Part shown: piece after piece, positions 1 through 64,000 of the stretch
Layout of the letters: every line of letters starts with the position of its first letter
How positions within the stretch are numbered: the stretch's first letter is position 1
DNA from: Oceanobacillus iheyensis HTE831
Lineage (GTDB): Bacteria > Bacillota > Bacilli > Bacillales > Amphibacillaceae
Direction of reading: 5' to 3'
NCBI RefSeq assembly: GCF_000011245.1
Contig: NC_004193.1
Location: 2,086,501-2,150,500, forward strand
DNA length: 64,000 bases
The notes under the pieces: model-generated
What the model was told of the DNA's origin: nothing
The model's input: only the letters and a program-made list of their open reading frames with translations
Databases searched by the model: none
Translations under genes and position numbers: made by a program

Positions 1-1
1 A

Positions 2-94
2 ATTGAAGATGTAGTTGGTTCGCGTACGTGGAGTAAAGTAAGCAATATAAATTTACTCGAACTATATATCAAACATATTAAATCATCCATTTAA
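2..94 (+). CDS. 3' end of an unidentified protein (partial)
   Basis: An open frame enters from the left edge and gives about 30 residues ending in LLELYIKHIKSSI before a TAA stop. It is followed by a strong hairpin, as expected at the end of a gene. The fragment is too short to assign to a family. It points rightward, opposite to valS. In B. subtilis the gene next to the valS 3' end is folC, on the valS strand, so synteny is broken here. The open frame could be chance. Confidence 0.4.
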   Translation: MEDVVGSRTWSKVSNINLLELYIKHIKSSI

Positions 95-143
95 AGTTTT
101 TAGTGTTTTTCTTTGCATTAATTTGCGGAATGATAAGAATGCT

Positions 144-194
144 AAAAAAGAAGTGGTAAAAAACATGTATCGATGTTTTTTACCACTTCTTTTT
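144..194. terminator. Bidirectional intrinsic terminator between converging genes
   Basis: A near-perfect 22-bp inverted repeat (AAGAAGTGGTAAAAAACAT paired with its complement) surrounds a six-base loop. It is A-rich on the left and T-rich on the right, so it can end transcription of valS leftward and of the partial gene rightward. Confidence 0.85.
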
Positions 195-207
195 CGTTAA
201 TCTTTCA

Positions 208-2859
208 CTATTTCAGTTCAGATAATCGCGTCTTCACTTTTGCTTGTTTATCTAAATAATCTTTTTCTTTTCGTTTTTCTTCTTCCACTACTGATTCAGG
301 TGCTTTACTTACAAAACCTTGGTTTGACAGTTTCTTCTGTACTCGTTCTACTTCTTTTGTCCATTTTGCAAGTTCATTTTCTAATCGTTTAATTTCTTTA
401 TCAAAATCAATTAAGCCTTCTAGTGGAAGGAATATTTCTGCTCCTGTCACTACTGAGGTCATTGCCTTATCAGGCGCTTCAATAACTGTTGATATTGACA
501 ATTCACTCGGATTACAAAAACGCTCTAAATAATCTCTGTTTTTCTCCAACTCCGCTGTTAACTGTTCATTTTCTGTTTTTATAAGCATTTTAATTTGTTT
601 CGACATAGGAGTATCTACTTCTGCACGGCTGTTACGTACCGATCGAATAATGGATACTAAGCGTTGCATCTCCTGGACTGCTTGAGGATTGTCAAATTCA
701 GAATTAACCTCTGGCCACTTACTAACCGTAATAGAAGGTCCTTCATGAGGCAATTGTTGCCAAATCTCTTCTGTTATAAATGGCATAAACGGATGTAACA
801 TGCGCATTGTTTGATCTAGCACGTGGGCAAGAACAGAACGCGTTGTCTTTTTCTTATTTTCATCTTCCCCATAAAGAGATAATTTTGCCATCTCAATATA
901 CCAATCACAAAATTCATCCCAAATAAAATTGTATAGATGTCGACCAGCTTCACCAAATTCATACTTGTTTGAGTTTCTGGTAACTTGTTCAATGGTTTCG
1001 TTTAATCTTGCTAAAATCCATCGATCAGGAAGAGAAAGCTCCCCTGTTAAATCAATATCTTCATATGTGAAACCTTCCATATTCATAATCGAAAAACGGG
1101 AGGCGTTCCATACTTTATTGGCAAAATTCCACGTTGACTCTACCTTTTCCCAGTGGAAACGTAAATCCTGCCCTGGTGTTGACCCTGTCATTAAGAAATA
1201 ACGTAACGAATCTGCTCCGTACTTCTCAATCACATCCATTGGGTCTACTCCATTTCCAAGTGACTTACTCATTTTTCTACCATCTGCATCACGAATAAGT
1301 CCATGTAATAACGTATCTTCAAATGGCTTTTCATTCATGAATTCTTTAGATTGGAAAATCATTCTCGATACCCAGAAGAAAATAATATCATAACCCGTGA
1401 CTAATACATTCGTAGGGAAGTAACGTTTTAAATCAGCAGAATCTTCATTTGGCCATCCCATTGTTGAAAATGGCCATAATGCAGAAGAGAACCATGTATC
1501 TAACACATCTTCATCCTGTTCCCAATTTTCAATATCTGCTGGCGCCTCTTTCCCTACATATATTTCCTTGGTTTCTTTATGGTACCAAGCCGGAATTCGA
1601 TGTCCCCACCATAATTGACGAGAGATACACCAATCGCGAATATTATCCATCCAATTAAAGTAAGTACGTTCAAATCTATCCGGTACAAAGTTTACTTTTT
1701 CATCAGCATCTGCTTGCATATCTAATGCTGATTTTGCCAAAGGATCCATCTTAACAAACCATTGTGTAGAAAGATATGGTTCAACGACTGCACCACTACG
1801 TTCTGAATGACCTACCTGATGAGTGCGTTCTTCAATATTGAACATTACACCTTGTTCCTTGAGATCTTTTACAATTTGTTTACGGCATTCAAAACGGTCT
1901 AAACCTTGATACTTTCCAGCATTTTCATTCATAGACCCGTCTTCATTCATCACTAGGATACGTTCTAATTGATGTCGATTACCTATTTCAAAATCATTTG
2001 GATCATGTGCAGGTGTTATTTTAACTGCACCAGATCCAAGTTCCATATCAACATAGTCGTCTGCTACAATTTCTATTTCTCTTCCTACGATAGGCAAAAT
2101 AACGGTTTTTCCGATTAAATGTTGATAACGCTCATCTTTTGGATGAACAGCCACTGCTGTATCTCCAAGCATTGTTTCTGGTCTTGTTGTTGCAATTTCA
2201 ATCGTCTCATCGCTACCTTTAATTGGGTAACGCATATGATAAAACTTGCCTTGAATTTCTTCGTAAATTACTTCGATATCTGATAGAGCTGTCTTCGTAG
2301 ACGGATCCCAGTTAATTATATATTCACCACGATAAATGAGACCTTTCTCATATAACTTAACAAATACTTCTCGAACCGCATCCGATAATCCCTCATCCAA
2401 TGTGAATCTTTCTCTTGAGTAATCTAGACCTAGCCCAAGTTTTTCCCATTGTGAACGAATAAAAGCAGCATATTCTTCTTTCCATTCCCATGCTTTTTCT
2501 AAAAATTTCTCACGACCTAATTCATAACGATTCGTGCCTGACTCTTTTAACCTTGCCTCTACCTTTGCTTGAGTAGCAATTCCCGCATGATCCATACCAG
2601 GTAGCCAGAGAACATCATAGCCTTGCATACGCTTCATTCGTGTAATCGTATCTTGCATTGATGTATCCCATGCATGCCCTAAATGTAATCTTCCGGTAAC
2701 ATTTGGAGGTGGGATAACAATCGAGTATGGTTCCTTATCCGGATCCCCTGTTGCTTCAAAAAACTTACCATCTAACCAAAATTGATACCGGCCTTCTTCT
2801 ACTTCCTTAGGATTATACTTTGAAGGAAGTGATTGTTTATTTTCTTTGTCCTGTTCCAT
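208..2859 (-). CDS. valS: Valine--tRNA ligase
   Basis: Charges tRNA-Val with valine in the cytoplasm and edits mischarged threonine. The protein is 883 aa, normal for bacterial ValRS. Class I signatures are present: HLGH at residues 59-62 within [12 protein letters not shown], and KMSKS at 529-533. The CP1 editing region lies between them, with the expected TTRPET and DD motifs. The C-terminus (about 815-883) is Lys/Glu-rich and heptad-like, matching the usual ValRS coiled-coil arm. The start is supported by an AGGAGG site just upstream. A T-box leader precedes the gene, so expression should rise when uncharged tRNA-Val accumulates. Monocistronic, ending at a bidirectional terminator. Confidence 0.98.
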
Positions 2860-2879
2860 TTATAAACCTCCTTATATTA

Positions 2880-3147
2880 AAGCAAAAAACCCTTTTCATC
2901 CTTAAAAAAAGGACGAAAAGGGTATAATTTCCGTGGTACCACCTTTGTTTACAAACAAAGAATTGTTTGTACACTCATGTTTGGATAACGGTCAATACAC
3001 CGATCTCTCTTACTAATTATTCAGAGAAACTGCATCAAGGACGACTTCAAGATTAACATACTTAGGAAATTTCCAGCTCAAGATTTCCCTCTCTAAAAGT
3101 GTTAATTCTTTACTACTTCCTATCTTCGCATTTATTTTGCTTATTTG
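2880..3147 (-). promoter_or_regulatory. T-box riboswitch leader of valS
   Basis: On the minus strand the conserved T-box sequence GGTGGTACCACGG lies at 2931-2943. It is followed by a terminator hairpin (CCCTTTTC at 2890-2897 paired with GAAAAGGG at 2915-2922, then a T-run). Upstream there is Stem-I-like sequence with an AGAGAG-type element. This is the canonical tRNA-sensing antitermination architecture. A Val codon (GTC) occurs in a plausible specifier region near 3045, but I could not fold the stem to prove it. Confidence 0.92.
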
Positions 3148-3154
3148 TATTTTT

Positions 3155-3183
3155 ATTTTATCTTGAAGTTTTGATAGCGTCAA
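3155..3183 (-). promoter_or_regulatory. Sigma-A promoter of the valS leader
   Basis: Minus strand: -35 TTGACG (3178-3183), a 17-bp spacer and -10 TAAAAT (3155-3160). Transcription would start near 3147, about 290 nt upstream of valS, which suits a T-box leader. Confidence 0.75.
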
Positions 3184-3281
3184 CTGTTATTTAGTATAGA
3201 CACGAAACAAGCTTATTTATACATAGTATACGTTAGAGCACAAAAAGGTGCTCACGAATAATACAAGGAGGTTATTTAATT

Positions 3282-3470
3282 ATGGCTAGGTTCTACCGAT
3301 TTCGACTTCCACCTTGGGCACGAAAGTGTATTGTTATTATAGAAGTTTCCGTAACACCGATTATGGTATTTCAACTTGTTCGAACATTACTCATCCCAAC
3401 CACGTTTGACATTCTTTTAACAGGAGTTTTAATTGGCTTGGTAATTGCTTTTTACCTTGAATGGATTTAA
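3282..3470 (+). CDS. Small two-helix membrane protein, unknown function
   Basis: Encodes 62 aa with a good ribosome site (AAGGAGG) before ATG. The N-terminal 15 residues are basic and aromatic (MARFYRFRLPPWARK). Two hydrophobic stretches follow, about residues 16-36 and 43-60, consistent with a small hairpin integral membrane protein. It is divergent from valS and its stop overlaps the ysxE stop by 4 bp (convergent). I do not recognise the family. The ribosome site and the clean hydrophobic pattern support a real gene, but its size leaves doubt. Confidence 0.65.
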   Translation: MARFYRFRLPPWARKCIVIIEVSVTPIMVFQLVRTLLIPTTFDILLTGVLIGLVIAFYLEWI

Positions 3471-4465
3471 TTTGTATCAACATTTATCGTTTCGTACTCT
3501 TCTTGGATAAAATCAACCCAGGTCATACCAAATTGTAACCGCCTAAATTGGTGTTGTAGTTCTCTCGTTTGTTCCAACATAGATTTTTTAGTTCTTTGTT
3601 CTGTAAAATTTTGAACCACACGAATATAATGAGCGGGGTTTAATAAATTAATAGTTAATAAATGGATTTCTTTTACAGTTAGATGGTTTGTTTTACGATA
3701 TAACTTAAAAGCCTGCTTCATTTCTTCTATCGGTTGGTCATAATGGCCAGTGATATGTTGAAAATAGTTAGCAATATCAGTAGAAGGATGGTCAAAACTT
3801 GCTTCTTCCCAATTCAACAAATAACCGCCCCTACAATGAGATGGATCTAATTTCCCATGACATAAGCTTTTCGACCAAGAAATGCTGTCTTCTTCTTGTT
3901 CAAATATAGCATTAATTTTATTTTGAAGTAATTCAGAAGCGTGTACTACAGCTTTATACTGGGAGCATGCAATTAACTCAAAAGGTGACATGTATCTTCT
4001 ACTTTCAAAATGAACAATATTTTCCTTCAGGCCATCTGGTATATTTCTATTAAATGATTGAAATCCTTCAAAATCTTTTTTCATTTTATCGATTTTAATC
4101 CGTTCTGTTTGTTTCGTTTTTTTGTGAATTAAAGCCAATGTCTGCATGGTACTCTCAATCTGATAATTAATATCCATGTTTCTAGGAATATCAACCCATG
4201 GAGATAAATAATAATAAAAATGTTCATGTTTTTGATAAAGTGATCCGTCTTTCGTTACATACACAGGTAGGATTTCAGAGATATTTCTTTCACTAGCAAC
4301 ATGATAAATACTAACCCATGATTCAATATTGTTTTCATCAAGATAACTGCGCTTTAAGGCATAGTCTCGCATTCCATCATGTACTCGAAAAAGTCGATTT
4401 GTAACTTTTTCAATTTCTAGAGGATAAATGCTGTAATGTTCAAGTACTTCTTTTAGTATATCCAA
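3467..4465 (-). CDS. ysxE: Spore-coat-associated CotS/YsxE-like kinase-fold protein
   Basis: 332 aa, related to the CotS/YsxE/YutH group, which has an aminoglycoside-phosphotransferase (kinase-like) fold and is linked to the spore coat. Visible features are an N-terminal segment with IEKVTNRLFRVHDG followed by YALKRS (nucleotide-binding-lobe-like lysine), then LCHGKLDPSH near residue 200, resembling the APH catalytic HxDxxxxN loop, and FDHPSTDIANY near 235. The loop contains H-x-K-x-D where kinases have HGDxxxxN, so it may be degenerate or inactive. The position directly downstream of spoVID matches B. subtilis. The pair is probably transcribed in the mother cell with spoVID. Confidence 0.85.
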   Translation of the reverse strand: MDILKEVLEHYSIYPLEIEKVTNRLFRVHDGMRDYALKRSYLDENNIESWVSIYHVASERNISEILPVYVTKDGSLYQKHEHFYYYLSPWVDIPRNMDINYQIESTMQTLALIHKKTKQTERIKIDKMKKDFEGFQSFNRNIPDGLKENIVHFESRRYMSPFELIACSQYKAVVHASELLQNKINAIFEQEEDSISWSKSLCHGKLDPSHCRGGYLLNWEEASFDHPSTDIANYFQHITGHYDQPIEEMKQAFKLYRKTNHLTVKEIHLLTINLLNPAHYIRVVQNFTEQRTKKSMLEQTRELQHQFRRLQFGMTWVDFIQEEYETINVDTN

Positions 4466-4556
4466 CTGTCATCCCCCCTTACTTCACCATATCGGTTTCC
4501 TAACATTATCATCTTCTTATGTATACCTACGCAAAGCTTGTTTGCGCAGGGCCTCC

Positions 4557-5543
4557 TTATTTAGGAGGAATATACAGTAATTGACCTTGGTTCACTTCAA
4601 AATCTGACTCTAATTGATTATGTTTGATTAATTGTAAAGGACTAATAGAAAACCTTTGTGCAATGGTTTCAATTGTGTCATCCTCTTGAACAATACATAG
4701 ACGCATTTTAGTATACTGTTCTTCTTCAGCATTACGGAATATATCAGATAAATAGGTTACATCTTCCGGACTCTCTTCATTATCGAGAATATCAAGAACT
4801 TCCTCCTGATCATTTACTTCATAATCAGTTTCATCTTCATATTCTTCATAATTATCATCTTCTGGTGATGCTTCTACTTCCGAGATACTTTGGAAGTACT
4901 CTGATAATGGCTGTGACTTGATTTTCCATCGATCAGGGTCATCATCAGCTGGTTGTTCATGTTGTTCATGTTGTTCATGTTCTTCCTTACTTTCATCTGT
5001 TCGCTCGAGATTTTCTGTTGTCTCTTCTTGGATAGGATGTTCTATTTCAAAAGAAAACGAATCTTCTTCTTCTGAATCTTCTCTGGCAGGTTCTGCTTCT
5101 AAATTATTGTCTTGTTGTATACCTTCAATATCTATAGAAGCAAAAACCTTTAATTGATCCTCTTCTAATAACTCATAATCAAAAGACTCAATTTGAACAG
5201 TTACATCATCAAGATTATCAACTCGATATGGTGGAACAGAAATTTCTACTGGAAAAGTGTGAGAGAATAAATATAAACCATTTATTTCCTCAATCTTTTC
5301 GACGTAGCGTTTAGATTGAATTTGATCGAAATCTAAAGGTTCATCTTCTACTTCTGTATAAGGTACCCTTTGATACTCACCTTGCAGTTCAATCGCACCA
5401 CGAATTAAAATGTAGTCTTCATATGCATGAATAGATATCTCAGGTTCCAAAGATATTCCTCTGATTTCCTCCACTTCCTGTCCTTTTTCAAAAAACAAGG
5501 ATTCTTCTAATTCAAATGTAAAAGCATTGGAATCAGTTGACAA
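4557..5543 (-). CDS. spoVID: Stage VI sporulation protein D (spore coat encasement)
   Basis: 328 aa. SpoVID is a mother-cell coat morphogenetic protein that helps the coat encase the forespore with SafA and SpoIVA. The N-terminal ~130 residues match the SpoVID N-terminal beta-rich domain (FELEESLFFEKGQEVEEI near the start). The centre is a very acidic low-complexity linker that includes the repeat EHEQHEQHEQ. The C-terminal ~46 residues form a LysM domain (VQEDDTIETIAQRF ... VNQGQLLYIPPK). Length and architecture are shorter than B. subtilis SpoVID because the linker is compact. Placed between hemL and ysxE as in Bacillus. Expected to be sigma-E dependent; I could not fix its promoter. Confidence 0.92.
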   Translation of the reverse strand: MSTDSNAFTFELEESLFFEKGQEVEEIRGISLEPEISIHAYEDYILIRGAIELQGEYQRVPYTEVEDEPLDFDQIQSKRYVEKIEEINGLYLFSHTFPVEISVPPYRVDNLDDVTVQIESFDYELLEEDQLKVFASIDIEGIQQDNNLEAEPAREDSEEEDSFSFEIEHPIQEETTENLERTDESKEEHEQHEQHEQPADDDPDRWKIKSQPLSEYFQSISEVEASPEDDNYEEYEDETDYEVNDQEEVLDILDNEESPEDVTYLSDIFRNAEEEQYTKMRLCIVQEDDTIETIAQRFSISPLQLIKHNQLESDFEVNQGQLLYIPPK

Positions 5544-5621
5544 ATCTTATTCCTCCCTTCACATAGCTTCCTATGCCACTTTTTCTTTAACATTTATATG
5601 TTGTTACCAACAAGGATATGC

Positions 5622-5670
5622 AAAAAAAGCAATGTGTAATGAAGGAATCCCCTCATCATACATTGCTTTG
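5622..5670 (-). terminator. Intrinsic terminator after hemL
   Basis: Minus strand: GCAATGTATGATGA pairs imperfectly with TCATTACACATTGC and is followed by TTTTTTT. It ends the hem operon and separates it from spoVID. Confidence 0.8.
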
Positions 5671-5687
5671 TAAATAAATATGGAATT

Positions 5688-6974
5688 TTATTTTTCTATT
5701 TGTTCAAAAGCTTTATGAATAGCTTTAACGGTTTTTTCTATATCGTCATCAGTGTGAGCAGTGGAAAGGAATAATCCTTCAAATTGAGAAGGTGGCAAGA
5801 ATATCCCTTCATTAACCATCGAGCGATAATACTGAGCAAAGTAATCAAGATTTGAGGTTTGAGCTGTCTCAAAGTTAATTACCTCTTCATCTGTGAAAAA
5901 TACTCCAACCATGGAACCTGCTCGATTAATATGAATCGGAATATCAAATTTGTCGGCAGCATCTCTAAACCCATTCACTAACGTATCCACTTTATTATTG
6001 ATATCTTCATAGGATTCTTCTGATAAAGAAGATAATGTCTCATATCCTGCAGTCATAGCTAATGGGTTACCAGATAGTGTACCAGCTTGATATATAGGAC
6101 CTGTTGGAGCTATCTGTTCCATGATTTCGCGCTTACCACCATAAGCACCAACCGGTAATCCACCACCGATTACTTTTCCTAGGCATGTTAAATCAGGAGT
6201 TACATCATAATGACCTTGTGCACAATGATAACCGACTCTAAATCCAGTCATTACTTCATCAAATATTAATAAGGAACCATTTTCCTCCGTAATATGTCGA
6301 ACATATTGTAAGAAACCATCTTTCGGTGGAACTACTCCCATATTTCCACATACTGGTTCCATAATTATCGCTGCTATGCGGTCTCCATAATTTTCAAAAG
6401 CTAATTTCAAACTGTCTGTATCATTATAAGGTACAGTAATGGTATTCTTTGCAATATTTTCAGGTACTCCAGGACTATCTGGTAATCCAAGAGTTGCCAC
6501 GCCTGATCCCGCTTTGATAAGCAGAGAGTCTCCATGACCATGATAACTTCCTTCAAACTTTAGGATTAAATCTCTATCCGTGTAGCCTCTAGCTAATCGA
6601 ATAGCACTCATCGTTGCTTCTGTACCTGAGTTAACCATTCGAACCATTTCAATTGAAGGAACACGATCAATTACAAGTTTAGCTAAATCATTTTCTAATA
6701 GTGTTGGTGCGCCAAAACTTGTACCTTTAGCAGTAATATCTTGAAGTTTTTTTACTACACGTTCATCAGAATGACCAAGAATTAATGGACCCCAACTTAA
6801 GACATAATCAATATATTCATTGTTATCAATATCTACTATTTTAGAACCCTTTCCTTCTTTCATAAAAATCGGATTCATCCCGACAGATTTAAATGCTCTT
6901 ACTGGTGAATTAACCCCACCCGGCATTAAATCAACAGCTTCTTTATACGCATCAATTGACTGATTAAGTGTCAT
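5688..6974 (-). CDS. hemL: Glutamate-1-semialdehyde 2,1-aminomutase
   Basis: Converts glutamate-1-semialdehyde to 5-aminolevulinate, step 2 of the C5 haem pathway. 428 aa, full length for the family. The PLP-binding lysine is K267 in [27 protein letters not shown] (about 117-130) and SYHGHGDS (143-150) are the cofactor phosphate and ring motifs. [10 protein letters not shown] holds the PLP-N1 aspartate. ATG start with GGAGG upstream, 12 bp after hemB. Last gene of the hemAXCDBL operon. Confidence 0.98.
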
Positions 6975-6986
6975 TAAAATACCTCC

Positions 6987-7973
6987 TTAGTTCGATTCCT
7001 GTAACCATTTCGCAACATCTTTAGCAAAATAAGAAATAATCAAATCAGATCCTGCTCGTTTCATCGATGTTAGTTTTTCCATTACTAATGCTCTTTCATC
7101 AATCCATCCATTTTGTGCAGCAGCTTTTACCATGGAATACTCTCCACTAACATTATACGCTACTACCGGCAAATCAAAGTTATCACGAACCTCACGAACA
7201 ATATCAAGATAAGACAGAGCTGGCTTCACAATTAAGAAATCAGCACCTTCTTCTACGTCTGAAGTTGCCTCGCGAATAGCTTCTAAGCGATTTGCAGGAT
7301 CCATTTGATACGTTTTACGGTCTCCAAATTGAGGTGTGCTATCAGCAGCATCTCTAAATGGACCATAAAATGCAGAAGCATACTTTACTGCATACGACAT
7401 AATTGGAATATGATTAAAACCTGCTTCATCTAAAGCTTGACGAATCACTACGACAAATCCATCCATCATATTGGATGGCGCAATAATATCTGCACCAGCT
7501 TTAGCTTGTGAAACAGCAGTTTTAGCTAATAATTCTAATGAAGCATCATTATCCACATCGCGGTTCTGTATCACGCCACAGTGACCATGAGAAGTGTACT
7601 CGCATAAACAAGTATCTGCTACTACTAGCATATCTGGAAAGTCTTTTTTAACCATACGTGTAGCCTCTTGGATAATCCCGTGATCATGAAAAGCTTCTGA
7701 TCCTATCTCATCTTTATTAGACACTACACCAAATAAAATAATAGAACGTATACCTAAATCATAGGCTTCTTGAACTTCTTCTAATAGATGATCAAAGGAT
7801 AACTGATAAATCCCTGGCATTGAAGGTATTTCATTTTTTATGTTTGAGCCTTCTATTACAAAAATAGGATAAATAAAATCAGTAGGTCTTAAATGCGTTT
7901 CTCGTACTAATGAACGCATAGATGTAGATGCACGTAATCGACGATGCCGTTTAAAAGTCAACTGTTGTTCCAT
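6987..7973 (-). CDS. hemB: Delta-aminolevulinic acid dehydratase (porphobilinogen synthase)
   Basis: Condenses two 5-aminolevulinate molecules into porphobilinogen. 328 aa. The active-site lysines are K197 ([17 protein letters not shown]) and K250 ([11 protein letters not shown]). Three cysteines, C122, C124 and C132, in [14 protein letters not shown] indicate the zinc-dependent type of active site. Only 1 bp separates it from the hemD stop, so translation is probably coupled. Confidence 0.98.
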
Positions 7974-7974
7974 A

Positions 7975-8733
7975 TTAAGTTACATCCTTTCCTAAAGCCA
8001 AATCAATCATAACTTCTATCATTGCATCTGTAGTAAATTCACTAGGAATATGAAGATTTGGTATTTGTAATTTTTCAGCTTTCGCTTCTGTAGTCGTTCC
8101 AATACATATATAATCACATGAAAATGGTATATCTTTCACTAGCTTCATCAATGCCGTCACTGTTGAAGGACTAGTTAAGGTAACAAAATCAACATTCTTA
8201 ATTGTGTCCTCTAATTCACGCTTTGCTTCATAACGATACGTCGTTTCATATACTTCAATTGTGTCATAGGAAATATTATGTTCAGTAAAATCATTTGGAA
8301 TAATATTTCTAGAGAGATTTCCTCTTACAATTAATATAGGTTGTTCTCTATCATAGCTTTCTATAAATTCTTTTGCCATTGTTTCTGCGTCGAATATAGA
8401 GGGAATAAAATCTGGTTTCAATTCATACTCATCTAATGCGAGTTTCGTTTTTGTTCCAACAATACCAACCTTTATATCAGAAGGAAATTCAATATCTAAC
8501 TGATGTAGAAAATGAAAAAAACCGTGAACTCCATTTGAACTAGTGAAAAGAATCCATTCATATTTTTTTAAGTGCAGCCAAATAGGGTTACTTATATCAC
8601 TTTTATATTCTATAGATAAAAGAGGGACAACCAGTGGCTTACCACCAAAATTTTCAATCTGTTTAGCAAAAGCTTCTGCTTGTTGTTTTTCTCTAGTAAT
8701 CAAAACACTCTTTCCTTGAAGAGAGTGACTCAT
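7975..8733 (-). CDS. hemD: Uroporphyrinogen-III synthase
   Basis: Cyclises and inverts ring D of hydroxymethylbilane to uroporphyrinogen III. 252 aa. Recognised by fold-typical motifs rather than strong active-site residues, as is normal for this diverged family: [16 protein letters not shown] at the N-terminus, [14 protein letters not shown] (about 60-73), and [16 protein letters not shown] (about 163-178) followed by ICIGTTT. Its start overlaps the hemC stop by 1 nt (ATGA-type junction), implying coupling. Position within the hem operon makes the call firm. Confidence 0.95.
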
Positions 8734-9662
8734 TACTGATCCATCTCCTCTTTTACCCGATCAACGATTTCTTTTGCTCCTTGACTTATTAATAACTCCG
8801 CAGCTTCTTTCCCAACTTCAGTGGGTTCTGTGCCACGAACTGTTTCTTTTAAGATAGTTGTACCATCTGGATCTCCTACTAAGGCAGTTAATACTACCTC
8901 ATCCCCGTCTAAATACGCATATCCGCCGATTGGAACTTGGCATCCACCTTCTAATAAATGAAGAAACGTTCTTTCTGCACTTACCGTCTTCGCTGTATAA
9001 GCATCATGAATTTTTTTAACTATATTGGTAAGTTCTTCATCATCTTCTCTACTTTCAATTGCCAGTGCACCTTGTCCTACCGCAGGAACACACACCTCTG
9101 GTTCCAGATATTCTGTTATTAGTTCTTCACTTAGTCCTACCCTTTTTAATCCAGAAACCGCAAGAATAATTGCATCATAGTCTTCTTCTTGAAGTTTTCG
9201 AATTCGAGTTTCAATATTTCCTCGAATCCATTTTATAGTCAAATCTGGTCGTTCTGCTAAAATCTGTGCTCCTCGACGTAAACTACTTGTACCAACGATG
9301 GCACCTTCAGGAAGGTCTTGCAAGAGAATATTGTCTTTTGCAAGGTACGCATCACGATGATCTTCACGCTCAGGAATAGACGAAATTGTAAGCCCTTCTG
9401 GTATTACCGCAGGCATATCTTTCATACTATGTACTGCTAAATCAATTTCTTTATCAAACATTGCTTTTTCAATTTCTTTAACAAACAGTCCCTTACCGCC
9501 AACCTTAGATAGGGTTACATCTAGAATCTGATCTCCTTTTGTAACAATCTTCTTTATTTCAAATTCATTTTTTACTCCAGCTTTTTTCAACTGATCGATA
9601 ACCCACTCTGTTTGAGTTAAAGCAAGATTACTTTTTCTTGTACCAACAATAATTTTCCTCAT
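8733..9662 (-). CDS. hemC: Porphobilinogen deaminase (hydroxymethylbilane synthase)
   Basis: Polymerises four porphobilinogens into hydroxymethylbilane. 309 aa. The dipyrromethane cofactor is attached at C241 in [12 protein letters not shown]. The substrate-binding segment [11 protein letters not shown] (about 74-84) and SSLRRGAQ (126-133) are conserved. An AGGAGG site lies before ATG. It sits between hemX and hemD in the operon. Confidence 0.98.
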
Positions 9663-9673
9663 TTAAGATCCTC

Positions 9674-10489
9674 CTAGTAATGAAAGTTTGATAATGTACT
9701 GGATAGGAAAAAATTAATTAATAATACTAAAAACGAAATAATATTATATAAAGCTATGCCCTTTCCTCGATAACCTAAAACTCGCATAAACAAATAAATA
9801 ATATACATAACTAAAACTACGATAGAGCCTATTGTTTTCATATCCAACCATATGAACGGCCAATGAGATACATAAGCCCATACAATCCCTAATATTATAG
9901 CAATTAAAAATACAGGGACTCCAATTCGATTTATTTTAAAGCTTAATTTATCTAGTGTTTGAAGATCGCCAAATCGAGACATCCACTGGAATCCTTGCTT
10001 CTTTTTAAGTAAATCATACTGTATATAATACATACATGATAAAAAGAAACCAATTGTAAATAGACCATATGAAATAAGTGCTAATGTTATATGGGCTATT
10101 AACATTTCTTGTGCAAACTGTATGGTTCCACCTGGAAATTGAGTGTCAGCATGAGCAGTCATATACATTAACATCAGTACATAAGCAAATCCGTTAATAA
10201 ATAAAACTATAGATCGGATAGAATATAACTGATAAATTATCAAAGATAACCCGATCAATATCCATGAATAAAAGTATAATCCATCTATAACTGTAGCTAC
10301 TGGAAACGACTTCTCAGAAAAAACATGATAAAAGAAAAAAACGGTTTGAATGACCCAAACCATTGAAAGCAACCAGAAAGCAATTCGGACTGCTTTCCGG
10401 TTCGTATGAATAAAATCAATCATAAATCCAATTAGACTAAAGCTATATAGCAATAACAACAATTCGTATAGCCATTTTATTTCAACCAT
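9674..10489 (-). CDS. hemX: HemX, CcsA/CcmC-like membrane protein
   Basis: 271 aa and almost wholly hydrophobic, with about eight predicted membrane spans. It belongs to the cytochrome-c assembly (CcmC/CcsA-like) family. In B. subtilis HemX lowers the steady-state level of HemA, so it is a pathway regulator rather than an enzyme. The order hemA-hemX-hemC supports the identity. ATG start with an AAGGA site upstream, 20 bp after hemA. Confidence 0.93.
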   Translation of the reverse strand: MVEIKWLYELLLLLYSFSLIGFMIDFIHTNRKAVRIAFWLLSMVWVIQTVFFFYHVFSEKSFPVATVIDGLYFYSWILIGLSLIIYQLYSIRSIVLFINGFAYVLMLMYMTAHADTQFPGGTIQFAQEMLIAHITLALISYGLFTIGFFLSCMYYIQYDLLKKKQGFQWMSRFGDLQTLDKLSFKINRIGVPVFLIAIILGIVWAYVSHWPFIWLDMKTIGSIVVLVMYIIYLFMRVLGYRGKGIALYNIISFLVLLINFFLSSTLSNFHY

Positions 10490-10509
10490 CTCGGTATCCT
10501 TTCTTTCGA

Positions 10510-11883
10510 TCAGGCTGTTGTAATTTTTTCAATGATTGGAAAAGAAGACGGTTCTTCTTTAGCAATCTTCATTAAAGTTTCATTTTTTTTTGCATGTTTA
10601 ACTAATTCTTCCTTAACCTCTTCTTCAATACCAAATATATTTATAAATAATTGCAATGAGTCTTCTGCATTGTCTTTACCTGCAAACTCTTTTGCTTGTG
10701 TAACAGGTTCTTTTAATAATTGATTAATAATACTTTTTGTATGCTTATTTAATACTTTTCTTTCTCTGTCAGTAAGGTTTGGTATTTTACGTTCAATACT
10801 CTGCATTGTTTCTGCCTGAATGGTTAAGGCTTTTTGTCTTAATGCAGATATTACTGGGATTACACCTAATGTTTTTAACCATTCCTTAAAGGTAACAATC
10901 TCTTCTTCTATTAATAGTTCAATTTTTTCAGCGGCTTGTTTTCTAGACTCAAGGTTGTCATCAACAATATGCTGTAAATTATCAATATCATACAAAAATA
11001 CATTTTCAAGTTCTGAAATCGCAGGGTCCATATCACGTGGTACTGCTATATCAACAAGAAAAAGCGCGCGACCTTTTCGCTGTTTTTGTACTTTCTCCAT
11101 CATCTCTTTTGTAACAACAATGGAATCAGCACCAGTAGAGCTAATTAAAATATCAGCCTGCTGTAAGATAACTGGAAGTTGATCTATACTCTCAACATCC
11201 GCATTAAATTTCTCTGCCATTTCATTTGCATTTTCAAGCGTTCTATTTACTACTGTAATTTTTGTAGCCCCAGAACCTTGAATGTTTTTTGCTGCTAGTT
11301 CCCCCATTTTTCCTGCACCAAGTATCGCAACATGTTTCTCTTGCAAATCACCAAAAATTTTCTTTGCTAATTCCACTGCTGCATAGCTAATAGAAACTGC
11401 GTGTTCTCCAATAGCAGTTTCCTTATGTGCACGCTTCCCAAAAGTAATAGCTTGTTTAAATAGCTCATTAAATATGGTGCCCGTAGTATTAACTTGTTGG
11501 GAATTTAAGAAGGCTTGTTTCACTTGACCAAGAATTTGTGTTTCTCCTAACACCATTGAATCTAGACCAGTAGATACTCTAAATAAGTGCTCCATTGCTC
11601 CGTCATCTTCTGTTATTCTTAGATAAGTAGAAAATTCTTCTTTTTCAATACCAAACCAATTAGATAAAAACTGTTTTATATAATATCTTCCAGTATGAAG
11701 TTGATCTACAACCGCGTAAATCTCCGTACGGTTGCAAGTAGAGATAATTACATCTTCTAATATGCTTTTTTGATTTTTCAATTCTACCATAGCATCTTGC
11801 AATGAATCTTCAGAGAATGTAAATTTCTCCCTAATGTCAACAGGGGTTGTTTTGTAATTAAACCCAACTTTTAGAATATGCAC
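10510..11883 (-). CDS. hemA: Glutamyl-tRNA reductase
   Basis: First committed step of tetrapyrrole synthesis: reduces glutamyl-tRNA to glutamate-1-semialdehyde with NADPH. 457 aa. Catalytic C50 is in [12 protein letters not shown], and [17 protein letters not shown] is the substrate-pocket signature. A Rossmann motif ([15 protein letters not shown]) lies near residue 185, with a helical dimerisation domain at the C-terminus. The start is GTG at 11883 with GGGGG upstream. The promoter and two PerR-like boxes lie just upstream. Confidence 0.98.
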
Positions 11884-11917
11884 AGTACTACCCCCAAAAT
11901 CTTTAAATCGGACTTTT

Positions 11918-11949
11918 TTAATATTATTATAACCTAATATTTATTATAA
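11918..11949 (-). promoter_or_regulatory. Two adjacent PerR-box-like operators in the hemA leader
   Basis: Minus strand: TTATAATAAATATTA (11935-11949) and TTATAATAATATTAA (11918-11932). Each matches 13 of 15 positions of the Per-box consensus TTATAATnATTATAA, and their starts are 17 bp apart. They lie just downstream of the hemA -10, where a bound repressor would block initiation or elongation. PerR control of hemA is established in B. subtilis. Confidence 0.65.
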
Positions 11950-11956
11950 CATGTAA

Positions 11957-11984
11957 ATTATATCGTGAATCTTTAAAATGTGAA
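11957..11984 (-). promoter_or_regulatory. Sigma-A promoter of the hemAXCDBL operon
   Basis: Minus strand: -35 TTCACA (11979-11984), 16-bp spacer, -10 TATAAT (11957-11962). Confidence 0.72.
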
Positions 11985-12097
11985 CAGAATCTGAAACAAT
12001 ATGTTAATATATATTGGAAAGAATCAATTCGACTGTACTTTAACACAACAACACCGAGATAGCAAGGGATCAACTCAATATTGGAGGCAACTATAAT

Positions 12098-12583
12098 ATG
12101 AAAAAGCAACATTCCTTAATTGCATATTTGTTTATAGCAATAGGGGTATATTTTTTATTTAGAGAATTAAAATTACCTTTTTTTACTGATTTTTATTCGT
12201 GGCAAACATTACTGATGATTATCGGTATTGGCGTCCTTATTCATAGTTATACGACACGGACGTATAATAATCTATTTGCCGGTACATTAATACTAGGAAT
12301 TGGGATTCATCTCCATGGTGTAAAACATTATCATTTTTGGATTGATCATTGGGGAGTATTCCCATTAATTATTGGATTAGCATTACTAGTTCGTTATTCT
12401 AAAACAAAAAAAGGATTATTATCAGGTATCGTCATTGTAATTATTGGGTTACTATTTATTTTCTCCGATCAATTATCATATTATACCGAGTGGATGAATC
12501 CAATAACCAACTTATTAGACCGTTTTTGGCCTATATTGTTAATACTACTAGGTTTCTTTATGCTGAGGAAGCCCAAAAAATAA
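12098..12583 (+). CDS. Small integral membrane protein (LiaI/LiaF-TM-like)
   Basis: 161 aa with four to five hydrophobic segments and short polar loops. It shows the repeated pattern of DUF5668/LiaF transmembrane proteins (IAIGVYFLFRELKLPFF, WQTLLMIIGIGVLIHSY, FWPILLILLGFFMLRK). ATG start with GGAGG. Divergent from hemA. It takes the place of B. subtilis ysxD between hemA and engB, but I cannot confirm that it is the orthologue. Function unknown; membrane or envelope-stress roles are only suggested by the family. Confidence 0.75.
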   Translation: MKKQHSLIAYLFIAIGVYFLFRELKLPFFTDFYSWQTLLMIIGIGVLIHSYTTRTYNNLFAGTLILGIGIHLHGVKHYHFWIDHWGVFPLIIGLALLVRYSKTKKGLLSGIVIVIIGLLFIFSDQLSYYTEWMNPITNLLDRFWPILLILLGFFMLRKPKK

Positions 12584-12591
12584 ACAAAATT

Positions 12592-12638
12592 AACAAAGAG
12601 ACGGCACCTGTTATCTATCAGGTGCCCGTCTCTTTGTT
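12592..12638. terminator. Bidirectional terminator
   Basis: AACAAAGAGACGG plus CACCTG pairs with CAGGTG plus CCCGTCTCTTTGTT, with a single bulged base. It separates the converging membrane-protein gene and the ABC ATPase gene. Confidence 0.85.
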
Positions 12639-12648
12639 ATAAAACTTT

Positions 12649-13380
12649 TTATAATACCGAACCAAGGAAATCTTTTGTTCGTTGTTCATGAGGATTTGTA
12701 AAAATCTCTGTTGGTGAACCTGTCTCGACTATTCTTCCTTCATGCATATAAACAATCCGGTCTCCTACTTCTTTTGCAAACCCCATTTCATGTGTCACAA
12801 TGACCATTGTCATTCCTTCTACTGCCAACTCTTTTATGGTAGTTAAAACCTCATTTACTAATTCTGGATCTAATGCGGAAGTCGGTTCATCAAATAGCAT
12901 AACATCTGGCTTCATCGCTAGTGCACGAGCAATAGCAACTCGCTGTTTCTGCCCTCCGGATAACTTTGATGGGTACTCATTGTATTTATCACCAAGACCA
13001 ACTTTATCCAACAACTGCTTTCCATCTAAAACAGCTTCTTGTTTTGCCACTTTTTTCACTTGTGTTGGTGCTTCTATAACGTTTTCTAATACAGTCATAT
13101 GTGGAAATAAATTAAAATGTTGAAACACCATACCAATTCTCTGCCTAATATGATTCAGGTTATGTGTTTTGGGCTCCACCTTTTCTCCTTCTATAATTAT
13201 ATTCCCACTGTTTTTCAACTCCAAATAATTTAAACAACGGAGTAAAGTACTCTTTCCAGAACCACTAGCTCCAATTAACACAACCACATCACTTTCATAA
13301 ACCGTTAATTTGATATCTTTTAATACATGCAGTTTACCAAATGACTTGTTTAAATCTTCCACACGAATCATCTCTTTCAT
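12649..13380 (-). CDS. Polar amino acid ABC transporter ATPase (GlnQ family)
   Basis: Energises import of a polar amino acid across the membrane. 243 aa. Walker [10 protein letters not shown], signature LSGGQKQRV, Walker [14 protein letters not shown] and H-loop VTHEM are intact. I place the start at the ATG at 13380: the ribosome site GGAGGTG lies 8 bp before it, while an in-frame ATG at 13395 contains that site and overlaps the upstream permease stop (TAATG). It is downstream of the frameshifted permease. The substrate is not determined. Confidence 0.95.
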
Positions 13381-13394
13381 CCATAGCACCTCCA

Positions 13395-14058
13395 TTAATC
13401 ACTTACAGATAATCTTTTTTCAATCCGGTTTACAATAAACGTAAGTATTAAGACAATTAACAGGTAGTAGACCGCAACGGTTAAATAGTATGGTAAGTAA
13501 TCAAATGAATTTGACCCCATAGTGCTCGCCACACCAAACAAATCTTGTAGTCCGATAAAAGAAACTAGCGATGAGTCCTTGATACCAATAATAAATTGGA
13601 TTGCCTAGAGATGGAACTGCTCTTCGAAAAGCTTGAGGCAATATAATACGTCGCATCGTTTTCCCTTTACTCATTCCTAAGGATAATCCAGCTTCTCTCT
13701 GTCCTTTATCAACTGACTGAATAGCGCCACGGATAATCTCTGCTATATACGCTCCACTGTGAAATGCTAAACCAATTGCACCTGCCCAAAATTGATTAAT
13801 TAGAAAAATATCTGTAAGCCCATAGTAAAGAATAAATATTTGAACGATTAATGGTGTACCTCGTACAAGCCATATATAAGCATCTGCTATCCATGTAAGT
13901 ATTTTTATATTCGATATCTTTAATATCGCAATGAACAAACCAATAAAAATAGCAATAAACAGTGATACTACAGATAACTTTACAGTAATCCATAGCCCTT
14001 CCATAAATACATCCAAACTACCAATAAATACATCCATAAAATGTAAAATTGCTTCCAT
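13395..14058 (-). pseudogene. Polar amino acid ABC permease, frameshifted
   Basis: Reads as a HisM/GlnP-type permease from ATG at 14058 (MEAILHFMDVFIGSLDVFMEG), with the EAA-type loop GAAxxAGLSLG-like GQREAGLSLGMSKGKTMRRI. After VPSLGN the frame slips: the expected family sequence QFIIGIKDSSLVSFIG continues in another frame to a stop at 13395-13397. One extra C at the CC of 13598-13599 explains it. The unbroken frame instead gives 185 aa with an unrelated tail ending at 13501. Repaired, the protein would be 220 aa, the normal family length. This is either a true loss of function or a sequencing error. Confidence 0.85.
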
Positions 14059-14121
14059 ATCAACACTCCAATTTATTCGTTGCTTGTCACTTTAATTGAA
14101 ATAAAAATTCTATAAAATAAA

Positions 14122-14155
14122 GCGCAGGTCGTTCATAACTCCAAACGAACTGCGC
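14122..14155 (-). terminator. Hairpin between the solute-binding protein and permease genes
   Basis: Minus strand: GCGCAGTTCGTT pairs with AACGACCTGCGC (one mismatch) and is followed by TTTATTTTATAG. It lies after the first gene of the transporter operon and could lower downstream expression relative to the abundant binding protein. Confidence 0.7.
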
Positions 14156-14226
14156 CGTATTCTGAAATTATATATTCTTTTACGATCGTTATTTTGTATT
14201 AAATCTAAAGCTAGCTTTATCCATAT

Positions 14227-15033
14227 CTATTCAGTTTCTTCCACGTTTTCAGGTTCTTTTGTTATATCTCCACCAATCCACTCTTCAGATATTTCAGCTA
14301 ATTCACCGCTATCCTTTAATTCTTGTAAAACTTCATCCACTGCATCTCTCAATTCTTTGTTTTCTTTATTGACTGCGATTGCTTGCTCAGCAATACCTAA
14401 TTGTATACGTCCTTCTACCTCTAAACCAGCATCTATCGCAGTAATTCCGGTAACATCATCTGTAATCACTGCATCATGATGCCCGCTTGATAGCGATTGT
14501 AGAGCAACCACATCACTATCCACTTGTGGAATATTATCTGTATATTCTTGAGCTGTCTCTAGATATGTTGTTCCTCTTGCAACTGAAATTTCTTTGCCTT
14601 CTAAGTCCTGGACTTCTTTAATATCACTATCTGGTCTTGTATAAATTACTGGACCAGAATAATAATAAGGTTCAGAGAAATCCACCTGTTCTAGTCTTTC
14701 TTCCGTGATAGTATGGCTGGCAACTGCAATATCGTATCTACCTTCTGTGACACCTGTGACAATTCCAGAGAATTTAGCACGTTGAGGATTCGGTTCCAGT
14801 CCAAGCTTTTCAGCAACTGCTTCCCCAACCGCTATATCATATCCCACCATGTCAGAACCTTCCATATAACTAAAAGGTTTAAATTCACCAGATGCAGCAA
14901 ATGTCAATTTTCCATCCTCTACTAGATCATAAGGTTGGTCTGTTTCGGATTCCGCATTTGAACCTTCCTCACTACAAGCAGATAGTAACAGAAATGCAAC
15001 AAGTGTAAATAACAGAAATTTCAGTTTTCTCAT
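14227..15033 (-). CDS. Amino acid ABC transporter substrate-binding lipoprotein
   Basis: Captures a polar amino acid outside the membrane. 268 aa, family 3 solute-binding fold. Lipoprotein signal MRKLKFLLFTLVAFLLLSAC with lipidation at C20. Typical motifs are LTFAASGEFKPFSYMEGSDMVGYDIAVGEA and FSEPYYYSGPVIY. The start is at ATG 15033, set by AGGGGGA 9 bp upstream; an in-frame ATG at 15066 lacks a site. First gene of an operon whose permease is frameshifted, so uptake may be lost. Confidence 0.93.
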   Translation of the reverse strand: MRKLKFLLFTLVAFLLLSACSEEGSNAESETDQPYDLVEDGKLTFAASGEFKPFSYMEGSDMVGYDIAVGEAVAEKLGLEPNPQRAKFSGIVTGVTEGRYDIAVASHTITEERLEQVDFSEPYYYSGPVIYTRPDSDIKEVQDLEGKEISVARGTTYLETAQEYTDNIPQVDSDVVALQSLSSGHHDAVITDDVTGITAIDAGLEVEGRIQLGIAEQAIAVNKENKELRDAVDEVLQELKDSGELAEISEEWIGGDITKEPENVEETE

Positions 15034-15090
15034 CTTATCAATTCCCCCTTTTATTTTCATAACCACTTCGTTACTGTTGTCACGTTGTTT

Positions 15091-15119
15091 AGTATATCAA
15101 TTTACGAAAGGTTAACCAA
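15091..15119 (-). promoter_or_regulatory. Putative sigma-A promoter of the amino acid transporter
   Basis: Minus strand: -35 TTGGTT (15114-15119), 17-bp spacer, -10 TATACT (15091-15096). Confidence 0.5.
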
Positions 15120-15255
15120 ATCAGAATATTCATAGCATTTGTACAAGTTTTTAAGTATTTGGAAGCTATATTATCTATGCAGTTATATACCCTTAATTAT
15201 AGATTTTAATCACACTTTTCTAAATATTAATAACAAATCTTCCATTTTTAAGAAC

Positions 15256-15950
15256 AAAAGCGCAAGCGCCCGTTTATCACCGTATGTCCTGCGCCCCTGG
15301 TTTTCAAGGGGTGGTTCGACTGGTCGAACTTCTTTATTTCTTTGAGATAAAGGAAACACGATAAGCGTATGCGAATCGATGTTGACTTTCACCGCAAGGG
15401 TATAAGTGCGACTATGCCTCACAAAGAACATTCGGCAGTCTTCTTTTCACCATTGGCATAAGTGCGACTATGCCTCACTAAGAACACTCGGCAGTCTTCT
15501 TTTCATTTTCACCATTGGCATAAGTGCGACTATGCCTCATAAAGGACATTCGGCAGTCTTCTTTTCACCATGGCATAAGTGCGACTTAGCCTCATAAAGA
15601 ACACTCGACAGTCTTCTTTTCACCATGGCATAAGTGCGACTATGCCTCATAAAGGACATTCGGCAGTCTTCTTTTCACCATGGCATAAGTGCGACTATGC
15701 CTCATAAAGGACATTCGGCAGTCTTCTTTTCACCATGGCATAAGTGCGACTATGCCTCATAAAGGACATTCGGCAGTCTTCTTTTCACCATGGCATAAGT
15801 GCGACTATGCCTCATAAAGGACATTCGGCAGTCTTCTTTTCACCATGGCATAAGTGCGACTATGCCTCATAAAGGACATTCGGCAGTCTTCTTTATCGTA
15901 AGGAGGTTTCCGGAAGGACAATAGGTGATGGGCGCTGGAGCTGGACGTGG
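15256..15950. repeat. Composite repeat element with inverted ends
   Basis: This gene-free block begins with AAAAGCGCAAGCGCCCG (15256-15272) and ends with GGGCGCTGGAGCTGGAC (about 15929-15945). The two ends are inverted relative to each other around the GGGCGCT core. Between them are GC-richer sequence with a small palindrome (GTTCGACTGGTCGAAC, 15312-15327) and the tandem array at 15399-15901. Base composition is clearly richer in GC than the flanks. Similar AAGCGCAAGCGCCC ends are a common dispersed repeat in Bacillaceae as far as I recall. No credible coding region. Confidence 0.7.
15399..15901. repeat. Nine tandem copies of a ~55-bp hairpin unit
   Basis: Copies start at 15399, 15455, 15517, 15572, 15627, 15682, 15737, 15792 and 15847. 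Spacing is 55 bp except the first two (56 and 62 bp). Each unit opens with GGCATAAGTGCGACTATGCC, an 8-bp stem with one bulged A and a GCG loop, and continues with a conserved CGGCAGTCTTCTTTTCACCA segment. Copies 5 to 8 are essentially identical, pointing to recent expansion. Copy 4 carries ACTTAGCC in place of ACTATGCC, yet still forms an 8-bp stem by moving the bulge. There are no unique spacers, so it is not CRISPR. Confidence 0.95.
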
Positions 15951-16012
15951 CTAATTAACTTAGTTGTTTATCCACAGATCCAAAATTTTATAATTTCCTA
16001 GAGAACGAAAAA

Positions 16013-16048
16013 AAATAGCGGGCACAATAATTGTAACCCGCTATTTTT
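16013..16048 (-). terminator. Terminator after engB
   Basis: Minus strand: AAATAGCGGG pairs with CCCGCTATTT and is followed by eight Ts. Confidence 0.88.
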
Positions 16049-16058
16049 CAAATTTTAT

Positions 16059-16646
16059 TTATCTTTTTATATATCTGGATAAAGCTGACCAAGCTTCATC
16101 TTTCCCTTCTCCTATTTCAGCCGAGAATGGAATAAATAAATCTGTTTCATCCATTTCTAATACTTGCTTCGCTCTATTGATGTGTTTTTGACGTTTGTTT
16201 TTTGTTATCTTATCTAATTTTGTCCCGATAATGATGACAGGAAGATCAAAGTACTTAATAAAATCATACATTTGAATATCATCTTGGGTAGGATCATGCC
16301 TTAAATCAGTTACTAATACGACAGCTCTCAACGTATCTCTTGTTTGGAAGTATTCTTCCATCATCCGTCCCCATTTTTCTCTTTCCTTTTTCGATACTTT
16401 TGCATAGCCATACCCTGGTACGTCAACAAAATAAAATGACTCATTGATACGATAAAAATTAAGTGTCTGTGTTTTACCCGGCTTTGATGACGTTCTAGCA
16501 AGATTTTTTCTATTGATTAGTCGATTTATAAACGATGATTTACCGACATTAGACCTTCCAGCTAAAGCAATTTCCGGTAATTGATCTTCTGGATACTGCT
16601 TTTTACTTACCGCACTAATGACAATTTCAGCATGGTTAACTTTCAT
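16059..16646 (-). CDS. engB: Ribosome biogenesis GTPase EngB (YsxC)
   Basis: Essential TrmE-Era-EngA-EngB type GTPase that acts late in assembly of the 50S subunit. 195 aa, standard length. G1 GRSNVGKSS (30-38), G2 region [10 protein letters not shown]3 DVPGYG, G4 GTKLDK and G5 FSAE are all intact. Starts 3 bp after the lonA stop, so it is co-transcribed and probably translationally linked to lonA, as in B. subtilis. Confidence 0.97.
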
Positions 16647-16649
16647 TTT

Positions 16650-18968
16650 TTATTCCTCCACGAGTGCTTGTTCTAAAACTTCGTCTAAATGTTTTACTGG
16701 TATAAATGTTAATTCATTTCGTACACTTTCTGGAATGTTCTCAATATCCTTTTCATTTTCATCAGGAATTATTATAGTAGTTAATCCAGCACGGTGAGCA
16801 CTTAGTGCCTTTTCTTTTAATCCTCCGATTGGCAATACTCTACCGCGTAAAGTGATTTCACCAGTCATTCCAACTTCCTTTTTAATTGCCCTGCCTGTTA
16901 ATGAACTTACTAGAGCCGTGGCAATAGTTATTCCAGCAGATGGTCCATCTTTTGGTGTAGCTCCAGCTGGAACGTGAATATGAATATCATATTTCTCATA
17001 AAAATCTGGTTCAATATGAAAATGATTCGTTCTTGAACGCACATAACTAAATGCAGCTTGTGCAGATTCTTGCATAACATCTCCTAATTGGCCAGTTAAT
17101 GTTAATTTTCCCTTACCAGGATAGTGACTTACTTCGATTGAAAGTATATCCCCTCCTGCCGAGGTATAAGCTAACCCAGTTGCTGCACCAATTTGATTTT
17201 CTTGTTCCATCAATCCATATCGGAAATAAGGTTTGCCTAAATAATCCTCGATAGTATGTTCTGTTATAATAATACGTTCTTTCGATGTATCCGTTATTAA
17301 TGTTTTAGCTGCTTTTCTGCATAAGGTAGCTATTTGTCTTTCTAATCCCCTTACTCCTGCTTCACGAGTATATCTTCGAATAAGTTTCATTACTGCCGTT
17401 TCACGCATTTGTAATTTGCTTTTCGTTAATCCATTTTCTTGTAATTGCTTTGGAATTAAATGTTCCTTCGCAATATGGAGTTTTTCCACTTCTGTATAGC
17501 CCGCGATAGAGATTAGTTCCATTCGATCAAGTAAAGGCTCAGGAATACTTGATACATTATTCGCTGTAGCAATAAAAAGAACATTTGATAAATCATACGT
17601 CTCTTCTATAAAGTGATCACTAAACGCATGATTTTGTTCTGGATCTAATACTTCTAACATCGCTGAAGATGGATCACCACGAAAATCATTTGACATCTTA
17701 TCAATTTCATCAAGTAAAAAGACTGGATTAATGGTTTCTGCTTTTTTCATTCCTTGCATGATTCTACCTGGCATTGCACCAATATAAGTTCTTCTATGCC
17801 CACGAATTTCCGCTTCGTCTCTTACCCCACCTAAAGAGATCCTCACAAACTTTCTATTGATGGAATTCGAAATAGATTTTGCTAAAGAAGTTTTTCCAAC
17901 ACCAGGTGGTCCAACTAAACACAGAATAGGTCCTTTTATAGAGTTAGTTAACTTCTGAACAGCTAAATACTCAAGAATTCGTTCTTTTACTTTATCTAAT
18001 CCATAATGATCTCTATTCAATACCTTCTCTGCTTTTTTAATATTAATATTATCTTTCGTTTTGTTTTGCCAAGGTAATGCGATAAGCCATTCAATGTAAT
18101 TTCTAATCACGGAACTCTCAGCTGATGATTGAGGCACTTTTTCATATCTACCTAATTCTTTTAACGCTACATTACGAATATGGTCAGGCATGTCCGATTT
18201 TTCAATTTTCGAATGCAACTGATCTAAATCTGTTGCCTTTCCATCCCGTTCACCCAATTCTTTTTGTATCGCCTTTAATTGTTCTCTTAGGTAGTATTCT
18301 TTTTGTGTTTTTTCCATTGAAGATTTTACTCGTTGCCCTATTTTTTTCTCTATATCTAATACTTTCTTTTCATTAGAAATAATCTTTAATAATTTTTTAA
18401 TTCGCTCATTTATATTAAGTGTCTCTAAAAGCTTTTGTTTTTCTGGTACTTTTAAAGCGATATGAGATGTTATTATATCCGAAAGCCTACCTGGGTCTTC
18501 GATATCACCTACTGATTCAAATGTATCTTCTGTTACTTTACGTGATACTTTAACATATTGTTTAAAATAGTCTAGTAAGGTTCTCATTAAAGCTTCTATC
18601 TCATTTTCTTCACTTTTTGTTTCCTCTAATTTCTCAACTTCTACTAAATATTCATTTTCACTATCAATGTGACGTATTAATTTCCCTCGATACATACCTT
18701 CTACTAACACACGATTCGTTCCATTAGGAAGTTTTAGCATTTGCTTAACTTTTGCTACTGTACCAATCGTATATATATCTTCTGGTTGAGGATCTTCTAT
18801 ATTTCCTTTCTTTTGGGCAGCTAAGAATATGTATTCGTCTTCCACCATAGACCTTTCAATAGAGGCAATTGATTTATCACGCCCCACATCAAGATGTAGA
18901 ACCATTGAAGGGAAAACTAACAATCCACGTAATGGCAAGAGGGGAATCTGTTTAAATTCTGTTGTCAT
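16650..18968 (-). CDS. lonA: ATP-dependent protease La
   Basis: Cytosolic AAA+ serine protease that degrades damaged and regulatory proteins. 772 aa. Order: LAN substrate-binding domain (about 1-200), AAA+ module with Walker A GPPGVGKTS near 352 and Walker B VFLLDEIDKMS, then the protease domain with catalytic Ser in DGPSAGIT (near 674) and Lys in GGLKEKALSAHRAG. The start is ATG at 18968, with GGAGGT 7 bp upstream; an upstream in-frame start at 19007 would add 13 non-family residues. B. subtilis lonB, normally between lonA and clpX, is missing. Confidence 0.97.
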   Translation of the reverse strand: MTTEFKQIPLLPLRGLLVFPSMVLHLDVGRDKSIASIERSMVEDEYIFLAAQKKGNIEDPQPEDIYTIGTVAKVKQMLKLPNGTNRVLVEGMYRGKLIRHIDSENEYLVEVEKLEETKSEENEIEALMRTLLDYFKQYVKVSRKVTEDTFESVGDIEDPGRLSDIITSHIALKVPEKQKLLETLNINERIKKLLKIISNEKKVLDIEKKIGQRVKSSMEKTQKEYYLREQLKAIQKELGERDGKATDLDQLHSKIEKSDMPDHIRNVALKELGRYEKVPQSSAESSVIRNYIEWLIALPWQNKTKDNINIKKAEKVLNRDHYGLDKVKERILEYLAVQKLTNSIKGPILCLVGPPGVGKTSLAKSISNSINRKFVRISLGGVRDEAEIRGHRRTYIGAMPGRIMQGMKKAETINPVFLLDEIDKMSNDFRGDPSSAMLEVLDPEQNHAFSDHFIEETYDLSNVLFIATANNVSSIPEPLLDRMELISIAGYTEVEKLHIAKEHLIPKQLQENGLTKSKLQMRETAVMKLIRRYTREAGVRGLERQIATLCRKAAKTLITDTSKERIIITEHTIEDYLGKPYFRYGLMEQENQIGAATGLAYTSAGGDILSIEVSHYPGKGKLTLTGQLGDVMQESAQAAFSYVRSRTNHFHIEPDFYEKYDIHIHVPAGATPKDGPSAGITIATALVSSLTGRAIKKEVGMTGEITLRGRVLPIGGLKEKALSAHRAGLTTIIIPDENEKDIENIPESVRNELTFIPVKHLDEVLEQALVEE

Positions 18969-19092
18969 TTTGTGTACCTCCACTATTGAATCAAGAAATA
19001 AAAGCAATATGTAAGTTATATTAAATACTATTGTTTTTCAATTATTATTAAAATGTGTCAATGTTGCTTCTCATATGTATGTGATAAAAAAA

Positions 19093-19133
19093 GACGGAGA
19101 AGGCAGATTGAACATAACTGCTACATCTCCGTC
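19093..19133 (-). terminator. Terminator after clpX
   Basis: Minus strand: GACGGAGA pairs with TCTCCGTC, with inner GCAG/CTGC pairing, followed by TTTTTTT. Confidence 0.85.
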
Positions 19134-19143
19134 CTAATTTGTA

Positions 19144-20421
19144 TTAAGCACTTTCTTTTGGTAACTTTTCATTCCCAAGTTTTACTGTGCCGTCTCGAAA
19201 TACAAGTTTCGGACTACCATCATCATCAGAAACTGTTTCTTTCGTAATAATGCATCTATCCACGTCTTCTCTTGAAGGAATGTCAAACATTACGTCAACA
19301 ATTATACCTTCAATAATGGATCGTAGCCCTCGAGCTCCAGTTTTTCGTTCAATTGCTTTCTTCGCAATTTCTTGTAGTGCCTCTTCCTCAAATTCAAGCT
19401 CAACATGGTCAATCTCAAATAATTTTTGATATTGTTTAACTAATGCATTTTTTGGCTTAGTTAGGATTTCAATTAACGCCTCTTCGTCTAATGGAGTTAA
19501 GCTTCCAATAACTGGAATACGTCCGATAAACTCTGGAATTAGACCGTAACGCAATAAATCTTCAGGTAGAACTTTTGAAAGTAATTGACCAGTGTCTAAA
19601 TCTTCTTGTTTTTCATGAGAACCGAAACCAATTACTTTCTTACCTAAACGGCGCTTGATAACTTGATCAATACCATCAAACGCACCACCAACGATGAATA
19701 AGATATTGGTAGTATCAATCTGAATAAATTCTTGGTGCGGATGTTTTCTTCCACCTTGTGGTGGAACACTAGCTACAGTACCTTCAAGAATTTTCAATAA
19801 TGCTTGCTGTACACCTTCACCAGATACATCACGAGTGATGGATGGATTTTCAGATTTACGAGCTACTTTATCAATCTCATCTATATATATAATACCTTTT
19901 TCCGCTTTCTCTACATCATAATCGGCAGCTTGAATTAATTTTAGAAGAATATTCTCAACATCTTCCCCTACATAACCAGCTTCTGTTAGAGAAGTAGCGT
20001 CTGCCATTGCAAATGGTACATTAATAATTCTAGCCAATGTTTGTGCAAGTAATGTTTTACCACTACCAGTAGGTCCTATCATCGCAATATTACTTTTAGC
20101 AATTTCAACTTCATCGTTGCCTTTGCCAGAATTCACGCGTTTATAGTGATTATATACTGCTACAGAGAGGTTCTTCTTTGCTTTATCTTGACCGATTACA
20201 TAATCATCAAGTATATCGCAAATTTCCTTTGGTTTTGGAATTTCGTTCATTTCCATATCTTCTTCTGTACCTAATTCTTCTTCTACGATTTCAGTACAGA
20301 GATCTATACACTCATCACATATATACACGCCTGGTCCGGCAACTAGTTTCCTTACTTGCTCCTGACTTTTTCCACAAAAGGAACATTTCAATTGTCCTTT
20401 TTCCTCATTAAATTTAAACAT
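19144..20421 (-). CDS. clpX: ATP-dependent Clp protease ATPase subunit ClpX
   Basis: Hexameric unfoldase that feeds substrates to ClpP. 425 aa. The N-terminal zinc-binding domain has C13, C16, C35 and C38 (CSFC ... CDEC). Walker A GPTGSGKT is at 116-123, Walker B is IIYIDEIDK, the pore loop GYVGED follows, and IGF-type loop sequence VIGFGS contacts ClpP. Own transcription unit between tig and lonA. A short hairpin in the leader (20441-20458) is close to the ribosome site. Confidence 0.98.
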
Positions 20422-20665
20422 TACTTTTCACCCCTAAACGTGCTGAAATCGTTCAGCAATCAACTTTTATAGTCATCATATCAGATACAAAATAAAAACA
20501 AAACAATATACCTTTTAGTGTCTCCCATTTGTCAGTGATAAATAAGTCTGTTCTTTCATTATGGATTTTTTTAATAAAAAGTCAACAATTTTACAAACAA
20601 TTATTTCCACTTTCACTATATGTTTAAACAGTGAGTAAATATCCATATAATTACTAGAAATATGA

Positions 20666-20699
20666 AAGACAAGGTGCGACAAAAATCGCACCTTGTCTT
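20666..20699 (-). terminator. Terminator after tig
   Basis: Minus strand: AAGACAAGGTGCGA pairs perfectly (14 bp) with TCGCACCTTGTCTT around a short loop, followed by TCATATTT. Confidence 0.82.
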
Positions 20700-20713
20700 C
20701 TATCCAACTGTCA

Positions 20714-22000
20714 TTATTTAGTCTTGCTGTTTTCTGCTAAGAAGTCAATTGCAGCTTTAACTTTCAAATCATTTTCTAGCGTTTCTGTGTTTCCACCTAG
20801 CATTTGTACTAGTTGATCAACTTCCGCGCCGTACATAGAAGCCATTTTTTCAAGTTCAGCTTTTATGTCTTCTTCTGAAGGTTTTATACCTTCTGCTTCA
20901 GAAATAGCTTCTAATGTTAGATTAGTTTTCACACGCTTTGCAGCATCTTCACGCATTTGTTCTTTTAGAGCATCCTCATCTTGCCCAGAGAACTGTGCGT
21001 ACATTTCTAATGTCATACCTTGCATCTGAAGTTGTTGTTCAAACTCACGAACCATTTGGTTTACTTCTGTATCAACCATTGCTTCAGGAATATCTACTTC
21101 AACATTATCTGAAGCTTTTTGGATTAGTTCTTCACGCTTTTTATTTTCAACTTCTTGTTTTTTATTTGTTTCTAACTCATTACGTTTTTTCTTTTTCAAC
21201 TCATCTAATGATTCTACTTCTTCATCGACATCTTTTGCAAATTCATCATCAAGTTCTGGTAGTTCTTTCGCTTTTACTTCATTAATTTTTACGTTAAATA
21301 CAGCTTCTTTACCAGCTAAATCTTCTGCATGGTATTCTTCTGGGAAAGTAACAGTAACTTCTGTTTCTTCTCCTGCTTTCTTACCAATAAGCTGCTCTTC
21401 AAATCCTGGAATGAATTGACCAGAACCAATTTCTAATGAATGATTTTCACCTTTACCGCCTTCAAAAGCAACTCCATCTTGGAAACCTTCAAAGTCAATA
21501 ACAGCAGTATCGCCATTTTCAATAGCTTCTTCTTCTTTTACAATTAGTTCAGCATGACGCTCACGTACATTTTCAATCTCTTTTTCTACATCTTCATCTG
21601 TAACTTCTACTGATTCTTCTTCTACTTCTAAGCCTTTGTATTCGCCAAGTTTCACTTCTGGCTTCACTTCAACTTCAGCAGTAAAGATTAATTCTTTACC
21701 TCTTTCGATTTGATCAATATCCACAGATGGTTGAGCTATAGGGAAGATATCCGCTTCTTCCACTGCTTTTGTATATGCAGATGGTAATACAATATCTACC
21801 GCGTCTTGATAAAGTGCTTCTACGCCAAAACGTTTTTCGAATATCCCGCGAGGTATTTTCCCTTTACGGAATCCTGGAATCTGAACATCTTTAGATACTT
21901 TTTTAAAGGCTTGATCTAATGCCTGCTCAAACTCTTCAGCTGAGACTTCAAAAGTTAGTACACCTTTATTACCTTCTTGTTTTTCCCATTTTGCTGTCAT
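20714..22000 (-). CDS. tig: Trigger factor (ribosome-associated chaperone, peptidyl-prolyl isomerase)
   Basis: Binds nascent chains at the ribosome exit. 428 aa. The N-terminal ribosome-binding domain carries the signature [11 protein letters not shown] (about 41-51). The FKBP-type PPIase domain runs about 160-245 ([19 protein letters not shown]). The C-terminal helical chaperone domain is very acidic ([27 protein letters not shown]). GGAGGG site before ATG. Promoter immediately upstream. Confidence 0.98.
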
Positions 22001-22078
22001 TATTTATTCCCTCCAAAATCTATAATACAAATTTCTTTGTTTTTCATAAATGTAATGTTCGCTATTTACAACCATCTC

Positions 22079-22106
22079 ATTATAACATAAATGCTAATGG
22101 TTTCAA
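22079..22106 (-). promoter_or_regulatory. Sigma-A promoter of tig
   Basis: Minus strand: -35 TTGAAA (22101-22106), 16-bp spacer, -10 TATAAT (22079-22084). Confidence 0.75.
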
Positions 22107-22116
22107 GCATTTTACG

Positions 22117-23097
22117 CTATTCTTCAATGATACTAAGATATAGTGAGTCGGACATTTGAATGGAATCCATCCATTTCTGAATATCGTCGCTTAATTCTTC
22201 CATATTTACATCTATCTGAAAATAACGCTTTGCTACATTTATTGCTGCTGAGATAAATATATCTGTTTGTTCACTCAATGTTTCAAATGGATAGATTACA
22301 TAAAAATAACGATATATAAGCTGTTCAATCAACTGCTGCAAAGATGGATTATTTTCCATCCTCATTTCCAATGCTTTCTTAGCCATTTGATATTCATGTA
22401 AATCTTCTATCTTGTCTAACTGTGTAGGTATAATATCCAAGCTCACATCAAACTTATGTATGGGTATTATTTCGCTCACTTTACTATCAACTAGCCATTG
22501 TACTAAACATGTCTTTACAACGGGATGTATTTGATTATTATCAAGTAAGGGAAACATATCCGAAGAAGGACTTATATTTAATGTACTCAATTTTTTTAAA
22601 AGCTGCCATTGCTTTTTATGCTGATCTTGATTAATCGCTTGATGTAACTCATCTTTATAGATAGAAGAAGAATCTTTTTGGATATCTATCTTCATACTTT
22701 GACTCATCTCATATAATTGTTGAAATGGTTCCCGTAAAAGCTCTGGCACATTATTTTGTTCAAACTCGTATCCCACTTGCTCCATAAGTATTTCATACTG
22801 ACTTGTTTGAAATAAAATCGTCAAATAAATATGTAAGTAATGATAATAATGTTCATCTTTGTTTGCTATTAAATCTTCACAAAGCTCTTGCGCATCTTTA
22901 TAATCTCCTAACTCCATTAAACACATTAATTTACCTATGTAAATCTCATGACTACTTGCATGATATTCTATTAAATGATTAAGCTTGTCTAAAGCTTCTT
23001 CATAACGCTTTTCTTGTAATGCTCTCAGACTTTCATCCTCTAGTGTTTTCTTTACAGAGGGGAACAATACTACATTATCTACTTCCTTATAGCTCAT
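22117..23097 (-). CDS. ysoA: TPR-repeat protein YsoA
   Basis: 326 aa, mostly helical. Residues about 22-110 show TPR-like spacing (LRALQEKRYEEALDKLNHLIEYHASSHEIYIGKLMCLMELGDYKDAQELCEDLI), consistent with protein-protein interaction repeats. The rest is helical without a recognised motif. The position upstream of tig matches B. subtilis ysoA. No signal peptide, so cytoplasmic. Function unknown. Confidence 0.82.
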   Translation of the reverse strand: MSYKEVDNVVLFPSVKKTLEDESLRALQEKRYEEALDKLNHLIEYHASSHEIYIGKLMCLMELGDYKDAQELCEDLIANKDEHYYHYLHIYLTILFQTSQYEILMEQVGYEFEQNNVPELLREPFQQLYEMSQSMKIDIQKDSSSIYKDELHQAINQDQHKKQWQLLKKLSTLNISPSSDMFPLLDNNQIHPVVKTCLVQWLVDSKVSEIIPIHKFDVSLDIIPTQLDKIEDLHEYQMAKKALEMRMENNPSLQQLIEQLIYRYFYVIYPFETLSEQTDIFISAAINVAKRYFQIDVNMEELSDDIQKWMDSIQMSDSLYLSIIEE

Positions 23098-23676
23098 TTC
23101 TTCACCTCGCTCTCCACATCAAAATTGACATTATTAGTGTATACCCCAATAAATTATAACTTAAACACTCTAAAAATAGCTACAAGCCTTTCTATAAATA
23201 TAGCTAAGATAATTATGAAAACAAAAAGAATTTGTTTGGGATATTTTTAACATGGTTTTCTGATTTTACCCGAATCTACCTTATTAAAATAGGTTTAAGA
23301 TTGTAAAAAAAAATATGTCCAACTTTAATTACATTCTATAATTTCCTATTTAAATCCTGCCAACAGACAGAAATTCTAAATAGATGCTATATTTTAACAA
23401 AATTCGACTTAAATCACCATCTAATTATTCTCCCCCACTAATATAATTAGAAAACGAAACTCCATTCCGGAATTCCATGCCTATTACAAAACCGATAAGA
23501 TATTGGTACCCTTACGATCTATTTCTACTAAACCATTTTCCTATTTCACTTCTAAAACCTTGTACACCTCCAATGAATTCAGTGCTGCCAATAGGTAGCA
23601 GCCGTTCCTTATTCAATTAAAATTCTATAAAATACAGCAGCTGATTAATTGAATGTATATTTTTAGGAGGTCAACT
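23098..23676 (+). promoter_or_regulatory. Gene-poor leader of the nucleotide-sugar dehydrogenase, with a GerE-box-like site
   Basis: No gene in about 580 bp. Near the right end I see CAATAGGTAGCA (23589-23600), 10 of 12 with the GerE consensus RWWTRGGYnnYY. TATAAAATA (23626-23634) resembles a sigma-K -10 with its first base changed, and there is no good -35. A 9-bp inverted repeat (ATTCAATTA 23611-23619, TAATTGAAT 23646-23654) brackets that -10. The spacing places the GerE-like box about 46 bp before the inferred start point, which is compatible with activation by GerE. Confidence 0.4.
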
Positions 23677-24999
23677 ATGAAAAAAACAAACAATACAACA
23701 AACACTCCCTACGTAAATTCAAAAGTAGGTGTAATTGGCATGGGTTATGTCGGACTTCCTCTAGCTTTATTATTCTTAAAAAAAGGATATCAAGTTACTG
23801 GAATTGATATTAATCAATCTAAAATTAGCCAATTACAAAACGGAAAAAGTTATATTCCAGATATTAAAGACAACGAACTACAGGATGCGCTAAAAACGGA
23901 TAGTATTATATTTACTTCCAACTATGATGTCATAAGTCAATTAGATATTATCGTAATATGCGTTCCAACACCTTTAACAAAAGAGCAAATTCCTGATCTT
24001 AGTTATATCAAAAATGTAAGTGAAGAAATATATCCAAGACTGCAAATTAATCAGTTAGTTATTTTGGAAAGTTCCACTTATCCAGGAACAACACGTGATA
24101 TTCTCCTACCAATATTAGAAAAAAGCGATCTACAAATTGGTTCAGAGTTCTATCTAGGTTATTCTCCAGAGAGAATTGACCCTGGAAATAACACGTTAAA
24201 AGTAGAAGAAATTCCTAAAGTAGTTGGCGGTATATCAGAGGGTTGCCTGCAACATATAACTGATTTCTATCAAAATGTATTTGATGAAATAATTCCAACT
24301 TCTTCTGTTGAAATAGCTGAACTATGTAAATTAGTGGAGAATAGTTATCGTTTTATTAATGTATCCTTTATAAACGAATTGGCAATGCTCTGCGATCAAT
24401 TAAATATTAATTTATGGGAAGCAATTGATGCTGCTAGTTCAAAACCATATGGTTTTCAACCGTTTTACCCGGGACCTGGAATCGGAGGACATTGCATTCC
24501 GATTGATCCACTATATTTGTCATGGATAGGACAACAACATGGATTTAATAACCAATTTCTAGCTCTTGCAGAGCAAAAAAACAAAGATATAAGTCAGTAT
24601 GTAATCAATCAGATTAATAATATCGTTCATGCAGAAAAACCTATTAATGAGGCAAATATTCTTATCTGTGGTGTATCATACAAAAAAGATTCCAATGATG
24701 TTCGAACGTCTCCGCCTTTAGACATCATGAAAACGTTAGTAAAAAGTTACAAAAGTTTGGTGTACTTTGATCCAGCTGTTCCAACTGTTGAAATCAACCA
24801 ACAAACATATCACAGTACGGAGATAACTCCCCAACTATTAAAAAAAATGGATATAGTTGTCATATTAGTCGACCATTCTGCCATTCCTGTCCAGGACATA
24901 CTAAACCATGCAAAAATAGTATATGATACCAAGAATGTAACTGCTGGATTAACCGGAAGTGCTAAATTATTCTTGTTAGGTAACGGAAATATATCTTAG
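23677..24999 (+). CDS. Nucleotide-sugar (UDP-HexNAc type) 6-dehydrogenase
   Basis: Oxidises C6 of a UDP-sugar to the uronic acid with NAD. 440 aa. NAD-binding KVGVIGMGYVGLPLAL is near residue 18, and catalytic C273 lies in GIGGHCIPIDPLYLSW. The GHCIPIDPxYLSW form is typical of the WbpA/TviB/WecC group (UDP-GlcNAc or UDP-ManNAc dehydrogenases) rather than plain UDP-glucose dehydrogenase, but the substrate is inference. It may correspond to B. subtilis YtcA. ATG at 23677 has AGGAGG 6 bp upstream, better than an in-frame ATG at 23653. Followed at once by a glycosyltransferase. Confidence 0.88.
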   Translation: MKKTNNTTNTPYVNSKVGVIGMGYVGLPLALLFLKKGYQVTGIDINQSKISQLQNGKSYIPDIKDNELQDALKTDSIIFTSNYDVISQLDIIVICVPTPLTKEQIPDLSYIKNVSEEIYPRLQINQLVILESSTYPGTTRDILLPILEKSDLQIGSEFYLGYSPERIDPGNNTLKVEEIPKVVGGISEGCLQHITDFYQNVFDEIIPTSSVEIAELCKLVENSYRFINVSFINELAMLCDQLNINLWEAIDAASSKPYGFQPFYPGPGIGGHCIPIDPLYLSWIGQQHGFNNQFLALAEQKNKDISQYVINQINNIVHAEKPINEANILICGVSYKKDSNDVRTSPPLDIMKTLVKSYKSLVYFDPAVPTVEINQQTYHSTEITPQLLKKMDIVVILVDHSAIPVQDILNHAKIVYDTKNVTAGLTGSAKLFLLGNGNIS

Positions 25000-25011
25000 T
25001 TGGTGACCTTT

Positions 25012-25698
25012 ATGATATCAATCATTACTTGTACGAATCGAGATCATATGATGGAAAATATATTCCTTAACTATAGTTCACAGACTATAGAGAACAAGGA
25101 ATTAATTATCATTTTAAATAACGATAGTATTAATCTTTCCCGATGGATTGGCAAAGCTGCCAATTATTCCAATGTATCTGTTTTTCAACTACCTGAATGG
25201 TATACAGCTAGTGAGTGTAAAATGTTTGCATCTCAACAAGCATCCTTTGATTATATTGCTAAATTTGATGATGATGACTACTATGCTCCTAATTATTTAA
25301 AATCCATTTGGTCTATATATCAAACCAACAAAGAAGTAGATATTATAGGAAAGAGTACGGTTTATGTATATTTTCAGGAAAGCAATTATCTAGGAATCTT
25401 ACATTCTAGTAAAGAAAACCAATATACAAATCGAGTAGTAGATTCAACTCTTACTTTTAAGAAAGATGTGTTATCTAAAGTGTCATTTATAAGAAGCAAG
25501 TATGGTTCTGACGCTAAATTTCAAAAGGATTGCATTTATAATGGGTTTAACATTTATTCTACTGACAGATTCAATCATGTTGTTTTCCGAAATGAACATC
25601 ATAATGATCACACGTGGAAAATTACAGACCAACAGCTAATGAATGCATGTACAGACCTTATTTGTACGAATGATTTTAAATCAATCATTCACCGTTAA
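25012..25698 (+). CDS. Family-2-like glycosyltransferase
   Basis: About 228 aa. The N-terminus SIITCTNRDHMMENIFLNYSSQ and the FDDDDYYAPNYL motif near residue 84 are the nucleotide-binding start and DxD metal site of GT-A enzymes. No membrane segment is evident, so it acts in the cytosol or at the inner membrane face. ATG at 25012 has a weak GGTG site; in-frame TTG and GTG codons at 25000 and 25003 are alternatives directly after the dehydrogenase stop. Probably co-transcribed with the dehydrogenase. Acceptor unknown. Confidence 0.8.
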   Translation: MISIITCTNRDHMMENIFLNYSSQTIENKELIIILNNDSINLSRWIGKAANYSNVSVFQLPEWYTASECKMFASQQASFDYIAKFDDDDYYAPNYLKSIWSIYQTNKEVDIIGKSTVYVYFQESNYLGILHSSKENQYTNRVVDSTLTFKKDVLSKVSFIRSKYGSDAKFQKDCIYNGFNIYSTDRFNHVVFRNEHHNDHTWKITDQQLMNACTDLICTNDFKSIIHR

Positions 25699-25747
25699 AA
25701 ACAGAAAATAGATGCCTATTTTGTTAAATCAATTATATTCCCCCTAT

Positions 25748-25774
25748 ACGTATATTTATAACTTTCATAGTATA
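25748..25774 (+). promoter_or_regulatory. Sigma-K-type promoter before the epimerase gene
   Basis: AC at 25748-25749, 16-bp spacer, then CATAGTATA (25766-25774), a full match to the sigma-K consensus AC-N16-CATAnnnTA. It lies 38 bp before the TTG start. Predicts transcription in the mother cell late in sporulation. Confidence 0.65.
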
Positions 25775-25812
25775 TCAAGATCTAACTAACAAACGAAAAA
25801 GGGGAATGAAAT

Positions 25813-26742
25813 TTGACAAAATATTTAGTTACTGGCGGCGCAGGATTCGTAGGATCAAATATCGTAAGGAAGCTTATTTCAAACGGGGAATCGGTTAGAT
25901 TGCTAGATAATTTCAGTACAGGAAACAAGAACAATATAGCAGATATTAACGATCAAGTAGAGATAATTAGCGGAGACTTTACAAATAAAGCAGTAGTTAA
26001 AGAAGCTATGAAAGGTGTAGATATTATCTTACATCAAGGGGCTATTCCTTCTGTTCCTAAATCAATCGACAATCCAATATTATCTAATTATGCAAATGTG
26101 AACGGTACACTTACTCTTTTAAACGCTGCCGTTGAGGAAGGTGTCAGTCGATTTGTATACGCAGCTTCTTCTTCCGCTTATGGCAATAATAAAAGGTTAC
26201 CGAAACAAGAAGATATGATTGCTAATCCTATGTCACCTTATGCAGTTAGTAAATATACGGGTGAACTATATTGTAAAGTTTTTTATGAAATATACGGATT
26301 AGAAACGATTTCCTTACGTTATTTTAATGTATTCGGCCCAAGACAAAATCCACATTCAAAATATGCTGCGGTCATTCCAGCATTTATAGAATCAATCATT
26401 CAAAATCAATCACCTATTATATACGGTGATGGTACACAATCAAGAGATTTCACTTATATCGATAATGTTGTATCTGCTAATCTACTTGCCGCTACCGCGA
26501 AAAATTTAAAAGGGGAAGTAGTTAATATCGGTACTGGAACCCAAATACAGCTAAATGATTTGGTGGATCGTATTAACAATATTTTAGGAAAAAACATTTC
26601 TGCTATCCATACGAAGGATCGTGCAGGTGACGTTAAACATTCCTTAGCTGACATACAGCGCGCTAAAGATATAATAAACTATGAACCAATAACTACATTT
26701 GATGATGGTTTAATAAAAACAGTAGAATGGTTTGACAAATAA
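25813..26742 (+). CDS. NAD-dependent nucleotide-sugar 4-epimerase
   Basis: 309 aa, extended short-chain dehydrogenase. GGAGFVGSN (about 8-16) binds NAD. The catalytic tail SPYAVSKYTGE contains the YxxxK pair, with Ser in ASSSAYG. It resembles the WbpP/TviC/GalE group that epimerises C4 of UDP-GlcNAc, UDP-GlcNAcA or UDP-Glc. With the neighbouring dehydrogenase it could make UDP-GalNAcA or UDP-GalA. The start is TTG, with GGGG 8 bp upstream; an ATG nearby is out of frame. May correspond to B. subtilis YtcB. It has its own sigma-K-like promoter. Confidence 0.88.
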   Translation: MTKYLVTGGAGFVGSNIVRKLISNGESVRLLDNFSTGNKNNIADINDQVEIISGDFTNKAVVKEAMKGVDIILHQGAIPSVPKSIDNPILSNYANVNGTLTLLNAAVEEGVSRFVYAASSSAYGNNKRLPKQEDMIANPMSPYAVSKYTGELYCKVFYEIYGLETISLRYFNVFGPRQNPHSKYAAVIPAFIESIIQNQSPIIYGDGTQSRDFTYIDNVVSANLLAATAKNLKGEVVNIGTGTQIQLNDLVDRINNILGKNISAIHTKDRAGDVKHSLADIQRAKDIINYEPITTFDDGLIKTVEWFDK

Positions 26743-26748
26743 ATTATG

Positions 26749-26848
26749 AAGCAGATGAAATAAAAGAAAGAACAGTTTTTTCTAATTTAATTAATTAGGA
26801 CTGTTAATGTTAAAATATAATCTAAATTTCATCTGCTTTACGTTTTTT
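26749..26848 (+). terminator. Long nested terminator hairpin after the epimerase
   Basis: AAGCAGATGAAAT (26749-26761) pairs exactly with ATTTCATCTGCTT (26826-26838), followed by a T-run at 26843-26848. Inside, AACAGT pairs with ACTGTT and CTAATT with AATTAG. The 64-nt inner part makes it unusually large for an intrinsic terminator. Confidence 0.7.
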
Positions 26849-26912
26849 CTCTGTTTATTTATTTATTATGACGTCAAATATCTATTTCGAATTGGAATTT
26901 TTCATCCTCCTA

Positions 26913-28193
26913 TCACATAAACAATTCATCCACTCTTACTGGCAAACCACTATTTATAGACATATTACCAGCTATGCCGGTAAGAATAGATATCGCTCCA
27001 TCTATATGACTTGCAGACCGATTAAATCTATCTTCTTTTGAATGCCCAAATAAGTCATTAAGTAATAGAGGATCTCCTCCACCATGACCACCCTCTTCTT
27101 CAATGACATTCACCTCATACGGTTGACCAAACATCGGAAGAACACGAATAAATTTTTCCTTTACTTTACCTTCATCAGCTTTCGAACCGCCTGAGTTAAT
27201 ATACGATTGTTCCTTCACTTGTACTTCTAATCTCCCTTTACTTCCATTAAATACAACAATAAAACCTTCCCAAGGCATATAGGCATTTAAAGAATAATTA
27301 AGAATTGCTTTATTTTTATATTTAATTAGTACTCCAAGTGTGTCTTCAATGCTGATCCCATCCCCAAAAACACTTTGGTCCCGATGATAGCCATCTTCAT
27401 GTTCTGCATCTAAATACATTGCCTTCAAATGTTTATTTTCTTCTAAATTAATAGCAAAAGGATCATTAAGTGCTCTTTCATCCTGATATGCTCGCTGATA
27501 AAAATTTGTGACTCCTCGACTTTCAGCATTTTCCCTTCCATAAAAACGTAAATCACCTAACGCATAGACTGTTTCTGGAGTTGTACTTAACCAAAAATTT
27601 ACTAAATCAAAATGATGGGTTGCTTTATGGACAAGTAATCCTCCACTATTTCTTTTATCACGATGCCACCTTCTAAAATAATCAGCACCATGTTGAGTGT
27701 CTAGAGCCCATTCAAAATTCACCGAGTATACTTCACCGATGACATCATTTAGTATTAACTCCTTTATTTTAGTATTGTGTGGAGCATAGCGATAATTGAA
27801 TGTAACACGAACTTCCTTATTCGTGCGATGAATAGCGTCCATAATTTGCTGACATTTTTCTACATCCGTTGTCATTGGTTTTTCGGTAATAACATTACAG
27901 CCGAGTTCTAATGATTGAATGATATAATAATGATGAGTTCTGTCTATCGAAGTTATGATTACGGTATCCGGTTTTTCTTTTTTGATCATAGTTTCAAAAT
28001 AAGATGATTTATATAATGGTATTTGGGGATGATTATACTTATCTTCGAGCAATTGATTAGCATAGTTCATTCTTGTTTCATTTATATCACAAAAAGCAAC
28101 CAGTTTTGCTGTTTCTTCATAATCCCTCGCTATTGCCCCATAAAAAAACTCAGCTCTTCCTCCTGTACCAACCAGTGCATACCTCTTTCTCAT
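26913..28193 (-). CDS. Gfo/Idh/MocA-family oxidoreductase
   Basis: 426 aa NAD(P)-dependent sugar or polyol oxidoreductase. N-terminal Rossmann domain YALVGTGGRAEFFYGAI, then the family signature EKPMT near residue 100. The C-terminal domain holds FRRWHRDKRNSGG and HKATHHFDLVNFW. Such enzymes occur in pectin and rhamnogalacturonan clusters and may process unusual sugars released there. Last gene of the pectin operon, after a 119-bp gap. The substrate cannot be told from sequence. Confidence 0.87.
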   Translation of the reverse strand: MRKRYALVGTGGRAEFFYGAIARDYEETAKLVAFCDINETRMNYANQLLEDKYNHPQIPLYKSSYFETMIKKEKPDTVIITSIDRTHHYYIIQSLELGCNVITEKPMTTDVEKCQQIMDAIHRTNKEVRVTFNYRYAPHNTKIKELILNDVIGEVYSVNFEWALDTQHGADYFRRWHRDKRNSGGLLVHKATHHFDLVNFWLSTTPETVYALGDLRFYGRENAESRGVTNFYQRAYQDERALNDPFAINLEENKHLKAMYLDAEHEDGYHRDQSVFGDGISIEDTLGVLIKYKNKAILNYSLNAYMPWEGFIVVFNGSKGRLEVQVKEQSYINSGGSKADEGKVKEKFIRVLPMFGQPYEVNVIEEEGGHGGGDPLLLNDLFGHSKEDRFNRSASHIDGAISILTGIAGNMSINSGLPVRVDELFM

Positions 28194-28312
28194 CTTTATC
28201 CTCCTAATCGCTTCTTTAGTCCTTTATTTACTAAGAGGTGACCTTCTTTCCGTATTATTTAAATTGGAATACCCCTTACCCTCATACAAATCCATTTACA
28301 TTATACGTTCTA

Positions 28313-29008
28313 CTACAATCCCATTTCTTCTTTATTTATAAACTTTGCTAAGGGCAACCGTAAATCATTGATTCCTTCTATTACAAGTTGAGCTATCGTA
28401 TTTGCTCCCAATTCTGTAAAATGAGTATTATCCTCCATACCTTCAGGGTAGTTAGAATAATCTCCCCGTTTCAACCACATATATAATTTTTTGGATAATT
28501 CCGGACCGATATTTTCGAGCAAAATGGTACTCTTTTCCGTAATATCAATCAAAGGTACTGCTAATTCCATAGCAAGTTCACGCATTGCAACGGGGTAAGA
28601 ACCATGTTTATCGAGTATCTTCCCTTTGATAGTAAAATTCCTTCTTTGAACAGGGGTCAATAAAACCGGGAAAGCTCCTTTAGATCTAGCATTACTGATA
28701 AATATCTCTAAATTTTGTTTATAGGTAGTAAATGGTTCAGTATATCGATCACTGTCGGCTTTAGAATCGTTATGTCCAAATTGAACAAATAAATAGTCTC
28801 CTGGTTTTATAAGTTGGCAAATCCGTTTTTGTCTTCCCTCTTGAATAAATGTTTTTGTACTCCTGCCTGGCACAGCTTCATTCCAGATTTTTATTTTTTC
28901 ATTAAAATATTGATCCAACACTTGTCCCCACCCCATTTGTGGTGCTCTATTTACATCATAAGTAGCCATTGTTGAATCCCCTGCAAGGAACAAATTTATA
29001 TGATTCAT
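28313..29008 (-). CDS. SGNH esterase (rhamnogalacturonan acetylesterase-like)
   Basis: 231 aa, similar to RhgT/YesT. Block I GDSTMA holds nucleophile S12; block III is FVQFGHNDS; block V DNTHFTELGA supplies Asp and His. Removes acetyl groups from pectic sugars. It has no signal peptide, so it should act on imported oligosaccharides inside the cell. ATG at 29008 with GGAGG 5 bp upstream is preferred over TTG at 29020. Lies in the pectin operon. Confidence 0.88.
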   Translation of the reverse strand: MNHINLFLAGDSTMATYDVNRAPQMGWGQVLDQYFNEKIKIWNEAVPGRSTKTFIQEGRQKRICQLIKPGDYLFVQFGHNDSKADSDRYTEPFTTYKQNLEIFISNARSKGAFPVLLTPVQRRNFTIKGKILDKHGSYPVAMRELAMELAVPLIDITEKSTILLENIGPELSKKLYMWLKRGDYSNYPEGMEDNTHFTELGANTIAQLVIEGINDLRLPLAKFINKEEMGL

Positions 29009-29032
29009 AGTTTCCTCCAATGGAAAGTATCG

Positions 29033-29566
29033 TTATCGGGCTGTTAAAGCTTCCATCACCATTTGTACAGCTAAGTCTTGATGTTCACTATAAATTGGTA
29101 CCAAGGCGACTAACTCAGAATTCAGATTAATATTAAGTTTTCCTAATAAATCAGAATTCTCATCTATTGGCAAAGCGTAGATAGTATCCTTTTTCGTTTT
29201 TTCATTTTTGAGAAAATATTCTTTTGGTATATCTTTCTTACGTTCATCAGTTAATTCAAAAGGAATAAGACCTTCCGAATCAAAACTACCCGGCGTTAGC
29301 AAATTTGATTCAACTATTAATATATCTCCATTATGTGAAGCTATTTCAGCAATTAACCTTTCATAGACAGATGCATAAAATTCACTTTTAAACTTTAAAG
29401 CTGACTCTGGGTAAATTTGTTCCAGATTATTGACTAAGCTATCTCCTGTATCTTCCGTAATCTCAGTGAAAAACAAAATCTCTAACGTGTCGGTCTTCTG
29501 TCCGCAACCTGTCAGAACAAGCATAAATATCAAAGCAATTACAATTTTACTTATGAAACGACCCAT
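29033..29566 (-). CDS. Small lipoprotein of the pectin operon, binding-protein-lobe-like
   Basis: 177 aa with signal peptide MGRFISKIVIALIFMLVLTG and lipidation at C21, so it is outside the membrane. Residues 25-80 (LEILFFTEITEDTGDSLVNN ... LIAEIASHNGDILIVESNLL) have the pattern of the first lobe of extracellular solute-binding proteins, but the protein is less than half their length and lacks a second lobe. I do not recognise a named family. The start is ATG at 29566; an in-frame TTG at 29587 overlaps the likely ribosome site. Between GH105 and the esterase. Confidence 0.75.
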   Translation of the reverse strand: MGRFISKIVIALIFMLVLTGCGQKTDTLEILFFTEITEDTGDSLVNNLEQIYPESALKFKSEFYASVYERLIAEIASHNGDILIVESNLLTPGSFDSEGLIPFELTDERKKDIPKEYFLKNEKTKKDTIYALPIDENSDLLGKLNINLNSELVALVPIYSEHQDLAVQMVMEALTAR

Positions 29567-29594
29567 AGTATTTCGTCTTCCTTCCAAATAAGGT

Positions 29595-30701
29595 TCATAG
29601 GTTAAAAAATTTATGCATCTCTACACTTGCTAATATAAATGCACCCACACCGTGTAAATCATTTTTGATCGTGTCTCTGCCTACATAATAATTATAATCT
29701 CCGATAGAAGTCCCAATGCAAATATCACTTAAGAACAGATTGTTATTCGAATCTACTTGAGTTGAATGTTTTAATATGCCTGCATACCCTTTTTGGGCAT
29801 TTTTTATATATTTTTTATCTACGTAGTTATTGTTTACTGCTTTAGCCATAGCATAAACAAATAAACATGAACAGGAGCTTTCTAGCCAATTATCTTCTAA
29901 ATGGCCTTTATCAATTACTTGATACCATAATCCAGAATTTTCATCCTGATACCTGTTTAAACTGTCAAATAAATCACTTAGTACTAATTGTAATTCTTGC
30001 TGTTTTGAATGTGACTGGGGAAGTAATTCTAAAAAATAAGTAAGTACCATAGCATACCACCCAAGCGCTCTTCCCCACACTTCAGGTGCTCTACCAGAAG
30101 ATGTCGCCCATGGCTGTTCCGCCTTCTCATCCCATCCATGATGATATAAACCATTCTCCTTATTCTTTGTATGACTACGCATGAGTTGTTCTTGATACAA
30201 CACTAAATCTATAAGCTTTGGTTCATTAAACAGCTGACCAAATTGAATAGCAAAAGGACCAGCCATATACAAACCATCAAGCCACATTTGATAAGGGTAT
30301 TTATCTTTGTGCCAATAGCCACCTTCCCTCGTTTTGTTAATTGTTCTCAGCACATTCCTCAGTTTTTCAGAGGCAATCTTATATCGTTTATCTCCAGTAT
30401 GTTTATATAAATATAGTAATAATAATCCGGGTTGAATGGCATCTAGTTCACTTCTAGCAAATAAAAAATTACCCTCTTCATCTATTAAATTATCAACATA
30501 CGCCTTTACATAGTTATAGTATTCGTTACCCTGAGTTTCTTTAAAAACTTCTAGCATCCCACTTAAAAATACCCCTTGATGATAATGCCACCTGTTCTGT
30601 GGAGGTAATTGACTTGGCGTAAATTGATTCATCATGCTTTTACATGCTTTTTCTGCCCATGTTAATGGATCCTCCTCGTTCAAATTAGTAATTTTATTCA
30701 T
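29595..30701 (-). CDS. Unsaturated rhamnogalacturonyl/glucuronyl hydrolase, GH105
   Basis: 368 aa, similar to YteR and YesR. Hydrolyses the unsaturated uronic acid at the non-reducing end of pectin-lyase products. WLDGLYMAGPFA (about 135) carries the conserved catalytic Asp. RAPEVWGRALGWYAMVL and the C-terminal DICIGTSIGDYNYYVGR with DLHGVGAFILA are family hallmarks of the alpha/alpha barrel. No signal peptide, so it acts on imported oligosaccharides. AGGAGG start site. Part of the operon with GH43 and GH28. Confidence 0.92.
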   Translation of the reverse strand: MNKITNLNEEDPLTWAEKACKSMMNQFTPSQLPPQNRWHYHQGVFLSGMLEVFKETQGNEYYNYVKAYVDNLIDEEGNFLFARSELDAIQPGLLLLYLYKHTGDKRYKIASEKLRNVLRTINKTREGGYWHKDKYPYQMWLDGLYMAGPFAIQFGQLFNEPKLIDLVLYQEQLMRSHTKNKENGLYHHGWDEKAEQPWATSSGRAPEVWGRALGWYAMVLTYFLELLPQSHSKQQELQLVLSDLFDSLNRYQDENSGLWYQVIDKGHLEDNWLESSCSCLFVYAMAKAVNNNYVDKKYIKNAQKGYAGILKHSTQVDSNNNLFLSDICIGTSIGDYNYYVGRDTIKNDLHGVGAFILASVEMHKFFNL

Positions 30702-30722
30702 AAAAACCTCCTCCTATTACAC

Positions 30723-32297
30723 TTATTTTTGTAAGATTTCTTTATACTCAAACCAATCAAAATCAGCTTTATTCGTACTCTCCTTCCCATTACTGCTGGC
30801 ATACATGCCTATATAGGTCCCTACAAATCCTCCAGCTATATCCGTACTTAGTAATTTGCCATCTTGATTTGCAAGTAGTTCAAAATTATTGAGTGAATTC
30901 CCATAATAAAAACAATAATCTTGCTCTTTTGCCTCTACTTTTAAATATAATTTATTCTCACTCGTTTGTTCCTGAGAAATCACCTGATCTATCCCATCAT
31001 ATCTTCTTATTAGTCGAACAATAGTAGATGCACCATCCAGTAGAAGTTCCATTCGAAATTGAAAATCATTGTTTTGTAGTAAAACGATTCCAGCTACTTC
31101 TCCACTTTTCTTAGGAACAAACTCCATTAATGTAGTAGCAACAAAATTTTTATGTTGTTGACGCCTCCCGATAAAGCTTGGATTAACTCGATCTATAATC
31201 GTTTCTGGTTTCAACTTTAGTCTTAAGTAGCCTGGACGTTCGTTCAAAGACCAAAATGTTTCATGTGGTGTCCGTACGAAATTCCACTGTAATGAAAGCT
31301 CTGTCGAATTAAAATCATCTCTATCTGAAACTTCCGGCCATTTTACTTCATCCAAATCAGGAAAAGGTGATTCCAATTCAACGATCCCTTTACCAGGGTT
31401 AATAACAGGCCAATCGTTCTCCCACACCATAGGGACTAGAAAAGTTTCCCTTCCTAAATTTCGGTAATGCCCTCCATAAGGACGTGATCCAAGACATACC
31501 ATCCACCACTCTCCTTTATGCGTTTCAATAATGTCTGCATGCCCTATGTTACTTATTGGATACTCTCTTCCTAAATGTCGATGAGTCAAAATTGGGTTTG
31601 TTTTTGCTGATTCATATGGTCCTAGTAAGGATCTGCTTCTAGCTATGGTTACTGCATGCGTAAATCCTGTACCACCTTCTGCAATCATTAGATAGTACCA
31701 CCCATTCACTTTATATAGGTGGGGAGCTTCTTGTGCATGAGCATTTTTCAACGCACCATCCCACAAGCTATACTTATCACCTATTAATTGTTTGCTTTCT
31801 AAGTCTAATTCCTGTAAATAGATTTCCATATGCTTCGGATATTCCTGTCCATCTGGTGGTTGACGGTTTGCGGTATAATAAACCTTTCCATTGTCATCAA
31901 AAAACAATGAAGGATCAATACCTGGCGTTGGTCCCAACCAGTTTGGGTCACTCCAAGGACCTCCTGGATCTTCTGCAGTAACATAAAAATCACGTCTCAA
32001 TCCCGTTCTACTTTCAACAAAGGTAGTAATCATATAAAAGATCCCATTATGATATCTAATCGTAGGCGCGTAAATTCCTCTTGAACAAGGAATACCATTC
32101 AGATTCAGTTGAGATGGCCGGTCTAGCACATGACCAATTTGGTTCCAATTGACTAAATCTCTACTATGAAAAATTGGAACTCCTGGGAAATATTCAAATG
32201 TTGAAGTTACTAAATAATAATCCTCATCTACTCGACAGATAGATGGATCAGGGTAAAAGCCAGGGATGATTGGGTTTTTAAATGTTTTCAAATTCAT
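30723..32297 (-). CDS. GH43 beta-xylosidase / alpha-L-arabinofuranosidase
   Basis: 524 aa. Five-bladed propeller domain (about 1-310) with base D17 in GFYPDPS, the pKa-modulating Asp in PGIDPSLFFDD, and the acid Glu in AQEAPHLY. The C-terminal beta-sandwich (about 330-520) matches the XynB/GH43_C2 type. Splits xylose or arabinose from side chains. In a pectin operon it would fit xylogalacturonan or arabinan decoration. No signal peptide. Its start overlaps the GH28 3' end by 20 bp, with GGAGG close to ATG, so coupling is likely. Confidence 0.92.
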   Translation of the reverse strand: MNLKTFKNPIIPGFYPDPSICRVDEDYYLVTSTFEYFPGVPIFHSRDLVNWNQIGHVLDRPSQLNLNGIPCSRGIYAPTIRYHNGIFYMITTFVESRTGLRRDFYVTAEDPGGPWSDPNWLGPTPGIDPSLFFDDNGKVYYTANRQPPDGQEYPKHMEIYLQELDLESKQLIGDKYSLWDGALKNAHAQEAPHLYKVNGWYYLMIAEGGTGFTHAVTIARSRSLLGPYESAKTNPILTHRHLGREYPISNIGHADIIETHKGEWWMVCLGSRPYGGHYRNLGRETFLVPMVWENDWPVINPGKGIVELESPFPDLDEVKWPEVSDRDDFNSTELSLQWNFVRTPHETFWSLNERPGYLRLKLKPETIIDRVNPSFIGRRQQHKNFVATTLMEFVPKKSGEVAGIVLLQNNDFQFRMELLLDGASTIVRLIRRYDGIDQVISQEQTSENKLYLKVEAKEQDYCFYYGNSLNNFELLANQDGKLLSTDIAGGFVGTYIGMYASSNGKESTNKADFDWFEYKEILQK

Positions 32298-33765
32298 TTA
32301 CCTCCCTACTAGATTGATTAGTCCGTATATTAGTTACGTCATTGACAGTAACTATAGGAGTATTTGGGTGTTTACGCTTCCTAATTAAATGATCTAATTC
32401 TGCATTAATAACATTTTCCAAGTGAAGAGCAGGCCCCTGTCTTGTTTCCACTCTGACACGATGAAATTCTATTCCATCAACGTACTTACAATAAATGCCT
32501 TCTCCGGCCATAAATATTGGTTCTTTTACCATATCTGGTTCTCCACCTTGTTCATCGGGATTGATTGTCATTTCAATTAATACGTGCCGTAGAATAATAT
32601 CTTTTACATACTTCTCAGGAAGTCCGTAAATAAACCCTGCAGCTGAGCGACAGTTTCTAGCTGTTACATTACTTATATGAATATATTCGATTTCTGGAGT
32701 CTTTTCTGAAATTTCTATTGGCGACAATTCATTAATTAAAGAATCACTCTTATCCAAACCGTGCCGATAAAAGGAATTTATCGCCAAAGGACAGAGAACC
32801 CCATCCATATAAATATTGTCAATTAAAATATCACGAATGTAGCTCCCGCGAGCTCGATTCGTTTTTAATCGAATGCCCCGATCTGTGCCTATAAACACAC
32901 AGTTTGATACAGCAATATTTCTTATTCCACCTGAATTCTCACTTCCCATTACAATTCCACCATGCCCATTTTTCATCGTGCAGTTTGTAACAGCCACATT
33001 TTCCGTTGGTCTTGCAACTCTCCTACCATCTTCATTGATACCAGATTTAAATGCTAAACAATCGTCGCCCACATCAAAATGACAGTTTGATACACGCACA
33101 TTGGAACATGAATCAAGATCTAGTCCATCCCCATTTGGAGTATCCCAAGGATTTTTAAACTTCACATTGTGAATAGTGACATTATCGCAATATACAAAAT
33201 GCGTATTCCAAAATGGTGAATTTTCCAGCGTAATACCATCCAATGTCACTGAATCACAATCGTACATTTGAAGTAAAGGTGGTCGAAGAAATTGTGATGG
33301 CCATTCGACAAGATTCGTATTTTTAGGTTCAGTTATAGATTTATTTAATTCAGCTATCTCCTTCGTTTGTGGGTGATCATATTCTTCGCCTTTTCTTAAT
33401 AGATGATTTACCTCCCACCAAGCTTCCCCCTGACCATCAATACAACCTGAACCTATAATTGATACATTAGTTAAACCATTACCATATAACAGTGGTGAAA
33501 ATCCATAGCATTCATATCCAGACCATCTTGTTTTAACTGGAGGGTAAGCAGAGAAATCATCTATAAAAACTAGTTTTGCACCTGATTCAATATAGATTGT
33601 CAGATTACTAATCAGCGAAATTGGCCCCGTCAAGTACGTTCCTGCTGGAATGTAGAGTGTTCCTCCTCCACTATCAGCACATCGCTTGATTGCTGATGAA
33701 ATCGATTCAGTATTGTCTGTGTTGGAATCTCCCTTTGCTCCAAATTCAGTAATATTACAAAACAT
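32278..33765 (-). CDS. GH28 polygalacturonase-type glycosidase
   Basis: 495 aa right-handed beta-helix enzyme that cleaves galacturonan, probably as an exo-enzyme. The N-terminus FGAKGDSNTDNTESI is the family opening. Catalytic motifs appear in order: TPNGDGLDLD, GDDCLAFKSG (DD pair), NGHGGIVMGSE (His) and GIRLKT (RxK-type). No signal peptide, so intracellular. The start is ATG at 33765 with GGAGG 8 bp upstream; the ATG at 33771 is too close to that site. First enzyme gene after the transporter. Confidence 0.92.
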   Translation of the reverse strand: MFCNITEFGAKGDSNTDNTESISSAIKRCADSGGGTLYIPAGTYLTGPISLISNLTIYIESGAKLVFIDDFSAYPPVKTRWSGYECYGFSPLLYGNGLTNVSIIGSGCIDGQGEAWWEVNHLLRKGEEYDHPQTKEIAELNKSITEPKNTNLVEWPSQFLRPPLLQMYDCDSVTLDGITLENSPFWNTHFVYCDNVTIHNVKFKNPWDTPNGDGLDLDSCSNVRVSNCHFDVGDDCLAFKSGINEDGRRVARPTENVAVTNCTMKNGHGGIVMGSENSGGIRNIAVSNCVFIGTDRGIRLKTNRARGSYIRDILIDNIYMDGVLCPLAINSFYRHGLDKSDSLINELSPIEISEKTPEIEYIHISNVTARNCRSAAGFIYGLPEKYVKDIILRHVLIEMTINPDEQGGEPDMVKEPIFMAGEGIYCKYVDGIEFHRVRVETRQGPALHLENVINAELDHLIRKRKHPNTPIVTVNDVTNIRTNQSSREVNEFENI

Positions 33766-33807
33766 ATACATATGCCTCCATTCATTTCGTTATTTACTCA
33801 GATATTA

Positions 33808-34683
33808 CTAACCTTTTACTGAACCTAGTAATGCTCCTTTTGCAAAGTATTTTTGTAAAAATGGATAAACAAGCAGAACTGGAACAGTAGCAACTACAAT
33901 AGTTGCCATCTTAACGGTCACTTCTGGTGGAGGTACATCTGTATACGTGGCACCATCATAATTGATACCACTTGCTAAAACTACTATCTGCCTTAACAAC
34001 ACTTGAACTGGCCATTTAGCAGAGTCACTAATATAAAGAATTGCGTGCATATATGTGTTCCAATAAGTAACAGCATAAAATAATGAAATAGTAGCGATAG
34101 CAGGTAATGAACACGGAATTACTATGCGGAATAAAATACCAAAATCACTAGCTCCATCAATTTTTGCTGATTCTTCTAATCCAGCAGGAAGATTCATAAA
34201 AAAACTTCTTAAAATTATCATATTAAATGCATTGATAGAAACTGGGATAATTAATGCCCAAAGAGAATTTAATAAACCAGTTTGTTCAACAACTAAAAAT
34301 GTTGGAATCATCCCTCCATTAAACAGAATGGTGAATACGATTAAAAAGTTAAAAAATCTTCTCCCAACCAGATCTTTTCTAGACAATCCATATGCAGTTA
34401 ATGTGGATAAGAACATGCTCCATAGTGTCCCTCCCACCGTTACCGTAACGGAAATCAATAATGCCCGTAAAATGGTATCCGTGGAAAAAATATACTTATA
34501 TGCATTCAATGAAAATTCAGTTGGAAACAATAGAAAACTTGTCTCTGCAATTTCCGCGCTAGTTGCAAACGAACTCCCCACTACATGTATAAAAGGGATA
34601 ATCATAACCAATGCTAATAAACCCAATAATACGTAATTAATAACGTCGAAAATCTTACTGCCTACAGATATTCTATTTCGCAA
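33808..34683 (-). CDS. CUT1 sugar ABC transporter permease (LplC/YtcP type)
   Basis: 291 aa with six membrane spans. Carries the CUT1 EAA loop EESAKIDGASDFGILFRIVIP (about 180-200). The LplC/YtcP subgroup usually imports pectic or uronic oligosaccharides. TTG start with GGGGGAG 6 bp upstream. 24 bp after the first permease gene. No ATPase gene is in the cluster, as is usual for these systems, which share an MsmX-like ATPase encoded elsewhere. Confidence 0.93.
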   Translation of the reverse strand: MRNRISVGSKIFDVINYVLLGLLALVMIIPFIHVVGSSFATSAEIAETSFLLFPTEFSLNAYKYIFSTDTILRALLISVTVTVGGTLWSMFLSTLTAYGLSRKDLVGRRFFNFLIVFTILFNGGMIPTFLVVEQTGLLNSLWALIIPVSINAFNMIILRSFFMNLPAGLEESAKIDGASDFGILFRIVIPCSLPAIATISLFYAVTYWNTYMHAILYISDSAKWPVQVLLRQIVVLASGINYDGATYTDVPPPEVTVKMATIVVATVPVLLVYPFLQKYFAKGALLGSVKG

Positions 34684-34707
34684 TATGAACTCCCCCTTCC
34701 AAATATA

Positions 34708-35643
34708 TTAATAGATACCTTCTTCCCCAAATCGTTTTGCTAGTCGGTTTGCAAAAATGACTAATATAAGCCCGACCACCCCTTTAAAGAAGCCAACAGC
34801 TGTACTGTAACTAAACTGACCTTGTTGAAGTCCAGCAGTATACACATACGTGTCAAATATTTCACCAACTTCTCGATTCGATGCATTTAATAATAGATAA
34901 ACATGCTCAAAACCAAGTTCCAACACATCGCCAATCTTTAGTATTAGCATAATGATTATCACACTTCGAATCGCTGGTAATGTAATGTGCCACATCTGCC
35001 GTAATCGATTAGCACCATCCATTTTTGCAGCTTCATATAATTGTGGATCCACACCTGTAATCGCTGCTAGAAAGATGATTGTTCCCCAACCAGCTTCCCT
35101 CCAAATCACTTGAAGAATATACATTGGTCGAAACCATTCTTCATTCATTAAAAAGTTTATTTTTTCAAATCCAAAATACTCAATTAGTGAATTAATAATC
35201 CCTCCATCTAATGTCAGCATCACATAACTTATGGAAACGATTACAACCCATGACATAAAATGAGGAATATATATAAGTGTTTGTATACCTCTTTTGTATA
35301 AAGAATGTCTTACTTCATTTAGCATTAAAGAAATGATAATTGGGATCGGGAAAAATATGATAATCTGTAGAGCAAAAAGAATAAGTGTATTTCTAAAAAT
35401 CATCCAAAAATCTGGACTAGTAAATAAACGTTCAAAATGCTCAAATCCTACCCACTCGCTCCCACTAATTCCTAGGTATGGTTTGTAATCCTGAAAAGAA
35501 ATCACTAACCCCGTCATCGGTAAATATTTGTAGATAAAAAAATAAAGAATACCCGGAAGTATCATTAAGTAAATCAGTTTGTTTTTCTTGATGTTTTTTA
35601 AGATTTCATGTCTCCGACTCTTCTTGATGGATGCACTTTCCAT
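34708..35643 (-). CDS. CUT1 sugar ABC transporter permease (LplB/YteP type)
   Basis: 311 aa with six membrane spans. EAA loop LYEAAKMDGANRLRQMWHITLP (about 210-230). Pairs with the next permease. The start is ATG at 35643, with AGGGGG 8 bp upstream; the in-frame ATG at 35685 has no site. A 700-bp leader separates it from the binding-protein gene, so it may have its own promoter or depend on read-through. Confidence 0.93.
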   Translation of the reverse strand: MESASIKKSRRHEILKNIKKNKLIYLMILPGILYFFIYKYLPMTGLVISFQDYKPYLGISGSEWVGFEHFERLFTSPDFWMIFRNTLILFALQIIIFFPIPIIISLMLNEVRHSLYKRGIQTLIYIPHFMSWVVIVSISYVMLTLDGGIINSLIEYFGFEKINFLMNEEWFRPMYILQVIWREAGWGTIIFLAAITGVDPQLYEAAKMDGANRLRQMWHITLPAIRSVIIIMLILKIGDVLELGFEHVYLLLNASNREVGEIFDTYVYTAGLQQGQFSYSTAVGFFKGVVGLILVIFANRLAKRFGEEGIY

Positions 35644-36265
35644 TCTTAATTCCCCCTCTCCAACAGGCATGTCCTGTAGATTCATTCTTTGACAGTCTGT
35701 TTTATTAATAAATCTTGATTATTCTTAATTTCATCCTACTGTAACTTTGATAATCATTATGTTATCAACTATAGGAAACTCTTCCTGTTATAACGAATTA
35801 AAGGCATTTCTTACATAATGATTAGTTATTTATAATTGACATGAATCGTTATTATAAAGCGAAGCATAGCAATAATAAATTCTATGTATCAAAAAATGAA
35901 ATCTGAGTTCCAGACTCAAATAGTGATTTACTATTTTCATTAGAAACTAGACTTCCCTGATACAAATGAAACATTTACTCAACAGGAATTAATAATTTCC
36001 CTTCACATCTTATTTCCTGAGAATAGGACACTGTTCGCTCTGCAGCAATTACTAATTGCAGTTATCTTTTTTAATAAACGAAGCATGAATGCTATATATA
36101 TGATTTATTAAAAAGTACTGCATTATTGGTTCTAAAACTACTGAGTAAGTATTTATTGATCAACTATTTATTATAAACAGAGAAGTTAATCTTCATTTCG
36201 TTCATCAACAGCATTATTCAATTACTTTTAAATAGTTAGTAGAATGTGTACTATGAGAAATTACA
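35644..36265 (-). other. Long non-coding spacer inside the pectin operon
   Basis: About 620 bp with no plausible gene on either strand, very AT-rich. I see a nested inverted repeat at 36066-36115 (CTTTTTTAATAAA paired with TTTATTAAAAAG, with AGCAT/ATGCT inside). I found no convincing promoter. Confidence 0.5.
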
Positions 36266-36301
36266 ACGGCCCTTTCCCATTTGATAGTAAGAAAAGGCCG
36301 T
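36266..36301 (-). terminator. Hairpin after the solute-binding protein gene
   Basis: Minus strand: ACGGCCTTTTC pairs with GAAAGGGCCGT (one mismatch). The following bases (TGTAATTTC) are only weakly T-rich, so it may be a partial terminator or an mRNA 3' stabiliser. Confidence 0.55.
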
Positions 36302-36341
36302 AAAATTGTTAAAAATATAATGTCATGAATACTTCTTCGAA

Positions 36342-37856
36342 TTAATTCTGTTCTGCATAGGAAGCATTAAACTCCTCGATAATCGCTTCGCCCCCTTGAG
36401 ATTTCCAATTTTCTATTGCAGAATCAAATCCTTCCTCATCGATTTGTCCGAGAATATATTGGTATGTTGCATCTGTCATGATTTGTAATAACCTCGAACC
36501 ATCTTGAATATTAGTTTCAGAATCCAATGTTATCGTTGGATCATGAATTAAATAATTTTCATTATCTTTAAACAATTCTTCCGACTTCGCTTTTGGCTCG
36601 TATTCAAAAAATCCTTCGTATCTTCCATTTGTCTCCGCCTCACCAATTTCAATCGCCTGATAAGGTTTTACTTCCCTGTCAAATAACGCCTGATCCTCTG
36701 TTGGAACAGCTCCACCTTCTTTTACTGTATAATGTTCACCTTCTACTCCCCAATAAATGGAATTTGACAGTTCTGGATCCATTAATGCATCAAAAAATCC
36801 AAGTATTCTTTTCAATTCTTCTTCTGATTCAACAGTACTTTTAGGAAACATTACTAAGTTTCCATATCCAGGAATTGCCCACGTGTTATATTCACCATTA
36901 GGTCCTTCAACTTGATTGTGGACATCATATACTACATCTGGATTAATAGCAGCAGCATCACTGTGTAAAGTTACTACGTCACCCATAGATCCTACATAAA
37001 TTCCGGAAGATCCATTTTTAATAAATTCTTGTTGATCTACTTTACTTGTTACTGGGAAATCTTTATTGATGTATCCGTTTTCATGCATTTCCTTAAAAAA
37101 GTCCATCGCTTGTTTATATTCAGGGAACATGAATTCAGGAACCAACTCTCCATCTTGCTCTCCCCAATTATTCGGAGTACCAAACCATGAGGATACTGTT
37201 TTAAAAGCACCATAAACCAAATCGCTTCGGTCGGTAAGGCCAAACGTATCATCTTTACCATTGCCATCTGGATCATCCTCAGTGAAAGCACGTGCCATTT
37301 CCATAAACTCGTCAGTCGTTGTTGGTGCAGAAAGACCTAGATTATCAGCCCAGTCTTTTCTGTATATTATCCCTTGTCTTGATAATGGTCTTCCTTGATA
37401 TAAAGAATAGATTTTACCATCAACTTTTGTATTTTCTAATACTTCTTCTTTAAGATTACCTAGGTTTTCAAACTCTTCTAAATAAGGACCGACTTCCCAG
37501 AATTGATCATCTCTTATTGCATCTTTAAATTGCATAAATGTTGTCTGGTTTTTCATAAATACTGCTTCTGGAAGTGTATTAGTAGCGAATGCTGTGTTTA
37601 ACCTATCTTCATAGTTATTATCTGGTACCCACTGAAACTCAATCTCTGTGTTTGTTTTCTCTTCTAAAATATCCAAAATTACATCTCCAGGTACTTCAGG
37701 CGTATGAAGATTTGCCATAATGGAAAAAGAATAAACTTCATCTTCATTAAAATCTTCATTGCTTTCCTCACTTGAAGCATTTTCGTTATTGCACGCTGTC
37801 AGAACAAGTAATAAAATAAGTAAAAAACAGGTAAACAGAAATCTTTTTTTGTTCAT
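36342..37856 (-). CDS. Sugar ABC transporter substrate-binding lipoprotein (LplA/YtcQ type)
   Basis: 504 aa. Signal peptide MNKKRFLFTCFLLILLLVLT with lipidation at C22. Family 1 oligosaccharide-binding fold with the LplA/YtcQ-like pattern (EEKTNTEIEFQWVPDNNYEDRLNTAFA and RKDWADNLGLSAPTTTDEFMEMARAF). Captures pectin oligosaccharides outside the cell. AAGGAGG start site. First gene of the operon, divergent from yesL/araC, with a cre-like site between. Confidence 0.93.
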   Translation of the reverse strand: MNKKRFLFTCFLLILLLVLTACNNENASSEESNEDFNEDEVYSFSIMANLHTPEVPGDVILDILEEKTNTEIEFQWVPDNNYEDRLNTAFATNTLPEAVFMKNQTTFMQFKDAIRDDQFWEVGPYLEEFENLGNLKEEVLENTKVDGKIYSLYQGRPLSRQGIIYRKDWADNLGLSAPTTTDEFMEMARAFTEDDPDGNGKDDTFGLTDRSDLVYGAFKTVSSWFGTPNNWGEQDGELVPEFMFPEYKQAMDFFKEMHENGYINKDFPVTSKVDQQEFIKNGSSGIYVGSMGDVVTLHSDAAAINPDVVYDVHNQVEGPNGEYNTWAIPGYGNLVMFPKSTVESEEELKRILGFFDALMDPELSNSIYWGVEGEHYTVKEGGAVPTEDQALFDREVKPYQAIEIGEAETNGRYEGFFEYEPKAKSEELFKDNENYLIHDPTITLDSETNIQDGSRLLQIMTDATYQYILGQIDEEGFDSAIENWKSQGGEAIIEEFNASYAEQN

Positions 37857-37956
37857 TTTTTAACCTCCTTAGAAATTTATTTTTGTATAGTTTAATGTTA
37901 TTTTAAAATTTTCAGGTTGTACATAATCACTTTCTCACAATTTGCAGAATTTTTAT

Positions 37957-37986
37957 AATTTAGCTATAATTAACAATATTAGTCAA
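37957..37986 (-). promoter_or_regulatory. Possible promoter of the pectin transporter operon
   Basis: Minus strand: -35 TTGACT (37981-37986), 18-bp spacer, TAAATT (37957-37962). The -10 is weak, which would suit a promoter needing the AraC activator. Confidence 0.4.
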
Positions 37987-38025
37987 TCACTTTCTTAGAT
38001 TATGATCAAAGAATAATCAATTCCT

Positions 38026-38041
38026 TTGAAAGCGGTATCAT
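38026..38041. promoter_or_regulatory. CcpA (cre) operator between divergent pectin genes
   Basis: TTGAAAGCGGTATCAT fits every defined position of WTGnAAnCGnWnnCAW. It is 40 bp upstream of the likely -35 of the transporter operon and about 80 bp before the YesL start. Predicts carbon catabolite repression of both units. Confidence 0.7.
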
Positions 38042-38122
38042 AAACCTGTTGATATGATTATTGTATTGCAAATCTATTATGCTAGTATCATTAATAAGTA
38101 CTTATGGAGGGAGAGCTACCCT

Positions 38123-38773
38123 ATGGAAGTTGGAGGTATCTGGGGCAATTTTTATTGGTTATGTCTTTGGATTATGCGATTGGCTTATATAAATATACTT
38201 TGGGGATTATTTACCATATTTGGATTAATTATCATCGGTTTCACTCCTGCAACTATCGCTATGTTTACTATTATTAGAAAGTGGTTAAAAAAAGAAACCG
38301 AAATACCAATATTTAATACTTTCTTTACTATATATAAAGAGGAATTTTTTAAATCGAATATATTTACCATTATTATTGGATCAATTGGACTCATACTACT
38401 TGTCGACTTATCTTTTCTTGGCACCATCTCAGAACATCCGATATACCCATTATTACTTGGCGGTCTATTTCTATGTGGATTTATCTATATAACTTTAATC
38501 CTTTACATATTTCCTTTATATGTCAATTTCAATTTATCACGTTGGCAATATATTAAGTATTCAATTTTAATTGGCTTAACTAATTTACATTATACAATTA
38601 CGATGATGGTAGCAATTAGTGGATTATATTATTTGTTTATGCGTATTCCCGGGCTTATTCCATTTTTTTCTATTAGTACAACAGGAGTAACAATTATGGG
38701 GATATCATATTTATCTTTTAAGAACCTTGATAAAAAAAGAAACAACCAGCAAGCTCAAAACACTTTGTCTTAA
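38123..38773 (+). CDS. YesL-like DUF624 membrane protein
   Basis: 216 aa with five or six hydrophobic spans. The N-terminal part (YWLCLWIMRLAYINILWGLFTIFGLIIIGFTPATIAMF) is the DUF624/YesL signature. The family is routinely next to CUT1 sugar transporters and AraC regulators in Bacillus pectin and glycan clusters, but its role is not established. The start is ATG at 38123 after a GGAGGGAG site; the upstream in-frame ATG at 38054 adds residues not typical of the family. 38 bp ahead of the regulator gene, likely one transcript. Confidence 0.85.
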   Translation: MEVGGIWGNFYWLCLWIMRLAYINILWGLFTIFGLIIIGFTPATIAMFTIIRKWLKKETEIPIFNTFFTIYKEEFFKSNIFTIIIGSIGLILLVDLSFLGTISEHPIYPLLLGGLFLCGFIYITLILYIFPLYVNFNLSRWQYIKYSILIGLTNLHYTITMMVAISGLYYLFMRIPGLIPFFSISTTGVTIMGISYLSFKNLDKKRNNQQAQNTLS

Positions 38774-38811
38774 AGGCTTCAAAAAGTATGCAGTCATTGG
38801 GGTAGATGTTT

Positions 38812-41115
38812 ATGAAAAAAAATTCTATTAAACATTATTATAAATTAATTACATTTTTGATCGTATTGAGCACTGTTCCTGTAATACTAGTTGGCGTTTT
38901 TTCTTATTTACGATCTTCCGAAATAATCGAAGCAAATGTAGCAGAAGAGAAACAACAAAGTGTTTATCAAATACAAACCAATGTTGAGCAAGTACTAAAA
39001 AGCGTTGATAACTCGCTTACACACTTTGTTCGCTCTCCAACTACTCAAGACATATTAAGAGATCCTCTAAATGCTGACAATTTTATTAGATACAACAATT
39101 TCAAACAAGAATTGGGACATTTGCAGACGTTAGAAACAGGTATTCAAGATGTTATTATGGTTAGTTTAGAGCATGAGTGGCTTATCAATAACAATGGTCT
39201 TCTTCGTCTTAATGAACAAAGTTATAATAAAATTCATGAAAAATATATGACTTCTACTAACTCCTCTTACTGGATTCTGGAGGAATATGATGACATTGTT
39301 TTGACGAATGACGCGCGTGATAATTGTAACTACTATATAAATCTAATTAAGAAACTCCCATTTCTTACATCAGATAAAACAGGTCTTGTAGGTGCACTTA
39401 TACCAACATGTACCTTAAATAATATTATGGCAGAACAAATTGTAACAGAAACGTTTATTATTTTGGACGAGTCCAACCAAATCATCGCTGATAGTAATCC
39501 AAATAATGTCGGTAACTATCTTACGGAAAATGAAGATTTAGGTAACCTTATTGATTTAGACTCAAGTAAAGGCCAATTCAATTCAACCATAGAAGATATC
39601 GATTATAAAATAACGTTTAGAAAATCTAGTTATAATAATTGGACATATGTATCAATGGTTAAAATAAGTGATCTCAACAAGCAATCCAGTTCCATCGGCT
39701 GGTTTACATTATTAGTTTGTACTATTTTATTAGTCATATCGCTAATTATAGCATTCATCGGAATTAGTATATTTTATAAACCAATACGACATTTACAAGA
39801 ATTCTTCACCAAGACTTTCACATCATCCACTAAATTTAGTACAAAAACTAAAAATGAATTCGATTTAATTAAATTTAATATCGAACAAATGCTTGATAAA
39901 AATGTTGAGTTAGAATCTCGGCTACAAAATCAGATTACCCAGCTAAGACAATTCTTTATTATACGATTATTGCAAGGTAAAATGGAACGCGAGGAAATTC
40001 CAGCGAAATTAAAATCATTTAAATACAATCAGACATGGTCAAGACTCTCCTTATTTACATTACAAATCGATTCATTGGATGATTCTAACTACCAATCAAA
40101 AGAAGAAGATGTCATTTTATTTGCAATAAATGCTATGATTGAAGATACCTTAGAAGAAGAATTACGATTTACCCCTGTAGTTATAAACCGAACACAGGTA
40201 ACAATACTTACACTGGATATTGAGTCTGAAGAAGAATACCACTTCTATTTAAATGAGTTAGCACAGATGATTCAATCTAAAATACGCAAGGAATTTGATC
40301 TTCCTGTAAGTATCGGTATTAGTCTGCCATACACCGAATTAGTTTCGACAAAAGATGCATATAAACAAGGGATGGAATCACTGAAATATAGATTAAAGCT
40401 AGGAAAAGAATCCATTATCTTCTATGAAAATTTAGATCGAAATTATCATTTTAATGGACAACTACCCTCAACCAATAAAAATTTAATTTTTGATTCCATT
40501 AAAGTTGCTGACCGTGAAAAAGTAGATAAAGGATTGCAAGAATTGTTTAATACTTTATTTGATAAGGAATTTAATCATAATCAATATCAGATATTTATAA
40601 TTAAGTTTCTTTATGATTTAATCGAATTAAAGCAATTATTAGGAGTAGATTTAAAAAATCTCGATGAAAGACCTCTTGTTCATGAATTGGAAAACCTAAG
40701 AACCTCAGATGACTTACAAAAATGGTTTAAAGATAACCTCATTTATCCAATTATCGAAAAAGTGGAGGAACGCACTGAATCCAAATACAAAACTATTTCA
40801 GATAAAATTATTCATATCATACAAAAAGAGTATGACACAGCTATATCATTGGATTCTATTGCAGCTAGACTACATTATAATCCCAATTATCTTAGTAGTA
40901 TCTTTCAAAAAGAGATGAAAACCACTTTCAGTGAATATTTATTGAAATATCGAATAAACATAGCAAAAAAATGGTTAGTAGATACGGATTTGTCTGTTAA
41001 AGATATTGCGATTAAACTGCAATACAATAATTCCCAAAACTTCATTCGTTCCTTTAGAAAAATCGAAGGTATTACTCCAGGAAAGTTTAGATCAGAAAAT
41101 AAAAAAACAGGATAA
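38812..41115 (+). CDS. Membrane-anchored AraC-family regulator (YesS/YtdP type)
   Basis: 767 aa. One membrane span near residues 11-31, an extracellular sensor region of about 250 residues, a second span near 290-315, a cytoplasmic linker, and a C-terminal AraC HTH pair (about 665-765: SLDSIAARLHYNPNYLSSIFQKEMKTTFSEYLLKYRI and VKDIAIKLQYNNSQNFIRSFRKIEGITPGKFR). It probably senses pectin oligomers outside and activates the divergent operon. ATG at 38812 has GGGGT 8 bp upstream. The stop lies inside the terminator hairpin. Confidence 0.92.
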   Translation: MKKNSIKHYYKLITFLIVLSTVPVILVGVFSYLRSSEIIEANVAEEKQQSVYQIQTNVEQVLKSVDNSLTHFVRSPTTQDILRDPLNADNFIRYNNFKQELGHLQTLETGIQDVIMVSLEHEWLINNNGLLRLNEQSYNKIHEKYMTSTNSSYWILEEYDDIVLTNDARDNCNYYINLIKKLPFLTSDKTGLVGALIPTCTLNNIMAEQIVTETFIILDESNQIIADSNPNNVGNYLTENEDLGNLIDLDSSKGQFNSTIEDIDYKITFRKSSYNNWTYVSMVKISDLNKQSSSIGWFTLLVCTILLVISLIIAFIGISIFYKPIRHLQEFFTKTFTSSTKFSTKTKNEFDLIKFNIEQMLDKNVELESRLQNQITQLRQFFIIRLLQGKMEREEIPAKLKSFKYNQTWSRLSLFTLQIDSLDDSNYQSKEEDVILFAINAMIEDTLEEELRFTPVVINRTQVTILTLDIESEEEYHFYLNELAQMIQSKIRKEFDLPVSIGISLPYTELVSTKDAYKQGMESLKYRLKLGKESIIFYENLDRNYHFNGQLPSTNKNLIFDSIKVADREKVDKGLQELFNTLFDKEFNHNQYQIFIIKFLYDLIELKQLLGVDLKNLDERPLVHELENLRTSDDLQKWFKDNLIYPIIEKVEERTESKYKTISDKIIHIIQKEYDTAISLDSIAARLHYNPNYLSSIFQKEMKTTFSEYLLKYRINIAKKWLVDTDLSVKDIAIKLQYNNSQNFIRSFRKIEGITPGKFRSENKKTG

Positions 41116-41152
41116 AAGTGATCTTTAAAAGACACTTTCACCCTGTTTTTTA
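41103..41152. terminator. Bidirectional terminator
   Basis: AAACAGG and AAAGTG pair with CACTTT and CCTGTTT around a short loop, flanked by A-run and T-run. It covers the stop codons of the convergent regulator and uronate-dehydrogenase-like genes. Confidence 0.85.
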
Positions 41153-41902
41153 TTTATTTTTTATTATGTCATTTGAATTCATTTTAGAAACAAACCCTAA
41201 TTTTTCTTTTGCATTATCATTACACCATGGTTTATTAGGATTATCAGAAACACCATAGAATGTTCCATATCCTATATCGCTTATAATAGCTTCCTTAAAT
41301 AAAGTAATGGTATCTACTTCTGAAAGCCATGTATGTCGATTACGTTTTAGGTTTTTATAAATTTCTGTTTCCTCATTTAATTTCACACTTCCAATCCTCA
41401 GATTGATTACAGAAATACCATATTGGTTACTAAAAGCAAAACCTATATTTTCTACAGCAAGCTTAAGTACTCCGTATAGTCCTTCTGAATAAGGATAATC
41501 GTTTACATTTATACTTCTTCCCAACTTTGATTTGCCTTCTGACTCATAATAATCTGTAACATGATTACTACTTGCAAAAACAACTTTTGGAATATTTAAT
41601 TCCTCGGCTGCCTTAAGGATATTATAAGAAGCTTTAAAATACACATCGACCATATCGTTCATCTCAGAAATATTAACAAGCCTTCCGACATTACCAGTTG
41701 ATAGCAGGTTTATTAATACATCTGTTCCATTAGGTATGTTATTAATAAGTTCTGTAAAATTTTTAGCATCTGTTTCCTTCGAGTTTGCACTATTTTCATC
41801 AACATTAACATCAAGACTATAAACATCGAATTCCTGTTTTAATCCTCTTTGCAAAATGGTCCCAATTGTTCCACTACCACCTATTAAAACAACTTTCCTC
41901 AT
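41150..41902 (-). CDS. Uronate dehydrogenase-like NAD-dependent SDR
   Basis: 250 aa extended SDR. NAD motif VVLIGGSGTIGTIL at the N-terminus. KVVFASSNHVTDYY and YPYSEGLYGVLKLAVENIG contain the Ser and the YxxxK pair. INLRIGS and WLSEVDTITLF are close to bacterial uronate dehydrogenases, which oxidise galacturonate or glucuronate to the aldarolactone. Substrate specificity is inference from motif resemblance and the pectin context. Convergent with the regulator gene and 98 bp after the hydrolase, so possibly a two-gene unit. Confidence 0.75.
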   Translation of the reverse strand: MRKVVLIGGSGTIGTILQRGLKQEFDVYSLDVNVDENSANSKETDAKNFTELINNIPNGTDVLINLLSTGNVGRLVNISEMNDMVDVYFKASYNILKAAEELNIPKVVFASSNHVTDYYESEGKSKLGRSINVNDYPYSEGLYGVLKLAVENIGFAFSNQYGISVINLRIGSVKLNEETEIYKNLKRNRHTWLSEVDTITLFKEAIISDIGYGTFYGVSDNPNKPWCNDNAKEKLGFVSKMNSNDIIKNK

Positions 41903-42000
41903 ACAGGCACCTCCATCAGTAATATACCCATTATTTAGAAGTTGTATGTTAATTTAAATTTGAATATCTCAAATTGCAAGCTATTCTACACCTATATAAG

Positions 42001-43008
42001 CTAATTAAGATTCTGTATTAGCCAGGAAAAGGATTCTTCTCCATTAATTTCATGACCACCATTAAAATAATGGGCTTCTAATTCAGTTTCTGCATTATAA
42101 GCCTTATATATTTTTAGTAGCTTGTTCATACTTATCTCAACTTGGTCCATGGGGAAAAGTTTATCGTCTTTTCCGGATTCAATAAAAAGTGGCCTTGGAG
42201 CAATTAAGGCTATTAATTCATCCATCTCTCCAATTTCAAGTATGCCTGGTATATAATTATCAAGACAGTGTCTTCTACTCATAATACTCCCTTTAAATGT
42301 ACTCAAATATCCACTGAGTACAGTTGCTTTGATCCTTTCATCGAGTATGGACGTAAATGCTGCAACTAAGCCTCCACCTGAAAAACCGAAACTACCGATT
42401 TTTTCCTCATCGACCATATTAAACGATTGAATATAGTCTAATACCCGTTTTATCTCCTGGACCCTTAAACCTGCTAATGTCTTCCCCATTAACAATAGTT
42501 GACTCCCAATTTCAAAGCATGAATTTTCAAGTGGTTGCTCTGCATTCATATCTTCATCCAGTCTGCGGTCGCCAAATCCAATAATCCCTGGTACCACAAC
42601 AATTACTCCTTTGTTTACTAACCTAGCAGCAAACTTATTATGGATTCCTGTAAATTTACATTGTTCGCCATTAATGTTTAATCCAATCGCTTCTTTCATC
42701 CCATAGCCGTGTCCATGAAGCGCCAAAACAGTTGGTAGCTTTCGTTTCTTCTTTTTGTTGGGAATAAGTATATAAAGTGGGATTCGCAGCGGCTGGATAG
42801 AAGTAATTTCCATACAGATTAATTTATAATTTTCTAATTTTCTTCTTTCCAGTACCTTAGGGTTAAAGTGAACACTGTTATTTTGAAATTCTCCTAAAGC
42901 ATGGCTGACACAATCTTTCATCCCTTTACCATGTGTTTTATCATGTTTGTCTAAGGAATGGATGGTATTAATGTATTGTTGATTTAAGAACATGCTAATA
43001 TTATTCAA
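42001..43008 (-). CDS. Alpha/beta hydrolase (carbohydrate-esterase-like, Abhydrolase_7 type)
   Basis: About 335 aa with no signal peptide. The nucleophile elbow GFSGGG is near residue 218, preceded by ALHGHGYG (oxyanion region). PRPLFIESGKDDKLFP holds the acid Asp, and HYFNGGHEING the His. Resembles YtaP/acetyl-xylan-esterase-related hydrolases found in plant-polymer clusters; the true substrate is unknown. I prefer the TTG start at 43008, with GGAGGG 7 bp upstream; an in-frame TTG at 43023 overlaps the ribosome site, and ATG at 42993 has none. Confidence 0.78.
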   Translation of the reverse strand: MNNISMFLNQQYINTIHSLDKHDKTHGKGMKDCVSHALGEFQNNSVHFNPKVLERRKLENYKLICMEITSIQPLRIPLYILIPNKKKKRKLPTVLALHGHGYGMKEAIGLNINGEQCKFTGIHNKFAARLVNKGVIVVVPGIIGFGDRRLDEDMNAEQPLENSCFEIGSQLLLMGKTLAGLRVQEIKRVLDYIQSFNMVDEEKIGSFGFSGGGLVAAFTSILDERIKATVLSGYLSTFKGSIMSRRHCLDNYIPGILEIGEMDELIALIAPRPLFIESGKDDKLFPMDQVEISMNKLLKIYKAYNAETELEAHYFNGGHEINGEESFSWLIQNLN

Positions 43009-43199
43009 TCGATTTCCCTCCAATGCTTCAGATATTTATAATCTTATATTTTATAATAGAGTAATATTTCAGATAAATATAGATTGACTTCCATGTTTTA
43101 ACATCAAAAATAAGTAAAATGATTTCCATACCTGCTATTTCTATTTAGTAAAAAAAGATTAAATCGACTAGTTATTGTATTTTACGCACTTCTCCTAAC

Positions 43200-43226
43200 A
43201 CTTCCAAATTTCTATTTCATACTATA
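43200..43226 (+). promoter_or_regulatory. Sigma-K-type promoter before the glycosyltransferase pair
   Basis: AC at 43200-43201, 16-bp spacer, CATACTATA (43218-43226), an exact fit to AC-N16-CATAnnnTA. It is 35 bp ahead of the ATG. Confidence 0.65.
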
Positions 43227-43261
43227 TAGAAGATGTTATTTCAATACTGGAGGAAATCAGA

Positions 43262-44257
43262 ATGGTAAATAAACCAATAAATGACAGCACAATTAAGGGA
43301 AAACATATCCTAATCTATGATCGACTATGGTGGATTCAAGGACAAAGAGCGTTACTTTTACAAAAATATCACCCAAATTTAGAAATAATGTCCTATCATG
43401 ATTTTTTAGACTTGGTAAAGCAAAAAGGAGTAAAGATGGTTAACAAAGAATATGAAGTAATATCAACCTTAGGTTTATGGACAGCCGAACGCCTTATTCA
43501 ACATAATGTTCATGTATATTCTTCTGTTGCTGGCTCATATAGTTACCTCGCTACAAATCAAGATGATTTTCGTGAATGGGCAGAACAAATCAAACCGAAT
43601 AATCGCTATATCAAACAAGTAATTAAAAAAATTGATAGGATCGGTGCCGTAAATAAAAAACTAGCTAATACTATTAAAAAATACTGTCCAGATAAACATG
43701 TAGATTATGTAAAGGCTTTTGTTGAAACTGATAAATTTAAACCATTGCCTTTACCCCAAAAAGATACATCTGTTTTTACCATAGGTTGGGTAGGTAATTC
43801 CGATAAACGCTCCAAAAATTACCATACGGTATATAAGGCTATTAAAAATCATTACAAAAACGACTCTACGATTGTATTTAAAGAAGCAACAAAAGAAAGC
43901 AGAATTGATAGAACAGATATGCCAGAATTTTATAACTCTATTGATTTACTACTGGTTACTGGGGCGAATGAAGGTCTTCCAAATCCTGCTATGGAGGCTT
44001 ATGCATGTGGAGTACCTGTATTAGGCACAAATATAGGTATTATTAAAGACTGGGCATCACCAAATGCAAAATCATTCATTCTCAACTCCGATGATCCTAG
44101 AAAGTTTATATATAAGATTAATCAATTAAAATCTAATCCAAAGCTTCATCAAACACTAAAAAAAGAAATCCGAAAAAATATAGAGAATAACTGGACTATT
44201 AAACAAAATATTGATGGTTGGTTATATACATTATTCAATATAGGTGGTGAACGTTAA
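43262..44257 (+). CDS. GT4-family glycosyltransferase
   Basis: 331 aa, GT-B fold. The C-terminal half has IGWVGNSDKRSKNYHTVYKAI (donor domain start) and the GT4 signature DLLLVTGANEGLPNPAMEAYACGVPVLGTNIG near residues 225-260, with the conserved E-x7-E. No membrane span, so peripheral or cytosolic. GGAGG 8 bp before ATG. It may correspond to B. subtilis YtcC, a GerE/sigma-K-dependent glycosyltransferase, but it is shorter than I recall for YtcC. Overlaps the next gene by 1 bp. Confidence 0.87.
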   Translation: MVNKPINDSTIKGKHILIYDRLWWIQGQRALLLQKYHPNLEIMSYHDFLDLVKQKGVKMVNKEYEVISTLGLWTAERLIQHNVHVYSSVAGSYSYLATNQDDFREWAEQIKPNNRYIKQVIKKIDRIGAVNKKLANTIKKYCPDKHVDYVKAFVETDKFKPLPLPQKDTSVFTIGWVGNSDKRSKNYHTVYKAIKNHYKNDSTIVFKEATKESRIDRTDMPEFYNSIDLLLVTGANEGLPNPAMEAYACGVPVLGTNIGIIKDWASPNAKSFILNSDDPRKFIYKINQLKSNPKLHQTLKKEIRKNIENNWTIKQNIDGWLYTLFNIGGER

Positions 44258-45102
44258 TGAAAAAAATATGTGTCGCCGTTTATGTGTTTGGTAGTTATAC
44301 TCGCTATGCACCTTATTATATTTATAGCATTTTAAAAAGTTATCCTGATTACTATGTGAAAGTATTTTCTAAAGATCCGCTTACAGCAAACGAAAATAAA
44401 GCCTTAGAACTCATTCGAAATGAAGTTTCACCTAACTTCGAAGTTGTGGAAGGGTATTTAGACGACTATATTAACTTAGATGATCCATCTAAAATGGTTG
44501 GTAGTATTGGAACGATTTTGCGTTTCCTAATTCCATATGAAGAATTCAAAGACTTTGAATATGTTTATATAGGAGATATCGACTTTTTAATAATTCGTGA
44601 AAAGCCCACCTTAGTAGATGTCCATAAAAAACATTCTAAAAAAATCGGAGTACCTTATAGTAATGCTATTCGCCCCGATTCAAAACGTTTAACAGGATTA
44701 CATTTTTTCAAGGTAAAAGATTATTACAAAAAAATGAATCCGATTATTGAATATTATTTAGAAAATCCTAGCATATTGTACGATGAAGTAAGAGCATTAC
44801 GTTATGATGAAGAATTTCTATATAAAATTATCGAAAAAGGTATAGGTTTCGGAAAGATAGAAGAACATTTTTTTCGGCCGCCGCACGGTTTTCATATTGG
44901 AGTCGGTAGACAAGGAGATAACAACGAAAGATTAAGAAAAATGGATCGATATCTAAATCAGAAAAAGCTTATTAGACAAGGGGTTATTGATCAACTAGAT
45001 GCTTTTTATAACGATCCAGTATTTAAAAAAATAATGTTATTAAGTCCGGATAAAGACATTAAGTTTCTTGGAGAACGAATAAAGCACTTTAAATCTTTAT
45101 AA
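44257..45102 (+). CDS. GT8-like glycosyltransferase
   Basis: 281 aa. KKICVAVYVFGSYTRYAPYYIYSIL opens like GT-A family 8 enzymes. YVYIGDIDFLI (about 105-115) holds a DxD metal site, and HFFKVKDYYKKM plus a late His/Gly stretch (HGFHIGVGRQGD) fit the fold. The start overlaps the previous stop (TAATG), so translation is coupled. Donor and acceptor unknown. Confidence 0.78.
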   Translation: MKKICVAVYVFGSYTRYAPYYIYSILKSYPDYYVKVFSKDPLTANENKALELIRNEVSPNFEVVEGYLDDYINLDDPSKMVGSIGTILRFLIPYEEFKDFEYVYIGDIDFLIIREKPTLVDVHKKHSKKIGVPYSNAIRPDSKRLTGLHFFKVKDYYKKMNPIIEYYLENPSILYDEVRALRYDEEFLYKIIEKGIGFGKIEEHFFRPPHGFHIGVGRQGDNNERLRKMDRYLNQKKLIRQGVIDQLDAFYNDPVFKKIMLLSPDKDIKFLGERIKHFKSL

Positions 45103-45140
45103 TAATTCATTCTAAATAAAGTCATAAAAGTGATGTAGAG

Positions 45141-45180
45141 AAAAGAGAGCAGTCGAATAGAAAACCGACTGCTCTCTTTT
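45141..45180. terminator. Bidirectional terminator
   Basis: AAAAGAGAGCAGTCG pairs perfectly with CGACTGCTCTCTTTT. Serves the glycosyltransferase pair rightward and metQ leftward. Confidence 0.9.
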
Positions 45181-45187
45181 CATCTGA

Positions 45188-46012
45188 CTATTTATCCAGC
45201 ATCCACTGAGGTTTACCAAACCCCTGAAATTCATCATCTATTATTTGTTCAAATTCATCGGATTCCACAATTTCTTTAATATCTTTTACCCACTGCTCCT
45301 CCATATCTGCTGTATTAACTACAACTCGATTTCGATAATCATCTGGCATATCTTCTAATACTAATGCATCTAATAGATCCATATCTGCTGAAAGTGCAAA
45401 ATTTCCCGGTACCGCTGAAGCATCCTCAGAATCTACTAATCGTGGCAATTGAGCGGCTTCTACTTCTTGAAACTCAATATTTTTTGGGTTTTTCACAATA
45501 TCTTTAACAGATGCTTTTAATGGATCGACTTCGTTACTAATTTCTATAAGACCCGCATCTTCTAACATGATTAATGTCCTTGCTAAGTTCGTAGGGTCAT
45601 TCGCTATAGTAATCTTACTTCCTTCTTCAATAGCCTCGACACTATCATAGGAGTTGGAATATAGTCCCATAGGAGCTGTAGGTACAATAATTACTTCAGA
45701 TAAATCCATACCATTTTCCTCTGCGAATGCTTCATAATAAATCTTATGCTGAAAAAGATTGGCATCAATATCTCCATTATGTAATGCATTATTCGGTTGT
45801 ATATAATCCGTGAATTCTGTATTATTCACTTCATACCCTTTTTCCTCTAATAATGGTGTAATAGCATTTGTCACCATATCACTATAGGGTCCTACAGTAG
45901 CTCCAAATTCAATCGTATTCTTTTCTTCATTTCCACCATTTGCTTCTTCACTCCCACATGCTGTCAATAATGTAACACTTAATAGAGTTGCTAAAAATAA
46001 TTTCCACTTCAT
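45188..46012 (-). CDS. metQ: Methionine ABC transporter substrate-binding lipoprotein
   Basis: 274 aa NlpA/MetQ fold. Lipoprotein signal with C19 in LLTACG. Family segments IEFGATVGPYSDMVTNAITPLLEEKGYEV and DYIQPNNALHNGDIDANLFQHKIYYEAF (tryptophan-free D-methionine/methionine pocket region) are clear. The start is ATG at 46012 with AGGAG 8 bp upstream, rather than GTG at 46021. Last gene of metNIQ under SAM-riboswitch control. Confidence 0.95.
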   Translation of the reverse strand: MKWKLFLATLLSVTLLTACGSEEANGGNEEKNTIEFGATVGPYSDMVTNAITPLLEEKGYEVNNTEFTDYIQPNNALHNGDIDANLFQHKIYYEAFAEENGMDLSEVIIVPTAPMGLYSNSYDSVEAIEEGSKITIANDPTNLARTLIMLEDAGLIEISNEVDPLKASVKDIVKNPKNIEFQEVEAAQLPRLVDSEDASAVPGNFALSADMDLLDALVLEDMPDDYRNRVVVNTADMEEQWVKDIKEIVESDEFEQIIDDEFQGFGKPQWMLDK

Positions 46013-46032
46013 ATGAACCACTCCTTTATTCT

Positions 46033-46698
46033 TTAACGTTTATTTACACTCTTTGCAATAAAATCACCAAAATATTGAATAAATTGTACTAGTACAATAA
46101 GAACGATTACTGTAGTGAACATTACCATATCATCATAACGATAATAACCGTAGCGAATGGCTAAATCACCGATACCTCCTCCCCCAACAGTACCAGCCAT
46201 AGCAGAGTAGCCTACTAAACTAATTGCCGTAATAGTGAGTCCACTAATAAAACCAGGTTTTGCTTCTGGATAAACAATATCCTTAATAATTAACCATGGT
46301 GATGCTCCAGTTGCAATAGCAGCTTCAATCACACCTCGGTCTATTTCCCTCGCTGCGGATTCTACAATTCTTGCATAGAATGGAATCGCTGCAACAGACA
46401 ATGATACGGATGCTGCTAATGGTCCTGTTGTTGTATCGACTAGCCACTTTGTAAATGGAAGTAAAAATACTAATAAAATGATGAATGGAATCGAACGAAT
46501 TAAATTAACAACCACACCTAATGTCGATTTAACAAATCTATTTTCTAAAAATAACCCTTGTTCTGTAACATATAGAAGAATACCAATAGGTAGGCCGATA
46601 ATTAATGCAACAATTAAACCCAGACCTACCATGAGCATGGTTTCTAAGAAAGCTTGATTCAACTCAGGAAGTAAATTTAAAATACTAGTAAGATACAT
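46033..46698 (-). CDS. metI: Methionine ABC transporter permease
   Basis: 221 aa with five membrane spans. EAA-type loop IEAAIATGASPWLIIKDIVYPEA near residues 130-150. Overlaps the 3' end of metN by 14 bp, so translation is coupled. Moves methionine inward with MetN and MetQ. Confidence 0.96.
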   Translation of the reverse strand: MYLTSILNLLPELNQAFLETMLMVGLGLIVALIIGLPIGILLYVTEQGLFLENRFVKSTLGVVVNLIRSIPFIILLVFLLPFTKWLVDTTTGPLAASVSLSVAAIPFYARIVESAAREIDRGVIEAAIATGASPWLIIKDIVYPEAKPGFISGLTITAISLVGYSAMAGTVGGGGIGDLAIRYGYYRYDDMVMFTTVIVLIVLVQFIQYFGDFIAKSVNKR

Positions 46699-47701
46699 GT
46701 TGAATCACCTCCACTTGCTTTATGCGCTCTTCTAAGTAGCTAATAGCACTACTTATTTCCGAGGGATCTCCGCTTACTTCCATAATGAAAACACCTAATG
46801 GTTTGTCTTTTATGTATTCTACTTTTCCATGAAGAATATTTCCTTTCACCTTATGTTGTTGTAACATATCAGATACGACTGATTCAGCAGCAATATCTCC
46901 ACGAAACTGCAGTTTAAGTAGTGTACCATTACATTGTTTTAGCAACGCTTCAGGTAATTGAAAGTCTAAAACTGTGTGGATAAAGTCTTTCGTTAATTTC
47001 TCGTTTGGATCTGAAAAGATATCATATGTCTTCCCATTTTCAATGACTTTACCGTTTTGCATCACAGCGCAACGATCACATATTTCTTTTACTACTTCCA
47101 TCTCATGAGTAATGATTACAATCGTTATCCCAATTTGTTCATTTATTTTTTTAAGTAGTTTTAAAATTGATTTTGTTGTACTTGGGTCTAATGCAGATGT
47201 TGCTTCATCACAAAGTAATACCTTTGGGTTATTCGCAAGTGCTCTTGCTATACTAACCCTTTGTTTTTGTCCTCCACTTAATTGAGAGGGATATTGGTTT
47301 GCTTTATCCTCAATTCCAACTAGATTCAATAGTTCTAGAGCTCTTTTATTCCGCTCCAACTTACCAACACCAGCTGCTTTGAGTGCAAATGAGACATTTT
47401 CCACTACTGTTTTGGAAGAAACTAAATAGAATCCTTGAAAAATCATCCCTATAGATTGTCTTGCCTTACGTAATTGTTTATTGTTTAGCTCTAATAAGTC
47501 AATTCCATCAACAAATACCCTACCCTTTGTCGGCCTTTCCAGTACATTCATACAACGTAAAAGCGTACTTTTACCTGCACCGCTATATCCAACGATGCCA
47601 TATATTTCTCCCTTTTTGATATCAAGGGAAACTTGATCTACCCCTATCACTCTTCTCTTTTTAGATTCATAGTGTTTCTCGATATTTTCCAACTGAATCA
47701 T
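46685..47701 (-). CDS. metN: Methionine ABC transporter ATPase
   Basis: 338 aa. Walker A GYSGAGKST, signature LSGGQKQRV, Walker B VLLCDEATSALDP and H-loop ITHEM. The C-terminal ~95 residues form the NIL/ACT-like domain that lets methionine inhibit transport. ATG at 47701 (MIQLENIEKHYES) is preferred; GTG at 47710 is an in-frame alternative, and the ribosome site is weak for both. First gene after the SAM-I riboswitch. Confidence 0.95.
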   Translation of the reverse strand: MIQLENIEKHYESKKRRVIGVDQVSLDIKKGEIYGIVGYSGAGKSTLLRCMNVLERPTKGRVFVDGIDLLELNNKQLRKARQSIGMIFQGFYLVSSKTVVENVSFALKAAGVGKLERNKRALELLNLVGIEDKANQYPSQLSGGQKQRVSIARALANNPKVLLCDEATSALDPSTTKSILKLLKKINEQIGITIVIITHEMEVVKEICDRCAVMQNGKVIENGKTYDIFSDPNEKLTKDFIHTVLDFQLPEALLKQCNGTLLKLQFRGDIAAESVVSDMLQQHKVKGNILHGKVEYIKDKPLGVFIMEVSGDPSEISSAISYLEERIKQVEVIQHVSY

Positions 47702-47718
47702 ACATAACACATCCCATC

Positions 47719-47866
47719 AAAAAAACCTTCTTTCATTCAGAAAGAAGGTTTTTACATATCATTACCTTATCTTTCAGAAAAAATTCTGCAGGAAGAAGCA
47801 CCACTCCGTAAAGGTAGGTTGCTGTGACATCGTAGGTCCTGTTCCCTCCGTCACTCTGGATAAGTT
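47719..47866 (-). promoter_or_regulatory. SAM-I (S-box) riboswitch of metNIQ
   Basis: Minus strand: the aptamer opens with CTTATCCAGAG and GGAGGGA (47859 leftward), contains CAGCAACCTACC, and P1 closes with GATAAG (47766-47771). A terminator follows: AACCTTCTTTC paired with GAAAGAAGGTT, then a T-run (47719-47753). High SAM should favour termination and shut off methionine uptake. Confidence 0.95.
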
Positions 47867-47897
47867 ATTCAATTTTATTTTAGAAATAATAAGAATA

Positions 47898-47926
47898 ATC
47901 ATAATCTGATAATCCAAATTTGTCAA
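47898..47926 (-). promoter_or_regulatory. Sigma-A promoter of the metNIQ leader
   Basis: Minus strand: -35 TTGACA (47921-47926), 17-bp spacer, -10 TATGAT (47898-47903). Start point about 25 nt before the aptamer. Confidence 0.8.
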
Positions 47927-48023
47927 TACATTAACGAAAATAAGCTGATAACAAAGTACATGTTATCATAAGTTATTTTTATCAACTAAACCTATTATTT
48001 TAGCTAAAAAACTGTAGATTTAA

Positions 48024-48731
48024 CTATCTTTCACTTGTACGTTCAATCATATCTGTTACTGTAATTCCTTCGTACCCCTCTTCTTTAAAGAAACGAAGTA
48101 TAATTGGAAGTGCTTCTATAGTTGGCGTACGATCTCCACCCGCATCATGAAAAAGAATAATATCTCCTGGTGAAAGATTACCAATCACTTGATTAGCAAT
48201 GGTTTTACTATCCACATCATCCCAATCTCTTGTATCCTGATCCCAAGCCCACATCGCTACTTTTTGACCTTTTTTCTTTGCAATACTAATAACTGTTTCA
48301 TTATAGTTTCCTCCAACCGGACGAAAAGTAGCAGGATATTTCCCAGTGATCTTTTCAATAATTTCATTTGTTTTTGTTAATTCATCATTTAAATAGGTAA
48401 TGCTCCCGTTATGAGTAAACGTGTGATTTCCAATTTCATGGCCTTCTAGAAATGCTCTAAATACAAGTCCTGGATATTTACGTGCATGAGCACCCATCAC
48501 ATAAAATGTACCTTTCATATTATACTGTTCTAATATGTCTAAAATCTCCGGTGTATAATCAGGATGTGGTCCATCATCAAACGTTAAAGCAACAATTTTC
48601 TCATCGGTTTCCCCTTCCCAAATAGCATCTCCTGCTTTTTCGAAGTCAAACCGATCTTTTGATAAAACGTTACTTGGTTGCTGTATTAATAAAATAACGA
48701 TACCTAGAATAACGAGTATAAACTTCCTCAT
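48024..48731 (-). CDS. Polysaccharide deacetylase (NodB domain), secreted or anchored
   Basis: 235 aa. N-terminal hydrophobic signal or anchor (about 3-17). NodB motifs: TFDDGP (50-55), metal-binding HEIGNHTFTH (H98, H103), RPVGGNYN (motif 3), WDQDTRDWDD (motif 4) and ILFHDAGG (motif 5). Removes N-acetyl groups from peptidoglycan or another glycan at the cell surface. It resembles the B. subtilis YheN/PdaA group; which one is uncertain. Transcribed alone. Confidence 0.9.
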   Translation of the reverse strand: MRKFILVILGIVILLIQQPSNVLSKDRFDFEKAGDAIWEGETDEKIVALTFDDGPHPDYTPEILDILEQYNMKGTFYVMGAHARKYPGLVFRAFLEGHEIGNHTFTHNGSITYLNDELTKTNEIIEKITGKYPATFRPVGGNYNETVISIAKKKGQKVAMWAWDQDTRDWDDVDSKTIANQVIGNLSPGDIILFHDAGGDRTPTIEALPIILRFFKEEGYEGITVTDMIERTSER

Positions 48732-48913
48732 TCCACATTCACCTCAACTCATATTGTTTGATTGTAAGTAAAATCTATACATACAAGCGGTTCTTTCCCC
48801 AATACTGATCAATGCTTTGCAAGATATGATTTCGGTATCTTTCCTCGACTTATAACTTTCCTCATGTTGATTGAAACCCGTAGAGAAATATCTAATAAAC
48901 AGCCCTAAAGAAA

Positions 48914-48947
48914 CGAGGATGCGGTCCATATATGAACCGCATCCTCG
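48914..48947 (-). terminator. Terminator after the chemoreceptor gene
   Basis: CGAGGATGCGGT pairs perfectly with ACCGCATCCTCG; on the minus strand TTTCTTT follows. Confidence 0.85.
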
Positions 48948-48971
48948 TACTTTAGTGTAATGACGTGTTAT

Positions 48972-50969
48972 TTAATTTCTAGATAGCTTAAAATTCTCTA
49001 CTAATTGTTGTAAGTCTTCTGCTACAGTAGTTAAATCTGCCGCTGAATTTGCAATTTCTTCCATTGAAGCAAGCTGTTCTTGTGTAGATGCTGAAACATT
49101 TTCGGCTTCATGTGATACTGTATCACCAATGGAGGCCACACCTTCAAAAAGAGAAGTAAATTGTTTCGTTGCCGTTGATATTCCTTCAATTTCAGTTGTT
49201 ACATTCATGATTTGATTCGTTATAGAATCTACATATCCAGTAATATTTGAGAAAGATTGATCTGCATTATTAGCAATATTAATCCCTTTTTCAACCTCTG
49301 TTGTTGCAGCTTTCATCGAACTCACCGTATTCGCAGTTTCCGATTGAATAGCGCTAATCATTGTCTTAATTTGCTCTGCTGATTGGGAAGATTTTTCAGC
49401 AAGTTTTCTTACCTCATCAGCTACCACAGCAAATCCTTTCCCATGCTCTCCGGCTCTTGCTGCTTCGATTGTAGCATTAAGAGCTAATAAGTTTGTTTGC
49501 TCAGAAATATCCGTAATAACATCAATAATTTTGCTGATTTCTTCTGATTGATTGCCTAAACCTTCAATATTATTGGATAGCTGATGTGTATTCTCTTTGA
49601 TAAATTCCATTTGACTAATTGTAGTATTCAATGCTTTGTTACCTTCATTAACAGCTGAAATGGTATTGGTAACAGTATTTGAAACTTCATTCGAACTTGC
49701 TTCTATCGTATAAATAGAATCTGTCATTTCCTTCGCTAATTTGGAGCTCTTTGTTATATTGTTATTTAAACTACTCATACCCTCAGCTACTTCTTGTACA
49801 GAAGAAGAAATTTGCTCTGTTGCTGATGTATTTTGTTCGGTACTGGCATTTAATTGTTCAGCTGAGGATGCTAAATGATTTGATTTATCTCTAACTTGAA
49901 GGATAATTCCATTCAAATTTTCTCGCATTTTATTAAATGATTGAGCTAGTGTACCTAATTCATCATCTCGATGGAGGTGTACCTCATCGCTTAAATCTCC
50001 ATGACTTATCGTATCACTTGCACTTACAAGATGATATATCGGTTTCGAAATAGAACGAATAATAATGACAATTACTACCCCTCCAAGAATTAATGCAACC
50101 GTTATAACAAAGATTGTCGTATTTAAAATTGGGCTCACATTATAGGCTATTTCACTATTAAACATGGTTCCAGCTATTTTCCAACCTGTAATTTCACTTG
50201 TAGCAAATGCCAATTGTTTGTCATCACCTTCAAATTGATAGCTGAATTTTCCATTTTCCGAGTCGTATAGCTTGGAGAAAAAATCTTCTACCGCTTCAGA
50301 ACCAGCCTCATAATCGGGGTGACTAATATAGCTTTGTCCTTCATCTAATAGAAACATATACCCTTCTTCCCCGATAGCGACTGAATTAACTATATTTGTT
50401 AAACTAGCTAACTCTAAGTTTACTGCTACAACACCATCATTATTTGCAGTAGCTTTCGCAAGTGTTACAACCACTTGATTAGAAGAAGCTGATACGTAAG
50501 GAGTTGTTACGATTACTTCGCCTTGATTTTCCATCGCTTGTTGATACCAAGGTCGCTCTCTTGGATCATAATCGGATGGGTTTTTAAAGGATGTAGGGAA
50601 GTTCATGAATTCTCCCGTCTCTGACCCTACATATGTTTGTTCAAAGACTACATCTTTTGCATTTTGCATATTTTCTAAGATTCTGCCTGTAGCTTCATCT
50701 GCATTATCTTCTATATCCGATGGATCAATTGCAGTAGATAAGTATTCGATGTTATCCATTTGATCATTCATAAACTGATCAATAGTTTGTTTCATAATTT
50801 CTACGTTCTTTTGTGCAGAGTCTATCATACTTTCCTCAATCTTATTCTTTGCGCTTTGATATGAGGTTAATCCTATTGCAATACTAGGGATTAATAATAT
50901 GATAAGAAACGCTATTATTAATCTATTTCTTAAACTAAGTGATTTCTTGATTCTTTTTTTCTTCTTCAA
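48972..50969 (-). CDS. Methyl-accepting chemotaxis protein with Cache sensor
   Basis: 665 aa. Membrane span 1 (about 18-40), extracellular double-Cache domain (about 41-280, with [25 protein letters not shown]), span 2 (about 285-308), HAMP ([19 protein letters not shown]), and the cytoplasmic signalling hairpin with the conserved tip [36 protein letters not shown]. Its class matches the Bacillus 44-helical group by length. Ligand unknown. TTG start at 50969 with AGGAGGT 6 bp upstream. A sigma-D-like promoter precedes it. Confidence 0.93.
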
Positions 50970-51010
50970 TGTGTTACCTCCTGCTATAAGTTTGTGCAAT
51001 TATGAACTTT

Positions 51011-51037
51011 ATATCGACCAAAAGCACTAGAACTTAA
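51011..51037 (-). promoter_or_regulatory. Sigma-D-like (motility) promoter of the chemoreceptor gene
   Basis: Minus strand: TTAAG (51033-51037), 15-bp spacer, TCGATAT (51011-51017), against consensus CTAAA-N14/15-CCGATAT. The -10 matches 6 of 7 and the -35 3 of 5. Confidence 0.5.
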
Positions 51038-51122
51038 CAGCAAGTTTAAAAATAAAACTAATCATAAAAGTCAAACAATTACAGAACTTATTATCTATAA
51101 TAATATATCTAATTAACAAATA

Positions 51123-51147
51123 AGCACCTATCTCATGGATAGATGCT
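51123..51147 (-). terminator. Terminator after the NERD gene
   Basis: Minus strand: AGCATCTATC pairs with GATAGGTGCT (one mismatch), followed by TATTTGTTAATT. Confidence 0.6.
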
Positions 51148-51181
51148 CGTCGCTCCCGTTATTCACCTTAAGATATGTTAC

Positions 51182-52120
51182 TTATACATCTATATTGTTA
51201 TTTAAAATAAGGCTACTTATATCAGCAAGTTCTTCACGTTGATATATGATATCTTTCGTTGTTAATTCTTCTAAGAAAAAGGAATAGAGGCTTTCCTCAT
51301 CGGTAAAAATGTTAACCTGATCGTCATTTGAATAATTCTTCACAAACGTACGGTATTGAGAAGCACAATTATAATAGACAATCGGTTGTACGGAATTATA
51401 CTCTATATGCGTTTGTTCTAAGAAGTTTTTCAGTTTTAATGCTGTCTCCATCACTTCATTAGATGGATTTCCATAGGATACTACTTTTACATTTGCTTGC
51501 AAAGTTTCAGATACTTCATCATTTTTAATTACCATTGTATGTTCTTTATGATCATCATAAGGGAACATCGATTGAATTAATACATCTAACGTATTATCCT
51601 GACCGTAAGAAACTCCGTGTAACACAGTACCTGACCATTTCTTTGTTTCTATAATGTACAAGCCAGTCGGCAGCAATATGAGATGATCAATTTGTCTAGT
51701 CTTTAATTCCAGTCCTTTATTATAAGGAATAAAAAGATTACCTATAATCAGCATTTCATCTTTTTGTACGAGGTTTTGTTTGATTAACATTTCCTTTACA
51801 TGTAATAGTATATTATGAGTTTCTACTTCACCACTATTAATCGAGAACGCTTTTAAACTATTTATATAATCATTTTTATCACTTATCATTTTATTAAATC
51901 TATTTATTTCTTTATTGAGCTCAATCTCAAAACGTTGATGTTCATCATGCAACCTATTTTCGTATTCAGAGGTTTGTGTTTCCATTGTTGCCGATACCTC
52001 TTCTGTTATCAAATCAATATTATACTCATGCTCTCTTTCCATTTTCTTTGCGCGCTTCAACAATAATACAATAACAGCAGCCAAAATAATTATTATTGAA
52101 AAGTAAATTATAGTTACCAT
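51182..52120 (-). CDS. NERD-domain membrane-anchored protein
   Basis: 312 aa. One N-terminal membrane helix (about 2-20) is followed by a charged coiled-coil-like stretch (about 22-90). A NERD (nuclease-related) domain follows at about 120-230: IDHLILLPTGLYIIETKKWSGTVLHG contains the D-x(n)-E-x-K nuclease-like triad. The biological role of NERD proteins is unknown. AGGAGG site before ATG. Transcribed alone, upstream of the chemoreceptor gene. Confidence 0.87.
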   Translation of the reverse strand: MVTIIYFSIIIILAAVIVLLLKRAKKMEREHEYNIDLITEEVSATMETQTSEYENRLHDEHQRFEIELNKEINRFNKMISDKNDYINSLKAFSINSGEVETHNILLHVKEMLIKQNLVQKDEMLIIGNLFIPYNKGLELKTRQIDHLILLPTGLYIIETKKWSGTVLHGVSYGQDNTLDVLIQSMFPYDDHKEHTMVIKNDEVSETLQANVKVVSYGNPSNEVMETALKLKNFLEQTHIEYNSVQPIVYYNCASQYRTFVKNYSNDDQVNIFTDEESLYSFFLEELTTKDIIYQREELADISSLILNNNIDV

Positions 52121-52381
52121 ATTTTTCCTCCTATATGGTTATTATACGATATTGCTCTTATAATATCCTTTTAGATATCTATAAACTTTTGCAACGATCT
52201 ACATAAAATCTAAATTCACCTATTTTGATTAGAATACAACATACTATTAAATAAACCAACCAAAATATCAACTTTTTCAACAAATTCGCTATAATCTACC
52301 ACACTTACTAACGATTGAAACATAAAACAGCTAGTTTTTGATTTATATAGTAATAGCCTTACCTTTGTCATAGAATAAAAA

Positions 52382-52412
52382 AACCCTTATAAACATATCG
52401 TTTATAAGGGTT
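52382..52412 (-). terminator. Terminator of the tRNA operon
   Basis: Minus strand: AACCCTTATAAAC pairs perfectly with GTTTATAAGGGTT, followed by TTTTT. Confidence 0.9.
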
Positions 52413-52419
52413 AGCATAA

Positions 52420-52493
52420 CGTCCCAGGCAGGATTCGAACCTGCGACCCACAGCTTAGAAGGCTGTTGCTCTATCCAGCTGAGCTACTGGGAC
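52420..52493 (-). tRNA. tRNA-Arg (anticodon TCT)
   Basis: Cloverleaf: acceptor GTCCCAG/CTGGGAC, D-arm AGCTCAGCTGGATAGAGC, anticodon loop CTTCTAA, T-loop GGTTCGAATCC. Reads AGA. CCA is not encoded. Second gene of a two-tRNA unit. Confidence 0.95.
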
Positions 52494-52498
52494 ATATT

Positions 52499-52572
52499 TG
52501 GAGCGGGTGAAGGGAATCGAACCCTCGTCATCAGCTTGGAAGGCTGAGGTTTTACCATTAAACTACACCCGC
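52499..52572 (-). tRNA. tRNA-Gly (anticodon TCC)
   Basis: Acceptor GCGGGTG/CACCCGC, anticodon loop CTTCCAA, T-loop GGTTCGATTCC. Reads GGA. The 3' CCA is encoded (52499-52501). First gene of the pair. Confidence 0.95.
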
Positions 52573-52628
52573 AAATTCTATCTCTAGTTCAACATTATGT
52601 ATGTCGTCTTTTTTAACGGACAAGTAAT

Positions 52629-52657
52629 ATTATATGATCCAGCAGGTAATTTGTCAA
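52629..52657 (-). promoter_or_regulatory. Consensus sigma-A promoter of the tRNA pair
   Basis: Minus strand: TTGACA (52652-52657), 17 bp, TATAAT (52629-52634). Perfect in both hexamers and spacing, as expected for a stable RNA promoter. Confidence 0.9.
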
Positions 52658-52677
52658 CAGGTTTTAAAAAAAGTTTT

Positions 52678-52704
52678 AGTCAGTAACGAAAAAAGTTACT
52701 GACT
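52678..52704 (-). terminator. Terminator after ysnB
   Basis: AGTCAGTAAC pairs perfectly with GTTACTGACT; a flanking AAAGT/ACTTT pairing lengthens the stem. It sits just upstream of the tRNA promoter. Confidence 0.75.
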
Positions 52705-52710
52705 TTACTT

Positions 52711-53220
52711 TTATAATGTTGTTGAATAAGACATACTTTCCACCCTTTGACCTTCCACTGTATAAAACTCAATTGAAACATTATAATTATCTAACCATTC
52801 TAATACAGCATACGTTTTCTCTACCCGGTTTCTCGGCATACGAATACTTCCTGGATTGATAAATAATTGTTCTCCAATTTTTTCTGCACCAGCGATATGC
52901 GTATGTCCAAAGCAAACAACTTTAGCTTCCTGTTCTTCCGCTGCATAAGCAAGTGTGGTAAGACCCGATTTCACTTGATGAAGATGCCCATGTGTAATAA
53001 AGAATCTGATTCCATCAATATCCTTAATTTCCTCTGTTGGATACCGGGGATCAAAATCACAATTCCCTCCAACTTTATAAAAAGGATGTAACACTTCCGC
53101 ATCAAAATCCAATTCCGAGTCGCCACAGTGGATATACCAATCAACCTCGTGTTGATTCATAATTTCCGTTAACTCCTGTGTCAAACCATGACTATCACTA
53201 GTTATTAATACACGAGTCAT
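52711..53220 (-). CDS. ysnB: YfcE/YsnB-type metallophosphoesterase
   Basis: 169 aa calcineurin-like phosphodiesterase. Metal-binding motifs in order: SDSHG (about 8-12), HCGDSE, GNCD, THGH and GHTH with a final NPGS. The cytosolic substrate is unknown; E. coli YfcE acts on phosphodiesters in vitro. Follows rdgB by 22 bp, as in B. subtilis ysnA-ysnB, so it is part of the rph-rdgB-ysnB unit. Confidence 0.93.
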   Translation of the reverse strand: MTRVLITSDSHGLTQELTEIMNQHEVDWYIHCGDSELDFDAEVLHPFYKVGGNCDFDPRYPTEEIKDIDGIRFFITHGHLHQVKSGLTTLAYAAEEQEAKVVCFGHTHIAGAEKIGEQLFINPGSIRMPRNRVEKTYAVLEWLDNYNVSIEFYTVEGQRVESMSYSTTL

Positions 53221-53242
53221 CGTAATCCCTCCATTTGGTGAC

Positions 53243-53836
53243 TTATATTGTATGTAACCATTTTTCTAGCTGATCAATCGCATTTTTACGATGACTAATT
53301 TGATTCTTTTTAGCTGGATCTAATTCAGCCATTGTCACATCATACTTTTTTGGAATAAAGATAGGATCGTATCCAAATCCATGATCGCCTTTTTGTTTAC
53401 TATGAATGTGTCCTTCACAATAACCTGTACAAAAGTTAGTTTCTTTACCTGGTTGAGCTATAGCTAATACACAAATAAATCTTGCACTTCGATCATTATC
53501 GGGAACATCCTGCATTTCTTTTAGTACCTTCTCGATATTTGCTTGATCATTAGTCGGCTCACCGGCATACCGTGCAGAATATAGCCCAGGTCGTCCATCT
53601 AGAGCATCGATTAACAAACCTGAATCATCTGCAATAACAGCTGTATTAAAGCGTTCACTAATTTGCTCTGCTTTTAAGGCTGCATTTTCTTCAAAAGTGG
53701 TACCTGTTTCCTCAATATCGGGAATAGATTCAGGTAAATCCAATAGTGATATTGCTTCTATATCAAAGCTAGCAAAAAATTCTTTAAATTCTTTTGCCTT
53801 TCCTTTATTTTTAGTAGCAACAATTATTTTTTTCAT
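53243..53836 (-). CDS. rdgB: XTP/dITP pyrophosphatase (RdgB/Ham1, YsnA)
   Basis: 197 aa. Hydrolyses non-canonical purine triphosphates to monophosphates. N-terminal ATKNKGKAKEF, catalytic DDSGLLIDAL near 69, GFGYDPIF and SHRKNAI are all conserved. The start is ATG at 53836 (MKKIIVATKNKGK), the family start; an upstream GTG at 53863 would overlap the rph end region. Between rph and ysnB. Confidence 0.95.
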   Translation of the reverse strand: MKKIIVATKNKGKAKEFKEFFASFDIEAISLLDLPESIPDIEETGTTFEENAALKAEQISERFNTAVIADDSGLLIDALDGRPGLYSARYAGEPTNDQANIEKVLKEMQDVPDNDRSARFICVLAIAQPGKETNFCTGYCEGHIHSKQKGDHGFGYDPIFIPKKYDVTMAELDPAKKNQISHRKNAIDQLEKWLHTI

Positions 53837-53866
53837 ATGATTGAGCACACCCTTATCATTCACTTT

Positions 53867-54601
53867 TCAATCTATAAGTAATTTATCTGCTAATAGTTCC
53901 TTTTGTATTTTCACCAACTGTTGAATACCTTCTTCTCCTAATTTTAGCATATTCTGTAATTGGTTAGGAGTAAATGTAGCTTCTTCTCCTGTTCCTTGAA
54001 TTTCCACGAACTCCCCTTCACCAGTCATGACAATATTCATATCTACTGCTGCTTCGGAATCTTCTTCATAGTTCAAATCTAGAATTTCCGTTCCGTTTGT
54101 TAATACGCCTACAGAAATAGCTGCTAAATAATCTTGAATTGGCGTCTTTTTTAATGTTTTGGCTTCAACAAGTTTTGCGAATGCAAGTGACATCGCCACA
54201 AAAGCTCCTGTAATTGAAGCTGTTCTAGTTCCTCCGTCCGCTTGAATCACATCACAGTCAATCCAGACTGTTCGCTCTCCAATTTGATCTAAATCAACAA
54301 CGGAACGTAGTGCTCTACCAATAAGGCGTTGAATTTCCATCGTTCTTCCGCTTACTTTTCCTTTGGAAGATTCACGAATATTTCTTTGTGCGGTAGCTCT
54401 TGGTAGCATAGCATATTCCGCAGTTATCCAACCTTTACCCTGTCCACGCATAAATGGTGGAACGCGATCCTCAATACTTGCATTACATATAACTTTTGTA
54501 TTACCCATTTCGATTAAAACAGATCCCTCTGGATGCGATATATAATTAGTTGTTATATTTATATTTCTTAATTGATTTACTTCTCTCTGATCATTTCTCA
54601 T
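53867..54601 (-). CDS. rph: Ribonuclease PH
   Basis: 244 aa phosphorolytic 3'-5' exoribonuclease that trims tRNA 3' ends. Conserved phosphate-binding [11 protein letters not shown] (about 125-135), the RNA-binding region RIIGRALR-like [12 protein letters not shown], and metal Asp in [16 protein letters not shown]. Starts with [14 protein letters not shown], the usual family opening. Operon with rdgB and ysnB. Confidence 0.97.
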
Positions 54602-54700
54602 TTATTTCTTCCTCCTCAATTGTACACTCAATAGCTTATCATATTTTTTCAAAAAGAAACATTATCCCTATATCTTACTATTCATATCTTAACAAATTAA

Positions 54701-54741
54701 AAAACCTCTATTCTACTTAAAAATGTAGGAATAGAGGTTTT
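54701..54741. terminator. Terminator between gerM and rph
   Basis: AAAACCTCTATTC plus TAC pairs with GTA plus GAATAGAGGTTTT (one bulge). T-runs on both sides make it work after gerM on the minus strand. Confidence 0.85.
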
Positions 54742-54757
54742 TTTATTATAACATTAT

Positions 54758-55816
54758 TTATAATTCTTCACTTGGTGAAAATACTTGTTTTGTTACTGGT
54801 TCTGTATAAGCTTCTCCATTTTCATTTACAACTTTTTCCACATTCTCTACTTTTACATCAACTGCATCTATATTTGGCTGTTCTGTTAGTGTGCGCACCA
54901 TCGTTTCCATAACTTCGTCAGCTATAATACCTTGCTCACTATCAGCTAAAATCTCTTTATTAAATACGACTTCTAAAATTCCGTTATTTAATGTTGGTTC
55001 AGATGCTAGCCCAGCCTCTGGATTAAATACGTTTACTACTTTGGATTGATGTCCAGGTCCATCGATTAGTTCTTTAATTATATTAGCAATTGCTTCATCT
55101 TCATTCGTTTCAATATACTGTGTTACTGGTACATAATACCGATTATTTTCTTGTTCAACTGGATAATACATTGTTACAGGCTCACTCTGTAAATAATCTA
55201 GTGTATCATTGTTGATTATATTGATTCCATTTGCTCGTGAATAGCCAGAATTAATAGGCGTTCCATTTACTGGCATTTCTTTTAAATCTTGACCATTAAC
55301 TCTTAATTTAACTTTATGCACACTTTCAAATTGGGTTAATGTATGTGTCACAGATTCTAGTATTTGTACTTCTTGATTCTCTTCATACTGTGTAAATTCT
55401 TCTGACAAATCGACAATAATGGTACCATCTTCTTGTAGATTAACTCCAAGTACTTCAGTACCTTCTGGCAGCACTGCTTGGAAGCCATTAGGAAGAAGTG
55501 GTGTTACTGGTCCACCTTTAACTAGATGCTCTAGTACTTGTGCTGCAACTTCATTTGTGTCTGGTACTGGAAGTTCTAATGTTTGAGAAGCAACCATACC
55601 ATTTGCATCTAGGAGATATAAGTCTCTAGATACAGTATCAGCCGTTTCTTCAGGTGTAGCTGAAACATCTTCCTCATCTACTTTGTCAAGATTATCTACT
55701 TCCTGTGCGTTTTGAGGTGGATCAATTTCAGTTTGTGATTGCTCTCCTTCAAAACACCCAGATAAAATAGTAACAATACCGATTGACCCCGCTAATAGCA
55801 TTAATCGCTTTTTCAT
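54758..55816 (-). CDS. gerM: Spore germination protein GerM (lipoprotein)
   Basis: 352 aa. Lipoprotein signal with C21 in ILSGC. Two GerMN domains, about 85-200 (RDLYLLDANGMVASQTLELPV ... VTPLLPNGFQAVLPEGTEVL) and about 225-345 (MYYPVEQENNRYYVPVTQYI ... IKELIDGPG). Made in the mother cell and retained at the forespore interface; needed for sporulation and germination. ATG at 55816 with GGAGG upstream; the longer in-frame option at 55879 has no signal-peptide logic. A weak sigma-E-like promoter (GTATATAT -10) may lie just upstream. Confidence 0.93.
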   Translation of the reverse strand: MKKRLMLLAGSIGIVTILSGCFEGEQSQTEIDPPQNAQEVDNLDKVDEEDVSATPEETADTVSRDLYLLDANGMVASQTLELPVPDTNEVAAQVLEHLVKGGPVTPLLPNGFQAVLPEGTEVLGVNLQEDGTIIVDLSEEFTQYEENQEVQILESVTHTLTQFESVHKVKLRVNGQDLKEMPVNGTPINSGYSRANGINIINNDTLDYLQSEPVTMYYPVEQENNRYYVPVTQYIETNEDEAIANIIKELIDGPGHQSKVVNVFNPEAGLASEPTLNNGILEVVFNKEILADSEQGIIADEVMETMVRTLTEQPNIDAVDVKVENVEKVVNENGEAYTEPVTKQVFSPSEEL

Positions 55817-55948
55817 GCAAATACCTCCCACGATGGTTTGTACTACTATATATACGAGCCACCTTAGAAAATAGACCAATAATAGAATAAATTTCCTATA
55901 AATGATTTTGAATTACATGAAAGCAGAAAAATACCATGAAAATTAAAA

Positions 55949-55979
55949 GTTCCAATCTCCGACATCGGTAATTGGAACT
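55949..55979 (-). terminator. Terminator after racE
   Basis: AGTTCCAAT pairs perfectly with ATTGGAACT, with inner CCGA/TCGG pairing; on the minus strand TTTTAATTTTC follows. Confidence 0.8.
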
Positions 55980-56010
55980 CTCTGATACGAACAATACATT
56001 TAACATTGTT

Positions 56011-56835
56011 TTACCAAACTTTGTTAGTTGATATATTCGCTTGTTTAATGGTTAGCATTTGGAAGTGAGATTCTTGAAATATTGTTTTTGCAATTTCGAT
56101 AAAAATTTCCAAATCACCAGTTGTATAAAATTGATGAAGTGGAACTAAATCACTCCGGTTCATAATTTGGTGAACATCTAGAAGTGTGCTAGTTTCACGT
56201 GCCGTTTCTTCACTAGAGGAAATAACGGTGACTTCTTCCCCCATTACCTCCTGTATCGTAGATTTAAGTAAAGGGTAATGGGTACAGCCCAATATTAAGG
56301 TATCCATTTCTTTGTTATTCGAGAATGGTCGTAAAGCCTCTGATACAACTGCTTTTGCTTCAGGACCAGATAACACCCCTCGCTCAACCATTGGAACAAA
56401 TGGAGGACAAGCTAATCCGCTTACTTGAATGTCTGACTTAATTTTTTCCAATGCTTGTGAGTAAGCTCCGCTACTAATTGTTCCTTCTGTACCGATTACA
56501 CCGACTTGGTTATTTGTTGTAGATTTTATTGCAGCACGTGCACCTGGTTGGATAACTCCGATAACTGGTATATCTAATTGTTCTTTTAAATCTTTTAATG
56601 TAAATGCAGTGGCCGTATTACATGCAACAACTAACATTTTTATATTTTTTGTTAATAAGAAATCCACCATTTCCCATGTGAATTGCCTTACCTCTTCCTT
56701 TGATCTCGGGCCATAAGGACATCTAGCTGTATCGCCTAAATAAATTAATTGCTCCTTTGGAAGCTGCCTCATGAGTTCGTGAACAACTGTAAGTCCACCT
56801 ACCCCCGAATCAATTACCCCAATCGATTTGTCCAC
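56011..56835 (-). CDS. racE: Glutamate racemase
   Basis: Makes D-glutamate for peptidoglycan and, in some bacilli, poly-gamma-glutamate. 274 aa from the GTG start at 56835 (MDKSIGVIDSGVGGLTV), which has GGAGA 7 bp upstream. An in-frame ATG at 56901 would add 22 residues encoded in repeat DNA, so I reject it. Catalytic C72 (VACNTATA) and C184 (ILGCTHYPLL) are present. Lies between gerM and ysmB as in B. subtilis. Confidence 0.96.
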   Translation of the reverse strand: MDKSIGVIDSGVGGLTVVHELMRQLPKEQLIYLGDTARCPYGPRSKEEVRQFTWEMVDFLLTKNIKMLVVACNTATAFTLKDLKEQLDIPVIGVIQPGARAAIKSTTNNQVGVIGTEGTISSGAYSQALEKIKSDIQVSGLACPPFVPMVERGVLSGPEAKAVVSEALRPFSNNKEMDTLILGCTHYPLLKSTIQEVMGEEVTVISSSEETARETSTLLDVHQIMNRSDLVPLHQFYTTGDLEIFIEIAKTIFQESHFQMLTIKQANISTNKVW

Positions 56836-56875
56836 AAAGATGTCTCCTCTTTCGTTTAGATTTAGACCACTATAA

Positions 56876-57023
56876 TGAGTGCCTTTTTTTATCGCTCTCA
56901 TCGATTTTGGTCACTCATCCAGCTCATCAGTGACCCTTTTTTATCGCTCTCATAATTTTTTGGCACTCATCCAGCTCATGAGTGACCTTTTTTTATGACT
57001 CTCCAAGATTTTGGGCACTCATA
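56876..57023. repeat. Three tandem ~51-bp units with alternating hairpins
   Basis: Units start at 56876, 56927 and 56979. Each has AGTGCC or AGTGACC, a T-run, ATCGCTCTCAT or a variant, then GGCACTCATCCAGCTCA or GGTCACTCATCCAGCTCA. GAGTGACC and GGTCACTC, or GAGTGCC and GGCACTC, can pair within and between units. It fills the space between ysmB and racE. Confidence 0.85.
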
Positions 57024-57090
57024 GCTTTTCTTAACCTTCATGATGACTCATTTAGCGTTGGAAGGTTAAACGTTTATGACACAGTTAGTA

Positions 57091-57543
57091 CTATTTTTCA
57101 TTAACCATTTTCATTTCTGTATAGAGAAAATCTAACAATTGATTCAACTGTTCTTTTTCCTCTTCAGAAAATTTCGTTAAGACTTCCCCTAAATATGCCT
57201 GTCGTTTATCAATTACTTCTTCAATAATATGTTTACCTTTTTCTAATAGGTGGATGCGGACGACCCGTCGATCATTAGTATCACGTACTCGCTCAACTAG
57301 TTCATTTTTTTCCATACGATCTACTAAATCTGTTGTTGTACTGAATGCATGACTAATTCGATTAGATAATTCACCAATCGTTAAATCACCTTCTTCTAAC
57401 AACCATTGTAAGGCGATAAATTGTGGAGAAGTAATTGGATAATTGTTTAATATTTTACGACCATTTTGCTTGATCATTCCAGATATATAACGTAATCGCT
57501 TTTCCATTTGATTAACTGAATCACTTAATTCGTTTTTTTTCAA
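57091..57543 (-). CDS. ysmB: MarR-family transcriptional regulator YsmB
   Basis: 150 aa winged helix-turn-helix protein. Helix-rich N-terminus, wHTH about 40-110 (LTIGELSNRISHAFSTTTDLVDRMEKNELVERVRDTNDRRVVRIHLLEKG), with the DxRxxxxxLT-type wing. Dimer by family. Probably senses a small ligand; target genes unknown. Position next to racE and gerE matches B. subtilis ysmB. Confidence 0.9.
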   Translation of the reverse strand: MKKNELSDSVNQMEKRLRYISGMIKQNGRKILNNYPITSPQFIALQWLLEEGDLTIGELSNRISHAFSTTTDLVDRMEKNELVERVRDTNDRRVVRIHLLEKGKHIIEEVIDKRQAYLGEVLTKFSEEEKEQLNQLLDFLYTEMKMVNEK

Positions 57544-57704
57544 CGTTCATCCTCCTACTTACTGTTCATCTATCAACTTCTAATTTATTCATCTTATGTA
57601 ATTGATGGAAGTTGTTTCATGTAATGCTTGTTACTATAGTAAACCAAAATGAAGTTCTTGAAAACTTTTTTGAGTAACTAGCTTATTTCCGCACAAATAT
57701 ACGC

Positions 57705-57731
57705 ACTAATTTTTTCTATAATCATAAGCTA
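57705..57731 (+). promoter_or_regulatory. Sigma-K promoter of gerE
   Basis: AC at 57705-57706, 16-bp spacer, CATAAGCTA (57723-57731). gerE is a known sigma-K gene, so this serves as an internal reference for the two other sigma-K-type promoters in the window. Confidence 0.8.
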
Positions 57732-57790
57732 TATTGACTAAATAATTTCCCTTCATCATGCAGCTCTATAGAGCAAGGAGGGGGTAACAT

Positions 57791-58015
57791 TTGAAGGACA
57801 ACGAGTATAAACCGAAGCAATTATTAACCAAACGCGAGAAAGAAGTGTTTGAACTATTAGTACAGGATAAAACAACAAAAGAAATTGCACAAGAGTTGTT
57901 TATTTCCGAAAAAACTGTCCGGAACCATATTTCAAATGCTATGCAAAAATTGGGAGTCAAGGGACGGTCACAAGCCGTAGTTGAGCTTCTTCGCATGGGG
58001 GAATTAAAGCTGTAA
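57791..58015 (+). CDS. gerE: Spore-coat transcription factor GerE
   Basis: 74 aa, exactly the B. subtilis length and nearly identical in sequence as I recall it. LuxR-type helix-turn-helix (LTKREKEVFELLVQDKTTKEIAQELFISEKTVRNHISNAMQKLGVKGRSQAVVELL). Last regulator of the mother-cell programme; it activates or represses late sigma-K genes, including coat and surface-glycan genes. TTG start with AAGGAGGGGG 7 bp upstream. Confidence 0.97.
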   Translation: MKDNEYKPKQLLTKREKEVFELLVQDKTTKEIAQELFISEKTVRNHISNAMQKLGVKGRSQAVVELLRMGELKL

Positions 58016-58016
58016 T

Positions 58017-58049
58017 AAAACCGACTACCCTTATAAGGGAGTCGGTTTT
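58017..58049. terminator. Bidirectional terminator between gerE and ysmA
   Basis: AAAACCGACT pairs with AGTCGGTTTT, with an inner CCCTTATAAGGG palindrome. It overlaps the last codons of ysmA. Confidence 0.88.
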
Positions 58050-58510
58050 ACTTGTGTTTTGATAAAATTTCTACTCATAAGTTTTTCTTTCATATCTTCT
58101 GTTAATGGTTTAGATTTACCAAGATTGGCATCTATATACACTAATCTACCTCTTGCTGTAAGAACCACATCAAAATTTCCTTTTGTAACCATGTAATGCA
58201 CATCAAAAGAGGAATTCCCTACTTCTTGGGTTTTAACATGAACATTCACTTGGTCTCCAAAAAATAGTTGCTTTAAATAATCACATTGTAAATCAGCAAC
58301 AATGATTCCTTCGTCTTTATTAGTAAAATCATTGAATAGTCCTAAAGATTGTAAATATGCAATTCTTGCTTCTTCAAAATAAATGAACGGAGACACATTG
58401 TTCATATGTCCATACATATCCGTCTCAGAAAAACGAATATTAATTGGTATGTAGAATTCAAACTCTTCTGCCCATGACCTGAAATCATCTATATACTCAA
58501 TGGATTTCAT
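58031..58510 (-). CDS. ysmA: Hotdog-fold acyl-CoA thioesterase YsmA
   Basis: 159 aa, 4HBT/YbgC-like family. INIRFSETDMYGHMNNVSPFIYFEEARIAYL (about 23-54) holds the conserved Asp of the hotdog thioesterases. Hydrolyses an acyl-CoA of unknown kind. ATG at 58510 with GGAGG 8 bp upstream, preferred to GTG at 58525. Adjacent to gerE and sdhB as in B. subtilis. Confidence 0.88.
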   Translation of the reverse strand: MKSIEYIDDFRSWAEEFEFYIPINIRFSETDMYGHMNNVSPFIYFEEARIAYLQSLGLFNDFTNKDEGIIVADLQCDYLKQLFFGDQVNVHVKTQEVGNSSFDVHYMVTKGNFDVVLTARGRLVYIDANLGKSKPLTEDMKEKLMSRNFIKTQVKPTPL

Positions 58511-58541
58511 CGTAACTTCCTCCACTTTCCCATATTATATG

Positions 58542-58580
58542 ATGAAGACCCTAGCCTGTTCATCGGTTAGGGTCTTTCAT
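58542..58580 (-). terminator. Terminator after sdhB
   Basis: ATGAAGACCCTA pairs with TAGGGTCTTTCAT around a short loop. Confidence 0.75.
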
Positions 58581-58588
58581 GTTCGAAT

Positions 58589-59353
58589 TTATAACGCTTG
58601 GTCACTTCCAAAGAAGTTTTTAAACGCTTGAATATTTGTAGCTCGGTTCATTGCTGCAATAGAAGTTGTTAGTGGGATACCTTTCGGACATACTTGAACA
58701 CAGTTTTGTGAATTTCCACATCCATCAATACCCCCGTCTTCCATTAGACCATTTAATCGGTCACTTGCATTCATTTCACCAGTCGGATGTGCGTTAAATA
58801 GACGAGCTTGTGAAATTGCAGCTGGTCCAATAAAGTTTGAATTATCGTTAACATTTGGACATGCTTCTAAGCATACTCCGCATGTCATACATTTTGATAA
58901 TTCATACGCCCATTGACGTTTATTCTCTGGCATACGTGGACCTGGTCCTAAATCATGAGTACCGTCAATTGGTATCCAAGCTTTAACTTGTTTTAATGCA
59001 TCAAACATACGTTCACGATCGACAATTAAATCTCGAACTACAGGGAATGTAGACATTGGCTCTAAACGGATTGGTTGCTCTAATTGGTCAACCAAGGCAG
59101 CACAAGATTGCCTTGCTGTCCCATTAATTACCATAGAACATGCTCCACAAACTTCCTCTAAGCAATTCATGTCCCACATTACAGGTGTAGTATTCTCTCC
59201 CTTATTATTAACAGGATTTTGTCTGATTTCCATAAGTGCAGATATTACATTCATATTCTGTCTATATGGAATCTCAAACGTTTCCTCATAAGGAGTCGAT
59301 TCCGGGCCGTCTTGTCTAGTTATAATAAAAGTAACTTTACTCTGTTCAGCCAT
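58589..59353 (-). CDS. sdhB: Succinate dehydrogenase iron-sulfur subunit
   Basis: 254 aa, peripheral subunit of complex II. [2Fe-2S] ligands C64, C69, C72 and C84; [4Fe-4S] and [3Fe-4S] ligands C155, C158, C161, C165 and C212, C218, C222. Passes electrons from SdhA flavin to the SdhC haem and menaquinone. GGAGG start site, 15 bp after sdhA. Confidence 0.98.
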   Translation of the reverse strand: MAEQSKVTFIITRQDGPESTPYEETFEIPYRQNMNVISALMEIRQNPVNNKGENTTPVMWDMNCLEEVCGACSMVINGTARQSCAALVDQLEQPIRLEPMSTFPVVRDLIVDRERMFDALKQVKAWIPIDGTHDLGPGPRMPENKRQWAYELSKCMTCGVCLEACPNVNDNSNFIGPAAISQARLFNAHPTGEMNASDRLNGLMEDGGIDGCGNSQNCVQVCPKGIPLTTSIAAMNRATNIQAFKNFFGSDQAL

Positions 59354-59368
59354 TTACATTACTCCTCC

Positions 59369-61120
59369 TTAGTGTTTTGTAGTATAATCACGCTTACGCG
59401 GTTCAATTAAAGAAACATCTACTTCTTCATAGCTAAACTCAGGAGAAACCGATTCTGGATTGAATTTAGCGACCGTTGTCTTCAGGAACTCTTCATCATT
59501 ACGTTCTGGAAATTCCGGTTTGTAATGAGCTCCACGACTTTCATTTCGATTGTATGCACCGATAGTTATTACACGTGCTAGATGTAGCATGTTTTTCAAT
59601 TGACGTGTAAACATAACACCTTGATTGCTCCAACGAGATGTGTCATTAATATTAATATTATCCCAACGATCTAGTAGCTCTTTTATCTTTTCATCAGTTT
59701 TTAAGAGCTTTTCATTCTCACGAACAACAGTAACATTATCCGTCATCCACTCACCTAATTCTTTATGAATTTGGTAAGCATTCTCGGTACCTTCCATATT
59801 CATGAGTTTATTAAAGCTTTCTTGCTCTGCTTTTTCACGAGATTGATATAATTCATCAGATAAATCATCTACATGTTGGTCTAAACCATCAATATAATCA
59901 ATTGCTTTCGGCCCAGCTACCATTCCACCATAAATTGCTGACAATAGTGAATTCGCACCTAGACGGTTACCACCGTGCTGTGAATAATCACATTCCCCAG
60001 CAGCAAAAATACCTGGGATACTAGTCATTTGATTGTCATCTACCCATAGTCCGCCCATCGAATAGTGCACTGCAGGGAAAATTTTCATTGGAACTTTGCG
60101 AGGATCCTCTCCAACGAATTTTTCATAGATTTCAATAATACCACCAAGTTTTATATCAAGTTCTTTCGAATCTTTATGAGAAAGATCTAGGTAAACCATA
60201 TTCTCTCCGTTAATACCTAATTTTTGATTTACACAGACATCAAAAATCTCTCTAGTAGCAATATCACGAGGCACAAGGTTACCATAAGCAGGATATTTCT
60301 CTTCTAAGAAATACCAAGGTTCACCATCTTTATACGTCCATATACGTCCACCTTCACCACGTGCAGACTCACTCATGAGACGTAACTTATCATCACCTGG
60401 AATCGCAGTAGGATGAATTTGGATAAACTCACCATTCGCATATTTTGCACCTTGTTGATATAATTTGCTCGCTGCAGAACCAGTGTTAATCATTGAATTC
60501 GTTGATTTACCAAAGATTATTCCTGGACCACCTGTCGCAAATATAGTCGCATCCGATCGAAATGCCTTAATTTCATGTGTTTTAATATCTTGAGCAACGA
60601 TTCCTCTACCTATACCTTGCTCATCAATAACAGCTTCGAGGAATTCCCATCCTTCAAATTTTGTAACTAATCCTTCCACTTCGTAACGGCGCACTTGCTC
60701 GTCCAAAGCGTATAATAATTGTTGTCCTGTTGTTGCTCCTGCATATGCAGTACGGTGCATCTGTGTCCCACCGAATCTACGGAAATCTAGTAAACCTTCT
60801 GGCGTACGGTTAAACATTACTCCCATGCGGTCAAACATATGTATAATGCCGGGTGCTGCATCACACATCGCTTTTACCTGTGGTTGATTGGCTAAGAAAT
60901 CGCCACCATATACCGTATCATCAAAGTGTAGCCAAGGAGAATCCCCTTCCCCCTTCGTATTTACAGCACCATTTATTCCACCTTGTGCACATACAGAGTG
61001 AGAGCGTTTTACAGGTACTATAGAAAATAAATCTACTTTCACACCAGCTTCAGCGGCTTTGATTGTAGCCATAAGTCCTGCTAAGCCACCACCAACCACT
61101 GCTACTTTACGATTACTCAT
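59369..61120 (-). CDS. sdhA: Succinate dehydrogenase flavoprotein subunit
   Basis: 583 aa. FAD-binding VAVVGGGLAGLMATI at the N-terminus; covalent FAD histidine in KRSHSVCAQGGING (HS motif); catalytic region RGEGGRIW and HYSMGGLWVD. Oxidises succinate to fumarate. ATG at 61120 (MSNRKVAVV) is chosen because it matches the family N-terminus; GTG at 61129 is an alternative nearer the ribosome site. Confidence 0.98.
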   Translation of the reverse strand: MSNRKVAVVGGGLAGLMATIKAAEAGVKVDLFSIVPVKRSHSVCAQGGINGAVNTKGEGDSPWLHFDDTVYGGDFLANQPQVKAMCDAAPGIIHMFDRMGVMFNRTPEGLLDFRRFGGTQMHRTAYAGATTGQQLLYALDEQVRRYEVEGLVTKFEGWEFLEAVIDEQGIGRGIVAQDIKTHEIKAFRSDATIFATGGPGIIFGKSTNSMINTGSAASKLYQQGAKYANGEFIQIHPTAIPGDDKLRLMSESARGEGGRIWTYKDGEPWYFLEEKYPAYGNLVPRDIATREIFDVCVNQKLGINGENMVYLDLSHKDSKELDIKLGGIIEIYEKFVGEDPRKVPMKIFPAVHYSMGGLWVDDNQMTSIPGIFAAGECDYSQHGGNRLGANSLLSAIYGGMVAGPKAIDYIDGLDQHVDDLSDELYQSREKAEQESFNKLMNMEGTENAYQIHKELGEWMTDNVTVVRENEKLLKTDEKIKELLDRWDNININDTSRWSNQGVMFTRQLKNMLHLARVITIGAYNRNESRGAHYKPEFPERNDEEFLKTTVAKFNPESVSPEFSYEEVDVSLIEPRKRDYTTKH

Positions 61121-61151
61121 ATTGTTCACTCACTCCTTCCTTCTCTTTCAA

Positions 61152-61772
61152 TTAAACACCATAAGCAAATTTAATTAATGATCTAATTCCAAGATAGCTC
61201 ACTGCTAAGAATACGCCTAAACACGCATACGTTGAGATACGCTGTGATTTTGGAGTTTGTGTAATTCCCCATGAAACAAGGAAGCTCCAAAGACCATTTG
61301 CAAAATGGAATACTGCAGCAATAACACCTACAACATAGAACCAAAACATGAATGGATTCGTTAAAATACCTTCCATGAGGCTATAATCTAGTTCTGCATT
61401 TCCTAAGCCTATCTGAACTCTTGTTTCAAATACGTGCCACGCAATAAATACTACAAGAATTATTCCAGTTATACGTTGAAATCTAAACATCCAGTTTCGG
61501 AAAAATCCATATTTGCGTGTATTTTGTTTTGCGACAAATACAATATAAACCCCTAAAATCGCATGGAACAAAATCGGTAAATAAATCACAAAAATTTCTA
61601 ACAGTAATACAAATGGTAGGTTCTTCATAAACCCAGCAGCTGTATTGAAACTTTCTTCCCCATACACAGCAAAATGATTAATAAGTAAATGCTGCACTAA
61701 GAAGATCCCGATTGGAACAACCCCTAGTAATGAATGCAGTCTTCTGTAGAAAAACTCACGATGCTCTGCCAT
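61152..61772 (-). CDS. sdhC: Succinate dehydrogenase cytochrome b558 subunit
   Basis: 206 aa with five membrane spans; histidines that bind the two haems lie in RRLHSLLG, LVQHLLINH, LFHAILG and FHFANGLW. Anchors SdhAB at the inner membrane and reduces menaquinone. First gene of sdhCAB; ATG with AAGGGGGG upstream. Confidence 0.97.
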   Translation of the reverse strand: MAEHREFFYRRLHSLLGVVPIGIFLVQHLLINHFAVYGEESFNTAAGFMKNLPFVLLLEIFVIYLPILFHAILGVYIVFVAKQNTRKYGFFRNWMFRFQRITGIILVVFIAWHVFETRVQIGLGNAELDYSLMEGILTNPFMFWFYVVGVIAAVFHFANGLWSFLVSWGITQTPKSQRISTYACLGVFLAVSYLGIRSLIKFAYGV

Positions 61773-61824
61773 GTTTACCCCCCTTAGTCAATTGATCACT
61801 CAATAATTATGTATACCACTAAAT

Positions 61825-61840
61825 AATAAAGCGCTTTATT
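61825..61840. promoter_or_regulatory. Perfect 16-bp palindrome in the sdhC leader (cre-like)
   Basis: AATAAAGCGCTTTATT lies about 40-56 nt after the inferred start point. The core AAAGCGCTTT equals the centre of ideal cre sites, but the outer TG and CA are missing. Confidence 0.45.
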
Positions 61841-61887
61841 GTCAGAAAACGGTGCCTTATCTAAGTAGTACAAAATGTAACATGTTT

Positions 61888-61916
61888 ATTGTACTTCTAA
61901 CTGTGAATACCGTCAA
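61888..61916 (-). promoter_or_regulatory. Sigma-A promoter of sdhCAB
   Basis: Minus strand: -35 TTGACG (61911-61916), 17-bp spacer, -10 TACAAT (61888-61893). Leaves a leader of about 110 nt. I saw nothing else definite in the 61773-62210 spacer. Confidence 0.7.
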
Positions 61917-62210
61917 GAAATCGCCGTGAAAATTCTAGTAAAATAAAATATATGTAAAATAACCTCTAAAATTGTTAGGTATACTTGATAAATGTATAAA
62001 TAATATAGATAATGAGATTAGTTATTTTTATCATGGTAATTTATCATACGTATAAAAAATTCTAGAATGAACAAAGACAGATATACTGTTAATATACCGA
62101 ATGCTATTACTCTGATAAGTATCGATTAAGTTGTAAAGTGGCTTCTCTTCACTGAAAATAAGCTTACTTTATCGATCTTTATATACATGATCAAAGAAAG
62201 GATGGAATGG

Positions 62211-62651
62211 ATGTCAAAAAAGTACCAAACGTTTGATGTACCTCAATTAGACAATTTACATACACCAGGAGCGGGTTATGACATCCTGCGTTATATTGGA
62301 TTACCAGAATTATTTGGGGAAGAGAAAGATACACTGTTATATTTTTTAGGGAAAAATATTGCAAGAAAATTTAATATGAATACCTTAGAAGACATTATTT
62401 TATTTTTTGAGAAAAGTGGTTGGGGAACACTCGAACTCATTAAAAGTAAAAGGAAAGAAAGAGTATTCCAACTACTATCTGATTCAATAGTTCTGCGAAT
62501 CAATTCCGAAATCGATACTGAATTTCGTTTAGAAGCTGGATTTTTAGCTGAAGCAATTCAGCAAATCGAAGGAACAGAATGTGAATGCGTAGAGTCGATA
62601 AATAAACGAATTAAACAAGTTGAATTTACCGTTCACCTAACAGATGAGTAA
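62211..62651 (+). CDS. yslB: DUF2507 protein YslB
   Basis: 146 aa of the YslB (DUF2507) family. GAGYDILRYIGLPELFGEEKDTLLYFLGKNIARKF (about 24-58) and the late EAGFLAEAIQ match the family pattern of small V4R-like heme-nitric-oxide-type folds, though the function is unknown. ATG at 62211 with AAAGGA upstream is preferred to the in-frame ATG at 62187. Between uvrC and sdhC, as in B. subtilis. Confidence 0.88.
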   Translation: MSKKYQTFDVPQLDNLHTPGAGYDILRYIGLPELFGEEKDTLLYFLGKNIARKFNMNTLEDIILFFEKSGWGTLELIKSKRKERVFQLLSDSIVLRINSEIDTEFRLEAGFLAEAIQQIEGTECECVESINKRIKQVEFTVHLTDE

Positions 62652-62667
62652 ACTACATATTAAATAA

Positions 62668-62702
62668 AAAGCCACAAGATCTAGAAATTCTTGTGGTTTT
62701 TT
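62668..62702. terminator. Bidirectional terminator between yslB and uvrC
   Basis: AAGCCACAAGA pairs with TCTTGTGGTTTT, with A- and T-runs on the two sides. Confidence 0.88.
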
Positions 62703-62746
62703 AAATTAAATCTAGCACGTATGAAATTGGCTCAAATAATCATGAT

Positions 62747-64000
62747 TTACGTTTCATCATCATTTGGTGAGTTTAAATGATTCAATACTAATTCAGCTAT
62801 ATTACTTGGAATCCCCAATTTCCTCATATCTTCAATAGATGCTTTTTTTATTTGATTAATCGATTTAAAGTGTGAAAGTAACAGTTTTCTTCTCTTTTCA
62901 CCAACACCCGGAATCTTATCTAATTCAGACTGAAATAAGCTCTTCCCTCTTAATTGGCGATGGAATGTAATTGCAAATCGATGTACTTCGTCTTGAATTC
63001 GCTGTACAAGGTAAAAAGCTTGAGATTGTCTTTCTAATGGAACAACTATAGGTGGCATTCCATATAACAGTTCACTTGTTTTATGACGATCATCTTTGGC
63101 TAGTCCTGCTAATGGTATATCTAAACCTAACTCATCTTCTAAAACTTCTAACGCTGCGGACATTTGACCTTTTCCCCCGTCAACGATAATCAAATCTGGT
63201 AATGGTAAATTTTCTTTCAAGACACGCGAATATCGCCTTCGAACCACTTCCCGCATCGTATCATAATCATCGGGGCCTTTTACATCCCGAATCTTATATT
63301 TACGATATTCTTTTTTATTTGGCTTCCCGTCTTCAAAAACAATCATTGCAGAGACTGGATCAGTACCTTGTATATTCGAGTTATCAAAAGCTTCTATTCG
63401 ATGTGGTGTCTCTATATTTAATTGTTCACCTAAATCTTCTATAGCTTGAATTGTTCGTTCTTCATCTTTTTCAATTAATTGAAATTTTTCATTTAAAGAA
63501 ATCTCTGCATTTTTAACAGCTAATTGTACCAGTTCTTTTTTTCTTCCTCTTAATGGTATATGCACCTGTATCTCTAACACTTTAGCTAATAATTCGTTGT
63601 CGATACCAACCGGAACTAATACTTGTTTTGGCTTCAAATGATTTTCATGTAAATAAAATCTTCCGATAAAGCTGACTATTGTTTCTTCAGGACTATCAAA
63701 AAATGGAAAAACACTGGTATCTCTTTCAATTAATTTCCCTTGTCGTATGAAGAATACTTGGACACACATCCATCCCTTATCATAGCTATAACCAAAGATA
63801 TCCCTATCCATTTGATCAGTCAATGTCATTTTTTGCTGTTCCATTGTAGCATCGATATGTTGTATTGTGTCCCTTATCTCTTTCGCTCGTTCAAAATTTA
63901 ACGCTTCGCTTGCCTTTTGCATTTCCCCTGCTAAATTTTTTCGTATATCTTTAAATCCACCCTGCAAAAAAGAGCTAATCTCTTGAACTATTTCTTGATA
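62747..64000 (-). CDS. uvrC: Excinuclease ABC subunit C (5' part outside window)
   Basis: Makes both incisions in nucleotide excision repair. The frame stays open to the window edge, giving the C-terminal 417 residues; the N-terminal GIY-YIG nuclease lies beyond. Visible parts in order: UVR/UvrB-binding motif ([29 protein letters not shown]), RNase H-like nuclease ([26 protein letters not shown] and [17 protein letters not shown]), and the helix-hairpin-helix pair at the C-terminus ([16 protein letters not shown]). An in-frame TTG at 63967 is not the real start. Confidence 0.97.

Follow-up and report, generated by a model that had tools for sequence, protein, structure and literature searches.

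A probable sigma-K-controlled HexNAc-uronate pathway for the spore surface, encoded at two loci in Oceanobacillus iheyensis

The sugars on spores of Bacillaceae and the enzymes that make them are largely unknown. In Bacillus subtilis, ytdA-ytcABC has been described as a spore crust polysaccharide cluster (PMC7439481, PMC11708026, PMC2860764), and the portion of PMC2860764 used here lists YtcA as a COG1004 UDP-glucose 6-dehydrogenase whose neighbors include a UDP-glucose pyrophosphorylase and cotS/ytaA. The spore sugars of B. subtilis named in the portions of PMC7439481 and PMC11708026 used here are rhamnose, galactose, quinovose, glucosamine, and muramic lactam, with no uronic acid among them, and sps is reported to make another acidic sugar, legionaminic acid (PMC7439481). 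Two further B. subtilis gene sets, yfnHGF and yodU-ypqP, are placed under sigma-K and GerE in the retrieved part of PMC517825, where sigma-K logos are also described.

In this work, a 64,000-nucleotide stretch of the O. iheyensis HTE831 genome (the window) was analyzed. It carries five genes at two loci (Table 1), and on sequence grounds we consider it probable that they form a sigma-K-controlled HexNAc-uronate pathway of the spore surface, a single cluster that became split in the O. iheyensis lineage. Among the matches listed in a search of open-licence literature, no paper dealt with this five-gene cluster or with a HexNAc-uronate in spores.

Table 1. Positions in the window of the genes and candidate regulatory sites discussed in the text
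Feature	Position	Strand	Description
DH	23677..24999	+	Nucleotide-sugar 6-dehydrogenase, WecC/TviB class; ORF 23653-24999, likely ATG 23677 after TAGGAGG
GT2	25012..25698 (frame from 25000)	+	Small glycosyltransferase, PF00535 E 4.8e-10
EPI	25813..26742	+	WbpP/WbgU-like 4-epimerase, TTG start
GT4	43262..44257	+	Glycosyltransferase, PF00534 E 3.5e-15
GTX	44257..45102	+	Unannotated; predicted GT8-like GT-A glycosyltransferase
gerE	57791..58015	+	74 aa, LuxR-type regulator, PF00196 E 2.9e-23; context only
Putative EPI promoter, sigma-K type	25748..25774	+	AC-N16-CATAGTATA, exact
Putative GT4 promoter, sigma-K type	43200..43226	+	AC-N16-CATACTATA, exact
Candidate DH promoter	23601..23634	+	GCCGTTCC (23601-23608), N17, TATAAAATA (23626-23634)
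GerE-like box proposed earlier	23589..23600	+	CAATAGGTAGCA; not supported

The first locus spans 23677-26742, with the GT2 gene located between DH and EPI, and the expected Pfam domains are present in both DH and EPI. DH contains three UDPG_MGDP_dh domains and a GGHCIPIDP motif, and it scored 416 bits against TIGR03026 (cut-off, 189.8). Its scores were 237.4 bits for the WecC model, 214.6 for TviB, and 161.6 for TuaD, all below the equivalog cut-offs (459 for WecC and 592 for TviB); since both of the latter were missed, the protein was assigned to the WecC/TviB class by resemblance and filed as neither. These scores, in which the HexNAc dehydrogenase models rank above the glucose one, support the proposal of an earlier, sequence-only reading that DH is of the UDP-HexNAc rather than the UDP-glucose class. 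The closest solved structures are Cap5O and an archaeal UDP-ManNAc dehydrogenase, and, because the WecC model scored slightly higher than TviB, UDP-ManNAc was kept as a possible substrate. In genomes of family f46, the four strongest matches are about 40% identical to DH and have no EPI homologue in their short flanks.

The best PDB matches of EPI are WbgU (E 1.6e-77) and WbpP (E 1.8e-77). A serine of EPI aligns with the residue that we take to be Ser306 of WbpP, giving EPI the small residue that presumably marks a WbpP-type HexNAc 4-epimerase; the position of WbpP Gly102 is occupied by proline, and the TviC model gave 266.2 bits, below its equivalog cut-off of 760. The top structures and the Ser306 alignment agree with the WbpP-like identity first suggested for this protein.

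Concerning the transferases, GT2 is possibly a uronosyl transferase. An NDP-sugar dehydrogenase homologue was present in 34 of the 78 named loci of GT2 relatives; judged by record title, 76 of these loci belong to Bacillota, and the remaining two come from MAGs labelled Dehalococcoidia. GTX gave no Pfam or NCBIfam match, and its predicted structure is a GT-A fold with a DxD motif (VIA-align) in which D107 and D109 are invariant. In predicted fold and invariant DxD it resembles the GT8/GT24-type retaining transferases LgtC, glycogenin, UGGT, and LARGE1, from which it differs in showing just 9-14% identity in the aligned rows. GTX would represent an as yet unnamed family of predicted transferases.

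The sequence-only reading had linked the DH/EPI locus to the gene pair at 43.2 kb as one functional set, and this link gains support from synteny: DH, GT2, EPI, GT4, and GTX form one cluster in six other genomes, namely, O. timonensis (G002), V. saliphilus (G178), and L055-L058 (two Shouchella, JCM 19041, and Natribacillus). Two CotX-family genes adjoin the cluster in V. saliphilus, and a collagen and BclA_C-like protein adjoins it in O. timonensis. CotX homologues were detected in all six genomes tested, O. iheyensis included; no collagen domain was found in the O. iheyensis genome, hence no collagen acceptor candidate there. The O. timonensis cluster has two extra transferases, one of which had no match in G000 or G027 in a search run without a positive control, while the other recovered, besides weak hits to transferases, just the known GT4.

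The sigma-K consensus carries AC at -35. An exact site of this type precedes EPI, as had been noticed earlier, and we read it as a sigma-K-type promoter from its recurrence: the pattern AC-N16-CATANNNTA was exact in 6 of 8 EPI orthologues and present with at most one mismatch in all 8, versus 0 and 1, respectively, among 79 upstream regions taken from elsewhere in the relatives' loci, and the reversed pattern was absent from all 8 at the same tolerance. When the near-duplicates G027 and S. tritolerans were left out, the motif was exact in 4/6 and within one mismatch in 6/6, and none of 92 flanking columns was invariant in this reduced set. The motif alone is not rare, since ACN16CATANNATA occurs at 42 sites in the 3.63-Mb genome versus 59 for the reversed control. 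Because the pattern is not enriched genome-wide, position and recurrence were used as evidence. Two of the 42 sites lie just ahead of the EPI and GT4 operons, ending 38 and 35 bases, respectively, before the operon starts, and orthologues from other genera have the EPI site at the equivalent position. Furthermore, AC-N16/17-CATANNNTA lies upstream of 21/132 homologues of the five genes that have an upstream gap (EPI, 7/22; DH, 6/31; GT2, 8/70; GT4, 0/5; GTX, 0/4) versus 40/893 other genes of the same loci, with 1/132 and 11/893 for the reversed control. The conservation of the site at EPI orthologues supports sigma-K-type control of this gene. The GT4 site is weaker outside O. iheyensis (exact in 1/8 and within one mismatch in 5/8, with one mismatch in G027), and no consistent sigma-K site was found at the CotX genes of O. 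iheyensis itself.

For DH, an AC-type site with at most one mismatch was present in none of the leaders of eight close orthologues, in which the reversed control occurred in 4/8 (background, 4/79); such sites do lie upstream of more distant DH homologues, e.g., in L052, L053, and L080. In all eight close leaders, GCCGTTYC is followed after 16-17 bases by a weak MATANNNTA-like -10, an arrangement written as GCCGTTYC-N16/17-NATANNNTA. The only match of GCCGTTYCN{17,18}ATANNATA in the O. iheyensis genome is the DH leader; in relatives, this full pattern gave two Shouchella matches, both outside the DH leader, and none in JCM 19041. We tentatively suggest that this element, 16-17 bases 5' of a degraded sigma-K -10, is a candidate site for a mother-cell regulator, either undescribed or with an undefined site, that might drive uronate spore-glycan genes across Bacillales. 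Its sites would then precede DH in four or five genera and, elsewhere, the gene for a TuaD-type DH (Fictibacillus) and GT2 genes (Paenibacillus, Cohnella). GerR is not favored as its reader because it appears, in the retrieved part of PMC517825, to act only as a repressor. A SpoIIID-like GGACAA was seen upstream of GCCGTTYC in only some orthologues.

As a general promoter class, GCCGTTTC-N17-CATANNNTA proved weak, with 24 sites versus 16 for the control in 299 order-level genomes; it was set aside as a wider class and retained for the DH leader. ORFs downstream of the 24 sites include two cell-wall amidases, small coiled-coil/coat-like proteins, and unknowns, and 5 sites have no downstream ORF by the criteria used. 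Nothing relevant to the GCCGTTTC letters was found among the listed matches in the open-licence literature.

Two alternatives concern the product of the pathway. TviB/TviC-like and WecC/Cap5O-like enzymes serve capsules, and four genomes of the same genus carry a different DH-EPI pair (EPI 44-46% and DH 31-32% identical by tblastn), as might fit a pathway in which UDP-HexNAcA goes into a polymer of vegetative cells (capsule, exopolysaccharide, or teichuronic-like wall material), with the promoter matches incidental. We regard this as quite unlikely, given the recurrence of the EPI promoter in all 8 orthologues, the CotX and BclA-like neighbors, and the lack of a polymerase or flippase among the subset of cluster proteins searched against Pfam. 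It is doubtful, too, that the spore glycan contains ManNAcA, with a WecC-type DH acting on UDP-ManNAc and EPI serving a separate UDP-GlcNAc/UDP-GalNAc supply: the model scores (WecC 237 versus TviB 215 bits) and the nearest structures of DH agree with it, but DH accompanies EPI in each of the eight close genomes, a set picked by EPI or GT2 similarity, and no 2-epimerase was found among the cluster proteins searched against Pfam.

Regulation allows two more alternatives. A CATANNNTA-like -10 is common to both mother-cell sigma factors, and the window site has ATA 17 bases 5' of its -10, which would suit transcription of the same five genes by sigma-E; the AC at -35 in 6/8 orthologues favors sigma-K, and a sigma-E-run cluster seems improbable to us. 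As for GerE, the box noted in the DH leader mismatches 2 of the 10 informative positions of the consensus, which we take to be RWWTRGGYNNYY, and this is chance level: 2454 sites as good occur on both strands of the window, and at least one was present in 77 of the 79 background upstream regions. When no more than one mismatch was allowed, the motif is present in 4/8 DH leaders versus 29/79 background regions and is absent from the O. iheyensis leader. The gerE gene lies in the window, 34 kb from DH, which shows the existence of the regulator but no action on DH; a -35 without AC would suit an activator, and the sigma-K and GerE control of yfnHGF and yodU-ypqP (in the retrieved part of PMC517825) provides a precedent. 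Direct activation of DH through this box nevertheless has little likelihood in our view. In the first description of the locus, the DH and EPI ORFs and the EPI promoter match hold, and the box is not supported.

In the spore-surface pathway that we prefer, the five genes would make an acidic amino sugar and transfer it to the spore surface from the mother cell in late sporulation. DH would oxidize a UDP-HexNAc at C6, with UDP-GlcNAc as the most likely substrate, EPI would invert C4 to yield UDP-GalNAcA or a close relative, and GT2, GT4, and GTX would incorporate the acidic sugar into a glycan of the crust or the outer coat. EPI and the GT4-GTX pair would be transcribed from sigma-K promoters; the promoter of DH-GT2 would be sigma-K-like, with the conserved GCCGTTYC in its -35 region serving a putative mother-cell factor. 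In the O. iheyensis lineage, the original single cluster would have broken into two parts that now lie about 17 kb from each other. If such a conserved, probably sigma-K-run cluster works in this way, the spores of Oceanobacillus, Virgibacillus, Shouchella (including S. clausii), and Natribacillus are predicted to have a negatively charged surface. The cluster also offers a testable enzyme set and a candidate regulatory site.

The B. subtilis ytdA-ytcABC cluster, to which the locus had been compared from the start, stands as an analogue in that it also combines a nucleotide-sugar dehydrogenase, an epimerase, and a glycosyltransferase for a spore-surface glycan. The comparison is weakened because YtcA is listed as a COG1004 UDP-glucose 6-dehydrogenase, a class taken from its description in the part of PMC2860764 used here and not from its sequence, and because ytcABC adjoins cotS/ytaA; DH falls outside this COG1004/TuaD class, scoring lower for TuaD than for WecC, and is accompanied by other transferases. 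In combining a UDP-HexNAc 6-dehydrogenase class enzyme with a HexNAc 4-epimerase, the set resembles TviB/TviC of the Vi antigen and WbpP/WbgU, the nearest structures to EPI. It differs from these systems in scoring below the TviB and TviC equivalog cut-offs and in being linked to spores rather than to a capsule or O-antigen.

There is good support that five genes of the window form a single spore-linked set and that its epimerase is under sigma-K-type control. They are a trio of nucleotide-sugar 6-dehydrogenase (DH), glycosyltransferase (GT2) and WbpP-like 4-epimerase (EPI), and a pair of glycosyltransferase (GT4) and predicted GT8-like transferase (GTX). Control of this type is less firmly assigned to GT4-GTX. 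The host chromosome containing the window is single (3,630,528 bases).

Coordinates of the glycan genes, the genes flanking GT4, and gerE, in window positions
Feature	Position	Strand	Remark
DH	23677-24999		ATG at 23677, preceded by TAGGAGG
GT2	25012-25698		between DH and EPI
EPI	25813-26742		TTG start at 25813
SDR epimerase-family protein	41150-41902	-	flanks GT4
acetyl-xylan-esterase-like hydrolase	42001-43023	-	flanks GT4
GT4	43262-44257		first gene of pair
GTX	44257-45102		second gene of pair
gerE	57791-58015	+	74 aa, TTG start; adjoins YbgC-like thioesterase gene

The AC-N16-CATAGTATA promoter claimed for EPI by the sequence-only reading was confirmed as an exact match. Among eight orthologues the N16 spacing is constant and the site ends 23 to 38 bases before the start; six copies are exact, and the other two deviate solely at the A of AC. 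By comparison, 79 other upstream regions from eight loci of the relatives yielded no exact match and one with a single mismatch. When the near-duplicates G027 (a relative's genome) and Shouchella tritolerans were set aside, 4/6 sites were exact and 6/6 lay within one mismatch, while none of the 92 flanking columns was invariant; the seven invariant positions of the motif were imposed by the search pattern and are not separate evidence. Over 87 loci, the window left out, AC-N16/17-CATANNNTA occurs upstream of 21 of 132 cluster-gene homologues versus 40 of 893 other genes (Fisher p 6e-6, which is optimistic because one locus, L054 = L127, was counted twice and near-duplicate Shouchella loci were included).

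GT2 relatives were present in 7/159 genomes of the family (E <= 1e-15). In G027, about 17 kb separates the trio from the pair, just as in the window, and the five proteins are 86-90% identical; ORFs matching the window's esterase-like and SDR-family genes in size and place only were also seen there. All five genes are adjacent in Oceanobacillus timonensis and Virgibacillus saliphilus, with the pair divergent from DH. A scan of named genomes, from which the best 80 of 395 GT2 matches were kept, gave 78 loci, 76 of them Bacillota by record title and two MAGs labelled Dehalococcoidia. Among these best 80, S. tritolerans, S. clausii, Bacillus sp. JCM 19041 and Natribacillus halophilus carry the five genes within about 7 kb. 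In the JCM 19041 locus (L056) the DH ORF is short at 321 aa, and the GT4 ORF, at 433 aa, is long and includes a GTX-like part; these differences may reflect frame errors or real changes. Larger clusters, in each of which a single DH is accompanied by two epimerases and five GT2 paralogues, were found in L052 (G015) and L053 (G004), both with AC-N17-CATAATATA upstream of DH.

DH scored 416 bits against the general nucleotide-sugar dehydrogenase model and fell below the cut-off of every equivalog scored (WecC, 237 bits; archaeal UDP-ManNAc dehydrogenase, 224; TviB, 215; TuaD, 162). These scores, the closest solved structures (Cap5O and a UDP-ManNAc dehydrogenase) and a GGHCIPIDP motif place DH, as judged from sequence, with UDP-HexNAc rather than UDP-glucose dehydrogenases, a grouping that does not separate GlcNAc from ManNAc. 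With E about 2e-77, WbgU and WbpP are the closest matches to EPI, which has Ser at the WbpP Ser306 position and Pro at that of Gly102, two residues with functional roles in WbpP. GT2, a small protein with PF00535, is plausibly a uronosyl transferase, since a DH homologue (E <= 1e-15 over at least half the length) occurs in 34 of the 78 loci versus the roughly 2% that we would expect if each genome has a few such genes. An EPI homologue occurs in 20/78. Within the same best 80 of 395, 19 of the 34 DH homologues are at least 34% identical to the window's DH and 15 at most 29%; the single remote one scored with models, in L097, is TuaD-like (464 bits).

A GerE-like box had also been proposed in the DH leader, and this did not hold. 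A reversed control pattern matches four of the eight close DH leaders, and AC-type sites were found in none of the eight, one of which (L056) was cut from a start placed too far upstream. All eight contain GCCGTTYC, 16-17 bases upstream of TATAAAATA, AATATGATA, AATAGAATG or similar; the element was spotted in these same leaders and then tested. In whole genomes, GCCGTTYC-N17/18-ATANNATA has one match each in seven of eight, five of them in the DH leader, versus one match across the eight for the reversed control. In 1.7 Mb of loci there are eight GCCGTTTC-CATANNNTA pairs at 8-29 base spacing, six at exactly 17 and the remaining two at 12 and 13. Fictibacillus orthologues account for three of the six and precede a dehydrogenase gene, which in L097 is TuaD-like; the rest, one Paenibacillus and two Cohnella, are at GT2 genes. 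The order-wide count is 24 pairs versus 16 in the control, a mild enrichment. Given this and its recurrence in the leaders, the element is, at the level of sequence conservation, a conserved site of the DH gene and a candidate factor site. Elsewhere, GCCGTTTC-N17-CATAAAATA precedes a 62-aa protein in L148-L153 (six genomes, genus g91), whose L149 copy had no Pfam or NCBIfam match. In L137 and L139 the element precedes N-acetylmuramoyl-L-alanine amidase and SPOR domain genes by about 30-40 bases, and these genes are reminiscent of late-sporulation lytic enzymes.

As for the spore context, two CotX-family genes adjoin the V. saliphilus cluster (L051, 16472-17610), and a collagen/BclA_C-like protein, with a BclA_C score under its cut-off, adjoins that of O. 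timonensis. CotX-family genes were found in 6/6 genomes searched, the host's own at 603 kb, distant from the cluster; no consistent sigma-K site was seen in the upstream regions inspected.

Spore-glycan clusters of Bacillus subtilis named in PMC7439481 and PMC11708026 are sps, yfn, ytdA-ytcABC and cge. According to PMC517825, sps has a sigma-K promoter boosted by GerE, and sigma-K and GerE control yfnHGF and yodU-ypqP; PMC2860764 lists YtcA as a COG1004 UDP-glucose dehydrogenase and places cotS and ytaA in a cluster with ytcABC. For the present cluster, we infer the identity of the sugar, the acceptor and the control of DH. It would work like the B. subtilis clusters, but with another dehydrogenase class and at least one transferase type unnamed in the libraries used, GTX.
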